From contig JAJZUW010000014.1 of NCBI GenBank assembly GCA_021845925.1, positions 1 to 48,213 on the forward strand: DNA of 48,213 bases. Reading direction: 5' to 3'. Origin of the DNA: Pseudomonadota bacterium (GTDB taxonomy: Bacteria; Pseudomonadota; Gammaproteobacteria; Burkholderiales; Sulfuriferulaceae). The stretch's first letter is position 1, and each line of letters opens with the position of its first letter. Shown piece by piece: positions 1 through 48,213 of the stretch. The notes below the pieces were generated by a model. The model was not told the DNA's origin, ran no database searches, and saw only the letters and a program-made list of their open reading frames with translations. Both the position numbers and the translations under genes were made by a program.

Positions 1-124
1 TGTGGTACCGGCGTTGGCGGGGTGGATAAGCGTCTGGAAGCATGTTAAGTCCCCACTAAAAAAACAAGTGGGGACTTTGCACGCTAATGAAACCTTGTTG
101 AAGGTGGGGCGGCTGGCCGGTTAC
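1..124. mobile_element. Probable end of an IS66-type element running in from the left edge
   Basis: Positions 104-124 read gtggggcggctggccggttac. This matches at 18 of 21 positions the sequence at 1230-1250 that closes the IS66 transposase unit downstream, in the same orientation, so both look like outward right ends. A perfect inverted repeat (47-57 with 67-77, A-rich loop) lies inside and could be a terminator-like hairpin. A short open frame ends at a TAA at 46-48; its protein is not recognisable. Recognisable tnpC homology begins directly after position 124. The inference is that one IS66-type element ends inside another; a simple deletion scar is the alternative. Confidence 0.4.
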
Positions 125-131
125 GTTCTTC

Positions 132-1211
132 GTGCATCGCCACATTCGTCCGCAATATACCTGTCGCAAGTGTGAAACGGTGACAGCCGAACCCGTGCCA
201 CCGGCCATCATCGATGGCGGCATGGCCGCTCCCGGTTTGCTCACCTGGGTCATGATCAGCAAATACGCCGATCATCTGCCGTTATACCGGTTGGAGCAGA
301 TCGCCGCCCGCAGTAATGTACCGCTGGCGCGTTCCACTTTGGCTGATTGGGTAGGTAGAACCGGATTTGCCCTGCAACCGCTGGCAGAGCGGCTGGCGGA
401 ATTGCTGAGAGAACGGCAAGTCATGCATGCCGATGAAACCCCGGTAGCGCAGCTTGATCCGGGGGCGGGCAAAACCAAACGCGCCTACCTGTGGACCTGG
501 CGCAGCAATGATCTGGATACCGGGCCGCCCATCGTGGTATTCGACTACCAGACCAGTCGTTCCGGCAAGCATGCCGACAGCTTCCTGGGAGACTGGCGCG
601 GCCATCTCATGGTGGATGACTACTCCGGCTACAAGCACCTGTTCGGTGAACAGGACATCACCGAGCTCGCCTGCTGGGCACATGCGCGGCGCAAGTTCTT
701 CGATCTGCACAAGGACAACCCCAGCCCGATTGCAGAAGCAGCGCTCATGCGTATCGCCAGGTTGTACCAGCTGGAAGCCGAAGCCAAAGATGCCACACAG
801 GAAACCAGACAAGCACTGCGCCAACAGGCACGTGAACAACTGGCTGAATTCAACACATGGCTGAGCGCAACCCGCAAGAAAGTCGCCCCCGGAAGTGGCA
901 CGGCCAAAGCCATGGATTACACCATCAAGCGCTGGCCAGCACTGATCCGCTATGCCGAAACCGGACACCTGCCCATCGACAACAATCCAGTGGAGAATTC
1001 CATTCGGCCCATCGCTGTGGGCAAGAAAAACTGGCTGTTCGCAGGCAGTGAACGCGCAGGCAAACGCGCTGCCAACATCCAGACCCTGATCGGAACCGCC
1101 CGGCTCAACGGTCTTGACCCGCATGCCTGGATGAAAGACACCCTCGAAAAACTGCCGACCTGGCCAAACAACCGGCTGGATGAACTGCTGCCGCTCAAGA
1201 CAGAAGCATAA
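132..1211 (+). pseudogene. tnpC: IS66-family transposase (TnpC), N-terminally truncated
   Basis: This is the DDE transposase of IS66-type insertion sequences. The remaining 359 residues begin at the zinc-binding CRKC motif (residues 11-14) and keep the catalytic core: Asp in HADETP (about 101), Asp in VDDYSGY (about 162) and Glu in NNPVENS (about 288). The IS66 C-terminal element (IGTARLNGLDPHAWM) is also present. Family members are usually around 500 residues, so roughly 130-150 N-terminal residues are missing. The homologous reading continues upstream of the GTG at 132 only as far as about 126, where an unrelated IS-end-like sequence begins, so the GTG is just the first start codon left after the break. 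No tnpA or tnpB partner is visible. The right terminal repeat is at 1230-1250. It is most likely inactive. Confidence 0.85.
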
Positions 1212-1229
1212 ATCTGCGGACAGTTACAG

Positions 1230-1250
1230 GTGGGACGGCTGGGCGCTTAC
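1230..1250 (+). repeat. Right terminal inverted repeat of the truncated IS66 element
   Basis: The sequence gtgggacggctgggcgcttac lies 19 bases after the transposase stop. Read outward-in it starts GTAAGCGCCC, as is typical of IS66-family ends. A near-identical copy in the same orientation sits at 104-124. Confidence 0.6.
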
Positions 1251-1434
1251 TCTGCATATTTGGCATGAATATGCGGAACATTGTGGTGTTGGTTGTCTAT
1301 CAGGTACAGGCGGATGATAATCCCGTAGAACATTGAAATGATGGGCACGGTGTTGTATCCATCTGATTGATTTCATTGCAGAAAGCTGGCGCGAATGCAT
1401 GGATGTTATGCAAGGTGTGTTGTACAGTCAATCC

Positions 1435-1860
1435 TCTATTTGTGGGCTTTGTGCCGGATTTGTGGATTCCGCGACTGCGGGCGGAATGACAATGGGCGCG
1501 GCGGAATGACCCATACCTCGTCATTCTGCGCGGAGCGAAGCGGAGTCGCAGAATCCATGGTTTGTCGATGGCTTTGTGCCGGATTTGTGGATTCCGCGAC
1601 TGCGGGCGGAATGACAATGGGGGGCGGAATGACCCATACCTCGTCATTCTGCGCGGAGCGAAGCGGAGTCGCAGAATCCATGGTTTGTCGATGGCTTTGT
1701 GCCGGATTTGTGGATTCCGCGACTGCGGGCGGAATGACAATGGGCGCGGAATGACCCATACCTCGTCATTCTGCGCGAAGCGAAGCGGAGTCGCAGAATC
1801 CATGGTTTGTCGAGAGCTTTGTGCCGGATTTGTGGATTCCGCGACTGCGCGCGGAATGAC
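1435..1860. repeat. Tandem bipartite palindromic repeats, about 122-123 bp period
   Basis: Each unit has two hairpins. The head is ATTCTGCG...CGCAGAAT (heads start near 1520, 1643 and 1765). The tail is ATTCCGCG...CGCGGAAT or a close variant (near 1470, 1590, 1713 and 1835). They are joined by a spacer containing ccatggtttgtcgatggc, and the unit is closed by GTCATTC at one end and GAATGAC at the other. Open frames through this stretch in several phases are by-products of the repeats. The same family recurs at 2100-2150, 3372-3682, 38919-39125 and 47567-48213. Confidence 0.85.
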
Positions 1861-2080
1861 GATACCCTCAACGTGACTGCGCGGAATGACGTTGGTGGGG
1901 AAGGAGCGGAATGACGATACCCTCAACGTGACTGCGCGGAATGACGTTGGTGGGGAAGGAGCGGAATGACGATACCCTCAACGCGACTGCGCGGAATGAC
2001 GTTGGTGGGGAAGGAGCGGAATGACGATACCCTCAACGCGACTGCGCGGAATGACGTTGGTGGGGAAGGAGCGGAATGAC
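1861..2080. repeat. Four tandem copies of a 55-bp repeat
   Basis: Copies begin with gataccctcaacg at 1861, 1916, 1971 and 2026, an exact 55-bp period. Each contains two gcggaatgac motifs, the closing arm of the larger palindromic repeat. The first two copies have acgtgac where the last two have acgcgac, so the array grew by duplication of neighbouring units. No gene is supported here. Confidence 0.85.
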
Positions 2081-2150
2081 GGAGGGGCGCGGAATGACCC
2101 ATACCTCGTCATTCTGCGCGCAGCGAAGCGGAGTCGCAGAATCCGCGCCA
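2081..2150. repeat. Further copy of the palindromic repeat head
   Basis: The stretch has a gcggaatgac arm, then cccatacctc and a full head hairpin (GTCATTCTGCG from 2108 to CGCAGAATCC near 2144). It ends the first repeat cluster just before the IS3-type remnant. Confidence 0.75.
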
Positions 2151-2191
2151 TTGCGTAAGCCTGGCAGGGGTGGTTCATTGACTCTCCCTGA

Positions 2192-2401
2192 ATTCACCTA
2201 TCGGTAAATTTCACGCCGGATACCAACCTGCACCATGAGTACGTCCAAGTGCGCCAGGAATGGCTATCGCATTACCTGTGGCGGAATCTGGCAGAAGTAC
2301 AACTCTTCGCCACGCAGTGGATGTATGATTACAACCACGACCGCCCACACATGGCCTTGGGCGGAATGACACCGAAGCAGCGGTTGGCCATGGCCGCTTA
2401 A
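2192..2401 (+). pseudogene. IS3-type transposase, C-terminal remnant
   Basis: Only the last part of an integrase-type (DDE, rve) transposase remains. The frame ends VRQEWLSHYLW...TQWMYDYNHDRPHMALGG...TPKQRLAMAA and stops at 2399-2401. The YN..RPH.ALGG.TP motif is the usual C-terminus of IS3-family OrfB, and the catalytic Glu region lies near the broken front edge. About 50 residues align in type; the first 20 or so codons of the frame do not resemble the family. Downstream, ggggggattacca near 2430-2442 looks like the element's right end. The 5' part is gone and palindromic repeats abut it, so it is an inactive relic. Confidence 0.75.
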
Positions 2402-2485
2402 CTCTACTTCTAACCCCGGCTAAAAATGGGGGGATTACCAACTTCACCACTGGCTCGTTCAAAAATTGATATGCAGGAACGATCT

Positions 2486-2836
2486 ATGAGTACAACGCTT
2501 AGTGAGATTGATCAAGAAACCGCTGCTGCTGCCAAGGCTTTCATCGCCAGGATTTCCGCACGGTATGACTATTCCGGGGCGATCCTGTTTGGCAGCCGTG
2601 CTCGACATACCAATCGCCCCGACAGCGATGTCGACATTGCCGTGCTGCTGCATGGGCGTCCGGGAAAGTTCGTAACGACAAAGCTGGATATGGCAGACAT
2701 TGCCTACGATGTGCTGCTGGAAACCGGCATCCGCATTCAGCCACTGCCGATCTGGGAAGAGGAATGGGAGCACCCGGAAACGTATTCCAACCCCCTCCTG
2801 CTTAAAAACATCGAGCGTGAAGGGGTGCGTCTGTGA
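2486..2836 (+). CDS. MNT-type nucleotidyltransferase, probable antitoxin of a MNT/HEPN pair
   Basis: This is a minimal nucleotidyltransferase domain protein of 116 residues. The motif GSRARHTNRPDSDVD fits GS-x10-D-x-D, the nucleotide and metal-binding signature of the family. In characterised type VII systems (MntA/HepT) the MNT partner AMPylates and silences the HEPN ribonuclease; the same role is inferred here from pairing. The start at 2486 (MSTTLSE) is chosen because aggaa at 2475-2479 lies six bases upstream. A longer frame from 2426 would start in the IS3 end. The stop overlaps the next gene's GTG start, giving translational coupling. It sits between an IS remnant and repeats, consistent with horizontal acquisition. 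Confidence 0.8.
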   Translation: MSTTLSEIDQETAAAAKAFIARISARYDYSGAILFGSRARHTNRPDSDVDIAVLLHGRPGKFVTTKLDMADIAYDVLLETGIRIQPLPIWEEEWEHPETYSNPLLLKNIEREGVRL

Positions 2837-3255
2837 ATGCTCAGGAATTTATAGGGAAAGCCATCCGCGCTGCATCTTCAGCAAAAGTGCTGCTGGACAC
2901 TGGCGATTTCGAAGGCGCTTGCGATCGCGCCTATTACGCGATGTTCAACGCAGCTCGCGCTGCTCTTTTGGCTTCCGGTGCTCCCGCGCAACCAGACATT
3001 GGCAAGAGCCATAGCGGGCTGATTTCTGCTTTTAGTCTCCACCTGGTCAAGACGGAGCGTGTGCCGGTGGAATACGGTCGCATTTTTAACCGGATGGAAG
3101 ATCTCCGTCTGATTGCGGATTACAAGGGTGATCCGATTGAACCGGAACAGGCTAACTGGGCAGTGGATCAGACGCAAGCTTTTGTGCAGGCAATGCGTAA
3201 TGCATTTATGCCTGCCGATACTGACAATAACGACATTCCAGACCTGAGGCATTGA
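2833..3255 (+). CDS. HEPN-domain protein (UPF0332-like), probable toxin partner
   Basis: The 140-residue all-helical HEPN-like protein carries the RAYYAMFNAARAAL helix typical of the UPF0332/HEPN group, and DLRLIADYKGDP near residue 95. The canonical HepT catalytic motif R-x4-H-x-Y is not present: the corresponding segment reads RLIADY, keeping Arg and Tyr but not His, as in the RxxADY subfamily. Start GTG 2833 overlaps the stop of the MNT gene. Function as an RNase toxin is inferred from the gene pair; the missing His makes catalysis uncertain. The alternative is a nucleotide-binding HEPN scaffold without RNase activity. Confidence 0.7.
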   Translation: MNAQEFIGKAIRAASSAKVLLDTGDFEGACDRAYYAMFNAARAALLASGAPAQPDIGKSHSGLISAFSLHLVKTERVPVEYGRIFNRMEDLRLIADYKGDPIEPEQANWAVDQTQAFVQAMRNAFMPADTDNNDIPDLRH

Positions 3256-3371
3256 ATACTTCTCCAGGTCATTGCCTTGTACAACCCAGTTGAAAAGACC
3301 GCTGAGTTAGTTGTGCATTGATCAGCAGATTGACCAGTGTGTTGTTTGAATCGTCCCCGGTTTTTTTGACG

Positions 3372-3682
3372 TGGTTGTCGGATTTGTGGATTCCGCGACT
3401 GCGCGCGGAATGACGGAGGGGCGCGGAATGACCCATACCTCGTCATTCTGCGCGGAGCGAAGCGGAGTCGCAGAATCCATGGTTTGTCGATGGCTTTGTG
3501 CCGGATTTGTGGATTCCGCGACTGCGCGCGGAATGACAATGGGGGCGGCGGAATGACAATGGGGGGCGGAATGACCCATACCTCGTCATTCTGCGCGAAG
3601 CGAAGCGGAGTCGCAGAATCCATGGTTTGTCGAGGGCTTTGTGCCGGATTTGTGGATTCCGCGACTGCGCGCGGAATGACTT
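3372..3682. repeat. Second cluster of bipartite palindromic repeats
   Basis: Two head hairpins (from about 3442 and 3585) and three tail hairpins (near 3388, 3513 and 3655) of the same repeat family occur here. Several extra gcggaatgac arms lie between them. The cluster separates the MNT/HEPN pair from the diguanylate cyclase region. No gene is supported inside. Confidence 0.85.
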
Positions 3683-3775
3683 TTCCTGGTGATGCCTGTT
3701 TTTACATTTCTGGCGGCTTACTTTAACATTTGATCAATTGGACGCACTGACCTGTTAGGCCAGGAATGACACGGC

Positions 3776-3886
3776 GCATTTTTGGCTGCTGGTGTGGCAG
3801 TTAATTTGGACATGCTGAAAAATTCGGAAACGATACTGTGCGGATTGCGCAAAGCTGTTCTTGCAAAATCGGGACGCTTTGGATGA
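3776..3886 (+). pseudogene. Broken duplicate of the N-terminus of the downstream PAS-GGDEF gene
   Basis: The frame FLAAGVAVNLDMLKNSETIL parallels LTLAAGAAVYFVMLKNSETIL, residues 19-39 of the gene starting at 3929. At the DNA level a 27-base stretch (3811-3837) is identical to 4018-4044. After it the frame runs into unrelated sequence and stops at 3884-3886. It has no start codon or promoter of its own that I can see. It is read as the leftover of a partial duplication or gene-conversion event upstream of the intact copy. Confidence 0.6.
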
Positions 3887-3928
3887 TGCGTCGATTGGAC
3901 TCATTGAAGTCCGCATTAAAGGAATGGC

Positions 3929-6900
3929 ATGCGCTCGATTGAACGCTTGATCAACATGGTCAGTTTCCTGATCCTGGCTTCGCTGACGCTGGCGGCTGGT
4001 GCTGCTGTGTACTTTGTCATGCTGAAAAATTCGGAAACGATACTCAGCGAAAGCCTGCAACTGTCCCTTCAGAGTAGCTCGGCATTGCTCAGATCGAGTA
4101 TCACCGAAGGCCTGAACGACGCGCGCATGATGAGCACGCGCCCATTTATTATCGACAGCTTTGCCAGACTGGCGGCAAATCGTCAAAACAATACGGCAAT
4201 CACCGATCTGGACCGCATTGCCCAGTCTTTCGTGTCGTCCGGCACATTCACGGCGGTTTCGTATGATGACTTGCATGGTGTCACGCTGGCCAGCGCCGGC
4301 AATCTGGTGCACAACCAGCAGCAACGTCTTGTGCTCGACGCTGCACGGCAGATATGGCTGTTCTGGGACGGGCACTTCATTCTGCATGTCCGTACCGCGA
4401 TTGTGGATGACCATGGCAAAACCATCGGAAACACCGTTACCGAATCCAGACTGCCATCGTTGACGGAATCCATTGCAGAAATGAACCGGGCGGCAGATAC
4501 ATCCGAAGTTGCCATGTGTACCCCGCTTGGCCCTGATGAAATGGCCTGTTTACTGGGCAGGGACAAACGCATCCAGTTTCAGCGGCTTCCGCGGATCATG
4601 GCAAACAAGCCCTTGCCTGCGAATTATGCCTTTACCGATAAATCAGGCGTGATTTTTAGCAAAGATTACCGCGGAATCAAGGTGGTTGCCGCCTATATGC
4701 CAATTCCGGATTACGGATTGGGAATGGTCCTGAAAATGGATCAGACCGAACTGTTTGGTCCGGCCACCCGAAAGCTGGGGCTGGTTGCAATCCTGCTGAC
4801 AGCACTGGTCGTGCTGGGTGCATTGTTGTTGCACTGGATGATGGCACCCATTGTGCGCAAACTGGTGGATTCCGGAAAGGCGCTGGTTGCCAGCAACCGT
4901 GAACTGCACAAGCTCAACGAAAAACATGCCGCGTTGTTGCGCAATGCCAGCGATGGCATTCATATCCTTGACCAGACAGGGGCACTTGTTGAATGTAGTG
5001 ATTCGTTCTGCAATATGTTGGGTTACGAGCGCGATCAACTGATCGGTAAGCACGTTGCTTTCTGGGATGCTGTCTCCACAGAAGAGCGGATCATGGCCAC
5101 CCTGAAATTGCGGTTGTCCACCAAGGGGCGTAGCCAGTTTGAAACACGCCACCGGTGTCAGGATGGTAGTTTGATTGATGTGGAAGTTAGTGTCTATCCG
5201 CTGTCTCTTGAAAATCAGCCCGTACTGTTCTGTTCGTCGCGGAACATCAGCGAGCGCAAGATCCGCGACGAAGCCTTGCGGCAAAACCGGAATCAGCTTG
5301 AAGAATTACTTGAAAACATGAGCAGTGGGGTGGCGGTGTATCAGGCCATTGATGACGGGATGGATTTTACGTTCATCCGCATCAATCGGGCGGCTGAACA
5401 CATGAGCAAAATGCTTCGCAATGAACTGGCAGGCAAGACGCTGAAGCAAGTGTTTCCCGGCGTGGTTGAGATGGGACTTCTGGATGCATTTCGCAGAGTC
5501 TGGCAAAGCGGTCAACCAGAACACTTTCCGATTTCCTTCTATCAGGACGAACGCATTTCGGGCTGGCGGGACAACTATATTTACAAGCTTGACAGTGGCG
5601 AACTGGTTGCCATTTTTGATGATGTGACCGAACGCATGCAACTGCAGGAAGCATTGCGCCATGAACGGGATTTCATGGATGCCATTTTCCAGTCTGCCGG
5701 TTCACCGATTCTTGCCATCGACCGCAATGGCTGTATTGTCAGATTCAATCGTGCAGCCGAAGAATTTTCCGGATATTCATTTGCCGAAGCCGGTAACAAG
5801 CCGTTTTTCTGGAAAAATTTCCTGTTGCCGGATCAACAGGCAGAAATTGAAAATGTGTTTCATGCGGCGTTTTCAGGCGATACCCAAACGCGCTATGAAA
5901 ACACCTGGGTATCCAGAACCGGCACGGCACGCGTGCTGGACTGGGCCAACACCCTGATCCATGACGATAATGGAAACCCGGTCTATCTGCTGGCGGTAGG
6001 CATTGATATTACGCAACGCAAGGCGGCAGAATCGCTCATTCGCATCCAGTCGAACGCCATCGAGGCCAGCACGAACGGCATTGCCATTGCGGACGCTTCT
6101 GATCCGGAACTGCCGCTGATCTATGTGAATCCTGCGTTTGTTGAACTGACAGGGTATTCCAGATCGGAGCTGATCGGCAAGAATGCGCGCTTTTTACACG
6201 GAGATGACGATAAACAGTCGGGGCTGGATAAAATTCGTGCCGCACTGCAAACCGGCAGCAATGGAAATGCCACGCTGCGCAATTACCGGAAGGATGGCAC
6301 GCTGTACTGGAACAGGCTGTATCTCTCTCCCATTCTGGATGAACACGGAAAACTGACGCATTTTCTTGGCATCAGCAACGACGTGACTGAACGGAGAAAT
6401 GCAGAAGAATATCTGCGGCTGGTTTCCAGTGTTTTTCATCATGCCGATGAAGGAATTGTGATTGCCGACAACCAGGCTGTGATTCTGGAGGTCAATCCTG
6501 CCTTTACCCGTATTACCGGATATGAACGGGAAGAAGTGCTGGGAAAAAACCCGAATATTCTGAACGCAAGACGTCACGATCAGACCTTTTACGCAAACAT
6601 GTGGCGCAAGCTGATCCGGGACGGGCACTGGACAGGTGAAATGTGGAACAAGCGCAAGAACGGCGAAGTGTATCCGGAACGGCTGACGCTGTCGGCGATC
6701 AGGGACCAGGAAGGCAAAATTGTCCGTTACATCGCGCTTTTTTCCGATATTTCGGATTTGAAAAGACAGCAGCAGGAACTCGAACGCCTTGCGCATCACG
6801 ATGCGCTGACTGGCCTGCCCAACCGGAACTGGCTGAATGACAAGCTCGATGACGCGATTGCCCAGGCGGAGCAGCACAAAGAACATCTGGCAGTCTGCTT

Positions 6901-7297
6901 TATGGACCTTGACGGATTCAAGCTGGTCAATGACAGCTTTGGACATGAGGCGGGAGACCAGCTGCTGATTGAGGTCGCGCAAAGGTTGCTTGCCGCATCG
7001 CGTACAACAGACATGGTTTCGCGTCTGGGCGGTGATGAATTTGTGCTGGTTTTTACCAACATGGCCAAAGAAGAATGTCATCAGCTGGCCAACAGAATCA
7101 TGGCTTCCATTGAACAGCCGTTTGAGATTCTCTGCCATGAAATCCGCATTTCAACCAGTATTGGTGTTGCCATTTTTCCGGAAGCAGGCGTCACTGCAGG
7201 CGACCTGTTGCGGGTTGCCGATCAGGCCATGTATCTGGCCAAGCAGTCTGGACGGGGACGGGTGCAGTTTTTTGACACTGGATCTGTCAGCAGCTGA
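3929..7297 (+). CDS. Membrane-anchored multi-PAS diguanylate cyclase
   Basis: The 1122-residue sensor makes cyclic di-GMP. TM1 lies at about residues 10-30, a probable periplasmic sensing region at 31-281, and TM2 at about 282-303. Five PAS modules follow (about 335-445, 457-565, 580-694, 705-817 and 830-940), several ending in the D[IV][ST]-[ER]R motif of a PAC segment. A C-terminal GGDEF domain starts at HHDALTGLPNR. The active-site loop RLGGDEF is intact (about 1031), and RTTD five residues before it is a canonical RxxD product-inhibition site. No EAL or HD-GYP domain is present, so synthesis is the expected activity. Start ATG 3929 has an aaagga box a few bases upstream. The ligand is unknown. 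It stands alone, with a broken partial copy of its 5' end just upstream. Confidence 0.9.
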   Translation: MRSIERLINMVSFLILASLTLAAGAAVYFVMLKNSETILSESLQLSLQSSSALLRSSITEGLNDARMMSTRPFIIDSFARLAANRQNNTAITDLDRIAQSFVSSGTFTAVSYDDLHGVTLASAGNLVHNQQQRLVLDAARQIWLFWDGHFILHVRTAIVDDHGKTIGNTVTESRLPSLTESIAEMNRAADTSEVAMCTPLGPDEMACLLGRDKRIQFQRLPRIMANKPLPANYAFTDKSGVIFSKDYRGIKVVAAYMPIPDYGLGMVLKMDQTELFGPATRKLGLVAILLTALVVLGALLLHWMMAPIVRKLVDSGKALVASNRELHKLNEKHAALLRNASDGIHILDQTGALVECSDSFCNMLGYERDQLIGKHVAFWDAVSTEERIMATLKLRLSTKGRSQFETRHRCQDGSLIDVEVSVYPLSLENQPVLFCSSRNISERKIRDEALRQNRNQLEELLENMSSGVAVYQAIDDGMDFTFIRINRAAEHMSKMLRNELAGKTLKQVFPGVVEMGLLDAFRRVWQSGQPEHFPISFYQDERISGWRDNYIYKLDSGELVAIFDDVTERMQLQEALRHERDFMDAIFQSAGSPILAIDRNGCIVRFNRAAEEFSGYSFAEAGNKPFFWKNFLLPDQQAEIENVFHAAFSGDTQTRYENTWVSRTGTARVLDWANTLIHDDNGNPVYLLAVGIDITQRKAAESLIRIQSNAIEASTNGIAIADASDPELPLIYVNPAFVELTGYSRSELIGKNARFLHGDDDKQSGLDKIRAALQTGSNGNATLRNYRKDGTLYWNRLYLSPILDEHGKLTHFLGISNDVTERRNAEEYLRLVSSVFHHADEGIVIADNQAVILEVNPAFTRITGYEREEVLGKNPNILNARRHDQTFYANMWRKLIRDGHWTGEMWNKRKNGEVYPERLTLSAIRDQEGKIVRYIALFSDISDLKRQQQELERLAHHDALTGLPNRNWLNDKLDDAIAQAEQHKEHLAVCFMDLDGFKLVNDSFGHEAGDQLLIEVAQRLLAASRTTDMVSRLGGDEFVLVFTNMAKEECHQLANRIMASIEQPFEILCHEIRISTSIGVAIFPEAGVTAGDLLRVADQAMYLAKQSGRGRVQFFDTGSVSS

Positions 7298-7349
7298 TCA
7301 CGGACAGCTGCTTCATGGTTTTTTCCAGCCATGTCGGGGGTGCAGCTGC

Positions 7350-7643
7350 TCAGATAACGCCAAGGACCAGCAGGAGCGCTCTGTCTATCGCTTTCATCCG
7401 CTCATCATCAAGGTGGCCAAATGGGTCGCTGATCCTGGTGCGCGGTAGCGTCGAGAGTTTGTCCACCATGACCTGTGAAAGTGTACTCAGCCCGTTGACC
7501 GGGTTCGGTTCCACGGTGATGCGGAACGCGGCATTGCGCAGGTCGCTTGTTACCGGGCATAGCACAATGCTTTCCAGGTCGCTTAGCAGGTCGGATTGTA
7601 CAATCAAGGCCGGCCGTGGTTCGCCATAGTCGCCTCGCTGCAT
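7350..7643 (-). CDS. mazF: MazF/PemK-like toxin, N-terminus apparently shortened
   Basis: The 97-residue protein is of the MazF/CcdB-fold endoribonuclease family. Visible family features are GDYGEPRPALIVQSD (substrate-binding loop with the conserved Arg), PVTSDLRNA (catalytic Thr region), the SQVMVDKLSTLPR strand and a C-terminal helix. Relatives usually begin MKRGD-LVTVA...-GDYGKPRPA. Here the first GD runs straight into YGEPRPA, so about 8-9 residues of the first beta strand are absent, as if deleted between two GD codon pairs. That may inactivate the toxin. Start ATG 7641-7643 overlaps by one base (TAATG) the stop of the antitoxin gene, the usual coupled antitoxin-toxin order. Upstream starts would lie inside the antitoxin. 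Confidence 0.75.
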   Translation of the reverse strand: MQRGDYGEPRPALIVQSDLLSDLESIVLCPVTSDLRNAAFRITVEPNPVNGLSTLSQVMVDKLSTLPRTRISDPFGHLDDERMKAIDRALLLVLGVI

Positions 7644-7858
7644 TACTCCCAGCCCTCAACTTGCGTTACAGCCTTTTCTGTGAAGTTTAAAATCTCAGCT
7701 TCTGACGGGGTGTTTTTCAAGCTTTGGCACTGTTTGCGCACTTGCGCAGCAAATTCGGGCGAGCGTGTGTCTGGTACCCAAAATTGGACAGGCCGTAGCC
7801 CTGCAGCGCGCATCCGCTCGCGGTGCCGTGCTACTTTTGATTGGTGAATTGAAGGCAT
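7643..7858 (-). CDS. mazE: MazE-family antitoxin (DUF3018 type)
   Basis: The 71-residue antitoxin starts MPSIHQSKVARHRERMRAAG and continues LRPVQFWVPDTRSPEFAAQ. The basic helix plus RPVQxWVPDTR strand is typical of the DUF3018 antitoxins paired with MazF toxins; the acidic C-terminal tail would bind and block the toxin. The ATG at 7858 is preferred because ggaaa lies about six bases upstream. In-frame ATGs at 7870 and further up are possible. The stop overlaps the mazF start. As in other systems, autoregulation by the antitoxin is plausible, but no clear operator was found in the divergent gap to the CHAD gene (7859-7999). Confidence 0.75.
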   Translation of the reverse strand: MPSIHQSKVARHRERMRAAGLRPVQFWVPDTRSPEFAAQVRKQCQSLKNTPSEAEILNFTEKAVTQVEGWE

Positions 7859-7999
7859 GGTGTTTTCCATTGGTTGCATGTGTAGTTTCATGTTGCCTGG
7901 CATGCGATGATAAGGCAAGGCACTGATCAACGTCTGCTGATGGAGCAATCGTTCGATTTTGGATAGACTGTCAGGCATGCTGTCACCTGGTCCCATCTC

Positions 8000-9517
8000 A
8001 TGGCCACCGAAGTTGAACTGAAGCTCTATTGTCCTCCGGATGACCTGTCGCGTGTTGCCAGCCATGCGCTGATCAGTGGAGCAGTGGAAACCGGCTCTGC
8101 CGGGCAGCTTGCCAACACCTATTTCGATACGCCGGATCTGTCGTTGTATCACGCCAGAACCGCCGTGCGGGTGCGAACAACAAGCGAGGGTCAATGGCAG
8201 ACGGTCAAGTGCGCAGGCCAATCGTTTGCCGGTTTGTCTGCGCGTCCCGAGTGGGAAACGCCATTTACCGGCAAGTTTGATTTCAGCGCTGTTGATGTGG
8301 CGTCTGTCAGACAGTTGTTGCAATCCCGGCAGGCAGAACTGGTGCCGGTGTTTGCCACCATGTTTCAGCGGCGCACCTGGCGGGTTGCGGTGTCGGATTC
8401 GGTCACAATCCTGGTCATGATGGATCAGGGGAACATCACATCTGGCGAGCAGTCCTGGCCGATTTCGGAGGTAGAGCTGGAACTGGCGCAAGGCAAGCCG
8501 GAAGATTTGCTGGCGTTCGCCATTGCGCTGGCCGAAGACCTGCCGTTGATCCCTCTGGATATCAGCAAGGCGCAGCGCGGATATCAGCTGTTTCAGAAGC
8601 AGCAGCCCGAGCCTCAGAAAGCAGCTCCAAGTCCACTCAGTGGGAAGATGGCTGCGTCGGCAGCCTTTGATGCCCTGGCGAGCCAGAGTCTGCTCGTGTG
8701 GCAGGCCAATCAGATTGGCATCCTGACCGGACAGAATGCGGAATTCATTCACCAGTTTCGTGTTGCACTGCGCCGGTTGAGCAGCCTGCTGAAACTGTGG
8801 GAGCCAGCCTTGCCGGATTCTTATGTTGTGCGCTGGTCAGGTCAGATCAAGGCGCTGCTGGGCATGACGGATGGCATCCGGGATCTCGAAGTCATGCGAA
8901 CCTGCATTCTGGCGCCGATCACCGGATCCGGCAGCCCCGAAATCGCGACCGGGGTACGCCTGGTCGAGCAGGTGCTTAACAACGAAATGCAGGCGGCAAT
9001 GTTGAAGTTGCACGGCCTGCGACATGGCAGCCCGCTACTGTGTTTTGCACAGGATCTGCGGAATCTGGACAGAAGTGGCTTTCCGGACAATCTGTCTGCA
9101 TTTGCAGAAAAACAGCTTTCCCGCCTGCATCACAACACAGCCCTGCGATTGACCAGAACCCTGCGCGCACCCACGCCGGAAAATGCGCACCGGCTACGGA
9201 TTGGCCTCAAGCATTTGCGTTACGCATGTGAATTTCTGGCGCCATTGTTCCGCCGCTCCGCCATGGAAAAATACATCGGCGAACTGGCCACGTTGCAGGA
9301 TACCATGGGCTTCTACCATGATTTTCATGTGGCGCTGGCCAGACTGGCGCAATGGGAACATCAGTATGCGATATCTGGCAGCGTGCGCGAGGCAGTATTG
9401 ACACGGCATGGCCACCATGCTCAAAAAGCGCTTACCAAAGGGCTGTCGCTGGCCGAAACGCTGATAAAACGCCACCGGCCCTGGCGCGATGCACATGATG
9501 CCGGCAACCGGCACTGA
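8000..9517 (+). CDS. ygiF: CYTH-CHAD protein, probable inorganic triphosphatase (YgiF-like)
   Basis: The protein has 505 residues with an N-terminal CYTH domain (about 1-200) and a C-terminal CHAD domain (about 215-490). The CYTH signature ExExK is seen as EVELK at residues 4-8, followed by YFDTPDLSLYHARTAVRVR, the tunnel strands rich in Arg and Glu. Family members with this architecture hydrolyse inorganic triphosphate with Mg2+. CHAD helices rich in His and Arg (HQFRVALRRLSSLLKLW, RLRIGLKHLRYACEF) bind polyphosphate. It is expected to be cytoplasmic and linked to polyphosphate metabolism. Start ATG 8000 fits the domain boundary exactly. The gene is divergent from mazEF and convergent with sqr, with a hairpin between. 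Confidence 0.88.
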   Translation: MATEVELKLYCPPDDLSRVASHALISGAVETGSAGQLANTYFDTPDLSLYHARTAVRVRTTSEGQWQTVKCAGQSFAGLSARPEWETPFTGKFDFSAVDVASVRQLLQSRQAELVPVFATMFQRRTWRVAVSDSVTILVMMDQGNITSGEQSWPISEVELELAQGKPEDLLAFAIALAEDLPLIPLDISKAQRGYQLFQKQQPEPQKAAPSPLSGKMAASAAFDALASQSLLVWQANQIGILTGQNAEFIHQFRVALRRLSSLLKLWEPALPDSYVVRWSGQIKALLGMTDGIRDLEVMRTCILAPITGSGSPEIATGVRLVEQVLNNEMQAAMLKLHGLRHGSPLLCFAQDLRNLDRSGFPDNLSAFAEKQLSRLHHNTALRLTRTLRAPTPENAHRLRIGLKHLRYACEFLAPLFRRSAMEKYIGELATLQDTMGFYHDFHVALARLAQWEHQYAISGSVREAVLTRHGHHAQKALTKGLSLAETLIKRHRPWRDAHDAGNRH

Positions 9518-9531
9518 GCCGTGAGGGGTAC

Positions 9532-9574
9532 AAAAAAAGAACGCCCGATGGCTGGCGCGTAGCCGGCGGGCGTT
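9532..9574 (-). terminator. Intrinsic terminator of sqr
   Basis: On the minus strand a stem formed by 9567-9574 and 9540-9547 (AACGCCCG with CGGGCGTT, inner GGCT/AGCC extension) is followed by a run of seven T (9532-9538). It lies about 30 bases after the sqr stop. Confidence 0.8.
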
Positions 9575-9602
9575 TGGAGAAACCAGCAGGGCTCGTGCGG
9601 TA

Positions 9603-10871
9603 TTATTTCAACCGCTTGATTCCCATCACATTCAGAACAAATTTTTCGTAGACCGGGTCTGTCTCGCCTTTTTTCATCTTGCGGATGAAATATTTCTCGA
9701 AGGCCACCTTGGCCAGGTGAACCCATTTGCCTTCCTTGAACCAGTTGGTGTTGCGTGGCGGAATCTGCGGCAGGGCGACAAATGCGGCGCCGGTGTCACC
9801 AAAGTCGGCAAGGCAGATGGCGTTCCAGGTCGGCTTTTCCTTCGGCTCATGGCCATCAAGCAGGGCACGGATATTCAGTGCGGCCGCCGTGACCATGGAT
9901 TCGATCATGTAGCCGGTTTTGGGTGTGCCGGTCGGCACCGGTGTCGGTTCAACCGGCGGGATGGCAACACAGACGCCGACTGAAAAGATATTCTGGAATT
10001 TTGGATTGCGCTGATAGGGATCGATGACAATGAAACCGCGCGGATTGGTGAGTCCTTCAATGCCAAACACCGCATCAATGCCTTTGAAAGCTGGTAACAT
10101 CATCGAATAGTTGAATGGCAGTTCGTGTTCCTTCCTGACGCTGCCATCGTCGTTGTGTTCGGCAACAAACATCTTGCCGGCATCCACTTTGGTGACTTTG
10201 GCATTGCAGATCCATTTGATGTGCCGGTCGCGCATGATGGATTCCATCAACCCGCGCGAATCACCCACGCCGCCCAGGCCAAGATGACCAATGTAGGGCT
10301 CGGAAGTCACGAAGGTCATCGGAACCTTGTCACGAATTTTGCGACGCCGCAGATCGGTGTCCATAATCATGGCGTATTCGTAGGCAGGACCAAAGCACGA
10401 TGCCCCCTGTACGGCACCCACCACGACAGGGCCTGGCTGCTCGCAGAACGTCTCCCAGGCGCTGGCCGATTGTTCAGCATGATCAATATGGCAGACCGAC
10501 TGTGTATTGCCGTCCGGGCCGAGGCCGGGAATTTCATCAAATGCCAGTTTGGGTCCGGTTGCAATAACCAGGTAGTCGTACTCGACACTTTCGCCATTCA
10601 CCAGTTCGATGCGATTCTGATCCGGATGCAGCCGTTTCGCGCCTTGGCTGATGAAATGGATTCCCCGCTTTTCAAGGTAAGGCGCGATGGGAAAGGTAAT
10701 TTCGTCACGTTCGCGCCATTTGACCGCAGCCCATGGATTGGACGGCGTGAACTGGAAATAGTCGGTGTTGGAAATGACGGTGATTTTGTCTTCTTTGCGA
10801 GCAGCTTCCTTCATTTCGTAGGCCATCGGCAATCCGCCGATACCTGCGCCTAGAATGACAATGTGGGCCAT
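9603..10871 (-). CDS. sqr: Sulfide:quinone oxidoreductase
   Basis: This FAD enzyme oxidises sulfide to sulfane sulfur or polysulfide and reduces membrane quinone. Its 422 residues start with the dinucleotide-binding motif VILGAGIGGLPMAYEM. Three redox cysteines of the Acidithiobacillus ferrooxidans type are present: Cys127 (TQSVCHIDHAE), Cys159 (GASCFGPAYEYAM) and Cys353 (TWNAICLADFGD). The stretches EPYIGHLGLGGVGDS, PVPTGTPKTGYMIESMV and WVHLAKVAFEKYFIRKMK also match that enzyme closely from memory. It is a peripheral inner-membrane protein held by the amphipathic C-terminus. Start ATG 10871 has aaagga about eight bases upstream. A sigma-54 promoter at 10929-10944 and palindromes further upstream suggest activation by the divergent FisR-like protein. 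It differs from flavocytochrome c, which lacks this cysteine set. Confidence 0.93.
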   Translation of the reverse strand: MAHIVILGAGIGGLPMAYEMKEAARKEDKITVISNTDYFQFTPSNPWAAVKWRERDEITFPIAPYLEKRGIHFISQGAKRLHPDQNRIELVNGESVEYDYLVIATGPKLAFDEIPGLGPDGNTQSVCHIDHAEQSASAWETFCEQPGPVVVGAVQGASCFGPAYEYAMIMDTDLRRRKIRDKVPMTFVTSEPYIGHLGLGGVGDSRGLMESIMRDRHIKWICNAKVTKVDAGKMFVAEHNDDGSVRKEHELPFNYSMMLPAFKGIDAVFGIEGLTNPRGFIVIDPYQRNPKFQNIFSVGVCVAIPPVEPTPVPTGTPKTGYMIESMVTAAALNIRALLDGHEPKEKPTWNAICLADFGDTGAAFVALPQIPPRNTNWFKEGKWVHLAKVAFEKYFIRKMKKGETDPVYEKFVLNVMGIKRLK

Positions 10872-10928
10872 GTACAGTTTCCTTTCAGGGTTACTCGTTG
10901 TTGGATCCCGGCCGGTAGCCTGTTCTAT

Positions 10929-10944
10929 AGCACATGGCGTGCCA
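10929..10944 (-). promoter_or_regulatory. Sigma-54 promoter of sqr (-24/-12)
   Basis: On the minus strand the sequence is TGGCACG-CCAT-GTGCT against the consensus TGGCACG-N4-TTGCW, one mismatch. The invariant GG (10943-10942) and GC (10931-10930) are exactly ten bases apart. Transcription would start near 10918, leaving a leader of about 47 bases before the sqr ATG. An AT-rich stretch at 10951-10985, suitable for bending, lies between this promoter and the operators. Confidence 0.75.
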
Positions 10945-11004
10945 TGTTTATATTCTATTGTTTTTTAATTGAAATTTATTTTCTGTCGGCTGATTTAGCC
11001 AAAC

Positions 11005-11014
11005 TGTCATGACA
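11005..11014. promoter_or_regulatory. Palindromic operator 1 (TGTCATGACA), probable activator site
   Basis: This perfect 10-base palindrome is centred about 91 bases upstream of the predicted sqr start point. The same core recurs with its centre 44 bases away, about four helical turns. That distance is normal for enhancer sites of sigma-54 activators. Confidence 0.65.
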
Positions 11015-11046
11015 AAATGGCGCAGATCACCTAAGATGTGACAGGT

Positions 11047-11060
11047 ATTGTCATGACAAT
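11047..11060. promoter_or_regulatory. Palindromic operator 2 (ATTGTCATGACAAT)
   Basis: This perfect 14-base palindrome shares its core with operator 1. It covers the ATG at 11053 of the FisR-like gene, so binding could both activate sqr (about 135 bases upstream of its start point) and block the regulator's own expression. Confidence 0.65.
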
Positions 11061-12432
11061 TTGGCATGGGGGTGTTGTGCAGGACGATCTGAATCCGGAA
11101 GTGGTGTCCCTGGTCGAGGCGCAAACCGTGCCTTTTGTGCTGATTGACCGTTCCTACCGCATTGTCAGTGCCAATCAGTCGTATTGCGAAAGTTTCGGTG
11201 TGACCCGGGAGCAGATCATCGGCAAAACCTGCCATGAAGTGTCTCACCGGTCTTCGGTTCCCTGTCATCAGAATGGCGAGGATTGTCCGCACCAGGCCGT
11301 GTTTGGCACTGGCAAGCCGCACGAGGTCATTCACACCCATTTCGATCAGTTGCACCGGCCCGAATACGCCCGGATTCGTGGCGTTCCGGTGCATGGCAGG
11401 CACGAGGTTCGCTATCTGGGCGAGGCGGTAATGCATGTTACCGATCCGGATGGCATCAGCTGTGACGACATGCGCATGGTTGGCAGTTCCCCGGCGTTTC
11501 TGCATTGTGTCGAAATGCTGGCGCGTGCCGGAGAATCCGAAGCATCGGTTTTGCTGATGGGTGAAAGTGGCGTAGGCAAGGAACTGGCAGCCCAGTACCT
11601 GCACAAGCGTTCCGGCCGGCGCGACAAGCCTTTTCTGGCCATCAACTGTGCGGCCATTCCGGAAAACATGTTTGAAGACGAGCTGTTTGGTCACGAGCGC
11701 GGTGCATTTACCGGCAGCATCGGGCGCAAGCAGGGGTTGTTCGAGCTGGCGGATGGCGGCACGCTGTTTCTCGATGAGGTTGGCGAAATTCCGCTGACCA
11801 TGCAGGCCAAACTGCTGCGCATTCTGGAAAGTGGCGAATTCCGCCGGCTTGGCGGCACCGAAGTGCTGCGTTCGGATGTGCGCATCGTGGCAGCCACCAA
11901 TCGTGACCTGCTGGCTCTGGCTGAAGCCGGGCGGTACCGGCTCGATCTGTATTACCGCATTGCCGGCATCGATGTGCATTTGCCGGCCCTGCGCGAGCGC
12001 CGAACTGATATTCCGGCCCTGGCCGATTTCATGCTGCGCAGGATGGCCGGATCTGGCGGAAAACGTTGCAAGCTCAGCGAAGCGGCCATCAACAAGTTGC
12101 TGGATTACGCGTTTCCGGGCAATGTCAGGGAATTGCGCAACATTCTGGCCAAGGCGGCGGCCATTTGCCGGAGTCATGTGATCGGTGCGGAATGCATCAT
12201 GCTGGCCAATCCGTCCGCAGGCCAGTCCCTGGTCCGTCCGGAACGCATGTCTGCCAGTGTGCCGGCCGAGCCAGACACGCCAGTCTCGCAAAGTTCAATT
12301 GCCGAAATGGAAGCCGGCTATATTGCGCAGATGCTGCAGGCCAATAACGGCCACAGGCGCAATGTTGCTGATATACTCGGCATCAGCGAACGGACGCTGT
12401 ATCGCAAACTCAAACGTTACGGTCTGGTCTGA
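11053..12432 (+). CDS. fisR: FisR-like sigma-54-dependent activator (PAS-like sensor, AAA+, Fis HTH)
   Basis: This enhancer-binding protein has a PAS-like N-terminal sensor, an AAA+ domain and a Fis-type helix-turn-helix ([24 protein letters not shown] at the C-terminus). The AAA+ domain carries Walker A GESGVGKE, the sigma-54 contact loop GAFTGS and Walker [11 protein letters not shown]. The sensor has Cys-x10-Cys-x6-Cys (KTCHEVS...[10 protein letters not shown]), the spacing of Cys53/64/71 of Cupriavidus pinatubonensis FisR, which reacts with sulfane sulfur to turn on sulfide-oxidation genes. It is divergent from sqr with shared operators. The start is uncertain: ATG 11053 lies inside operator 2, while GTG 11077, preceded by ggggg, would place the cysteines at 52, 63 and 70, almost the FisR numbering. 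An upstream GTG at 11038 is also in frame. Confidence 0.85.
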
Positions 12433-12529
12433 CCATTGTCCAGGTCACAGAAGGCAAGTCGGGATCTGCCCGCTGTCGTCTGCCAACGGCAGGCCTGGTT
12501 CTGGCCTGGAAGTTCCTGAAGGATAGTTA

Positions 12530-13990
12530 GTGAATCATGACGAAAACAGCCGGTCGGGCAGCATGCTGGACCCTGCCGACTGGGAAGAGCTGCGCCAGCA
12601 GGCGCATACCATGCTGGATGACATGCTGGATTACCTGCGCGATGTGCGTAGCCGCCCTGTCTGGCAACCTGCGCCGGAATCTGCCAGACAACAGTTTCAT
12701 GCCGTTTTGCCCCGCACAGGCGACTCACTGAACCAGTTGCATCAGGTTTTCATGCAGGATGTCCTTCCTTACGCGGCGGGCAACGCGCATCCCGGCTTCA
12801 TGGGCTGGGTGCACGGCGCAGGCACCGTGACGGGGATGCTGGCCGAAATGCTGGCGGCAGGGCTGAATGCGAATGTGGGCGGACGCAACCAGATGCCGGT
12901 GGAAGTGGAACGCCAGATCACGCGCTGGATGGCAGAGCTGTTTGGTTTTCCGGCAGATGCTTCGGGTGTGTTTGTCACGGGCACCTCGATGGCCAATCTG
13001 CTGGCCGTCTGGATAGCCCGCGTGCGTTTCATGGGGGTCGATGTCCGTCGCAACGGCGTGGCAACCACCCATCTGGCTCCGGTGGCTTATGCGTCGGCAG
13101 CAACCCATGGCAGCCTGGAACAGGCCTTTGATCTGTCTGGTTTTGGTACCCGCGTTTTGCGCCGCGTGCCGCTCAATGACAACCGGCAGATTGACACCGA
13201 AGCCTTGCGCGTCATGATTGCTGCAGACCGTGCGCGCGGCTTTCATCCATTCATGCTGACCGGCAATGCCGGCACGGTTGATACCGGCGCCATTGATGAC
13301 CTGGCCGAACTGGCCAGGATTGCCCGGGAAGAGGGCATGTGGTTCCATGTGGACGGTGCGCTTGGAGCACCGGCCATGATGCATCCGCAGCTGGCCGAAA
13401 AGCTCGTGGGTATCGGCGAAGCCGACTCGATCGCCTTCGATTTTCACAAGTGGGGACAAGTCCCTTACGATGCAGGATTTATCCTGGTGCGGGACGCTTC
13501 CTTGCATCTGGACACGTTTTCATCGCCTGCTGCCTATCTGCGGCGCGAACAGGACGGCCTGGCCGGTGGTTCGCCATGGCCGTGCGATCTTGGCCCTGAT
13601 CTGTCGCGCGGTTTCCGGGCGCTGAAGACCTGGTTTACCCTGCGCCATCTGGGCATGGACGTGCTGGGCGAGAGCATGGCGCGCAGCTGCCAGGTGGCGC
13701 AGCATCTGGCTGCCCGCGTGACCAGCGAGCCGGAGCTTGAACTGCTGGCGCCGGTTGCGCTCAACATCGTCTGTTTCCGGTATGTGTGCGACGATGCAGA
13801 TCGGGTCAATGCGAAAATTGCCGTGGCGGTGCAGCTGTCTGGCGAAGCCGCACCTTCGACCACGCTGATTGACGGGCAGCTGGCCATCCGGGCGGCGATT
13901 GTCAACCACCGCACGCGCGAGGAAGATGTCGACCGCTTGCTGGCCGCTGTGTTGCGCTGGGGACGGGAGTACAGCGGGAGGACAACATGA
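12530..13990 (+). CDS. PLP-dependent group II decarboxylase (aromatic amino acid decarboxylase fold)
   Basis: The 486-residue fold-type I PLP enzyme is related to DOPA/tryptophan/glutamate decarboxylases. Landmarks are HPGFMGWVHGAGTVTGMLAEML, GVFVTGTSMANLLAVWIAR (phosphate binding), FHVDGALGAPAMM with the cofactor Asp, and DFHKWGQVPYDAGF with the Schiff-base Lys307. Such enzymes normally remove the alpha-carboxyl of an amino acid to give an amine; the substrate cannot be read from sequence. Start GTG 12530 is chosen for aagga at 12519-12523. Its stop overlaps the next gene's start (ATGA), so it is the first gene of a coupled three-gene unit. It follows the FisR-like gene by 97 bases that hold an inverted repeat (caggcc...ggcctg near 12491-12509) but no clear terminator or sigma-54 site. 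Confidence 0.85.
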   Translation: MNHDENSRSGSMLDPADWEELRQQAHTMLDDMLDYLRDVRSRPVWQPAPESARQQFHAVLPRTGDSLNQLHQVFMQDVLPYAAGNAHPGFMGWVHGAGTVTGMLAEMLAAGLNANVGGRNQMPVEVERQITRWMAELFGFPADASGVFVTGTSMANLLAVWIARVRFMGVDVRRNGVATTHLAPVAYASAATHGSLEQAFDLSGFGTRVLRRVPLNDNRQIDTEALRVMIAADRARGFHPFMLTGNAGTVDTGAIDDLAELARIAREEGMWFHVDGALGAPAMMHPQLAEKLVGIGEADSIAFDFHKWGQVPYDAGFILVRDASLHLDTFSSPAAYLRREQDGLAGGSPWPCDLGPDLSRGFRALKTWFTLRHLGMDVLGESMARSCQVAQHLAARVTSEPELELLAPVALNIVCFRYVCDDADRVNAKIAVAVQLSGEAAPSTTLIDGQLAIRAAIVNHRTREEDVDRLLAAVLRWGREYSGRTT

Positions 13991-15192
13991 ATCCGCCGGT
14001 TTCACAAACCACGGCCACTGCCGGTCAGGTGCCGTTTCTGGGGGTGCCGGAACTGCTGCGCATGTCAATGAAAGGCATCGATCTGACCCCGCTGGGCATG
14101 AAACTGATCGAATACGCAAAGGCCACGCCAGGGGCCGCCGAAGCGTTGCTGGATATTGCAGTCATTTTCCAGCTCCGGCAGAATGCCGCGCTTGCCGTCG
14201 GCATGATGCGCGAGGCGTTGGCCCTGCGTCGGGTTTATCATCAGCCAGGATGTGTACCACCGGTGCAGTTGCGCGTGCTGGCGCTGTTCTGTGATGGCGA
14301 CCTGATGGCCAATACTCCGGTGCAGTTTCTGGTGGAAGGCAGCCCGGTGTGCATGGACCTGTGCTATCTGACGGCAGATGACCAGGCGTTGCCTGAATTG
14401 CCGCCACACGACGTTCTGTTTGTTGCCGTGGCCGAATCCGAAGCCAACCGCCCTTTGCTGGCTAAGCTGACCCAATGGCTGGCTGACTGGCCGGTTCCGG
14501 TGCTGAACACTCCGGCGCAGATTGCCAGACTGTCACGCGATGGCGTGTATGACATGTTGCGGGATGTTGATGGTGTGCTGATCCCCGCCGTGCGCCGCTT
14601 TGACCGGACAAGCCTGCTGTCGTGGTATCGCGATGCCAGTCTGGTTTTTCCGGTACTGGTACGTCCTGTGGATTCGCATGCCGGTCATGGTCTGGAAAAA
14701 CTGGATGATGCCAGCCAGCTGGCTGGGTATCTGGCGACGCATGACGCTGCAGAGTTCTTTCTGACCCGGTATGTCGATTACAGTCGGGCGGATGGCCAGT
14801 TCCGCAAATACCGGATTGTGCTCATGCGTGGCGAGCCGCATTTGTGCCATCTGGCGGTTTCGCGCAGCTGGATGGTGCATTACCTGAGTTCGGACATGCT
14901 GGAAAATGCGGCCAACCGAGCCGAAGAAGAAGCAGCCATGCAGAATTTCCGCGAGGGTTTTGCCCGTCGGCATGCACGTGCATTTGAGGCCATTTACCGG
15001 CAAAGCGGACTGGATTATGTCGGTATTGACTGTTCTGAAGCACCCGATGGTCGTTTGCTGGTGTTCGAGATCGACAGCAACATGGTTGTGCATGCCATGG
15101 ACCCGGTCGATATTTTTCCGTACAAACCGGCGCACATGCAGACCGTGTTCACGGCATTCCAGAACATGCTCCGGCATGCCAGCCATGGCTGA
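13987..15192 (+). CDS. ATP-grasp enzyme with an N-terminal helical region
   Basis: The 401-residue protein has a helical, TPR-like N-terminal part (about 1-85), a pre-ATP-grasp Rossmann-like segment (about 90-195) and an ATP-grasp core. Core motifs are VLVRPVDSHAGHGLEKL (ATP lid, about residue 226) and VFEIDSNMVVHAMDP (Mg2+ ligands Glu, Asp and Asn, about 357-370). ATP-grasp enzymes usually join a carboxylate to an amine or thiol through an acyl phosphate, which would fit a partner decarboxylase that makes an amine. That link is inference, and I do not recognise a characterised member. The ATG overlaps the decarboxylase stop (ATGA). Its own stop overlaps the next gene by 8 bases. Confidence 0.75.
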   Translation: MNPPVSQTTATAGQVPFLGVPELLRMSMKGIDLTPLGMKLIEYAKATPGAAEALLDIAVIFQLRQNAALAVGMMREALALRRVYHQPGCVPPVQLRVLALFCDGDLMANTPVQFLVEGSPVCMDLCYLTADDQALPELPPHDVLFVAVAESEANRPLLAKLTQWLADWPVPVLNTPAQIARLSRDGVYDMLRDVDGVLIPAVRRFDRTSLLSWYRDASLVFPVLVRPVDSHAGHGLEKLDDASQLAGYLATHDAAEFFLTRYVDYSRADGQFRKYRIVLMRGEPHLCHLAVSRSWMVHYLSSDMLENAANRAEEEAAMQNFREGFARRHARAFEAIYRQSGLDYVGIDCSEAPDGRLLVFEIDSNMVVHAMDPVDIFPYKPAHMQTVFTAFQNMLRHASHG

Positions 15193-16522
15193 GATTCTGC
15201 CCGCACTGGCCCAGGCGTTGCTGCAGGACGGCGATACGCGCCTGGAACCAGTCGATTCGGGCGGACGCAACCGTTACGGTTGTACGGTTGAACCGGACCC
15301 GGAGCTGTTGCAGCTGGGCTCTTCGACCGCTTCCACGATCAGCGAGGCAGGCTGGCAGGCCGCACTGCACATGCATGGCGACTGGCTTGCCCAGGGCAGC
15401 CGTGTTGTGCTGACGGACAGCGTTCGGCTGATTCACCGCCAGTTGCTTGACCTGCTGCAATGCCCTCCAGACACGCGCCTGTGTCTGACCGCTTCGGGGA
15501 CCGATGCACACCGGTTGCTGGTCCGTTCGGCATGCAATGACCGGATGTTGTGCCTGGTGATGCCGGAAGCAGGCGAAACTGGCAGCGGCGTTGCTCAGGC
15601 GCTGGTCCATCGCGGAGTGGCGCGGATTCACCAGTATCGTCTGCGCGATCAGGATGGCCGGCCGGAATCCACTGAAGCCATGCGAGCTGAAATCGAGCCG
15701 TGGATCAGTGCCGCCGTACGCGATGGCCTGAGAGTCCTGCTGGTGCAGACCGATGTGTCCAAGACCGGGCTGATGGCGCCGCAGCGGGCTTTGGTTGACG
15801 ACTGGCGAGACAGCTTTGGCGATGCCTTGTTGCTGGCCGTGGATGCCTGCCAGCTGCGCATGCCGCCTGGCCGGGTGGCTGTTCGCCTGGCAATGGGCGA
15901 AGCCGTGTTGCTGACGGGTTCCAAGTTCATGTCCGGTCCCAGTTTTTCCGGGGCATTGCTGTTGCCGCCCGGCGCTTGCTGGCAGACTGTGACCGAAGCG
16001 GAACAACGCCCCGGCATGTTGCTGCGCTGGGCGGCCGCCGTGCGCGAGATGCAGGATCTGGCAGCCTTGCCGGAACAGGCCGTCCTGCAGGCCATGCGTG
16101 GATTGACTGGCGTGATTTCCGACAGGCTGGCAACGACACCTTGTCTGCGCAGGTATCCGACCCGGGAGCCCGAAATCCTGGCCGGAGAATCGCCCAAGGT
16201 CTGGCAGCAACTGCCATCGCTGTTTGTGGTGGGGCTGCAGGACGCGCAAGGTCGATTGCTGGATGAGGCGGCCGTGCGCAGCTGTTATCAGCGCATGCAG
16301 TTTCCGCATGCCGCTGCACCTGGCGGCGAGCAGCGGGTGCTGATCGGCCAGCCGGTGTGGTGCGGTCAGGCGCAGGGCAAGCCCGCGCTGGCGGTGCGGC
16401 TGGCGGTCAGTTCGCGCATGCTGGTCGAAGCGGTTACCCAGGATGGTGGGCAGGCCAGCCTGCAGCACCGGATTGCCGGGGCCATGGATAAGCTGGGCTG
16501 GCTGGCTGACCGTTTGGGCTGA
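15185..16522 (+). CDS. PLP-dependent fold-type I enzyme, aminotransferase class V-like, function unknown
   Basis: The 445-residue protein has the PLP-binding elements of class V-type aminotransferases and desulfurases: LCLTASGTDAHRLL (phosphate binding, about 100-113), VDACQLRMPPGRV with the pyridine-N Asp220, and LLTGSKFMSGPSFSGALLLP with the probable Schiff-base Lys247. The sequence after Lys is not that of IscS/NifS, and no mobile-loop cysteine motif of desulfurases was found. The start at ATG 15185 is preferred because it overlaps the upstream stop and begins the domain; a longer open frame to 14906 lies inside the ATP-grasp gene. Third and last gene of the coupled cassette, it converges on the ABC-F gene with only 40 bases between stops. 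Confidence 0.75.
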   Translation: MAEILPALAQALLQDGDTRLEPVDSGGRNRYGCTVEPDPELLQLGSSTASTISEAGWQAALHMHGDWLAQGSRVVLTDSVRLIHRQLLDLLQCPPDTRLCLTASGTDAHRLLVRSACNDRMLCLVMPEAGETGSGVAQALVHRGVARIHQYRLRDQDGRPESTEAMRAEIEPWISAAVRDGLRVLLVQTDVSKTGLMAPQRALVDDWRDSFGDALLLAVDACQLRMPPGRVAVRLAMGEAVLLTGSKFMSGPSFSGALLLPPGACWQTVTEAEQRPGMLLRWAAAVREMQDLAALPEQAVLQAMRGLTGVISDRLATTPCLRRYPTREPEILAGESPKVWQQLPSLFVVGLQDAQGRLLDEAAVRSCYQRMQFPHAAAPGGEQRVLIGQPVWCGQAQGKPALAVRLAVSSRMLVEAVTQDGGQASLQHRIAGAMDKLGWLADRLG

Positions 16523-16562
16523 GGATGTTACAACTGGCCGCAAGCCCCGCCAGCCAGAGCCG

Positions 16563-18443
16563 TCAGCTGGCCGGTTGGCCGGCCATGCCTTCCTGTGCCT
16601 GCAACCATTCTGTTTCAACAGCTTCCAGGCGTGATTTCAATTCCGATTGCCGGGCCAGTAGCGTCTGCAATTCCTCATTGCGCTGTCCGGCGTACAGATC
16701 GTTGTCAGCCAGGCTGGTTTCAATGGTGGCGAGTTTCTGTTCCAGCTCCGCCATGGTGTCTTCCAGTTTGCTGACCATTTTGGCCAGCTTGCGCTGTTCT
16801 GCTTCGTGCTGGCGTTTGCGTTCGTGTTGTTCGCGGCCCCGCGATGGCGATTCCTGGGTTGCAACGCTGGCATTCTGGCGGTTTCTCAACCACTGACGGT
16901 AATCGTCCAGATCGCCGTCAAACAGGGCGGCTTTGCCCTGGTCCACAAGCAGAAACTGGTCGCAGGTGCTTTCCAGCAGGGCGCGGTCATGGGAAATCAG
17001 CACCATTGCGCCATCGAAATCCTGCAGTGCTGTGTCCAGCGCCTGGCGCATGTCCATGTCGAGGTGGTTGGTGGGCTCGTCCAGTAGAATCAGGTTTGGT
17101 TTCTGCCAGATCAGCAAGGCCAGCGCCAGTCGGGTTTTTTCGCCGCCGGAAAAATGGCGGCATGCCTGCAGGGCCATGTCGCCCCGAAAATTGAACCCGC
17201 CGAGAAAATCGCGCAATGCCTGCTCTGGAACGTCGGGTGACAACTGCAGCAGGTGTTGCAGAGGGGACTCTTCCGGATCAAGCTGTTCGAGCTGGTGCTG
17301 GGCAAAATAACCGATGCGCATGCCCTGGCCAGTCGTGCGTTGTCCCGCGAGTGGCGCAAGAATACCGGCCAGCACCTTGACGAGCGTTGATTTTCCGCTG
17401 CCATTGCTGCCCAGGATGCCCAGCCGGTCGCCATTGCGCAGACTGATTTCCAGTTGGTCGACAATCACTTTATCGCCATAACCGGCGCGGGCCTTTGACA
17501 GTACCAGCAATGGGTCGGGCGTACGTTCCGGTTTCAGAAAGGAAAAACTGAATGGGCTGTCGGCGTAGGCCGCGTCGGCCACGGCCATGCGTGCCAGAGC
17601 CTTGATGCGGCTTTGGGCCTGGCGCGCTTTGGTTGCCTTGGCGCGAAAGCGTTCAATGAATGATTCCAGATGGGCGCGCTGGCGCTGCTGGCGTTCGCGC
17701 AGATTTTGCTGATAGGCCAGACGTTCGGCACGTACGGATTCAAAAATGCTGTAATTTCCAGTGTATAGGGTTATTTCTTCGTGTTCTATGTGAAGAGTGT
17801 GGCTGGTGATGCTGTCCAGAAAATCCCTGTCGTGCGAAATCAGCAGCAAGGTTCCGTCATACGCGGACAGCCAGTCTTCCAGCCAGAGTATGGCTTCCAG
17901 ATCCAGGTGGTTGGTTGGTTCGTCCAACAGCAACAGATCGGAACGACACATCAGTGCGCGTGCCAGGTTGAGCCGCATTCGCCAGCCACCGGAAAAGCTG
18001 GCCACTGGCATGCTGCAGGCCGCCTGGGAAAAACCGAGTCCGTTCATCAGGGTGGCAGCCCTGGCACGTGCGGCATAACCACCGATATCGGCAAATCGCG
18101 CATGCAGCTCACCCAGGTCCAAGCCTCCATCGCCCTGTTCGCCAGCCAGGATAGCCTGTTCGAGTGCGCGCATTGGTCCGTCGCCATCCATGACAAATTC
18201 AATGGCCGGCATGGGCAGAGCCGGGGTTTCCTGCGCCACGTGCGCAATCTGCCAACTGGCTGGCAAGTCAACCTGTCCCCGATCGGCCAGCAACTGACCC
18301 TGCAACAGGGCGAACAGGCTCGACTTGCCACATCCGTTTCCACCGGTAACACCGATCTTCTGGCCGGGAAACAGGGTCAGGCTGGCATCGTTGAACAGGG
18401 TTTTTGCGCCTCGTGTCAGGCTGACATGCTGCAACTGGATCAC
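16563..18443 (-). CDS. yheS: ABC-F ATPase, YheS type
   Basis: This soluble ABC-F protein of 626 residues has two ATP-binding cassettes and no membrane domain; the family acts on the ribosome. Walker A motifs are GGNGCGKSS (residues 34-42) and GSNGSGKST (about 346). Signature motifs are FSGGWRMRLNLARAL and FSGGEKTRLALALL, and both cassettes have LLLDEPTNHLD. The charged linker between the cassettes (RLAYQQNLRERQQRQRAHLE) is the P-site tRNA interaction motif. The C-terminal tail is a coiled coil (KLAKMVSKLEDTMAELEQKL). Length and order fit E. coli YheS better than Uup or EttA. The promoter is predicted at 18473-18501, and a leftward terminator lies just upstream of that. Confidence 0.88.
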   Translation of the reverse strand: MIQLQHVSLTRGAKTLFNDASLTLFPGQKIGVTGGNGCGKSSLFALLQGQLLADRGQVDLPASWQIAHVAQETPALPMPAIEFVMDGDGPMRALEQAILAGEQGDGGLDLGELHARFADIGGYAARARAATLMNGLGFSQAACSMPVASFSGGWRMRLNLARALMCRSDLLLLDEPTNHLDLEAILWLEDWLSAYDGTLLLISHDRDFLDSITSHTLHIEHEEITLYTGNYSIFESVRAERLAYQQNLRERQQRQRAHLESFIERFRAKATKARQAQSRIKALARMAVADAAYADSPFSFSFLKPERTPDPLLVLSKARAGYGDKVIVDQLEISLRNGDRLGILGSNGSGKSTLVKVLAGILAPLAGQRTTGQGMRIGYFAQHQLEQLDPEESPLQHLLQLSPDVPEQALRDFLGGFNFRGDMALQACRHFSGGEKTRLALALLIWQKPNLILLDEPTNHLDMDMRQALDTALQDFDGAMVLISHDRALLESTCDQFLLVDQGKAALFDGDLDDYRQWLRNRQNASVATQESPSRGREQHERKRQHEAEQRKLAKMVSKLEDTMAELEQKLATIETSLADNDLYAGQRNEELQTLLARQSELKSRLEAVETEWLQAQEGMAGQPAS

Positions 18444-18472
18444 AGTGGTTTCCGGAGCTGTACTGGCCGGCG

Positions 18473-18501
18473 ATTTTACCTGCCACCGGGCCTGCTGTCA
18501 T
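18473..18501 (-). promoter_or_regulatory. Sigma-70 type promoter of yheS
   Basis: The minus strand has ATGACA (18501-18496), a 17-base spacer and TAAAAT (18478-18473). The predicted start point is about 20 bases before the yheS ATG. Confidence 0.55.
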
Positions 18502-18507
18502 GCGGAC

Positions 18508-18535
18508 AAAAAAGCGGGGCATCCGGAGATGCCCC
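18508..18535 (-). terminator. Leftward intrinsic terminator upstream of the yheS promoter
   Basis: GGGGCATC (18516-18523) pairs with GATGCCCC (18528-18535) around a CGGA loop. On the minus strand the hairpin is followed by GC and six T (18513-18508). Read rightward it is preceded by A6 and has no T tract, so it works for leftward transcripts only. No leftward gene is recognised upstream of it. Confidence 0.65.
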
Positions 18536-18557
18536 AAATACCGCATGGAGGATGAAG

Positions 18558-18743
18558 ATGAAGTACAAACGAATTCGCACTCCATTCCGGATAAAGCAGA
18601 ATGCGTGCCAGATTTCATTCTGCTGTTGTTGCTGCTGCTTTGGCTGCGCACTGGAGCTGCTGGAAAGAAGTTGCCCTGGATTTGCGTCAATCGATGCACT
18701 GAAAGTGTATTGTTGGCACTATGTTGGTGCATTGTGCGAATAA
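18558..18743 (+). CDS. Small ORF with six consecutive cysteines
   Basis: The 61-codon frame starts MKYKRIRTPFRIKQ, a basic N-terminus, and runs into ISFCCCCCCFGCALELLERSC, followed by a C-terminal part with two further Cys. The start has an excellent ribosome-binding site, ggagg at 18547-18551, six bases before the ATG. An overlapping frame from 18545 (acidic start, then seven Leu) has no such site. No family is recognised. It could be a Cys-rich small protein, a leader peptide whose translation senses cysteine supply, or chance coding through a TGC/TGT-rich tract. It overlaps the longest possible start of the next gene but ends before the preferred one. Confidence 0.4.
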   Translation: MKYKRIRTPFRIKQNACQISFCCCCCCFGCALELLERSCPGFASIDALKVYCWHYVGALCE

Positions 18744-18754
18744 TGTCAGTTTGC

Positions 18755-18763
18755 TGATAGAAT
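18755..18763 (+). promoter_or_regulatory. Extended -10 promoter candidate for the EAL-CBS-GGDDF gene
   Basis: TGATAGAAT contains the extended -10 TGn followed by TAGAAT. No good -35 is seen. A start point near 18770 would leave a leader of about 26 bases before ATG 18796. Confidence 0.35.
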
Positions 18764-18795
18764 CCTGGCTGCTGACAGGGGGATTCCCCGGTGAC

Positions 18796-20745
18796 ATGCC
18801 GTTGAAAATGGAACGGCATGTTCATCAGTCTGACATGCGACACTGGCAGAATTTGTCACTCGAGCTGCGAAGTTTTGCTGTCTATTTTCGGACCTTGATC
18901 AATATGCCCGGACACAAGCTGTTACTGAAAGCGCAGGACCCGCAATGGCTGACAACCCTGTTTCGACCGGTCATGGACCTGCATACGGGACACCTGGTCG
19001 GCTATCAGGGCAGGGCATGCGGACCGTCCACGAGTGAATACCACGATTCGGCGATTCTGCGCAGTGCGGCCTCCACTCACGGAATCGGTCTCCAGATGGA
19101 AACCCTGTGTCTGGCAGCCGTGATCAGCCGGTTTGCCGCAGCCAATGTCAAGGGTTTGCTGTTTGTCCGGTTCAGCCTGGATGGTCTTCTGGGCGGTGTT
19201 CTGGCCGATGGTCCGGTCAAAAAGCTGCTGTCGCGCCAGCATGGCCTGCGCAGCAGGGTAGTCCTCCAGTTGAGTGATGCGGATGGCGAAACGGATCTGG
19301 ACGAAGTGCTGCATTTGCTGCATGAGTTGCGCAACAGGGGCTATCATTTTGCCCTGGACGACGTTACCTGCGTGAGGGCCGGACTGCATCTGTGGCTGGC
19401 GTCCCGGCCAGAGTACGTCTGGCTGGGCCGGTTTCTGCCAGACGAGGCCGCATCGGATGCGGTGGCTTACCAGTTCCTGCGCTCTCTGCGCCAGATCGCC
19501 GAACGCAGCCAGGCAAGACTGGTGGCGGCTGGTATTGATAACCGGCCGCAACTGCTGGCAATGAAGCGTTCCGGTGTCTGTCTCGGACAGGGCGATTACA
19601 TTGGTCCGGAGCAGGAGTTGCCGGCAGGAAGACCGAGTCATGGCGCCTGGCTTGCCGCCAGCAATCCGGATGCTGCCACCGAATATTCGCGCCATTATCT
19701 GATGCGCACGCAGACCGCGCAGTCGCTGCTGATGCAATCCCTGACGGTCAATGTGGATACCCAGTCGGAATCGGCGCTGCAAATCCTGCTGGCCAATCCC
19801 GAACTGAACGTGTTGCCGGTGCTCGATGGCCGGCGGCCAGTCGGCCTGCTCAACCGGACCATGGTGGACCGGTTTTCCTCCGGATTCTCCCGTGAACTGT
19901 ACAGCCGTAAATCCTGCCGGATTTTCATGGATCCCGATCCGCTGGTGGTGGAAGTGGATACGCCTCTGGTTGTGCTGAGCCAGATGGTGCTGTCTCAGGG
20001 TGTCGGTCGTTTCGGCGACGGATTCATTCTGGTGCGCCAGGGCGAATATGCGGGTGTTGGCTCCAACTATGGCCTGATGCAGGAAATGACGCGCCAGCAG
20101 ATTGAAGAAGCCCGGTATGCCAATCCGTTGACGCTGCTCCCGGGCAATGTGCCGATCGCCGAGCACATGCAGTTTCTGCTCGATCGTGGTCAGCCGTTTT
20201 ATGCCGCATATGCGGATCTTGATCATTTCAAGCCATTCAACGATGTGTTCGGCTACCGGCGTGGTGATGACATCATCAAGCTTACCGCGCGCATTCTGCT
20301 CGAACAGACCGACCCGCAGCGCGATTTTGTTGGCCATATCGGCGGCGACGATTTCTTTGTGCTGTTTTCCGGTGAGCATTGGGAAGAATCGTGCTGGCGC
20401 ATTCTGGCGACATTCGATGAAGCGGTCCGGCAATTCCTGCACCAGGAAAATCTGGGCGGGGACACCTATGAGGCTGAAGACCGGCGTGGCAACCGGATGA
20501 GTTATGCCTATCCGACACTGTCGATCGGCGTGGTTCCGGTCAACGGACATTTCCACGAAGCGCACGAAGTTGCCGCTGTGGCTGCCGAAGTCAAGAAAGC
20601 CGCCAAGCAGATCGCGGGTTCCAGTCTGTATGTGAATCGTCGCGAGCGCGAAGTTCAGCCCGGTTTCAACGTGGCGGATCTCGGTAAAGGGCTGATCGCT
20701 CAAGAAACAGACGCCGAGGCAGCCATGCCGGGTACAACAGCCTGA
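18796..20745 (+). CDS. Degenerate EAL - CBS pair - GGDDF signalling protein
   Basis: This cytoplasmic protein has an EAL-like N-terminal domain, two CBS motifs in the middle (MQSLTVNVDTQSESALQIL... and CRIFMDPDPLVVEVDTPLVVLSQMVL...) and a GGDEF-like C-terminus. The EAL signature is lost: the segment reads GYQGRACGP where a catalytic EAL would have Glu-Ala-Leu, so it should not hydrolyse c-di-GMP. The GGDEF loop reads HIGGDDFFVLF (about residue 516), conservative enough to be active, and no RxxD inhibitory site precedes it. CBS pairs commonly bind adenine nucleotides. Possible starts are 18721, 18796 and 18904; 18796 fits the promoter candidate, while 18904 fits the domain edge. It is the second c-di-GMP-type protein in the window. 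Confidence 0.8.
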   Translation: MPLKMERHVHQSDMRHWQNLSLELRSFAVYFRTLINMPGHKLLLKAQDPQWLTTLFRPVMDLHTGHLVGYQGRACGPSTSEYHDSAILRSAASTHGIGLQMETLCLAAVISRFAAANVKGLLFVRFSLDGLLGGVLADGPVKKLLSRQHGLRSRVVLQLSDADGETDLDEVLHLLHELRNRGYHFALDDVTCVRAGLHLWLASRPEYVWLGRFLPDEAASDAVAYQFLRSLRQIAERSQARLVAAGIDNRPQLLAMKRSGVCLGQGDYIGPEQELPAGRPSHGAWLAASNPDAATEYSRHYLMRTQTAQSLLMQSLTVNVDTQSESALQILLANPELNVLPVLDGRRPVGLLNRTMVDRFSSGFSRELYSRKSCRIFMDPDPLVVEVDTPLVVLSQMVLSQGVGRFGDGFILVRQGEYAGVGSNYGLMQEMTRQQIEEARYANPLTLLPGNVPIAEHMQFLLDRGQPFYAAYADLDHFKPFNDVFGYRRGDDIIKLTARILLEQTDPQRDFVGHIGGDDFFVLFSGEHWEESCWRILATFDEAVRQFLHQENLGGDTYEAEDRRGNRMSYAYPTLSIGVVPVNGHFHEAHEVAAVAAEVKKAAKQIAGSSLYVNRREREVQPGFNVADLGKGLIAQETDAEAAMPGTTA

Positions 20746-20748
20746 TTC

Positions 20749-20777
20749 TTGTACAGACGGGCCGTGCGTGCTAGAAT
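20749..20777 (+). promoter_or_regulatory. rpsB promoter
   Basis: TTGTAC (20749-20754), a 17-base spacer and TAGAAT (20772-20777) form a good sigma-70 promoter. It gives a leader of about 125 bases before rpsB, long enough for S2 autoregulation as known in other bacteria. Confidence 0.65.
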
Positions 20778-20907
20778 CACGGGCTGATGTGCTGGTTCAT
20801 GTCCTGTGGCGCGCTGTTGCGCCCGCCCACATCAGTATCACCGGCCGGAATGATCCGGGTCCCCTGACGGGGCGCTGGCTGGTGTCTAACCCTGAGGAAT
20901 TGCGATT

Positions 20908-21663
20908 ATGTCCGTTACCATGCGCCAAATGCTGGAAGCCGGTGTCCATTTTGGTCACCAGACCCGTTTCTGGAACCCGAAAATGGCTCCGTTCATTTTT
21001 GGTCACCGCAACAAGATTCATATCGTCAACCTGGAAAAAAGCCTGCCCATGTTCCAGGATGCGATCAAGTTCGCCCGCAAGCTGGCGAGCAACCGTGGCA
21101 CCATCCTGTTTGTCGGCACCAAGCGTTCGGCACGCGAAATCGTTCGTGAAGAAGCCGAGCGTTGCGGCATGCCCTATGTTGACAACCGTTGGCTGGGCGG
21201 CATGCTGACCAACTTCAAGACGGTTCGCCAGTCGATCAAGCGACTGAAGGATCTGGAAGCATCCCTGGCCGATGGCGGTGCCCGCCTGTCGAAGAAGGAA
21301 GCCCTGCTTGTGCAGCGCGAACTGGAAAAACTCACCCGCAGCCTGGGTGGCATCAAGGAAATGAATGTTCTGCCGGATGCCATTTTTGTGATCGACGTCG
21401 GTTACCAGAAGGGTGCCATTGTCGAAGCCAATGCACTGGGTATTCCGGTGATTGGCGTCGTGGATACCAACAACAGCCCGCTGGGTGTGGATTACGTCAT
21501 TCCGGGTAACGACGACTCCAGCCGTGCGATTCGCCTGTATGCGCGTGGCATTGCCGATGCAGTCCTGGAAGGCCGCAGCGAAGCAGTCAATGACATCCTC
21601 GCAGCCGGCGAAGAATTTGTTGAAATTTTGGAAGAACCAGCTGCCGAATCGGCAGTCGAATAA
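20908..21663 (+). CDS. rpsB: 30S ribosomal protein S2
   Basis: This small-subunit protein is needed for S1 binding and translation initiation. The 251 residues show the S2 hallmarks [58 protein letters not shown] and [24 protein letters not shown]. Start ATG 20908 has gagga upstream. It is the first gene of the rpsB-tsf-pyrH-frr block, with its own promoter about 130 bases upstream. Confidence 0.97.
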
Positions 21664-21771
21664 CGCGTCATTGCTGATGCGGGAAACTCGCCAGGCCAGG
21701 CCTGCATGTGCAAGCCACGTGCTGTTGCCGGCGTCTGGCGCAAGTTCCGCGTCTGTGCATTGTATCCGGGA

Positions 21772-21777
21772 TATAAT
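21772..21777 (+). promoter_or_regulatory. -10 box candidate in the rpsB-tsf gap
   Basis: A perfect TATAAT lies 228 bases upstream of tsf, without a convincing -35. Transcription from here would pass the hairpin at 21944-21969 before tsf. The rest of the 336-base gap (21664-21999) holds no gene I can support. Confidence 0.35.
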
Positions 21778-21943
21778 GCGCAGCAATTGCAACACTGCTG
21801 CGCCGTGCTCGCGAGCCATGATGCATGTCCGGGATCTGGCATCCGGCAAGAGATGCGGCAGGATGCCCGCCAGGTCATTGTTTCAATCAGTCGGCTGGCG
21901 GAATCGCCGTTTTCCTGGACATGCGGCGCGCGTGGTTCCTGAC

Positions 21944-21969
21944 AAAAAGGGGCAGTGGCCCCTTTTTTT
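21944..21969 (+). terminator. Terminator or attenuator between rpsB and tsf
   Basis: The stem AAAAAGGGGC...GCCCCTTTTT with an AGTG loop is followed by T to 21969. It lies about 30 bases before the tsf start. Because tsf must still be transcribed, partial termination is the likely role, lowering tsf relative to rpsB. Confidence 0.7.
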
Positions 21970-21999
21970 ATGATTTGAAAACCAACGGGAGTTGACGGG

Positions 22000-22872
22000 A
22001 TGGCTGAAATTACAGCGGGTATGGTCAAGGATCTGCGTGAACGGACAGGTCTTGGCATGATGGAATGCAAGAAAGCGCTGGCAGAAACCAATGGCGACAT
22101 GACGGCAGCAGAAGACCTGCTGCGCATCAAGAGCGGCGCCAAGGCCAGCAAGGCGGCCGCACGGGTGGCTGCAGAAGGTGTCATCGGCGCCTGGATCAGT
22201 GCCGATGGCAAGACCGGCGCTCTGGTCGAGATCAACTGCGAAACCGACTTTGTCGCTCGCAATGAGGATTTTCTCGCGTTTGCACGTGGCGTGGCAGAAG
22301 CCGCAGCCAGCAAGCAGATCACGGATGCCGAAAATGTCGCCACCCAGCCGCTCGGCGATGGTACGGTCGAAAGCCAGCGTCAGGCGCTGGTCATGAAGCT
22401 GGGCGAAAACATGAGCATTCGCCGCATCGCCTGCTATCAGACAGCAGACCGGCTGGTGACCTATCTGCATGGCAGCAAGATTGGCGTGATGGTTGATTTG
22501 CAGGGCGACGAAGTCCTGGGCAAGGATCTGGCCATGCATATTGCCGCCAGCAAGCCGATTTGCGTCTCGCGCGATCAGGTAGATGCTTCGCTGATCGAAA
22601 AGGAACGCGAAATCTACAGCGCGCAGGCAGCGGAATCCGGCAAACCAGCCGATATCGTGGCCAAAATGGTTGAAGGCCGCATCAACAAGTACCTGGCCGA
22701 AGTGACCCTGCTGGGACAGCCGTTCGTCAAGAATCCTGATCAGACGGTGGAAAAGCTGCTGGCCGAGAAAAAATCCAGGGTGAATGGCTTTACCATGTTT
22801 GTCGTTGGCGAAGGTATCGAAAAGAAAGTGGTTGATTACGCCGCAGAAGTGGCAGCAGCGGCAAAGGTGTAA
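22000..22872 (+). CDS. tsf: Translation elongation factor Ts
   Basis: This is the guanine nucleotide exchange factor for EF-Tu. The 290 residues begin [20 protein letters not shown], the UBA-like N-terminal domain, followed by [14 protein letters not shown] and the core motif [13 protein letters not shown]. The length is normal for proteobacteria. It follows rpsB after an unusually long gap with a terminator-like hairpin and lies 3 bases before pyrH. Confidence 0.97.
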
Positions 22873-22875
22873 TCC

Positions 22876-23592
22876 ATGGCCGCCCCAGTCTACAAACGCA
22901 TACTTCTGAAGCTGTCTGGCGAAGCCCTGATGGGCAACGACAGCTACGGCATCAACCGTGAAACGATCATTGGCATTGTCAATGAGGTCAAGAGCATCAC
23001 CGACATGGGGGTGCAAGTTGCGATAGTGATCGGTGGCGGCAATATCTTTCGCGGGGTGGCGCCCGGTGCGGCTGGCATGGACCGTGCAACAGCGGACTAC
23101 ATGGGCATGCTGGCGACGGTGATGAATGCGCTCGCCCTGCAGGATGCCTTCCGTGGTGTCGGTGTCGTCAGCCGCGTCCAGTCGGCCCTGACCGTGGAAC
23201 AGGTGGCCGAGCCCTATATTCGTGGCAAGGCCATCCGGCATCTGGAAGAAGGCAAGGTTGTCATTTTCGGGGCAGGAACCGGCAATCCGTTCTTTACCAC
23301 TGATACCGCAGCTGCGTTGCGCGGCATGGAAATGAATGCCGAAGTGGTGATCAAGGCAACCAAGGTGGATGGCGTCTATACCGATGATCCGGTCAGGAAT
23401 CCATCTGCCAGCCGTTACCAGACACTGACATTTGACGAAGCCATCCAGAAAAACCTCAAGGTGATGGATGCCACTGCATTTACCTTGTGCCGGGATCATG
23501 GCATGACTCTGGCAGTACTCGGGATTTTCAATCCCGGTGCACTGCATCGTTTTGTCACCGGACAGGACGAAGGTACCATCGTGCGTTGTTGA
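22876..23592 (+). CDS. pyrH: UMP kinase
   Basis: The enzyme phosphorylates UMP to UDP in pyrimidine nucleotide synthesis and is a member of the amino acid kinase fold. The 238 residues show [28 protein letters not shown], the [19 protein letters not shown] loop and [13 protein letters not shown]. aaaggtg overlaps the tsf stop region and precedes ATG 22876. It is cotranscribed with tsf and frr. Confidence 0.97.
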
Positions 23593-23605
23593 TGCAGGAG
23601 ATAGC

Positions 23606-24163
23606 ATGATTGACGATGTCAAAAAAACAACCAGCCACCGGATGGAAAAAAGTCTGGAAGCGCTGCGCACCGATCTGGGCAAGGTGCGGACCGGTCGGGC
23701 ACATACCGGCCTGCTTGACCATGTCATGGTCGATTATTACGGCAACCCGACTCCAGTCAACCAGGTTGCCAACGTCACTCTGGTGGATGCCAGAACCATC
23801 GGCGTGCAGCCGTGGGAAGCCAAGCTGGTATCTGCTGTCGAAAAGGCCATTCGCGATTCCGACCTTGGTCTGAATCCAGCCAGCCAGGGTACCCTGATTC
23901 GGGTTCCGATGCCTGCCCTGACCGAAGAACGCCGGCGCGACCTGATCAAGGTGGTCAGGGGTGAAGCCGAAAATGCCAAGGTGGCAGTGCGTAATGTGCG
24001 CCGGGATGCGAATGACCAGCTCAAAAAACTGGTCAAGGACAAACAGATCAGCGAGGACGACGAGCGTCGGGCACAGGATGACATCCAGAAGCTCACCGAC
24101 CGTTACATCGCAGAAGTCGACAAGGCACTGGCCGCCAAGGAAGCCGACCTGATGGCGGTCTGA
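23606..24163 (+). CDS. frr: Ribosome recycling factor
   Basis: The protein splits post-termination ribosomes together with EF-G. The 185 residues start [20 protein letters not shown] and carry [19 protein letters not shown] and the C-terminal helix [24 protein letters not shown] 23606 is chosen because aggag (23596-23600) lies five bases upstream; an in-frame extension into pyrH is not homologous to the family. Confidence 0.96.
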
Positions 24164-24167
24164 ACCA

Positions 24168-24929
24168 GTGCCGATATTTTCCAGTTCCACTCGCAGCATT
24201 CCGGACAGCATCGAGGTGCCGCAGCACATTGCCATCATCATGGATGGCAATGGGCGCTGGGCAAAGCGGCGGTTCATGCCGCGGGTTGCCGGCCACAAGC
24301 GTGGTGTCGACATGGTCAAGGAAATCATTCGCGCCTGCGATGCGCGCAAGATCGGTTTTCTGACCCTGTTCGCCTTCAGTTCGGAAAACTGGCGTCGGCC
24401 GAAGGACGAAGTCAGCCTGCTGATGGAACTGTTCTGCTTTGTGCTGGAGCATGAAATCGACCAGCTGCATACCCGGAATGTCCGCCTGCGGGTCGTGGGC
24501 GACATCGGGGCGTTTGACGAAAAACTGCGTCTCCTGATTGCGCGTGCAGAAAACCTTACCCGGCACAATTCCGGCATGACGGTCAGCATTGCCGTCAATT
24601 ATGGCGGGCGCTGGGATATCCTTCAGGCAATGACCCGTTTCATGCGCGAGCATCCGGAGCGGGCAGGCAGCGAAATCGGCGAAGCTGATCTTGCACCCTA
24701 TCTCAGTCTGCATTACGCGCCGGAACCCGATCTGTTCATCCGTACTGGCGGCGAGCAGCGCATCAGCAATTTCATGTTATGGCAGCTCGCTTACACCGAG
24801 CTCTATTTTACCGGAACACTCTGGCCCGATTTCGATGCCGGAGCCCTTGATGAAGCCATTGATTCGTTTCGCCAGCGTGAGCGGCGTTTTGGCCGTACCA
24901 GCGAACAGATTTCGGGTGGCAAATCATGA
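24168..24929 (+). CDS. uppS: Undecaprenyl diphosphate synthase (cis-prenyltransferase)
   Basis: The enzyme makes the C55 lipid carrier for peptidoglycan and O-antigen from farnesyl and isopentenyl diphosphates. The 253 residues show [16 protein letters not shown] with the catalytic Asp, [25 protein letters not shown] and the C-terminal [23 protein letters not shown]. The start is GTG 24168, four bases after frr, giving a normal N-terminus; no ATG lies between it and the MDGNGRW motif region that would suit. It is followed by cdsA after 24 bases. Confidence 0.95.
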
Positions 24930-24953
24930 TGTCCGGTTGCAGGGGATGAATTC

Positions 24954-25766
24954 ATGTTGCAACAACGCGTGGTAACCGCGCTTGCACTGGTTGGCATTCT
25001 GCTGGCCTGTCTGTTCTGGCTGCCGCTGGTCGCATGGGACGTGCTGGTTAGCATTCCCCTGCTGGTGGGGCTGGCCGAATGGGCGCGTCTGGCTGGAATG
25101 TCCGCAGGTCGCGCCATTATCTATGCCATGTCGGGTATGGTGTTCAGCCTGCTGGTCTGGTTTCTTCACCTGTCAGTCTGGCTGTATATCGCCTCCGGCC
25201 TGCTGTGGTTGCTGGTGGTGCCGCTGTGGCTGACGGCAGGCTGGAAACTGGCGTCGCCCTGGTTGCGTCTGCCGCTCGGCATTCTGGTGCTGGCGCCGAT
25301 GTGGCTGTCCATGGTCGATTTTCGTCGCCAGGGGGCCTGGTGGGTGCTGGGGCTGATGATGGTGGTGTGGATCGCGGACAGCGCTGCCTATTTCACCGGA
25401 CGTGCGATTGGCCGTCACAAACTGGCGCCAGCGATCAGTCCGGGCAAGACCTGGGAAGGCGTGTTCGGTGCACTGGCCGGAGTCTTGCTGTATGGTGCGT
25501 TTCTGATGCTGTTCCTTGGCCACCAGATGCCAAATCCGCGCGCCTGGCTGGTGCCGGTTCTGCTGTTTCTGGTGCTCATGTTATACCTTGGTATTATCGG
25601 CGATCTGTTTGAATCCTGGATCAAAAGGCTGGCCGATGTCAAGGACAGCGGCCATCTGTTGCCTGGTCATGGCGGCATGCTCGACCGCATTGATGCACTG
25701 ACTTCGACACTGCCTGTTGCGGCGTTGATCATTCTGCATTCCGAACTGTTGCAAGGTGTCATATGA
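24954..25766 (+). CDS. cdsA: Phosphatidate cytidylyltransferase
   Basis: This integral inner-membrane enzyme forms CDP-diacylglycerol from phosphatidate and CTP. The 270 residues are mostly hydrophobic helices and end with the family signature ([15 protein letters not shown] ... [31 protein letters not shown]). The Asp residues of KDSG...HGGMLDRID bind the metal. The stop overlaps the dxr start by four bases. Confidence 0.95.
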
Positions 25767-26944
25767 CGCAGAATCTGACCATTCTCGGCTCGACCGGCAC
25801 TATCGGCATCAACACGCTGGATGTGGTGGCCCGTCATCCGGATCGTTATCGGGTGTTTGCCTTGACTGGTCATGGTCAGATCGATGCACTGGCCGGACAA
25901 TGCCGACAGTTTTTGCCGCAGTATGCCGTGGTGCCGGACCAGGAGCGTGCTGCCCGGCTGGCTGACTTGCTGACCGGCCTTGATATCCGGATATTGACCG
26001 GCGTGAGCGGTCTGGAGCAGGTGGCGGCCGATCCGGCGGTGGACAGCGTGATGTGCGCGATTGTCGGTGCCGCTGGTCTTGCCCCGGCACTGGCAGCTGC
26101 CCGCGCCGGCAAACGCATTCTGCTGGCCAACAAGGAAACACTGGTCATGGCCGGCCACCTTTTCATGCAGGCGGTCGCCGATGGTGGGGCAACCCTGCTG
26201 CCGATCGACAGCGAGCACAATGCGATTTTCCAGAGCCTGCCGGCAAATTACAGTGGTGAACCCCACCGTTCGGGTGTGCGCAGGATATGGCTGACTGCCT
26301 CCGGCGGGCCTTTTCGCAACCGACCGGTAGAAGAACTGCCTGCGGTGACGCCGGAAGAAGCCTGTGCACATCCCAACTGGGTGATGGGCCGGAAAATTTC
26401 GGTTGATTCAGCCACCATGATGAACAAGGGGCTGGAAGTGATTGAAGCGCGCTGGCTGTTTGATGTGGCAGCCGAGCAGATTGAAGTGGTCATCCATCCA
26501 CAAAGCGTCATTCATTCGATGGTGGATTATCTGGACGGATCGGTGATTGCCGAATTGGGCAACCCGGACATGCGTACGCCGATTGCACATGCCCTGGCCT
26601 GGCCAGAACGCATCGCCTCTGGTGTGAGCCCGCTGGATCTGGTGGGCAAGAACCTGACTTTCGAACAGCCTGATCTGCAGCGTTTTCCCTGTCTTGCGCT
26701 TGCCTTCGAGGCATTGGCCGAAGGCGGCATGTTTGCCACGGCGCTCAATGCAGCCAATGAAGAAGCGGTGGCTGCATTTCTGGACCGTCAGATCCGCTTC
26801 GACCAGATTGCCAGCGTCAATGCCGAAGTGATGCGCTGCGCAGCCCGCACGCCGGCCCGTGACCTGGACGACCTGATCGAGGCCGATCGCCAGGCCCGCC
26901 GGCAGGCCGGCGAACGCATTCAGTTGCTTTCCCGACCAACATGA
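25763..26944 (+). CDS. dxr: 1-deoxy-D-xylulose 5-phosphate reductoisomerase
   Basis: This is the first committed step of the MEP isoprenoid pathway, supplying uppS. The 393 residues have the NADPH site [31 protein letters not shown], the metal and substrate site [15 protein letters not shown], the flexible loop ASGGPFR and [23 protein letters not shown] overlaps join it to both cdsA and rseP. Confidence 0.96.
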
Positions 26945-28293
26945 ACCTGTTGACCACTCTGGCTGCGTTTTTGGTGGCCCTGGCGATTCTTGTCGTGGTT
27001 CACGAACTGGGCCATTATTTCGCCGCGCGTTGGTGTGGCGTACGGGTATTGCGTTTTTCGTTCGGTTTTGGTCCGATACTGGCAAGCTGGCAAGCTCGTC
27101 CGGAAACAACTGAGTGGGTCGTATCAGCCGTGCCGCTGGGTGGCTATGTCAGCATGCTGGAACAAAGCCAGCCCGGACTGACCGAAGCGGAGCGCCAGCA
27201 GACATTTGAAAGCAGACCGGTACTGCAGCGCATGTTTGTTGTCGCGGCCGGGCCTCTGGCCAATCTGGGACTGGCCGTGCTGATCTACTGGCTGATCTAT
27301 CTGCATGGCGTGGTGGTGATGCGGGCGGTGGTGAATGAACCACCTACCGGGACACCCGCTGCCATGGCCGGATTGCATGCCGGTGACCGGATTGTTCGCG
27401 CAGGCCGTGAATCAACGCCGGGCTGGGATGATCTCAACTGGGCGCTGATGCAGGCTGCCGGTGACCGCGAACCGATGGTGCTGACACTGGCAAATGGCGA
27501 AACCAGACGCATTTCATTGCAGAATGTCCGCATGGAAGATGAATCGGCATCGGTCAGTACCCAGCTTGGCCTGCAGCCGTGGGAACCACCACTGCCGGCA
27601 GAGGTGGGAGAGGTGCTGCCGGACAGTGTGGCAGGTCAGGCTGGCCTGCAGGCCGGTGATCTGGTGCTTTCGCTGGATGGACAACCGGTCGCCAGCTGGC
27701 AGTCGCTGGCAAGCGAGGTCCGGGCGTCACCCGGCAAGACACTGCATCTGGTGGTGCGCCGGCAAGGGCAGCAGATCGCGTTGAGCATGGTGCCGGCCAG
27801 CATCCAGGCTGACGGCAAGACCATCGGCCGGATAGGCGTCGCGCCGCATATCGATGCGCATCTGACCAGCAGCCTGTTCGAAACCGAGCAGTATGATGCC
27901 GGGCCTGCATTCCTGGCGGCATTGCACCGCACTGGCGAGAGCATCAGGCTCAACCTGCATGCCATCGGCAGTCTGATAACCGGACGGGCATCCCTGGCCA
28001 GTGTATCGGGACCGCTGACCATTGCGGATTACGCCGGCAAAACAGCCCGCATGGGTGTGATGGCCTTTGCCAGCTTTCTGGCGCTGATCAGTGTTGGTCT
28101 GGGCGTGCTGAATTTATTACCGGTGCCAATATTGGATGGCGGTCATTTGCTGTATCATATGGCGGAGTTGGTCAGGGGTGCGCCCGTGTCCGAACGGGCA
28201 GTCAGACTGGGGCAGCGGGTTGGAATGGCCATTCTGCTGACACTGATGGCTTTCGCTTTTTACAATGACATTACCCGGATTCTGGGTTCGTGA
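26941..28293 (+). CDS. rseP: Site-2 protease RseP
   Basis: This intramembrane zinc metalloprotease releases envelope-stress sigma factor from its anti-sigma factor. The 450 residues have HELGH at 21-25 in TM1, two PDZ domains (about 115-195 and 205-285) and the second catalytic motif [13 protein letters not shown] near residue 395. The motifs for zinc binding (His21, His25 and the Asp of LDGG) are intact. It sits directly upstream of bamA, the usual arrangement. Confidence 0.95.
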
Positions 28294-28295
28294 AC

Positions 28296-30593
28296 ATGCA
28301 TAAAACTATTGTTGCCGCACTGGTCTCCGCCATCTGGATGACTGCGGCAAATGCCGATGACGGCTTTGTGGTCAAGGATATCCGTGTCGAGGGCCTGCAA
28401 CGTACCGAAGCGGGTACCGTTTTCAGCTATCTGCCGGTCAAGGTCGGAGAACAGTTCGACAGCGACAAGGCTGACCAGGCCATCCATGCGTTGTATGCAA
28501 CCGGATTTTTCCGCGACATCAGGCTGGAGCGTCAGGGCAATGTGCTGGTGGTTGCGGTCGTCGAACGGCCTTCGATCGACAAGATCAACATCACCGGCAA
28601 CGACGAGTTTACCACCGAGCAGCTGACAGATGGCTTGAAGCAGGCCAATCTTGCCAACGGTCTCATCTTCGACCAGTCTGCACTCGACCGTGCCACCCAG
28701 GAAATCAAACGGCTCTATTATTCGCACGGACACTATTCGGCGGAAGTCACGGCAACCGTGACGCCGCTGGCGCGCAACCGGGTGGATGTCAATTTCAAGA
28801 TCGATGAAGGCAAGGTAGCCCGGATCCACGACATCAACTTTGTCGGTAACAAGGTGTTTACCGAAAAGCAGCTGCGCAAGGTCATCACGCTGACCACGCC
28901 GAACTGGTTGACCTGGTACACCAAGGATGATCAGTATTCGCGCGAAAAGCTGTCTGGCGACCTGGAATCCCTGCGTTCCTGGTATCTGGATCATGGCTAT
29001 CTGGAATTCAATATCGATTCCACCCAGGTGCAGATTACGCCGGACCGGACCAATATTTACCTGACCATCAACCTGACCGAGGGTGAACGTTATACCGTGA
29101 CCGGCATCAAGCTGGCCGGCAATCTGCTGCTGCCGGAAGATGAGCTGCGCAAGCTGATTGCAATCCAGCCGGGCGACATCTTCTCGCGCAAGAAGGTTAC
29201 CGAGGCGTCCAAGGCCATCGGCGACCGTCTGGGCAAGGATGGCTATGCGTTTGCCAATGTGAACGCCGTCCCACAGGTGGATAAGGAAAAACACACGGTC
29301 AACTTCACGTTTGTCGTTGATCCAGGTCACCGGGTTTATGTCCGGCATATCAGTTTCCACGGCAACGACCGCACACGGGATGAAGTCGTGCGGCGTGAAT
29401 TCCGCCAGATGGAAGGAGCATGGTATGCCTCCGATCTGATCCAGTTGTCCAAGACCCGTGTGCAGCGCCTTGGCTACTTCAGCGATGTGACGGTCGATAC
29501 GCCGCCGGTTCCGGGAACCAATGACCAGGTGGACCTGAGCGTCAAGGTCAAGGAAATTCCTACCGGAAGCATCATGGCCGGTGTCGGTTTTGCTTCCCAG
29601 GAAGGTCTGATCCTGTCTGGCTCGATTTCGCAGAATGACCTGTTTGGCAGCGGTAATGCACTCACGCTGTCCATCAACAGCAGCCCGTTCAGTCAAGTCT
29701 ACTCACTGTCGTATACCAACCCCTATACCACGGCAGATGGCCTGAGCAGCGGTTATGACATCTACAAGAACGTGACCAATACCTCGTATCTGTCCACGCT
29801 GGCACCATTCAAGAACGTGACAGTTGGCATGGGCGGACGTCTGGCGATTCCGCTCAACGAAAAAGATACCATGAGCCTGGGTCTGGCTGTCGAACGCATC
29901 CACATCGATGCGTTGACCGGCAGTCCACCCCCATATGTCAACTTTGTCAACCAGTATGGCAGCTATAACAACAATGTCCGCTTTACCTGGGGTTGGGCGC
30001 GCGATACACGTGACAGCCTGATCTATCCGACCCAGGGTATGCTGGAGCGCGTGTATGGCGAGCTGGGCGTGCCACCGGGTAGTCTTGACTACTACAAGGT
30101 GTCCTACCAGCAGCAATGGTTCAAACCGATCACCAAGTCACTGGTGCTTGAGCTGAACGGTGAAGTGGGTGTTGGCGGTGGTTTTGGCGGGCAAGGTTTG
30201 CCGTTCTTTGAATATTTCTATGCCGGTGGCGTGAATGACGTGCGTGGCTATGATATTTCAACCATCGGTCCGAAATATTACGACCCGATTTCCGGCATGT
30301 ACATTGCCAGCGGAGGCTCGAAACGTATCGTCGGCAATGCCGAACTGATGTTCCCGATGCCAGGCATGGAAGACAACCACCAGGTTCGCCTGAGCGTGTT
30401 TGTTGACATGGGTGACATTCTTGGACCAGGCGGCGAAAGCTTCTCGTCGCAGCCGATGCGTTATTCAACCGGTTTCGCGCTGAACTGGATTTCGCCGGTC
30501 GGCCCGTTGAAGTTCAGTCTGGCACACGCGCTCAATCCGCAGCCATACGACGTGACTGCACCATTCCAGTTTACCCTGGGCCAGGTGTTCTGA
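28296..30593 (+). CDS. bamA: Outer-membrane protein assembly factor BamA
   Basis: The core of the BAM complex inserts beta-barrel proteins into the outer membrane. The roughly 765 residues carry a signal peptide (MHKTIVAALVSAIWMTAANA), five POTRA domains (about 22-420) and an Omp85 barrel with the lid-loop motif VNDVRGYD near residue 645, ending in Phe as outer-membrane barrels do. ATG 28296 is preferred because it gives a clean signal peptide; GTG 28290, overlapping the rseP stop, is possible. skp follows after 12 bases. Confidence 0.95.
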   Translation: MHKTIVAALVSAIWMTAANADDGFVVKDIRVEGLQRTEAGTVFSYLPVKVGEQFDSDKADQAIHALYATGFFRDIRLERQGNVLVVAVVERPSIDKINITGNDEFTTEQLTDGLKQANLANGLIFDQSALDRATQEIKRLYYSHGHYSAEVTATVTPLARNRVDVNFKIDEGKVARIHDINFVGNKVFTEKQLRKVITLTTPNWLTWYTKDDQYSREKLSGDLESLRSWYLDHGYLEFNIDSTQVQITPDRTNIYLTINLTEGERYTVTGIKLAGNLLLPEDELRKLIAIQPGDIFSRKKVTEASKAIGDRLGKDGYAFANVNAVPQVDKEKHTVNFTFVVDPGHRVYVRHISFHGNDRTRDEVVRREFRQMEGAWYASDLIQLSKTRVQRLGYFSDVTVDTPPVPGTNDQVDLSVKVKEIPTGSIMAGVGFASQEGLILSGSISQNDLFGSGNALTLSINSSPFSQVYSLSYTNPYTTADGLSSGYDIYKNVTNTSYLSTLAPFKNVTVGMGGRLAIPLNEKDTMSLGLAVERIHIDALTGSPPPYVNFVNQYGSYNNNVRFTWGWARDTRDSLIYPTQGMLERVYGELGVPPGSLDYYKVSYQQQWFKPITKSLVLELNGEVGVGGGFGGQGLPFFEYFYAGGVNDVRGYDISTIGPKYYDPISGMYIASGGSKRIVGNAELMFPMPGMEDNHQVRLSVFVDMGDILGPGGESFSSQPMRYSTGFALNWISPVGPLKFSLAHALNPQPYDVTAPFQFTLGQVF

Positions 30594-30605
30594 CGGAGGT
30601 AACCG

Positions 30606-31097
30606 ATGCTTGTCATGAGGATTCTGCTGATGTTCTTGCTGGCTGGCTGGCTGCTGCCAGCCATGGCCGATGGCAAGATTGGCTTTGTTGATACCGACCG
30701 GGTTTTTCGCGAAGCGCCGATAGCGGTTGCCGCGCAGAAAAAACTGGAAAAGGAATTTGCCCCGCGGGGTGCCGCATTGCAGAAGGAAGCGCAAAAAATT
30801 CGCGATATGCAGGCACAGCTGGACAAGTCTGGTGATACGCTTTCAACAGTGGATCTGCACAACCGTGAACGCGAACTGGCCGACATGTCGCGTGATTATC
30901 AACGTGATCTGCGCGAGTTTCGTGAAGACCTCAATGCGCGGCGCAATGATGAGCTGATGCGCGTTCAGGATCGGGCGCGCAAGGCAATCAAGGCGTACGC
31001 CCAGTCCGAAAACTATGATGTCATTCTGGAAGACGCCGTCTATTTCAATCCGAAGATCGATATCACCGATCGGATCATTCACATGCTGAGCCAGTAG
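30606..31097 (+). CDS. skp: Periplasmic chaperone Skp (OmpH family)
   Basis: This periplasmic holdase carries unfolded outer-membrane proteins to BAM. The 163 residues have a signal peptide ending near PAMA, then DGKIGFVDTDRVFREAP, a long charged coiled-coil (about 45-125) and a C-terminal YDVILEDAVYFNPKIDITD strand, the standard OmpH layout. A ggaggt box five bases upstream supports ATG 30606; ATG 30615 is an alternative. It lies between bamA and lpxD as in many proteobacteria. Confidence 0.93.
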   Translation: MLVMRILLMFLLAGWLLPAMADGKIGFVDTDRVFREAPIAVAAQKKLEKEFAPRGAALQKEAQKIRDMQAQLDKSGDTLSTVDLHNRERELADMSRDYQRDLREFREDLNARRNDELMRVQDRARKAIKAYAQSENYDVILEDAVYFNPKIDITDRIIHMLSQ

Positions 31098-31112
31098 AAT
31101 CGGGTCAACAGC

Positions 31113-32156
31113 ATGCAGACGTATTCACTCGCGGAACTGGTAGAGCGCTTTGGCGGCCGGGTGGAAGGGGATTCGACAGTCCGGGTGGCCGGTATCGGCA
31201 GTCTGGCGCGCGCGGACGAGAACCAGATTTCCTTTCTGTCCAGCGTAAAATTTCGTGACCAGCTGGCAACCAGTCGCGCAAAGGCATTCATTTTAGGCGA
31301 AGGTGTCGTCGGCCCGGATGGCAAGCCGTCCATTGTCTGTGATAATCCCTACGCTTATTTTGCCCATGTTTCCGGTCTGTTCAATCCACCTCCGGAAGCA
31401 GAACCGGGCATTCATCCAGCTGCTGTGGTGCATCCCACGGCCGTTGTCGGTGCCGGTTGCAGCCTGGCCGCCGGCGTGGTGGTGGAACGGGATGCGCGCA
31501 TTGGCGACCATTGCGTCATCGGGCCAGGTTCTGTCATCGGACAGGCTGCGGTCATCGGAAACCATACCCGGCTGTACGCCAATGTCACCGTGTATCACCA
31601 TTGCGTACTCGGCGAACGGGTCATCCTGCATGCCGGCGTGGTCATTGGCGCCGATGGTTTCGGTCTGGCCAATGAACAGGGGCGCTGGGTCAAGATTCCA
31701 CAGGTGGGCCGGGTTGTCATCGGCAACGATGTGGAAGTGGGCGCGAATACCACCATCGACCGCGGCGCCCTGGACGATACCGTCATCCATGATGGCGTCA
31801 AGCTGGACAACCTGATCCAGGTGGCGCACAACGTGGAGATCGGCGAACATACTGCGATTGCCGCTTGTACCGGAATTGCAGGCAGTGCGCGAATTGGTGC
31901 GTATTGCACCATCGGAGGCGCGGCAATGATCTTCGGTCATATCGACATTGCCGATCACGTCAATATTTCAACCAACACGCTGATTACCAAATCGCTGCCT
32001 CATGCCGGAACCTATACGTCGGCACTGCCGTTTTCCGAACATTCGGAATGGCTGAAAAATGCGGTGCAGATGCGTCACCTGGACAGTATGGTCCGACGCA
32101 TCAGAGCGCTGGAAAAAAAGCTGGAAACGCTGGAGAGAACCAATGGAAATTCATGA
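31113..32156 (+). CDS. lpxD: UDP-3-O-acylglucosamine N-acyltransferase
   Basis: This is the third step of lipid A synthesis, N-acylation of UDP-3-O-acyl-glucosamine. The 347 residues have an N-terminal uridine-binding domain (about 1-100) and a left-handed beta helix of hexapeptide repeats (about 100-310). [21 protein letters not shown] contains the catalytic His. The C-terminal helix ends [11 protein letters not shown]. Its stop overlaps fabZ by 14 bases. Confidence 0.95.
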
Positions 32157-32577
32157 CATCATGTCCTATCTGCCGCACCGTTACCCGTTCCTGCTGGTGG
32201 ACCGGGTCATCAGCCTGAATCCTGGCAAGGACATTGTCGCGCTGAAAAATGTCACATTCAACGAACCGTTTTTCGGCGGCCATTTTCCGAATCACCCGGT
32301 CATGCCTGGCGTTCTCATTCTGGAAGCGCTGGCACAGGCCGCGGCTCTGCTGTCCTTCCGTACGGTCGATAACCCGCCCGGCAATGACGCCATTGTCTAT
32401 TTTGCCGGTATTGATGGTGCCCGTTTCAAACGTCCGGTCGTTCCCGGCGACCAGCTCACGCTGCATGCCGAAATCACCCGCCACCTGAAAGGCATCTGGA
32501 AGTACAAGGCACATGCCGAAGTGGATGGCCAGCTGGTCGCCGAAGCCGAACTGATGGCAACCTTGCGTCAGCCATGA
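32143..32577 (+). CDS. fabZ: 3-hydroxyacyl-ACP dehydratase FabZ
   Basis: The enzyme dehydrates 3-hydroxyacyl-ACP in fatty acid synthesis and competes with LpxA for its substrate. The 144-residue hot-dog fold protein starts [21 protein letters not shown]. Catalytic His and Glu are in [23 protein letters not shown] 32143 follows a ggagag box and matches the usual N-terminus; a longer frame upstream lies in lpxD. The stop overlaps lpxA (ATGA). Confidence 0.96.
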
Positions 32578-33359
32578 ACAGCGCGTCTGCCATTCATCCC
32601 ACCGCCATTGTGCATCCCGGTGCCCGGCTGGGCAAAGATGTCTCCATCGGTGCCTGGTCGCTGATCGGCGAACACGTTGTCATTGGCGATGGTACGCAGA
32701 TCGGCCCGCATGTGGTGGTGCAGGGCCACACCAGCATTGGTCGTGAAAACCGGATTTTTCAGTTCTGTTCGCTGGGCGAAATTCCGCAGGACAAAAAATA
32801 CCGCGACGAGCCCACCCGGCTGGAAATCGGCGACCGCAATGTCATTCGCGAATTCTGCACCTTCAACCTCGGCACGGTCCAGGATGTCGGTGTCACCAGC
32901 ATCGGCAATGACAACTGGATCATGGCCTACGTGCATATCGCGCACGATTGCCAGGTTGGCAACCACACGACATTTGCCAACAATGCATCGCTGGCTGGTC
33001 ATGTGCATGTGGCCGATTATGTGACTCTTGGTGGTTTTACCGGCGTGCACCAGTTCTGCAAGATTGGCGCTCATGTCATCACCGGCATTTCTTCGGTGGT
33101 GTTCAAGGATATTCCGCCTTACGTCATGGCAGCCGGACAACCGGCAACCCCGCATGGCATCAATAGCGAAGGGCTGCGCAGACGTGGTTTCTCACCCGAG
33201 GCAATTGCCGCCATCAAACGGGCATACAAGAGCCTGTATCGTTCCGGACTCACCGTGGCCGAGGCCGACGAACAATTGCGCCAGCTGGCGGAGTCTGTGC
33301 CCGAAGTGGCCGTGATGGCAGATTTTCTCACCCGTGCTGATCGCGGCATTATCCGTTGA
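32574..33359 (+). CDS. lpxA: UDP-N-acetylglucosamine acyltransferase
   Basis: This is the first step of lipid A synthesis, placing a 3-hydroxyacyl chain on UDP-GlcNAc. The 261 residues form a hexapeptide beta helix with the catalytic His in [13 protein letters not shown] and the signature [17 protein letters not shown] helical C-terminus follows ([20 protein letters not shown]). The length is normal. It is translationally coupled to fabZ and lpxB. Confidence 0.96.
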
Positions 33360-33361
33360 CC

Positions 33362-34516
33362 ATGGCTGGCGGCATCCGTATTGCAGTGGTGGCGGGAGAA
33401 GCTTCTGGCGATCTGCTGGGCAGCCATCTGATCCGTGCCCTGCAGGCACGCTGTCCGTCGATCCATTTTTATGGCATCGCGGGTCCGAAAATGATGGCGG
33501 CCGGTGCTGCCAGTCTGGTTCCCATGGAAAAACTGTCGGTGAGCGGTTATGCCGAAGTTCTGCGCCATCTGCCTGAATTGCTGCGCATCCGACGTCGCCT
33601 GCGTGACCAGTTGCTGGTCGATCCACCCGACCTGTTCATCGGTATCGATGCGCCGGATTTCAATTTTGATCTGGAAATGGCACTGAAGGCCAAGGGCATC
33701 CCGACCTTGCATTTTGTCAGTCCGTCGATCTGGGCCTGGCGCGGCGAACGGATTCACAAGATTGCCAAGGCAGTCAGCCACATGCTGGTGGTATTCCCGT
33801 TTGAAGAAGACATTTACCGCAAGGCCGGGATTCCGGTTACCTATGTCGGCCACCCGCTGGCGGACAGCCTGCCTGCCGAACCCGACCGTGCAGCGGCACG
33901 CCAGCAACTGGACGTACCCGCAGTAGCACCGGTTCTGGCCATGTTGCCCGGCAGCCGGGTCAACGAACTGCGCCAGCATGCGCGTCTGTTTGTTGAAACA
34001 GCTGAGGTGCTGCACCAGTCGGTGCCGGAGATGCAGTTTCTGGTGCCTGTGGTGAGCCAGCAGACCAGGCAACTGTTTCAGGATGCCTGGCAATCGGTGA
34101 ATCCGCAGCTGCCGATACGCATCGTGTTTGGTCACGCGCATATGGTCATGACGGCAGCCGATCTGGTGCTGGTGGCTTCCGGAACTGCCACGCTGGAAGC
34201 TGCACTGCTCAAACGTCCGATGGTCATCACGTACAGGGTGGCCAGAACCACGGCCTGGCTGATGCGCAGGCGGGCTTATCTGCCCTGGGTGGGATTGCCC
34301 AACATCCTGGCCCGTCGCGACCTGGTGCCGGAAATCCTGCAGGAAGCAGCTACGCCGCAATCTCTGGCCACGGCGGTGCTGGCGCTGTACCGTGATCCGC
34401 AACGACAGCAGGACATGGTCGCCGAATTCACCCGTCAGTATGACAGCCTGCGCTGTGGCACGGCGGAACGGATTGCCGAAGCGGTTTTGCCGTTTTTGGG
34501 TGGTCGATGCCACTGA
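33362..34516 (+). CDS. lpxB: Lipid-A-disaccharide synthase
   Basis: This GT-B glycosyltransferase joins UDP-diacylglucosamine and lipid X. The roughly 384 residues show [34 protein letters not shown], the [14 protein letters not shown] motif, [18 protein letters not shown] and the acceptor-side [21 protein letters not shown] 33362 is chosen over the in-frame TTG at 33356. Its end overlaps rnhB by 10 bases. Confidence 0.95.
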
Positions 34517-35085
34517 TCTGTGGTGTCGATGAAGCGGGCAGGGGCCCACTGGCCGGTCCGGTTTATGCGGCTGCCGTCATTTTGCCTGACCAATTCCAGC
34601 TGGCTGGCCTGACCGATTCCAAAAAGCTGTCCGAACGACAGCGCCATCACCTGGAACGGCAAATTTGCGAAACTGCCATCGCCTTTGCCGTAGCGTCCGC
34701 TTCCGTGGCGGAAATCGACAGTCTCAATATTCTGCGCGCTTCGCTGCTGGCCATGCAGCGCGCCGTCGAAGCGCTGTCTCGCCAGCCGGACGAGCTGCTG
34801 GTCGACGGGCTGCATGTGCCAGATACCGGCATTCTGGCGCGCGCGATCGTGCAGGGCGATGTCAGCGAAGCCTGCATTTCGGCCGCATCCATTTTGGCCA
34901 AGAATGCGCGCGACCGCGAGTTGCTGCGTTTGCACGAGATATATCCGCAATATGGATTTGACCGTCACAAAGGCTATCCGACTGCTGCGCATCTGGCTGC
35001 GCTCGAGCGGTTTGGCGCGTGTGCGGAACACAGAACCAGTTTTGCGCCGGTTCGGCGTATAATCGCCCAGGTCACGTTATTCTGA
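34507..35085 (+). CDS. rnhB: Ribonuclease HII
   Basis: The enzyme removes ribonucleotides from RNA/DNA hybrids. The 192 residues start with the catalytic motif [19 protein letters not shown] (DEAGRG). [21 protein letters not shown] and the C-terminal [21 protein letters not shown] follow, all typical of RnhB. It completes the lpx block. Confidence 0.95.
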
Positions 35086-35095
35086 AGGGAACATC

Positions 35096-35542
35096 ATGAT
35101 TTTTGCGCGTTTTTTCCATGTCATCAGTGTGGTTGTCTGGGTGGGCGGCATGTTTTTCGCCTACATGGCATTGCGTCCGGTGGCGGCCGAACGGCTGGAA
35201 CCGCCACAACGTCTGCGTTTGTGGGAAGGGGTGTTCAGCAAGTTTTTTCCGTGGGTCTGGACCGCAGTGGCGCTGATTCTTTTCACTGGCATGGCGATGC
35301 TGATGATGGCTGGCAAACCGGCCATGTACATGATGTTGATGGCGACCACAGGTATTCTGATGATGCTGTTGTTTGCCCATATCTATTTTGCCTTGTTTCT
35401 CAAGCTCAAACGGGCTGTGGCGGCGGAAGACTGGCCTGTTGGCGGTCTGGTTCTGGGCAAAATCCGCAAGATGGTCGGGTTGAATCTGATTCTTGGTCTG
35501 GTGACGGTGACCATTGCGACACTGGGTCCGCTGCTGGGTTAA
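35096..35542 (+). CDS. Four-helix integral membrane protein, CopD-like
   Basis: The 148-residue hydrophobic protein has four predicted membrane helices (about 4-24, 50-72, 78-102 and 126-146). The first helix carries ARFFHVISVVVWVGGMFFAYMALRPV, with a His and WVGG as in CopD / DUF2269-type proteins, some of which bind haem or copper. No metal motif beyond that His is obvious, so function stays open. A gaaggga box precedes ATG 35096 after 10 bases of gap from rnhB, and a terminator follows, making it the last gene of the block. Confidence 0.65.
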   Translation: MIFARFFHVISVVVWVGGMFFAYMALRPVAAERLEPPQRLRLWEGVFSKFFPWVWTAVALILFTGMAMLMMAGKPAMYMMLMATTGILMMLLFAHIYFALFLKLKRAVAAEDWPVGGLVLGKIRKMVGLNLILGLVTVTIATLGPLLG

Positions 35543-35570
35543 GCTCCGTTAGCCAACCATTTACCCAATA

Positions 35571-35600
35571 AAAACGGCCACCCGAGGGTGGCCGTTGTTT
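35571..35600. terminator. Bidirectional intrinsic terminator
   Basis: The stem CGGCCACCC (35575-35583) / GGGTGGCCG (35586-35594) has TTGTTTT on the right (plus strand). On the minus strand it is followed by TTTTTATT. It separates the convergent membrane-protein gene and TonB-dependent receptor gene. Confidence 0.8.
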
Positions 35601-35614
35601 TGCCTTGGCTTGTG

Positions 35615-37870
35615 TTACATGTTCAGCGTCAGGCTGACAAACGCACTGCGACCAGGCAGGGTCCAGAACAGGTCGTTACCCTGGTTGTCCTGACCAGCCA
35701 GGGCGAAGATGCTCTGGTTGTCAAACAGGTTGTCGACTTGCAGACCCAGGGTCGCGGTCTTGAACCAGCCAGGCAGACCAGGCATGGTGTAGTTCAGCGT
35801 GAAGTTGGTCACGGTATAGGCGGAGAAGTAATCATTGCCGCCAGGGCCGTTACCACCGCTCATGAAGCGGGTGCCGACATACTTGGTCATCAGCGAGGAG
35901 TAAACAGCGTTCTGCTCGTAGATGATACCGACTGCGCCGGTGTTCTGCGGTGCATCCTGGATCGAATGACCCGTGCTGTCCTGGTTGGTCAGGTCATAAC
36001 CAAAGTTGCCGTACAGGTTGAAACCCATGCCGACGTGCCAGGTGCCTTCCACTTCAAAGCCCTTGTACTCGGTGGCGCCCAGGTTTTGCCAGATGGTGTA
36101 CACACCGTTGGTAACAGGAGACTGCTGGTTGTTGAAGCGGATGTCATACACATCGCCACTCAACACGAACGCACGGTTGGTATAGGTGCTGCCAATCTGC
36201 AGGTTGGTGGTGGTTTGTGGCTGGATGGTATTGGGCTGGGTAGCCAGCGAGGAGCCATGGGGGTAGAACACGTTCAGGTTCGGCGCCTGGTAGCCGTCAG
36301 CAAGCTGAAGATAAGCCGACCAGTCTTTCTGGATCATGTAGTGCGCATCCAGAGAAGGTACCCAGCTGTTCCAGGAAGCCGATGTGTTCAGGCCATTGGC
36401 GGCAACGGCCGAATTGCCCTGGTTCACTGGTGCATTGATGTTGCGGCTGAACGATTCGTACTTCACGCCTGGGGTGATGGTCAAACGGCTGGTGGGTTTC
36501 CAGGCATAGTCGAAATAGCCCTGGAAGGTGTCCAGCGTGTCGGTCATCAGGCGGTCGGCAGCACTTGGTTGACCATTGTAGGTGTTGATGAAGTTCAGAC
36601 CACCGGTGGTCATGTCCATTTCATACTGCCAGCGGGTGTTGTTCTGGTGGTCATACCAGGCGCCCACATTGACTGTACCAGGACCGAGATCGTGCGACAG
36701 GCGCAGAATGTCGCCGATCGAACGATAGTCCATGGTCATTTTCTGGCCAGGCACGTCGTTCGGGTTGGTGGTGCCGTTGATGTTGGTGGTGCCCAGCGTA
36801 TAGCCACCAGGACCATAATAGCCAGGATCATTGCCATTGAAGCCATTGTGCTCGTAGGCGTATGTGTAGAGCTTGTTATCGATTTTCCAGCCATTCATGC
36901 TGGTCTGGATACCGAAGTATTCAAAATCGGTCTGGATCTGGTCGTAGTTGTAGCCCTGGAACAGCGGGCTGTTCGGGTCTTCGCTCAGACCAAAGTTATT
37001 GCCATACTGAGCCAGGTTGGTCAGCGACGCGCCATACGGGAAATTCTGGTGGATATTGTTCTGCGTCGCCACCAGGGTCAGCACTGTATTGTCGCCGACC
37101 GGCTTGACTACCTTGGCGAAGATGTTGGTCCGGTTCTGGTTGGCATTGGTGTCATAACCGTTGGTATGGAAATCCTTGTAGCTGATATAAGCTCGTGCAT
37201 CACCGTACTGCGGCAGGACACCAGTGTCATACGACACGGCGGCCAGGCGTGAACCCCAGCTGCCCAGCGTCAGGTTGGCAGCCATGTTGCTGGTCATCGA
37301 AGGATCGCGCGACTGGTTGTAGATGGTGCCGCCAAAAGTGGCGTTACCAATCGTGCTGGCATCGCCAGGGCCACGGTCAACCGTTACACTGCCCAGATCC
37401 TGCTGCATGAAATAGCTGGTCGAGTGGTGGGTGAAATCGTTGGAGTCACCCCAGGGAATGCCGTCGAATTCAACGTTGTACTGACCATCCTGGAAACCAC
37501 GGATGAATGGACCGCCAGCCTGGGATTCCATTCCGCCCGGGCCATTGGGTTCTACGCTCCATTCACTGGGCGTGATGGCGATGATGTCGGAATAGTTGGC
37601 ACCAGGTGCCATGTTTTCCTGGATGTAATGCTGGTTGATGGTGGAAACCGGCTCGGTCGCGTCCAGCGATGCCTGAGACGGTGCCTGGTAGGCTGCCGAT
37701 TGCGGGTCAGTGGTAACATCGCTGGTGCTGCCAGTGGCGGCGCTACCGGATACCGTGCCAAGATCCACGCTTCCTGCGTGGGATACTTCGGCAGCCAGAA
37801 TCAGCAAGCTGGCGGCAACCAGTTGAGCCACCTGCTTGCGGCGCAGGAGGTTGGTTTTACGCATAATCAT
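35615..37870 (-). CDS. TonB-dependent outer-membrane receptor
   Basis: The 751-residue protein has a signal peptide (RRKQVAQLVAASLLILAAEVSHA), a plug domain (about 75-190: GGPFIRGFQDGQYNVEFDGIP ... DLGSVTVDRGPGDASTIGNATFGGTI) and a 22-strand-type barrel ending VDNLFDNQSIFAL...PGRSAFVSLTLNM. The protein is unusually rich in Asn, Gln, Gly and Tyr, and there are few Lys in the loops. The substrate, siderophore or other, cannot be told. Two ATGs compete: 37870, and 37864 which is nine bases from a ggag box and slightly favoured for spacing. No tonB, exbB or regulator gene lies nearby. Confidence 0.87.
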   Translation of the reverse strand: MIMRKTNLLRRKQVAQLVAASLLILAAEVSHAGSVDLGTVSGSAATGSTSDVTTDPQSAAYQAPSQASLDATEPVSTINQHYIQENMAPGANYSDIIAITPSEWSVEPNGPGGMESQAGGPFIRGFQDGQYNVEFDGIPWGDSNDFTHHSTSYFMQQDLGSVTVDRGPGDASTIGNATFGGTIYNQSRDPSMTSNMAANLTLGSWGSRLAAVSYDTGVLPQYGDARAYISYKDFHTNGYDTNANQNRTNIFAKVVKPVGDNTVLTLVATQNNIHQNFPYGASLTNLAQYGNNFGLSEDPNSPLFQGYNYDQIQTDFEYFGIQTSMNGWKIDNKLYTYAYEHNGFNGNDPGYYGPGGYTLGTTNINGTTNPNDVPGQKMTMDYRSIGDILRLSHDLGPGTVNVGAWYDHQNNTRWQYEMDMTTGGLNFINTYNGQPSAADRLMTDTLDTFQGYFDYAWKPTSRLTITPGVKYESFSRNINAPVNQGNSAVAANGLNTSASWNSWVPSLDAHYMIQKDWSAYLQLADGYQAPNLNVFYPHGSSLATQPNTIQPQTTTNLQIGSTYTNRAFVLSGDVYDIRFNNQQSPVTNGVYTIWQNLGATEYKGFEVEGTWHVGMGFNLYGNFGYDLTNQDSTGHSIQDAPQNTGAVGIIYEQNAVYSSLMTKYVGTRFMSGGNGPGGNDYFSAYTVTNFTLNYTMPGLPGWFKTATLGLQVDNLFDNQSIFALAGQDNQGNDLFWTLPGRSAFVSLTLNM

Positions 37871-38182
37871 TATCTCCGTCAGTTAACAAACAATTGAAAC
37901 TGCCGCAGACTATAAAGATTCCTACTTAGGTGACGGTGAATAAAATATTAAGGTTTTTTTAAGGATTGAATAATGTCGATCACAATGGGGGTTTTTGTAA
38001 TTTATCTTTTTAATTCATGATGATGCGCGTTTTGCCACTCCGCCGGCATCGGCCGGTTGATCAGCTGCCTGTGGTAAAGATGTCACAGTCCGGTCAGACT
38101 GGAATGAAGCGGTCAGCATCTGGATGGTGGTGATGACAGCATCTGCAAAATGCTACAATGTCCCATTGTTTGAAAGTAAAGC
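37871..38182. other. Divergent gap between the TonB receptor and dnaQ
   Basis: This 312-base AT-rich spacer has a leftward -10 candidate TATAGT (minus, 37914-37909) with a poor -35. A rightward -10 candidate TACAAT (38154-38159) lies 24 bases before dnaQ. A near-palindrome cctacttagg lies at 37921-37930. No Fur box or riboswitch that I can support, and no gene. Confidence 0.4.
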
Positions 38183-38896
38183 ATGGGCAGACAGCTATTT
38201 CTGGATACCGAAACCACTGGTCTCGAGCCACGTCTTGGCCACCGCATCATTGAAGTGGCCTGCGTTGAAATGGTCAACCGGCAGTTGACTGGTCGGCACT
38301 TTCACCGTTATCTGAATCCGGACCGTGAGATTGATGCCGGCGCCGAAGCGGTGCATGGCATCAGCAGCGCCTTCCTGCAGGACAAACCACGTTTTGCCGA
38401 TATCGTGGATGAACTCGTCGCGTTTGTTGAAGGCGCCGAACTGGTCATTCACAACGCTGCATTTGACGTCGGTTTTCTGGACCACGAGCTGGCTTTGTTG
38501 TCGCGTCCAGGCATTGCCAGCCATTGCAGCGGCATCGTCGACAGCCTGAAAATGGCCAGGGATCTGCATCCGGGGCAGAAAAACAATCTGGATGCCCTGT
38601 GCCGGCGTTATGAAATCGACAATTCCGGACGCAATCTGCATGGAGCGCTGCTGGATGCAGAATTGCTTGCCGCTGTCTGGCTGAGCATGACACGCGGCCA
38701 GGACAGTCTGGTCATGGAACTGGAACCTGGCACCACATCAATGCGGTACAAAGTTGACTTGTCGGCCTTGGTTTTGCACCCGGTTGTGGTTAGCGCAGAT
38801 GAAATGCGACAGCACGAGTTGGTGCTGGAAGCCATTCAGAAAGAAAGCAAAGGCAATTGCCTGTGGCTGTCAGGCGAAGCAGTTCGCGCTGAATAA
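38183..38896 (+). CDS. dnaQ: DNA polymerase III epsilon subunit (3'-5' proofreading exonuclease)
   Basis: This is the proofreading subunit of the replicative polymerase. The 237 residues of DEDDh type have ExoI LDTETTGL (Asp and Glu), the EAVHGISSAFL loop, ExoII VIHNAAFDVGFLDHEL and ExoIII NLHGALLDAELLAAVW with the catalytic His and Asp. The C-terminal tail would contact the alpha subunit. It stands alone, without the rnhA neighbour seen in other proteobacteria, and a palindromic repeat cluster follows its stop. Confidence 0.93.
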   Translation: MGRQLFLDTETTGLEPRLGHRIIEVACVEMVNRQLTGRHFHRYLNPDREIDAGAEAVHGISSAFLQDKPRFADIVDELVAFVEGAELVIHNAAFDVGFLDHELALLSRPGIASHCSGIVDSLKMARDLHPGQKNNLDALCRRYEIDNSGRNLHGALLDAELLAAVWLSMTRGQDSLVMELEPGTTSMRYKVDLSALVLHPVVVSADEMRQHELVLEAIQKESKGNCLWLSGEAVRAE

Positions 38897-38918
38897 ACAG
38901 CCGGAATCATCCACCCCA

Positions 38919-39125
38919 TCATTCTGCGCGAAGCGAAGCGGAGTCGCAGAATCTGCCTGTACCGGGAAAGGGGCTTGCCGATTGCTGGATTCCGCGACTA
39001 CGCGCGGAATGACGAATCTTGCAGCGCGGAATGACGAAGCTCCGGGGCGCCGTATGACGAATCTTGGCGCGCGAAATGCAACGTCCCGTCATTCTGCGCG
39101 AAGCGAAGCGGAGTCGCAGAATCTG
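38919..39125. repeat. Third cluster of palindromic repeats
   Basis: Two head hairpins (from 38919 and 39088, each followed by atctgcctgta) and one tail hairpin (near 38990) of the same family are present, with extra cgcggaatgacgaa arms. It fills most of the gap between convergent dnaQ and the metallochaperone gene. Confidence 0.85.
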
Positions 39126-39165
39126 CCTGTACAATGACGACGTATCAGAGCCAACAGTTGATATA

Positions 39166-39375
39166 TCAGCGCGCCTGAAAGCCGGCTCGTTGGACGGCTG
39201 CAGCCATGGCTTCGCGTCCGGTTTGGGCCGGATCAAACGTGACTTCGGCCTGTGCGCTGTCAAGCGAGACCTCGGCGTGGCTAACGCCTGGCAAGGCTTC
39301 CAGCACGCGTTTGACGCTGGCTGTGCAACCACCGCAGGTCATGCCGCTGATATTCAGGGTTGTGGTTTCCATCAT
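39166..39375 (-). CDS. copZ: Heavy-metal-associated domain metallochaperone (CopZ-like)
   Basis: The 69-residue single HMA domain has the metal-binding motif GMTCGGCTASV (two Cys at about 14 and 17), and TLNISGM and GFQAR at the ends. Family members carry Cu(I) to P-type ATPases, but no such ATPase is in the window. ATG 39375 overlaps the serB stop (ATGA), so it is translated as the last gene of the mfd-serB unit; a second ATG directly follows. Confidence 0.88.
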   Translation of the reverse strand: MMETTTLNISGMTCGGCTASVKRVLEALPGVSHAEVSLDSAQAEVTFDPAQTGREAMAAAVQRAGFQAR

Positions 39376-40232
39376 GCCTCCAGTCCATCGCCCAGTACGG
39401 GCAAAATGGCATCCAGTCCATTAAAGTTGATTGCATAGGCGGCTTTTTCGCGGACAACGGGTTTGGCGCGGAACGCAAATGATATGCCAGCGCTGCCCAG
39501 CATGGGCAAATCATTGGCGCCATCACCCACGGCGACGGTAGCGCTCAGTGGAATGCCCAGGCGTTCGGCGGTCTGTTTGAGATGCACTGCCTTGGCTTCT
39601 GCCCCCAGGATATCACCCAGCACCCGACCGGTCAGACGTCCGTTGACGATTTCCAGTTCGTTGGCGGCTGCGAAATCAAGTCCCAGTTTTTCTTTCAGGC
39701 GACTGGTGAAAAATGTGAATCCGCCAGAAACGAGGAGGGTTTTGATCCCGGTTTGCTGCAGGCGGCGGATCAGCCGTTCGGCACCGGGGTTCAGCACGAC
39801 GCGCTCCTGGTAGACACGGTCCAGCAGGTTGGCATCCAGGCCAGTCAGCAGGGCAACACGGCGGGTCAGACTTTCGGCGAACGCCATTTCGCCACGCATG
39901 GCGGCTTGGGTAATGGCGGCGACCTGTGGCTTGAGGCCAAGCATGTCGGCGACTTCATCGATGCATTCCACTGCAATCAGGGTGGAGTCCATGTCCATGG
40001 CCAGCAACCCGAAGTGCTCGAGCTTGCGTGCGGACGGAACGCGAGCGCAATCCAGCCGCTGACTGGCGCACCACGCAGCCAGTGACGGGAAATCAGCCTC
40101 TGGCCAGTCGGCCAGTTGCCAGACCCCGGGAGCCAGAGGCACCAGCGATCCGCTCGACAGGTGTTCGGCCAGATGGTCCTGCAGTTGCGCTTCGGGGATG
40201 TTGCCCTGAATGATGAGGAAATCGGTATTCAC
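39372..40232 (-). CDS. serB: Phosphoserine phosphatase
   Basis: This HAD enzyme carries out the last step of serine synthesis. The 286 residues have an N-terminal ACT-like region (about 1-70), motif I LLAMDMDSTLI (nucleophile Asp about 77), motif II LLVSGGFTFF and motif III/IV KLGLDFAAANELE ... VGDGANDLPML. Start GTG 40232 follows the mfd TAA with no gap. Its product feeds serine to cysteine synthesis, for which cysM lies 5 kb away. Confidence 0.93.
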   Translation of the reverse strand: MNTDFLIIQGNIPEAQLQDHLAEHLSSGSLVPLAPGVWQLADWPEADFPSLAAWCASQRLDCARVPSARKLEHFGLLAMDMDSTLIAVECIDEVADMLGLKPQVAAITQAAMRGEMAFAESLTRRVALLTGLDANLLDRVYQERVVLNPGAERLIRRLQQTGIKTLLVSGGFTFFTSRLKEKLGLDFAAANELEIVNGRLTGRVLGDILGAEAKAVHLKQTAERLGIPLSATVAVGDGANDLPMLGSAGISFAFRAKPVVREKAAYAINFNGLDAILPVLGDGLEA

Positions 40233-43200
40233 TTATTGAAGTTCCCTGAAAATGTGTTGGACTGCCTTGACGCGTTCCTGCCAGCCGGGAGCGCTGATGC
40301 CAACCCTGAGCCGGTCCGGGCCTGCCAGTTTGTACTGCCGGTTGGACTGGATCAACTGGATCAGGCGGGTCGGATCAACCAGCGGCTTGGGCGTGAACTG
40401 CAGCGTTACACCATCCTGGCTGGCATCCAGGCGCAGAATGCCCAGCGGGCGTGCTTTCAGCCGGAGCCGGTGTGATTCGATCAAAGCTGCCGCCGGGTCG
40501 GGCAACAACCCGAAACGGTCGATCAGTTCTGCTTGCAGGTCGTCCAGCTGATTGTTGTCCTGGCAGTGGGACAAGCGCTTGTAAATGACCAGACGCTCAT
40601 GGACATCGCCACAGTAATTGTCGGGCAACAAGGCAGGCGTGTGCAGGTTGACCTCGGTGGTGATTTCGATCGGCTGGTCCGGGTCCGGCATTTCACCCCG
40701 TTTCATGGCAGCCACCGCGTGGTTCAGCATGTCATTGTACAGGGCAAAGCCAACCTCCTGCATGCTGCCGCTTTGTGAATCGCCCAGAATTTCGCCCGCT
40801 CCGCGGATTTCCAGGTCGTGCATGGCAAGGTGAAAGCCTGCACCAAGATCTTCCATCATCTGCAAGGCTTCGAGCCGTTTTTTGGCATTCGGAGTGAGAG
40901 CCGCTTCTTCCGGTGTCAGCAGATAGGCGTAGGCCTGGTGATGCGAACGGCCGACCCGGCCGCGCAACTGGTGCAACTGGGCGAGTCCCAGATGATCGGC
41001 ACGGTTGATGATGATGGTGTTGGCCGTGGGGATGTCGATACCGGTTTCGATGATGGTGGTGCACAGCAGCAGATTGATCTGCTGCTGGTGAAACAGGCGC
41101 ATCACCTGCTCGAGTTCACGTTCGTGCATCTGGCCGTGGGCGACCCGGATACGTGCTTCCGGCAACAGTTCGGCCAGGGTGCTTTCCATGTGGTGAATGC
41201 TGTCGACTTCGTTGTGCAGGAAATACACTTGCCCACCGCGCTTGAGTTCGCGCAGGACAGCTTCCCTGATGATTCCGGCCGAATAACGCGTGACAAAGGT
41301 TTTGATGGACAGCCGCTTTTGCGGTGGCGTGCTGATGACTGAAAAATCGCGGATACCTTCCAGCGACATGGCAAGCGTGCGCGGAATCGGCGTGGCAGTC
41401 AGGGTCAGCATGTCAACTTCCGTGCGCAACCGCTTGATCTGTTCTTTCTGGCGCACACCGAAGCGGTGTTCTTCATCGATGATGACCAGACCAAGGCGTT
41501 TAAAGCCGACATCGTTCTGCAACAGCCGGTGAGTGCCGATCACGATGTCCACCGTACCGTCCTTCAGTCCTTGCAGGGCGGCAGATTGTTCCTTTGCTGT
41601 GCGAAAGCGCGACAGTTCGGCAATCCGTACCGGCCAGGCAGAAAACCGGTCGGCAAAGTTCTGCGCGTGCTGTTCGGCCAGCAGGGTGGTGGGTACCAAA
41701 ACCGCCACCTGCCTGCCGTCCATCAGGGCGATAAAGGCGGCGCGCAGGGCGACTTCTGTCTTGCCAAAGCCGACATCGCCACAAACCAGCCGGTCCATGG
41801 GGCGTGGTGCCTGCATGTCATGAATGACGGCCTGAATTGCGGCAGCCTGGTCTGGTGTTTCTTCAAAACCGAAGCCTTCGACGAACGCTTCGTAATCGTG
41901 CTGGCGAAACTGGAACGCATGGCCTTGTCGTGCTGCCCGGCGAGCGTAGATGTCCAGCAGTTCGGCAGCCGTGTCCCGCGCCTGTTCCATGGCGCGACGG
42001 CGGGCTTTTTCCCATTGACCGCTACCCAGGCGGGACAGCTGGACATGTTCGCTGGCGGCACCGCTGTAACGGCCGACCAGGTGCAGATCGGCAACCGGCA
42101 CGTATAGTTTGTCCGAGCCAGCGTATTCCAGCAGCAGGAATTCCATCGGACCTTCGCCCAGATCCATGCTGACCAGTCCCTGATAACGGGCAATGCCATG
42201 TTCGACATGCACGACCGGATCACCGACGCGAACCTCCGAAAGGTCGCGCAGCAGGCTGTCAAGCTGGGTGCGGCGCGTTGTGTCGCGCCCACGGATGCGA
42301 ACGGTGCCCGAATAGAGTTCGGCTTCGGTGATGATGGCCAGTTGTGGCTGGTCCGGGTCGATGAAACCCTGGGTCAGCGGGGCTGCTGTGATTTGCAGTC
42401 GGGCTATGGATGTCTGGCAAAGTGCGTGGGATTCGCAAATTTCCGGTTTCAGCCCATGTTCGGCCAGAAACTGGAGCATGGTTTCACGTCGTCCGGTGCT
42501 TTCGGCAATCAGGCGGATCTGGCCATCAAACTGGTCGATGAACTGACGTAACCGGTAAAGGGGATCATCGGCGCGTCGGTCCACTGTCAGTTCCGGCAGA
42601 CCGCTATCCGGACGCAGATTCACCTCGATGCGGGCATAGGGCTTGATACGACCATAAAGCTGATCGACACCGAGAAACAGCTGTTCTGGTGGCAGGACAG
42701 GGCGTTGCGGATCGGTGTTCATCAGCCGGTAGCGTTGCCGGGTGTCGCGCCAGAACTCTTCGGCAACCCCGGCGGTGTTGCCATGCAGGCACACCAAGGT
42801 GTCTTGCGGAACGTAATCGAACAGATCGGCTGTGTCATCAAAAAACAGGGGCAGGTAGTATTCAATACCTGCCGGCGCCAGACCATTGCTGACATCCTTG
42901 TACAATGGCCGGCGCGAAGCATCGCCTTCGAAGCGCATGCGGAAATTTTGCCGAAAGCGGGCGATGCCGGTTTCGTCCAGCGGAAATTCACGCGCTGGCA
43001 ACAGACGAACGTCGCGCACCGGGTACAGACTGCGCTGGGTATCGACGTCAAATGTCAGAATCCGTTCGATTTCGTCGTCAAACAGGTCGATCCGGTAGGG
43101 CAGAGCGCTACCCATGGGAAACAGATCGACAATACCGCCCCGCACGCTGAACTCGCCCGGAGACAAAACCTGGTTGACTGCCGAATAGCCTGCAGTGACC

Positions 43201-43625
43201 ATCTGTTCGCGCAGGGCGTCCAGATCCAGTTTTTCGCCCTGACGCAGGAAAAATGTGTACGCAGCCAGATAATTGGCTGGCGCCATCCGGCCAAGTGCGG
43301 TGGTCACTGGCACCAGCGCGACCTGACACACGCGTTTGCTGATCTGGTACAAGGTGGCCAGGCGTTCGGAAACCAGATCCTGGTGCGGTGAAAAATGATC
43401 GTAAGGCAGTGTTTCCCAGTCGGGTAACAATGCAACGGCCAGCTCTGGCGCGAACCAGCGGATTTCATCCTGCAGACGACGTGCATCCAGTGCACTGGCC
43501 GTCAGGACCAGCAGCAGGCGATCCGGAGATGCCAGACGGGCCAGACGCAATGCATCGGCGGTTACGGGCAGCGGATCAAGCAGGGTGCGATGACCGGTGA
43601 CCGGCAATGAGGCAGTAACGGACAT
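40233..43625 (-). CDS. mfd: Transcription-repair coupling factor Mfd
   Basis: This ATP-driven translocase removes stalled RNA polymerase and recruits UvrA. The 1130 residues show a UvrB-like N-terminus (LLPDWETLPYDHFSPHQDLVSERL), the RNA polymerase interaction region (GDPVVHVEHGIARYQGL), Walker A CGDVGFGKTEVALRA (about 615), DEEH box VIIDEEHRFGVRQKEQ (about 715), LTATPIPRTL, and RGRVGRSHHQAYAYLL. The C-terminal TRCF domain is present. Length is normal. It is the first gene of the mfd-serB-copZ leftward unit. Confidence 0.96.
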   Translation of the reverse strand: MSVTASLPVTGHRTLLDPLPVTADALRLARLASPDRLLLVLTASALDARRLQDEIRWFAPELAVALLPDWETLPYDHFSPHQDLVSERLATLYQISKRVCQVALVPVTTALGRMAPANYLAAYTFFLRQGEKLDLDALREQMVTAGYSAVNQVLSPGEFSVRGGIVDLFPMGSALPYRIDLFDDEIERILTFDVDTQRSLYPVRDVRLLPAREFPLDETGIARFRQNFRMRFEGDASRRPLYKDVSNGLAPAGIEYYLPLFFDDTADLFDYVPQDTLVCLHGNTAGVAEEFWRDTRQRYRLMNTDPQRPVLPPEQLFLGVDQLYGRIKPYARIEVNLRPDSGLPELTVDRRADDPLYRLRQFIDQFDGQIRLIAESTGRRETMLQFLAEHGLKPEICESHALCQTSIARLQITAAPLTQGFIDPDQPQLAIITEAELYSGTVRIRGRDTTRRTQLDSLLRDLSEVRVGDPVVHVEHGIARYQGLVSMDLGEGPMEFLLLEYAGSDKLYVPVADLHLVGRYSGAASEHVQLSRLGSGQWEKARRRAMEQARDTAAELLDIYARRAARQGHAFQFRQHDYEAFVEGFGFEETPDQAAAIQAVIHDMQAPRPMDRLVCGDVGFGKTEVALRAAFIALMDGRQVAVLVPTTLLAEQHAQNFADRFSAWPVRIAELSRFRTAKEQSAALQGLKDGTVDIVIGTHRLLQNDVGFKRLGLVIIDEEHRFGVRQKEQIKRLRTEVDMLTLTATPIPRTLAMSLEGIRDFSVISTPPQKRLSIKTFVTRYSAGIIREAVLRELKRGGQVYFLHNEVDSIHHMESTLAELLPEARIRVAHGQMHERELEQVMRLFHQQQINLLLCTTIIETGIDIPTANTIIINRADHLGLAQLHQLRGRVGRSHHQAYAYLLTPEEAALTPNAKKRLEALQMMEDLGAGFHLAMHDLEIRGAGEILGDSQSGSMQEVGFALYNDMLNHAVAAMKRGEMPDPDQPIEITTEVNLHTPALLPDNYCGDVHERLVIYKRLSHCQDNNQLDDLQAELIDRFGLLPDPAAALIESHRLRLKARPLGILRLDASQDGVTLQFTPKPLVDPTRLIQLIQSNRQYKLAGPDRLRVGISAPGWQERVKAVQHIFRELQ

Positions 43626-43757
43626 GCGATGATGGCAACAGCAGATGTGATGGTACAGTCGGCATTGTACACGTCTGGCGACGCGATGGTGAAGCTGCCG
43701 TGACTGGTGCAGGCTTGCCAGGGCGCAGGGCCCTGGCAGATGCGGGGGTGTGACTGA

Positions 43758-44285
43758 TTATTTGGCCGGGCAACTGGCGGTGCTGTAAGGCACCTTGCCA
43801 ATCAGCAGCAGGAACTGGCTGAACGGGCCCATGACACTCATGGCTTCACCCTTGGGACCGTGGAATTTGAGGTCACCGAACATCATGGCGTGCATGGGAC
43901 CATATTCACCTCTGCCCATGTCTTCCCAGTCTTCGGTCTGGGCAAACATCAGGTAATCGACATCGTCATCCAGGCTGGTGTAGGTTACCTTGCCGCCATA
44001 AGCACAATAGGCCTTGCCATCCTTTGGCACGATCTTCAGTTCGACCTGCTGGCTGTCCTTGCAATCCTGGCGGTACATGTGAATGATCTTGTAACCGCGT
44101 CCCTTGTTGTTGTTGATCCAGCGGCCACCCAGGCCGTTCATCAGTTCGGGGATCTTGTTCCAGGTTTCGCAGGCATTGGTGGCCCATTGCGGCGACATGA
44201 GCACGGGGTTGTCTGCATGAGCCAGGCCCGTCAGTCCGGCGGACAAGAGCAGGGCGAGACCGAACTTCTTGAAGCTGAATGTCAT
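43758..44285 (-). CDS. Secreted SCP2-like protein
   Basis: The 175-residue exported protein has a clear signal peptide (KKFGLALLLSAGLTGLAHA, cleavage near residue 24). The C-terminal half includes YGPMHAMMFGDLKFHGPKGEAMSVMGPFSQFLLLIGKV, which resembles the SCP2 lipid-carrier fold of small proteobacterial periplasmic proteins. Four Cys remain in the mature form (in NACETW, RQDCKD, AYCAYGG and TASCPAK), which could form two disulfides. Ligand and role are unknown. A good promoter lies at 44364-44392. Confidence 0.6.
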   Translation of the reverse strand: MTFSFKKFGLALLLSAGLTGLAHADNPVLMSPQWATNACETWNKIPELMNGLGGRWINNNKGRGYKIIHMYRQDCKDSQQVELKIVPKDGKAYCAYGGKVTYTSLDDDVDYLMFAQTEDWEDMGRGEYGPMHAMMFGDLKFHGPKGEAMSVMGPFSQFLLLIGKVPYSTASCPAK

Positions 44286-44363
44286 GTGTTGTCTCCATGT
44301 ATTTGATATTTCTGGTGTATCGCCAAAAAACGAACACCGGTCCGGTATGAGGCCGAAGCCGCT

Positions 44364-44392
44364 AAGTTACCTTTTTGGGTGCCGGCTGTCAA
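44364..44392 (-). promoter_or_regulatory. Promoter of the SCP2-like gene
   Basis: The minus strand has a perfect TTGACA (44392-44387), a 17-base spacer and TAACTT (44369-44364). The start point would be about 70 bases upstream of the gene and just after the tal stop. Confidence 0.6.
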
Positions 44393-44400
44393 ATGAAGTG

Positions 44401-45477
44401 CTAACAGCTGGCCAGCATCTGCTCGAACGCATCGACAAACAGTTTGAGGCCTTCCTGCTGCAGGGTTTCACCCACTGCATCCGGATCGATGCCGAGGTTG
44501 CGTAATGCAGACAGATCGCGCTGTGCATCCTGTTCGCCATTTTCAACCGTGCTTGCCACGTGACCATGATCGCGGAATGCGTCGAGAGTGGCATCCGGGA
44601 CTGTATTGATGGTTTCTGATCCGATCAGGTTGTCCAGATACTTGACATCGGAATAGGCCGGGTTCTTGGTTCCGGTGCTGGCCCAAAGCAGATACTGTGG
44701 TTTGCAGCCCGCGTTGGCCAGTTCGGCAAAGGCTTCGCCATGGAAAATGGATTTGTATTCGTGATATGCCTGCTTGGCAACAGCCAGAGCAATTTTGCCT
44801 TGCAGGCTAGCAGCTTCTGGTGTCTGCAGTGCGGCCAGTCTGGGATCGACATGGCTGTCGACGCGAGACAGGAACAGGCTGGCCACGGTCTTGAGATGTT
44901 CGGGATTGCCGCCGGACGCAACCAGACGACGCGCGCCGCGCAAATAGGCATGAAATACATCCAGTGTCTGGCGTACGGAAAAGATGAGCGTGATGTTCAC
45001 GCTGACACCTGCTGCCACCAGTTCTTCAAATGCAACCATGCCGGCCTTGGTGGCAGGAACCTTGATCATCAGGTTGTCGCGGCTTACCCGGTCGTGCAGG
45101 CGATGAGCGGCGGTGATGGTGCCGGTGGCATCATCGGCCAGGGTAGGTGATACTTCCAGACTGACATAGCCATCGTTGGCCTGGGTGGCTTTCCAGGTTG
45201 GCAGCAGCAGATCACAGGCAGCCTGGATGTCAGGAATGACCAGTGACTCGTAACGTGCTTCCGGATCGGAAACAGTGGCCTTCAGACGGGCCAGATCTTC
45301 CTTGTAATAAGGGCTTTCTGCGAGCGCCTTGCGGAAAATGGCCGGGTTGGATGTCACCCCGGAAATGCCGTCCTGTTCGATCAGTCGTTGCAGAGTCCCC
45401 TCGCGGATCAGCGTGCGCGACAGGTTGTCCAGCCAGATGGATTGACCCCAGGTTCTGATGTTGCCCAGTTTGCTCAT
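44401..45477 (-). CDS. tal: Transaldolase
   Basis: The enzyme exchanges dihydroxyacetone units in the non-oxidative pentose phosphate pathway. The 358 residues of the long type show IWLDNLSRTLIREGTLQRLI, GVTSNPAIFRKAL, SLEVSPTLADD and the Schiff-base Lys in NLMIKVPATKAGM. The C-terminal part is QYLLWASTGTKNPAYSDVKYLDNLIG. It is leftward and divergent from cysM across 150 bases. Confidence 0.94.
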   Translation of the reverse strand: MSKLGNIRTWGQSIWLDNLSRTLIREGTLQRLIEQDGISGVTSNPAIFRKALAESPYYKEDLARLKATVSDPEARYESLVIPDIQAACDLLLPTWKATQANDGYVSLEVSPTLADDATGTITAAHRLHDRVSRDNLMIKVPATKAGMVAFEELVAAGVSVNITLIFSVRQTLDVFHAYLRGARRLVASGGNPEHLKTVASLFLSRVDSHVDPRLAALQTPEAASLQGKIALAVAKQAYHEYKSIFHGEAFAELANAGCKPQYLLWASTGTKNPAYSDVKYLDNLIGSETINTVPDATLDAFRDHGHVASTVENGEQDAQRDLSALRNLGIDPDAVGETLQQEGLKLFVDAFEQMLASC

Positions 45478-45588
45478 GTCTTGTCTCCAGTCGATACGTG
45501 AATGGATTCCACGTCCCTGTTTTGAATGACGGTATCAGCAGCTTGCCGCTGGCTGTTCGTTTGCGCCGCCATGGTTCGCATTCTGCGC

Positions 45589-45594
45589 TATACT
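45589..45594 (+). promoter_or_regulatory. -10 box candidate for cysM
   Basis: TATACT preceded by GC lies 34 bases before the cysM ATG. The -35 region is weak (TTGCGC is too far, 22 bases), so an activator such as CysB could be needed; no CysB site was confirmed. Confidence 0.35.
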
Positions 45595-45627
45595 CGTTGC
45601 ATTCGTCAGCAAATCCGATTCTGTCCA

Positions 45628-47535
<1,908 letters not shown>

Positions 47536-47566
47536 TGTAGCACTGTAGCTGCGGCATTCTTCACTG

Positions 47567-48213
47567 GTATTTTTCTGTCATTCTGCGCGGAGCGAAGCGA
47601 AGTCGCAGAATCTGGTCATGTACGGATTGAGGTTGCCGGATCTGTGGATTCCGCGACTACGCGCGGAATGATGATGTGAAAAGATGTGGCGTGGTGTCTG
47701 CGGGGCATTCTTCCGTCATTCTGCGCGGAGCGAAGCGAAGTCGCAGAATCTGGTCATGTACGGATTGAGGTTGCCGGATCTGTGGATTCCGCGACTACGC
47801 GCGGAATGACGATGTGAAAAGATGTGGCGTGGTGTCTGCGGGGCATTCTTCCGTCATTCTGCGCGGAGCGAAGCGAAGTCGCAGAATCTGGTCATGTACG
47901 GATTGAGGTTGCCGGATCTGTGGATTCCGCGACTATGCGCGGAATGATGATGTGAAAAGATGTGGCGTGGTGTCTGCGAGGCATTCTTCCGTCATTCTGC
48001 GCGGAGCGAAGCGAAGTCGCAGAATCTGGTCATGTACGGATTGAGGTTGCCGGATCTGTGGATTCCGCGACTACGCGCGGAATGATGATGTGAAAAGATG
48101 TGGCGTGGTGTCTGCGGGGCATTCTTCCGTCATTCTGCGCGGAGCGAAGCGAAGTCGCAGAATCTGGTCATGTACGGATTGAGGTTGCCGGATCTGTGGA
48201 TTCCGCGACTATG
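47567..48213. repeat. Tandem array of 138-bp units, running off the window
   Basis: Units start at 47567 (diverged first bases), 47705, 47843, 47981 and 48119 (partial), with an exact 138-bp period and only a few base differences. Each unit holds one head hairpin (tcattctgcg ... cgcagaatc), one tail hairpin (attccgcg ... cgcggaat) and a linker with gatgtggcgtggtgtctgcg. It is the same family as the other repeat clusters but with a different linker. No coding sequence is supported. Confidence 0.9.

Follow-up and report, generated by a model that had tools for sequence, protein, structure and literature searches.

The sqr/fisR gap and its regulator

The window, meaning the whole stretch of 48,213 nucleotides analysed here, carries a gene for sulfide:quinone oxidoreductase (sqr), apparently a one-gene transcription unit, and divergent from it a gene for a FisR-like sigma-54 activator (fisR). 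The gap between the two is 205 bp long when the GTG at 11077 is taken as the fisR start, which revises the 180 bases given in a first-pass annotation of the same DNA. The genes and the elements between them are the following.

9603..10871, minus strand: sqr, sulfide:quinone oxidoreductase (best solved relatives 3sz0/3t31, E 2e-170; Pfam Pyr_redox_2)
10930..10944, minus strand: sigma-54 promoter TGGCACGCCATGTGC, directed towards sqr (score 20/21, 0/300 shuffles)
10951..10963, minus strand: IHF-like site AAACAATAGAATA (two mismatches to WATCAANNNNTTR; 32 bp away from the -12 G)
11005..11021, plus strand: operator 1 (outer), TGTCATGACA-AAA-TGGC, present in 11 of the 15 family loci that have upstream DNA
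11009..11037, plus strand: predicted sigma-70-type fisR promoter, ATGACA (-35, within operator 1), 17 bp, TAAGAT (-10)
11049..11065, plus strand: operator 2 (inner), TGTCATGACA-ATT-TGGC, in the predicted fisR 5' leader, present in all 16 family loci
11077..12432, plus strand: FisR-like sigma-54 activator, GTG start 11077 (Pfam; PAS-like sensor, AAA+, Fis-type HTH)

The promoter facing sqr, TGGCACGCCATGTGC at 10944-10930 of the minus strand, was already recognised in the first-pass annotation; it has the spacing GG-N10-GC and fits 10 of the 11 letters of the sigma-54 consensus TGGCACG-N4-TTGC. On our own ad hoc weights, which have a maximum of 21, it scores 20, a value not reached when the gap was put through 300 dinucleotide shuffles. 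The sqr transcript is predicted to start near 10918. Exact copies of TGTCATGACA stand at 11005-11014 and 11049-11058, and the second is contained in a perfect 14-mer, ATTGTCATGACAAT, at 11047-11060. The two palindromes, 44 bases apart and one of them extended, had been described in the same terms on first inspection, and the distances of about 91 and 135 bases then given from the sqr start follow from these coordinates with a start near 10918.

The regulator has matches above cut-off to PF00158 (AAA+ sigma-54 interaction) and PF02954 (Fis-type HTH), and it is linked to a divergent sqr behind a sigma-54 site, as in 15 of 15 family gaps. Three cysteines of its sensor domain, C52, C63 and C70 (C-x10-C-x6-C), are invariant in 19 aligned sequences; in FisR the cysteines are numbered C53, C64 and C71. 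This spacing fits the three-cysteine sensing of FisR, which is described in excerpts of PMC9774590 as sensing reactive sulfur via three conserved cysteines. The sigma-54 loop reads GAFTGS in the window versus GAFTGC in 15 family orthologs, and the departure from GAFTGA counts against reading the gap as a FisR circuit. Across the FisR branch (window, L008-L022, L039-L053) the last residue of the loop is cysteine (GAFTGC or GSFTGC) in 29 of the 31 members compared, the window and L051 having serine; none of 14 more distant homologues and none of six paralogs has cysteine there. The loop-end cysteine is a possible further redox-sensitive residue.

Comparable systems are known from other bacteria. 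Li et al. 2017 are reportedly the authors of the original description of FisR. In the excerpts of PMC9774590 and PMC8148161, FisR of Cupriavidus pinatubonensis JMP134 is a sigma-54 activator of sulfide-oxidising genes, and the window regulator may be likened to it, by description, in three-cysteine sensing of reactive sulfur and in sigma-54 activation. In Acinetobacter baumannii, FisR (A1S_1707) is encoded divergently from a sulfide-induced operon with a predicted sigma-54 promoter, an arrangement like that of the window, except that the operon comprises pdo, sqr, tauE and hsd whereas sqr stands alone here; the excerpted account gives no operator (PMC7315123). TspR of Acidithiobacillus caldus, which has the site TGTCCCAAATGGGACA, likewise combines sigma-54-dependent control of sulfur oxidation with a TGTC...GACA palindrome; it differs in being a two-component response regulator, in its 16-bp site with a wider centre, and in acting on sox genes (PMC6335251, in excerpt).

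Conservation of the operators and their geometry

The family set consisted of 18 genomes, of Sulfuriferula and allied metagenome genomes, and a protein search found a fisR orthologue in 16 of them (64-77% identity, plus the window itself). G008 and G015 yielded weaker matches only, and their closest sqr pieces start at or next to a contig end. Operator 2 is present in all 16 loci, 12 times exactly and four times with one mismatch, and operator 1 in 11 of the 15 loci with enough upstream DNA (nine exact, two with two mismatches), L008 being left out of this count since it is cut by a contig end. The palindrome is thus kept upstream of sqr in family members with the divergent regulator; its absence there would, by the first-pass annotation's own terms, have refuted that reading. 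Operator 1 is not recognisable in four of the 15 loci, L017-L020, which counts against a FisR circuit.

The conserved unit is longer than the palindrome. In the 25 sites that have one mismatch or none, the letters at +13 to +16 are T in 24, G in 25, G or T in 22 and C in 25. Each operator therefore carries a third half-site, which makes a repeated unit of 17 bp, TGTCATGACA-N3-TG[T/G]C, that was absent from the earlier description. A search with TGTCATGACANNNTGKCA, allowing one mismatch, gave 37 rows in the 18 genomes, while the reversed control gave two; a manual count puts 26 of the 37 at fisR. At three fisR loci, including the window, one operator matches on its other side too.

The geometry is conserved along with the sequence. 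The best sigma-54 match towards sqr has GG-N10-GC spacing in 15 of 15 family gaps and scores 17-20 of 21, values reached by 0-5 of 300 shuffles per locus. Measured from the -12 G, the centre of operator 1 is at 76-79 bp in each of the 11 loci with this operator, and that of operator 2 is at 119-122 bp in 13 of 15. The spacing between the two operators is 42-44 bp, or about four helical turns. Gap lengths range over 176-247 bp, yet these operator-to-promoter distances are nearly fixed. L017 and L018, in which the centre of operator 2 is at 99 bp, count against a FisR circuit.

A further element probably has a constant position in the stretch that separates the operators from the promoter. Over 15 family loci the IHF consensus, WATCAANNNNTTR, averages 2.4 mismatches when placed 32 bp upstream of the -12 G; the means elsewhere are 3.8-6.6 at the plus-strand offsets scanned and 3.6-7.8 on the minus strand. 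At this offset nine of the 15 loci have two mismatches or fewer, four of them none, and L017 and L018 have a site with one mismatch at offset 31. The match is poor in L010, L012, L013 and L014, again a point against a FisR circuit, and the two mismatches in the window make its own site weak. The AT-rich bendable stretch of the first-pass annotation can be read more specifically as an IHF-like site of conserved position, degenerate in the window itself. A gene for IHF-alpha and rpoN were found in the window's genome.

Outside the family, the best 80 of 206 relatives (public titles) were taken, 69 of them outside the family by our assignment. Of these 69 loci, 23 have the exact 10-mer in the 300 bp preceding fisR. 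There are 27 matches in the 20,354 bp upstream of fisR versus two in the other 478,965 bp of the same loci, an enrichment directly upstream of fisR of about 318-fold. When 60 palindromes were formed from the permuted half-site, the other 59 each occurred in at most one locus, versus 23 for TGTCATGACA, and in a de novo k-mer count TGTCATGACA was the top 10-mer, in 21 of 65 non-redundant loci versus 0.07 in shuffles. The third half-site recurs in several outside loci as well (L096, L099-L101, L153, L157, L164). The exact 10-mer is missing from 46 of the 69, which counts against a FisR circuit.

In a class sample of 29 loci, fetched out of 39 matches at E 1e-110, the exact 10-mer stands within 200 bp in five (two of 15 closer and three of 14 distant homologues), and the 7-base core TGTCATG or its complement in 19 (nine of 15 closer, 10 of 14 more distant). 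Divergent sqr-like matches outside the family were examined in 22 of 23 cases, L103 with a 23% match being left out. Three of the 22 yielded no sqr start, and 18 of the other 19 have a sigma-54 score of at least 19.5; the half-site was not found in four of these 19. Operator-like sites lie at about 79 and about 120 bp in L096, L099 and L102, as in the family. The palindrome also accompanies fisR in L100, L101, L104 and L105, loci whose fetched DNA showed no sqr.

Several arrangements outside the family are recorded here as side observations. In L152 and L155 (Acidithiobacillus) two copies of the site abut each other as TGTCATGACATGTCATGACA, at a distance of about 245-255 bp upstream from the fisR match. 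In L056, L057, L058, L060, L065 and L066 an sqr-like gene apparently precedes fisR in tandem, with operator-like sites, judged by eye, between the two. The search for FisR on plasmids gave one record, from Pseudoalteromonas (39.5% identity), with TGTCA half-sites and the 10-mer absent.

That the palindromes are functionless products of chance is hardly credible, even though a single 10-mer is not rare, with six copies in the window's 2.34 Mb genome. Exact TGTCATGACA occurs 71 times in the 18 family genomes (about 45 Mb), and the 50 copies beyond the sqr/fisR gaps correspond to about 1.1 per Mb, close to the 0.95 per Mb at which a random 10-mer would occur, as chance would predict; they outnumber the nine matches of a reversed-letter control in the same genomes. 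Against chance stand the other 21 of the 71, which fall within the short gaps, and the enrichment outside the family, and the conservation already contradicts it. Two exact 10-mers 22-46 bp apart were found in two of 369 genomes of the class, the window's own and G142, whose pair has no adjoining fisR.

Proposed regulation of sqr and of fisR

The presence, conservation and geometry of the operators and their association with fisR are direct observations, and we read the gap, with considerable confidence, as a FisR-type sulfide-response circuit. The regulator would sense persulfide or polysulfide through its three cysteines and bind the two 17-bp operators, on nearly the same helix face, whose distances upstream from the sqr start are about 90 and 133 bp. 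With the help of a bend near -40, which is probably made by IHF, its ATP hydrolysis would open the sigma-54 polymerase at the sqr promoter. The suggestion of the first-pass annotation that the palindrome may be the binding site of this FisR branch is supported by conservation and by the association with fisR.

The same operators lie over the presumed fisR promoter. In nine of 11 family loci the best -10-like hexamer (TAAGAT in the window) lies 17 or 18 bp past operator 1, a spacing that would make ATGACA of operator 1 the fisR -35; the summed score exceeds that of all 2000 shuffles, a significance overstated by the relatedness of the loci. Operator 2 would then lie just past the predicted fisR start point, which is expected near 11044. 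An ATG within operator 2 was tried as the fisR start codon and rejected: it is in frame in five of 16 family loci (manual count), which is the chance rate, and L008, L010 and L012 begin further downstream after a GGAGG-like run, as judged by eye. The GTG at 11077, aligned by eye with the ATG of L008, is the best-placed start. Feedback had originally been proposed because operator 2 seemed to cover a start codon; that premise falls away, and feedback is still likely because operator 1 overlaps the predicted fisR -35. Bound FisR would probably limit its own synthesis, since the operators also occupy the fisR promoter, at the -35 and just past the start point, and autorepression by FisR is thus likely on the layout. 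Divergent control of this kind is known for NorR-type systems, in which several enhancer sites serve both to activate a sigma-54 promoter and to restrain the gene of the regulator itself; NorR differs from the window regulator in sensing nitric oxide and in its site sequence and sensor domain.

This overlap makes it conceivable that the operators serve mainly for fisR autorepression and that sqr is activated independently of them. The position of operator 1 over the predicted -35 and of operator 2 in the leader would suit such an arrangement, as would several distant loci with tandem sqr-like and fisR genes, where the sites, seen by eye, lie between the genes and not upstream of sqr. We nevertheless consider it improbable; against it stand the nearly fixed distance from operators to the -12 box in family gaps of varying length and the recurrence of both distances in L096, L099 and L102 outside the family. 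Even less probable is binding by another regulator, such as the FisR-like paralog of a cytochrome bd cluster. This paralog shares the cysteine spacing and resembles the window regulator in its HTH, and the half-site TGTCA occurs in its control region at 3.5 per 200 bp versus 0.39 expected; the 10-mer, however, is found in none of six paralog control regions, the operators are kept in family genomes without the paralog, which has been found in only seven of 18, and 23 of 69 unrelated loci have the 10-mer beside fisR.

The part of this picture already known comprises FisR itself, its sigma-54 dependence, the divergent arrangement and sulfide induction (PMC7315123 and reviews, in excerpt). A FisR operator was not found in the literature searched, which excluded the original FisR description and so a text that may contain one, and among 20 published texts containing the letters TGTCATGACA none has a title on sulfide regulation. 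The operator definition is probably new, and it is testable. On balance we favour, with some reserve, a wider proposal: that TGTCATGACA-N3-TG[T/G]C, with its three half-sites, is the operator of this FisR branch, serving as sigma-54 enhancer and as fisR repressor site; that its occurrences outline a small sulfide regulon, made up of sqr, rhodanese and flavocytochrome c sulfide dehydrogenase genes and readable directly from genomes; and that a paralog using the same half-site at other spacing runs an operon of cytochrome bd, a persulfide dioxygenase-like protein, rhodanese and sqr. With an operator that is conserved and keeps a fixed geometry to its promoter, FisR regulons could be predicted in sulfur oxidisers known from metagenomes only, and footprinting and structural studies would have a short stretch of DNA to work on. 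The layout also predicts a feedback that would limit the sulfide response.

Other candidate targets and the FisR-like paralog

A large regulon defined by the exact 10-mer was considered and rejected, as 50 of the 71 sites in the 18 genomes are found elsewhere than at fisR, with a density close to random. In the window's own genome none of the four other sites (L003-L006) has a sigma-54 score of at least 18 nearby. Of the 50 non-fisR sites in family genomes 22 were fetched, and 17 of these lack such a score. The remaining five represent four loci. In G007 (L224/L227) the operator and TGGCACGCAACATGC precede a short gene and then a rhodanese gene, with an exact IHF consensus, found by eye, 31 bp from the -12 G; the rhodanese promoters to which the first-pass annotation had directed attention thus yield an operator with a sigma-54 site in one relative. 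In G014 (L219/L228) two operators and TGGTATGTAACTTGC precede a gene for a flavocytochrome c sulfide dehydrogenase flavoprotein, in G016 (L226) TGGCATGGAAGTTGC precedes a gene for a CZB-domain protein, and in G008 (L075) a sigma-54 score of 19.5 has no clear target. At random positions a score of 20 is reached in 1% and of 18 in 10.6% of 1100 trials, so that each case alone is suggestive, short of proof.

A class-wide scan for an operator with a sigma-54 site was used for leads only: 12 of 369 genomes matched, versus two reversed-control matches and a chance estimate of about four, and six of the 11 non-window matches lie inside an open frame of at least 150 codons. Among these leads, TGTCATGACA with a sigma-54 site precedes a porin-like gene in L237 (G339) and L238 (G123), which belong to one other family. 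Operator and sigma-54 site precede multihaem cytochrome c-like genes in L242 (G353) and L243 (G142), and, in L241 (G163), outside the family, an FCSD-like flavoprotein gene divergent from the FisR relative L050.

The FisR-like paralog (41-44% identity, seven of 18 family genomes) is divergent from a cytochrome bd cluster, a neighbourhood checked in G000 and G016 only (L191, G000:C5:1-16000; L192, G016:C3:138000-153000). In G016 the cyd cluster is followed by YbgE, a metallo-beta-lactamase-fold protein that is a candidate persulfide dioxygenase, a globin, a rhodanese and a second sqr. In all six loci examined, L029 being left out, a sigma-54 site that is nearly perfect (20-21 of 21) points away from the paralog, and the control region carries TGTCA half-sites at a different spacing.
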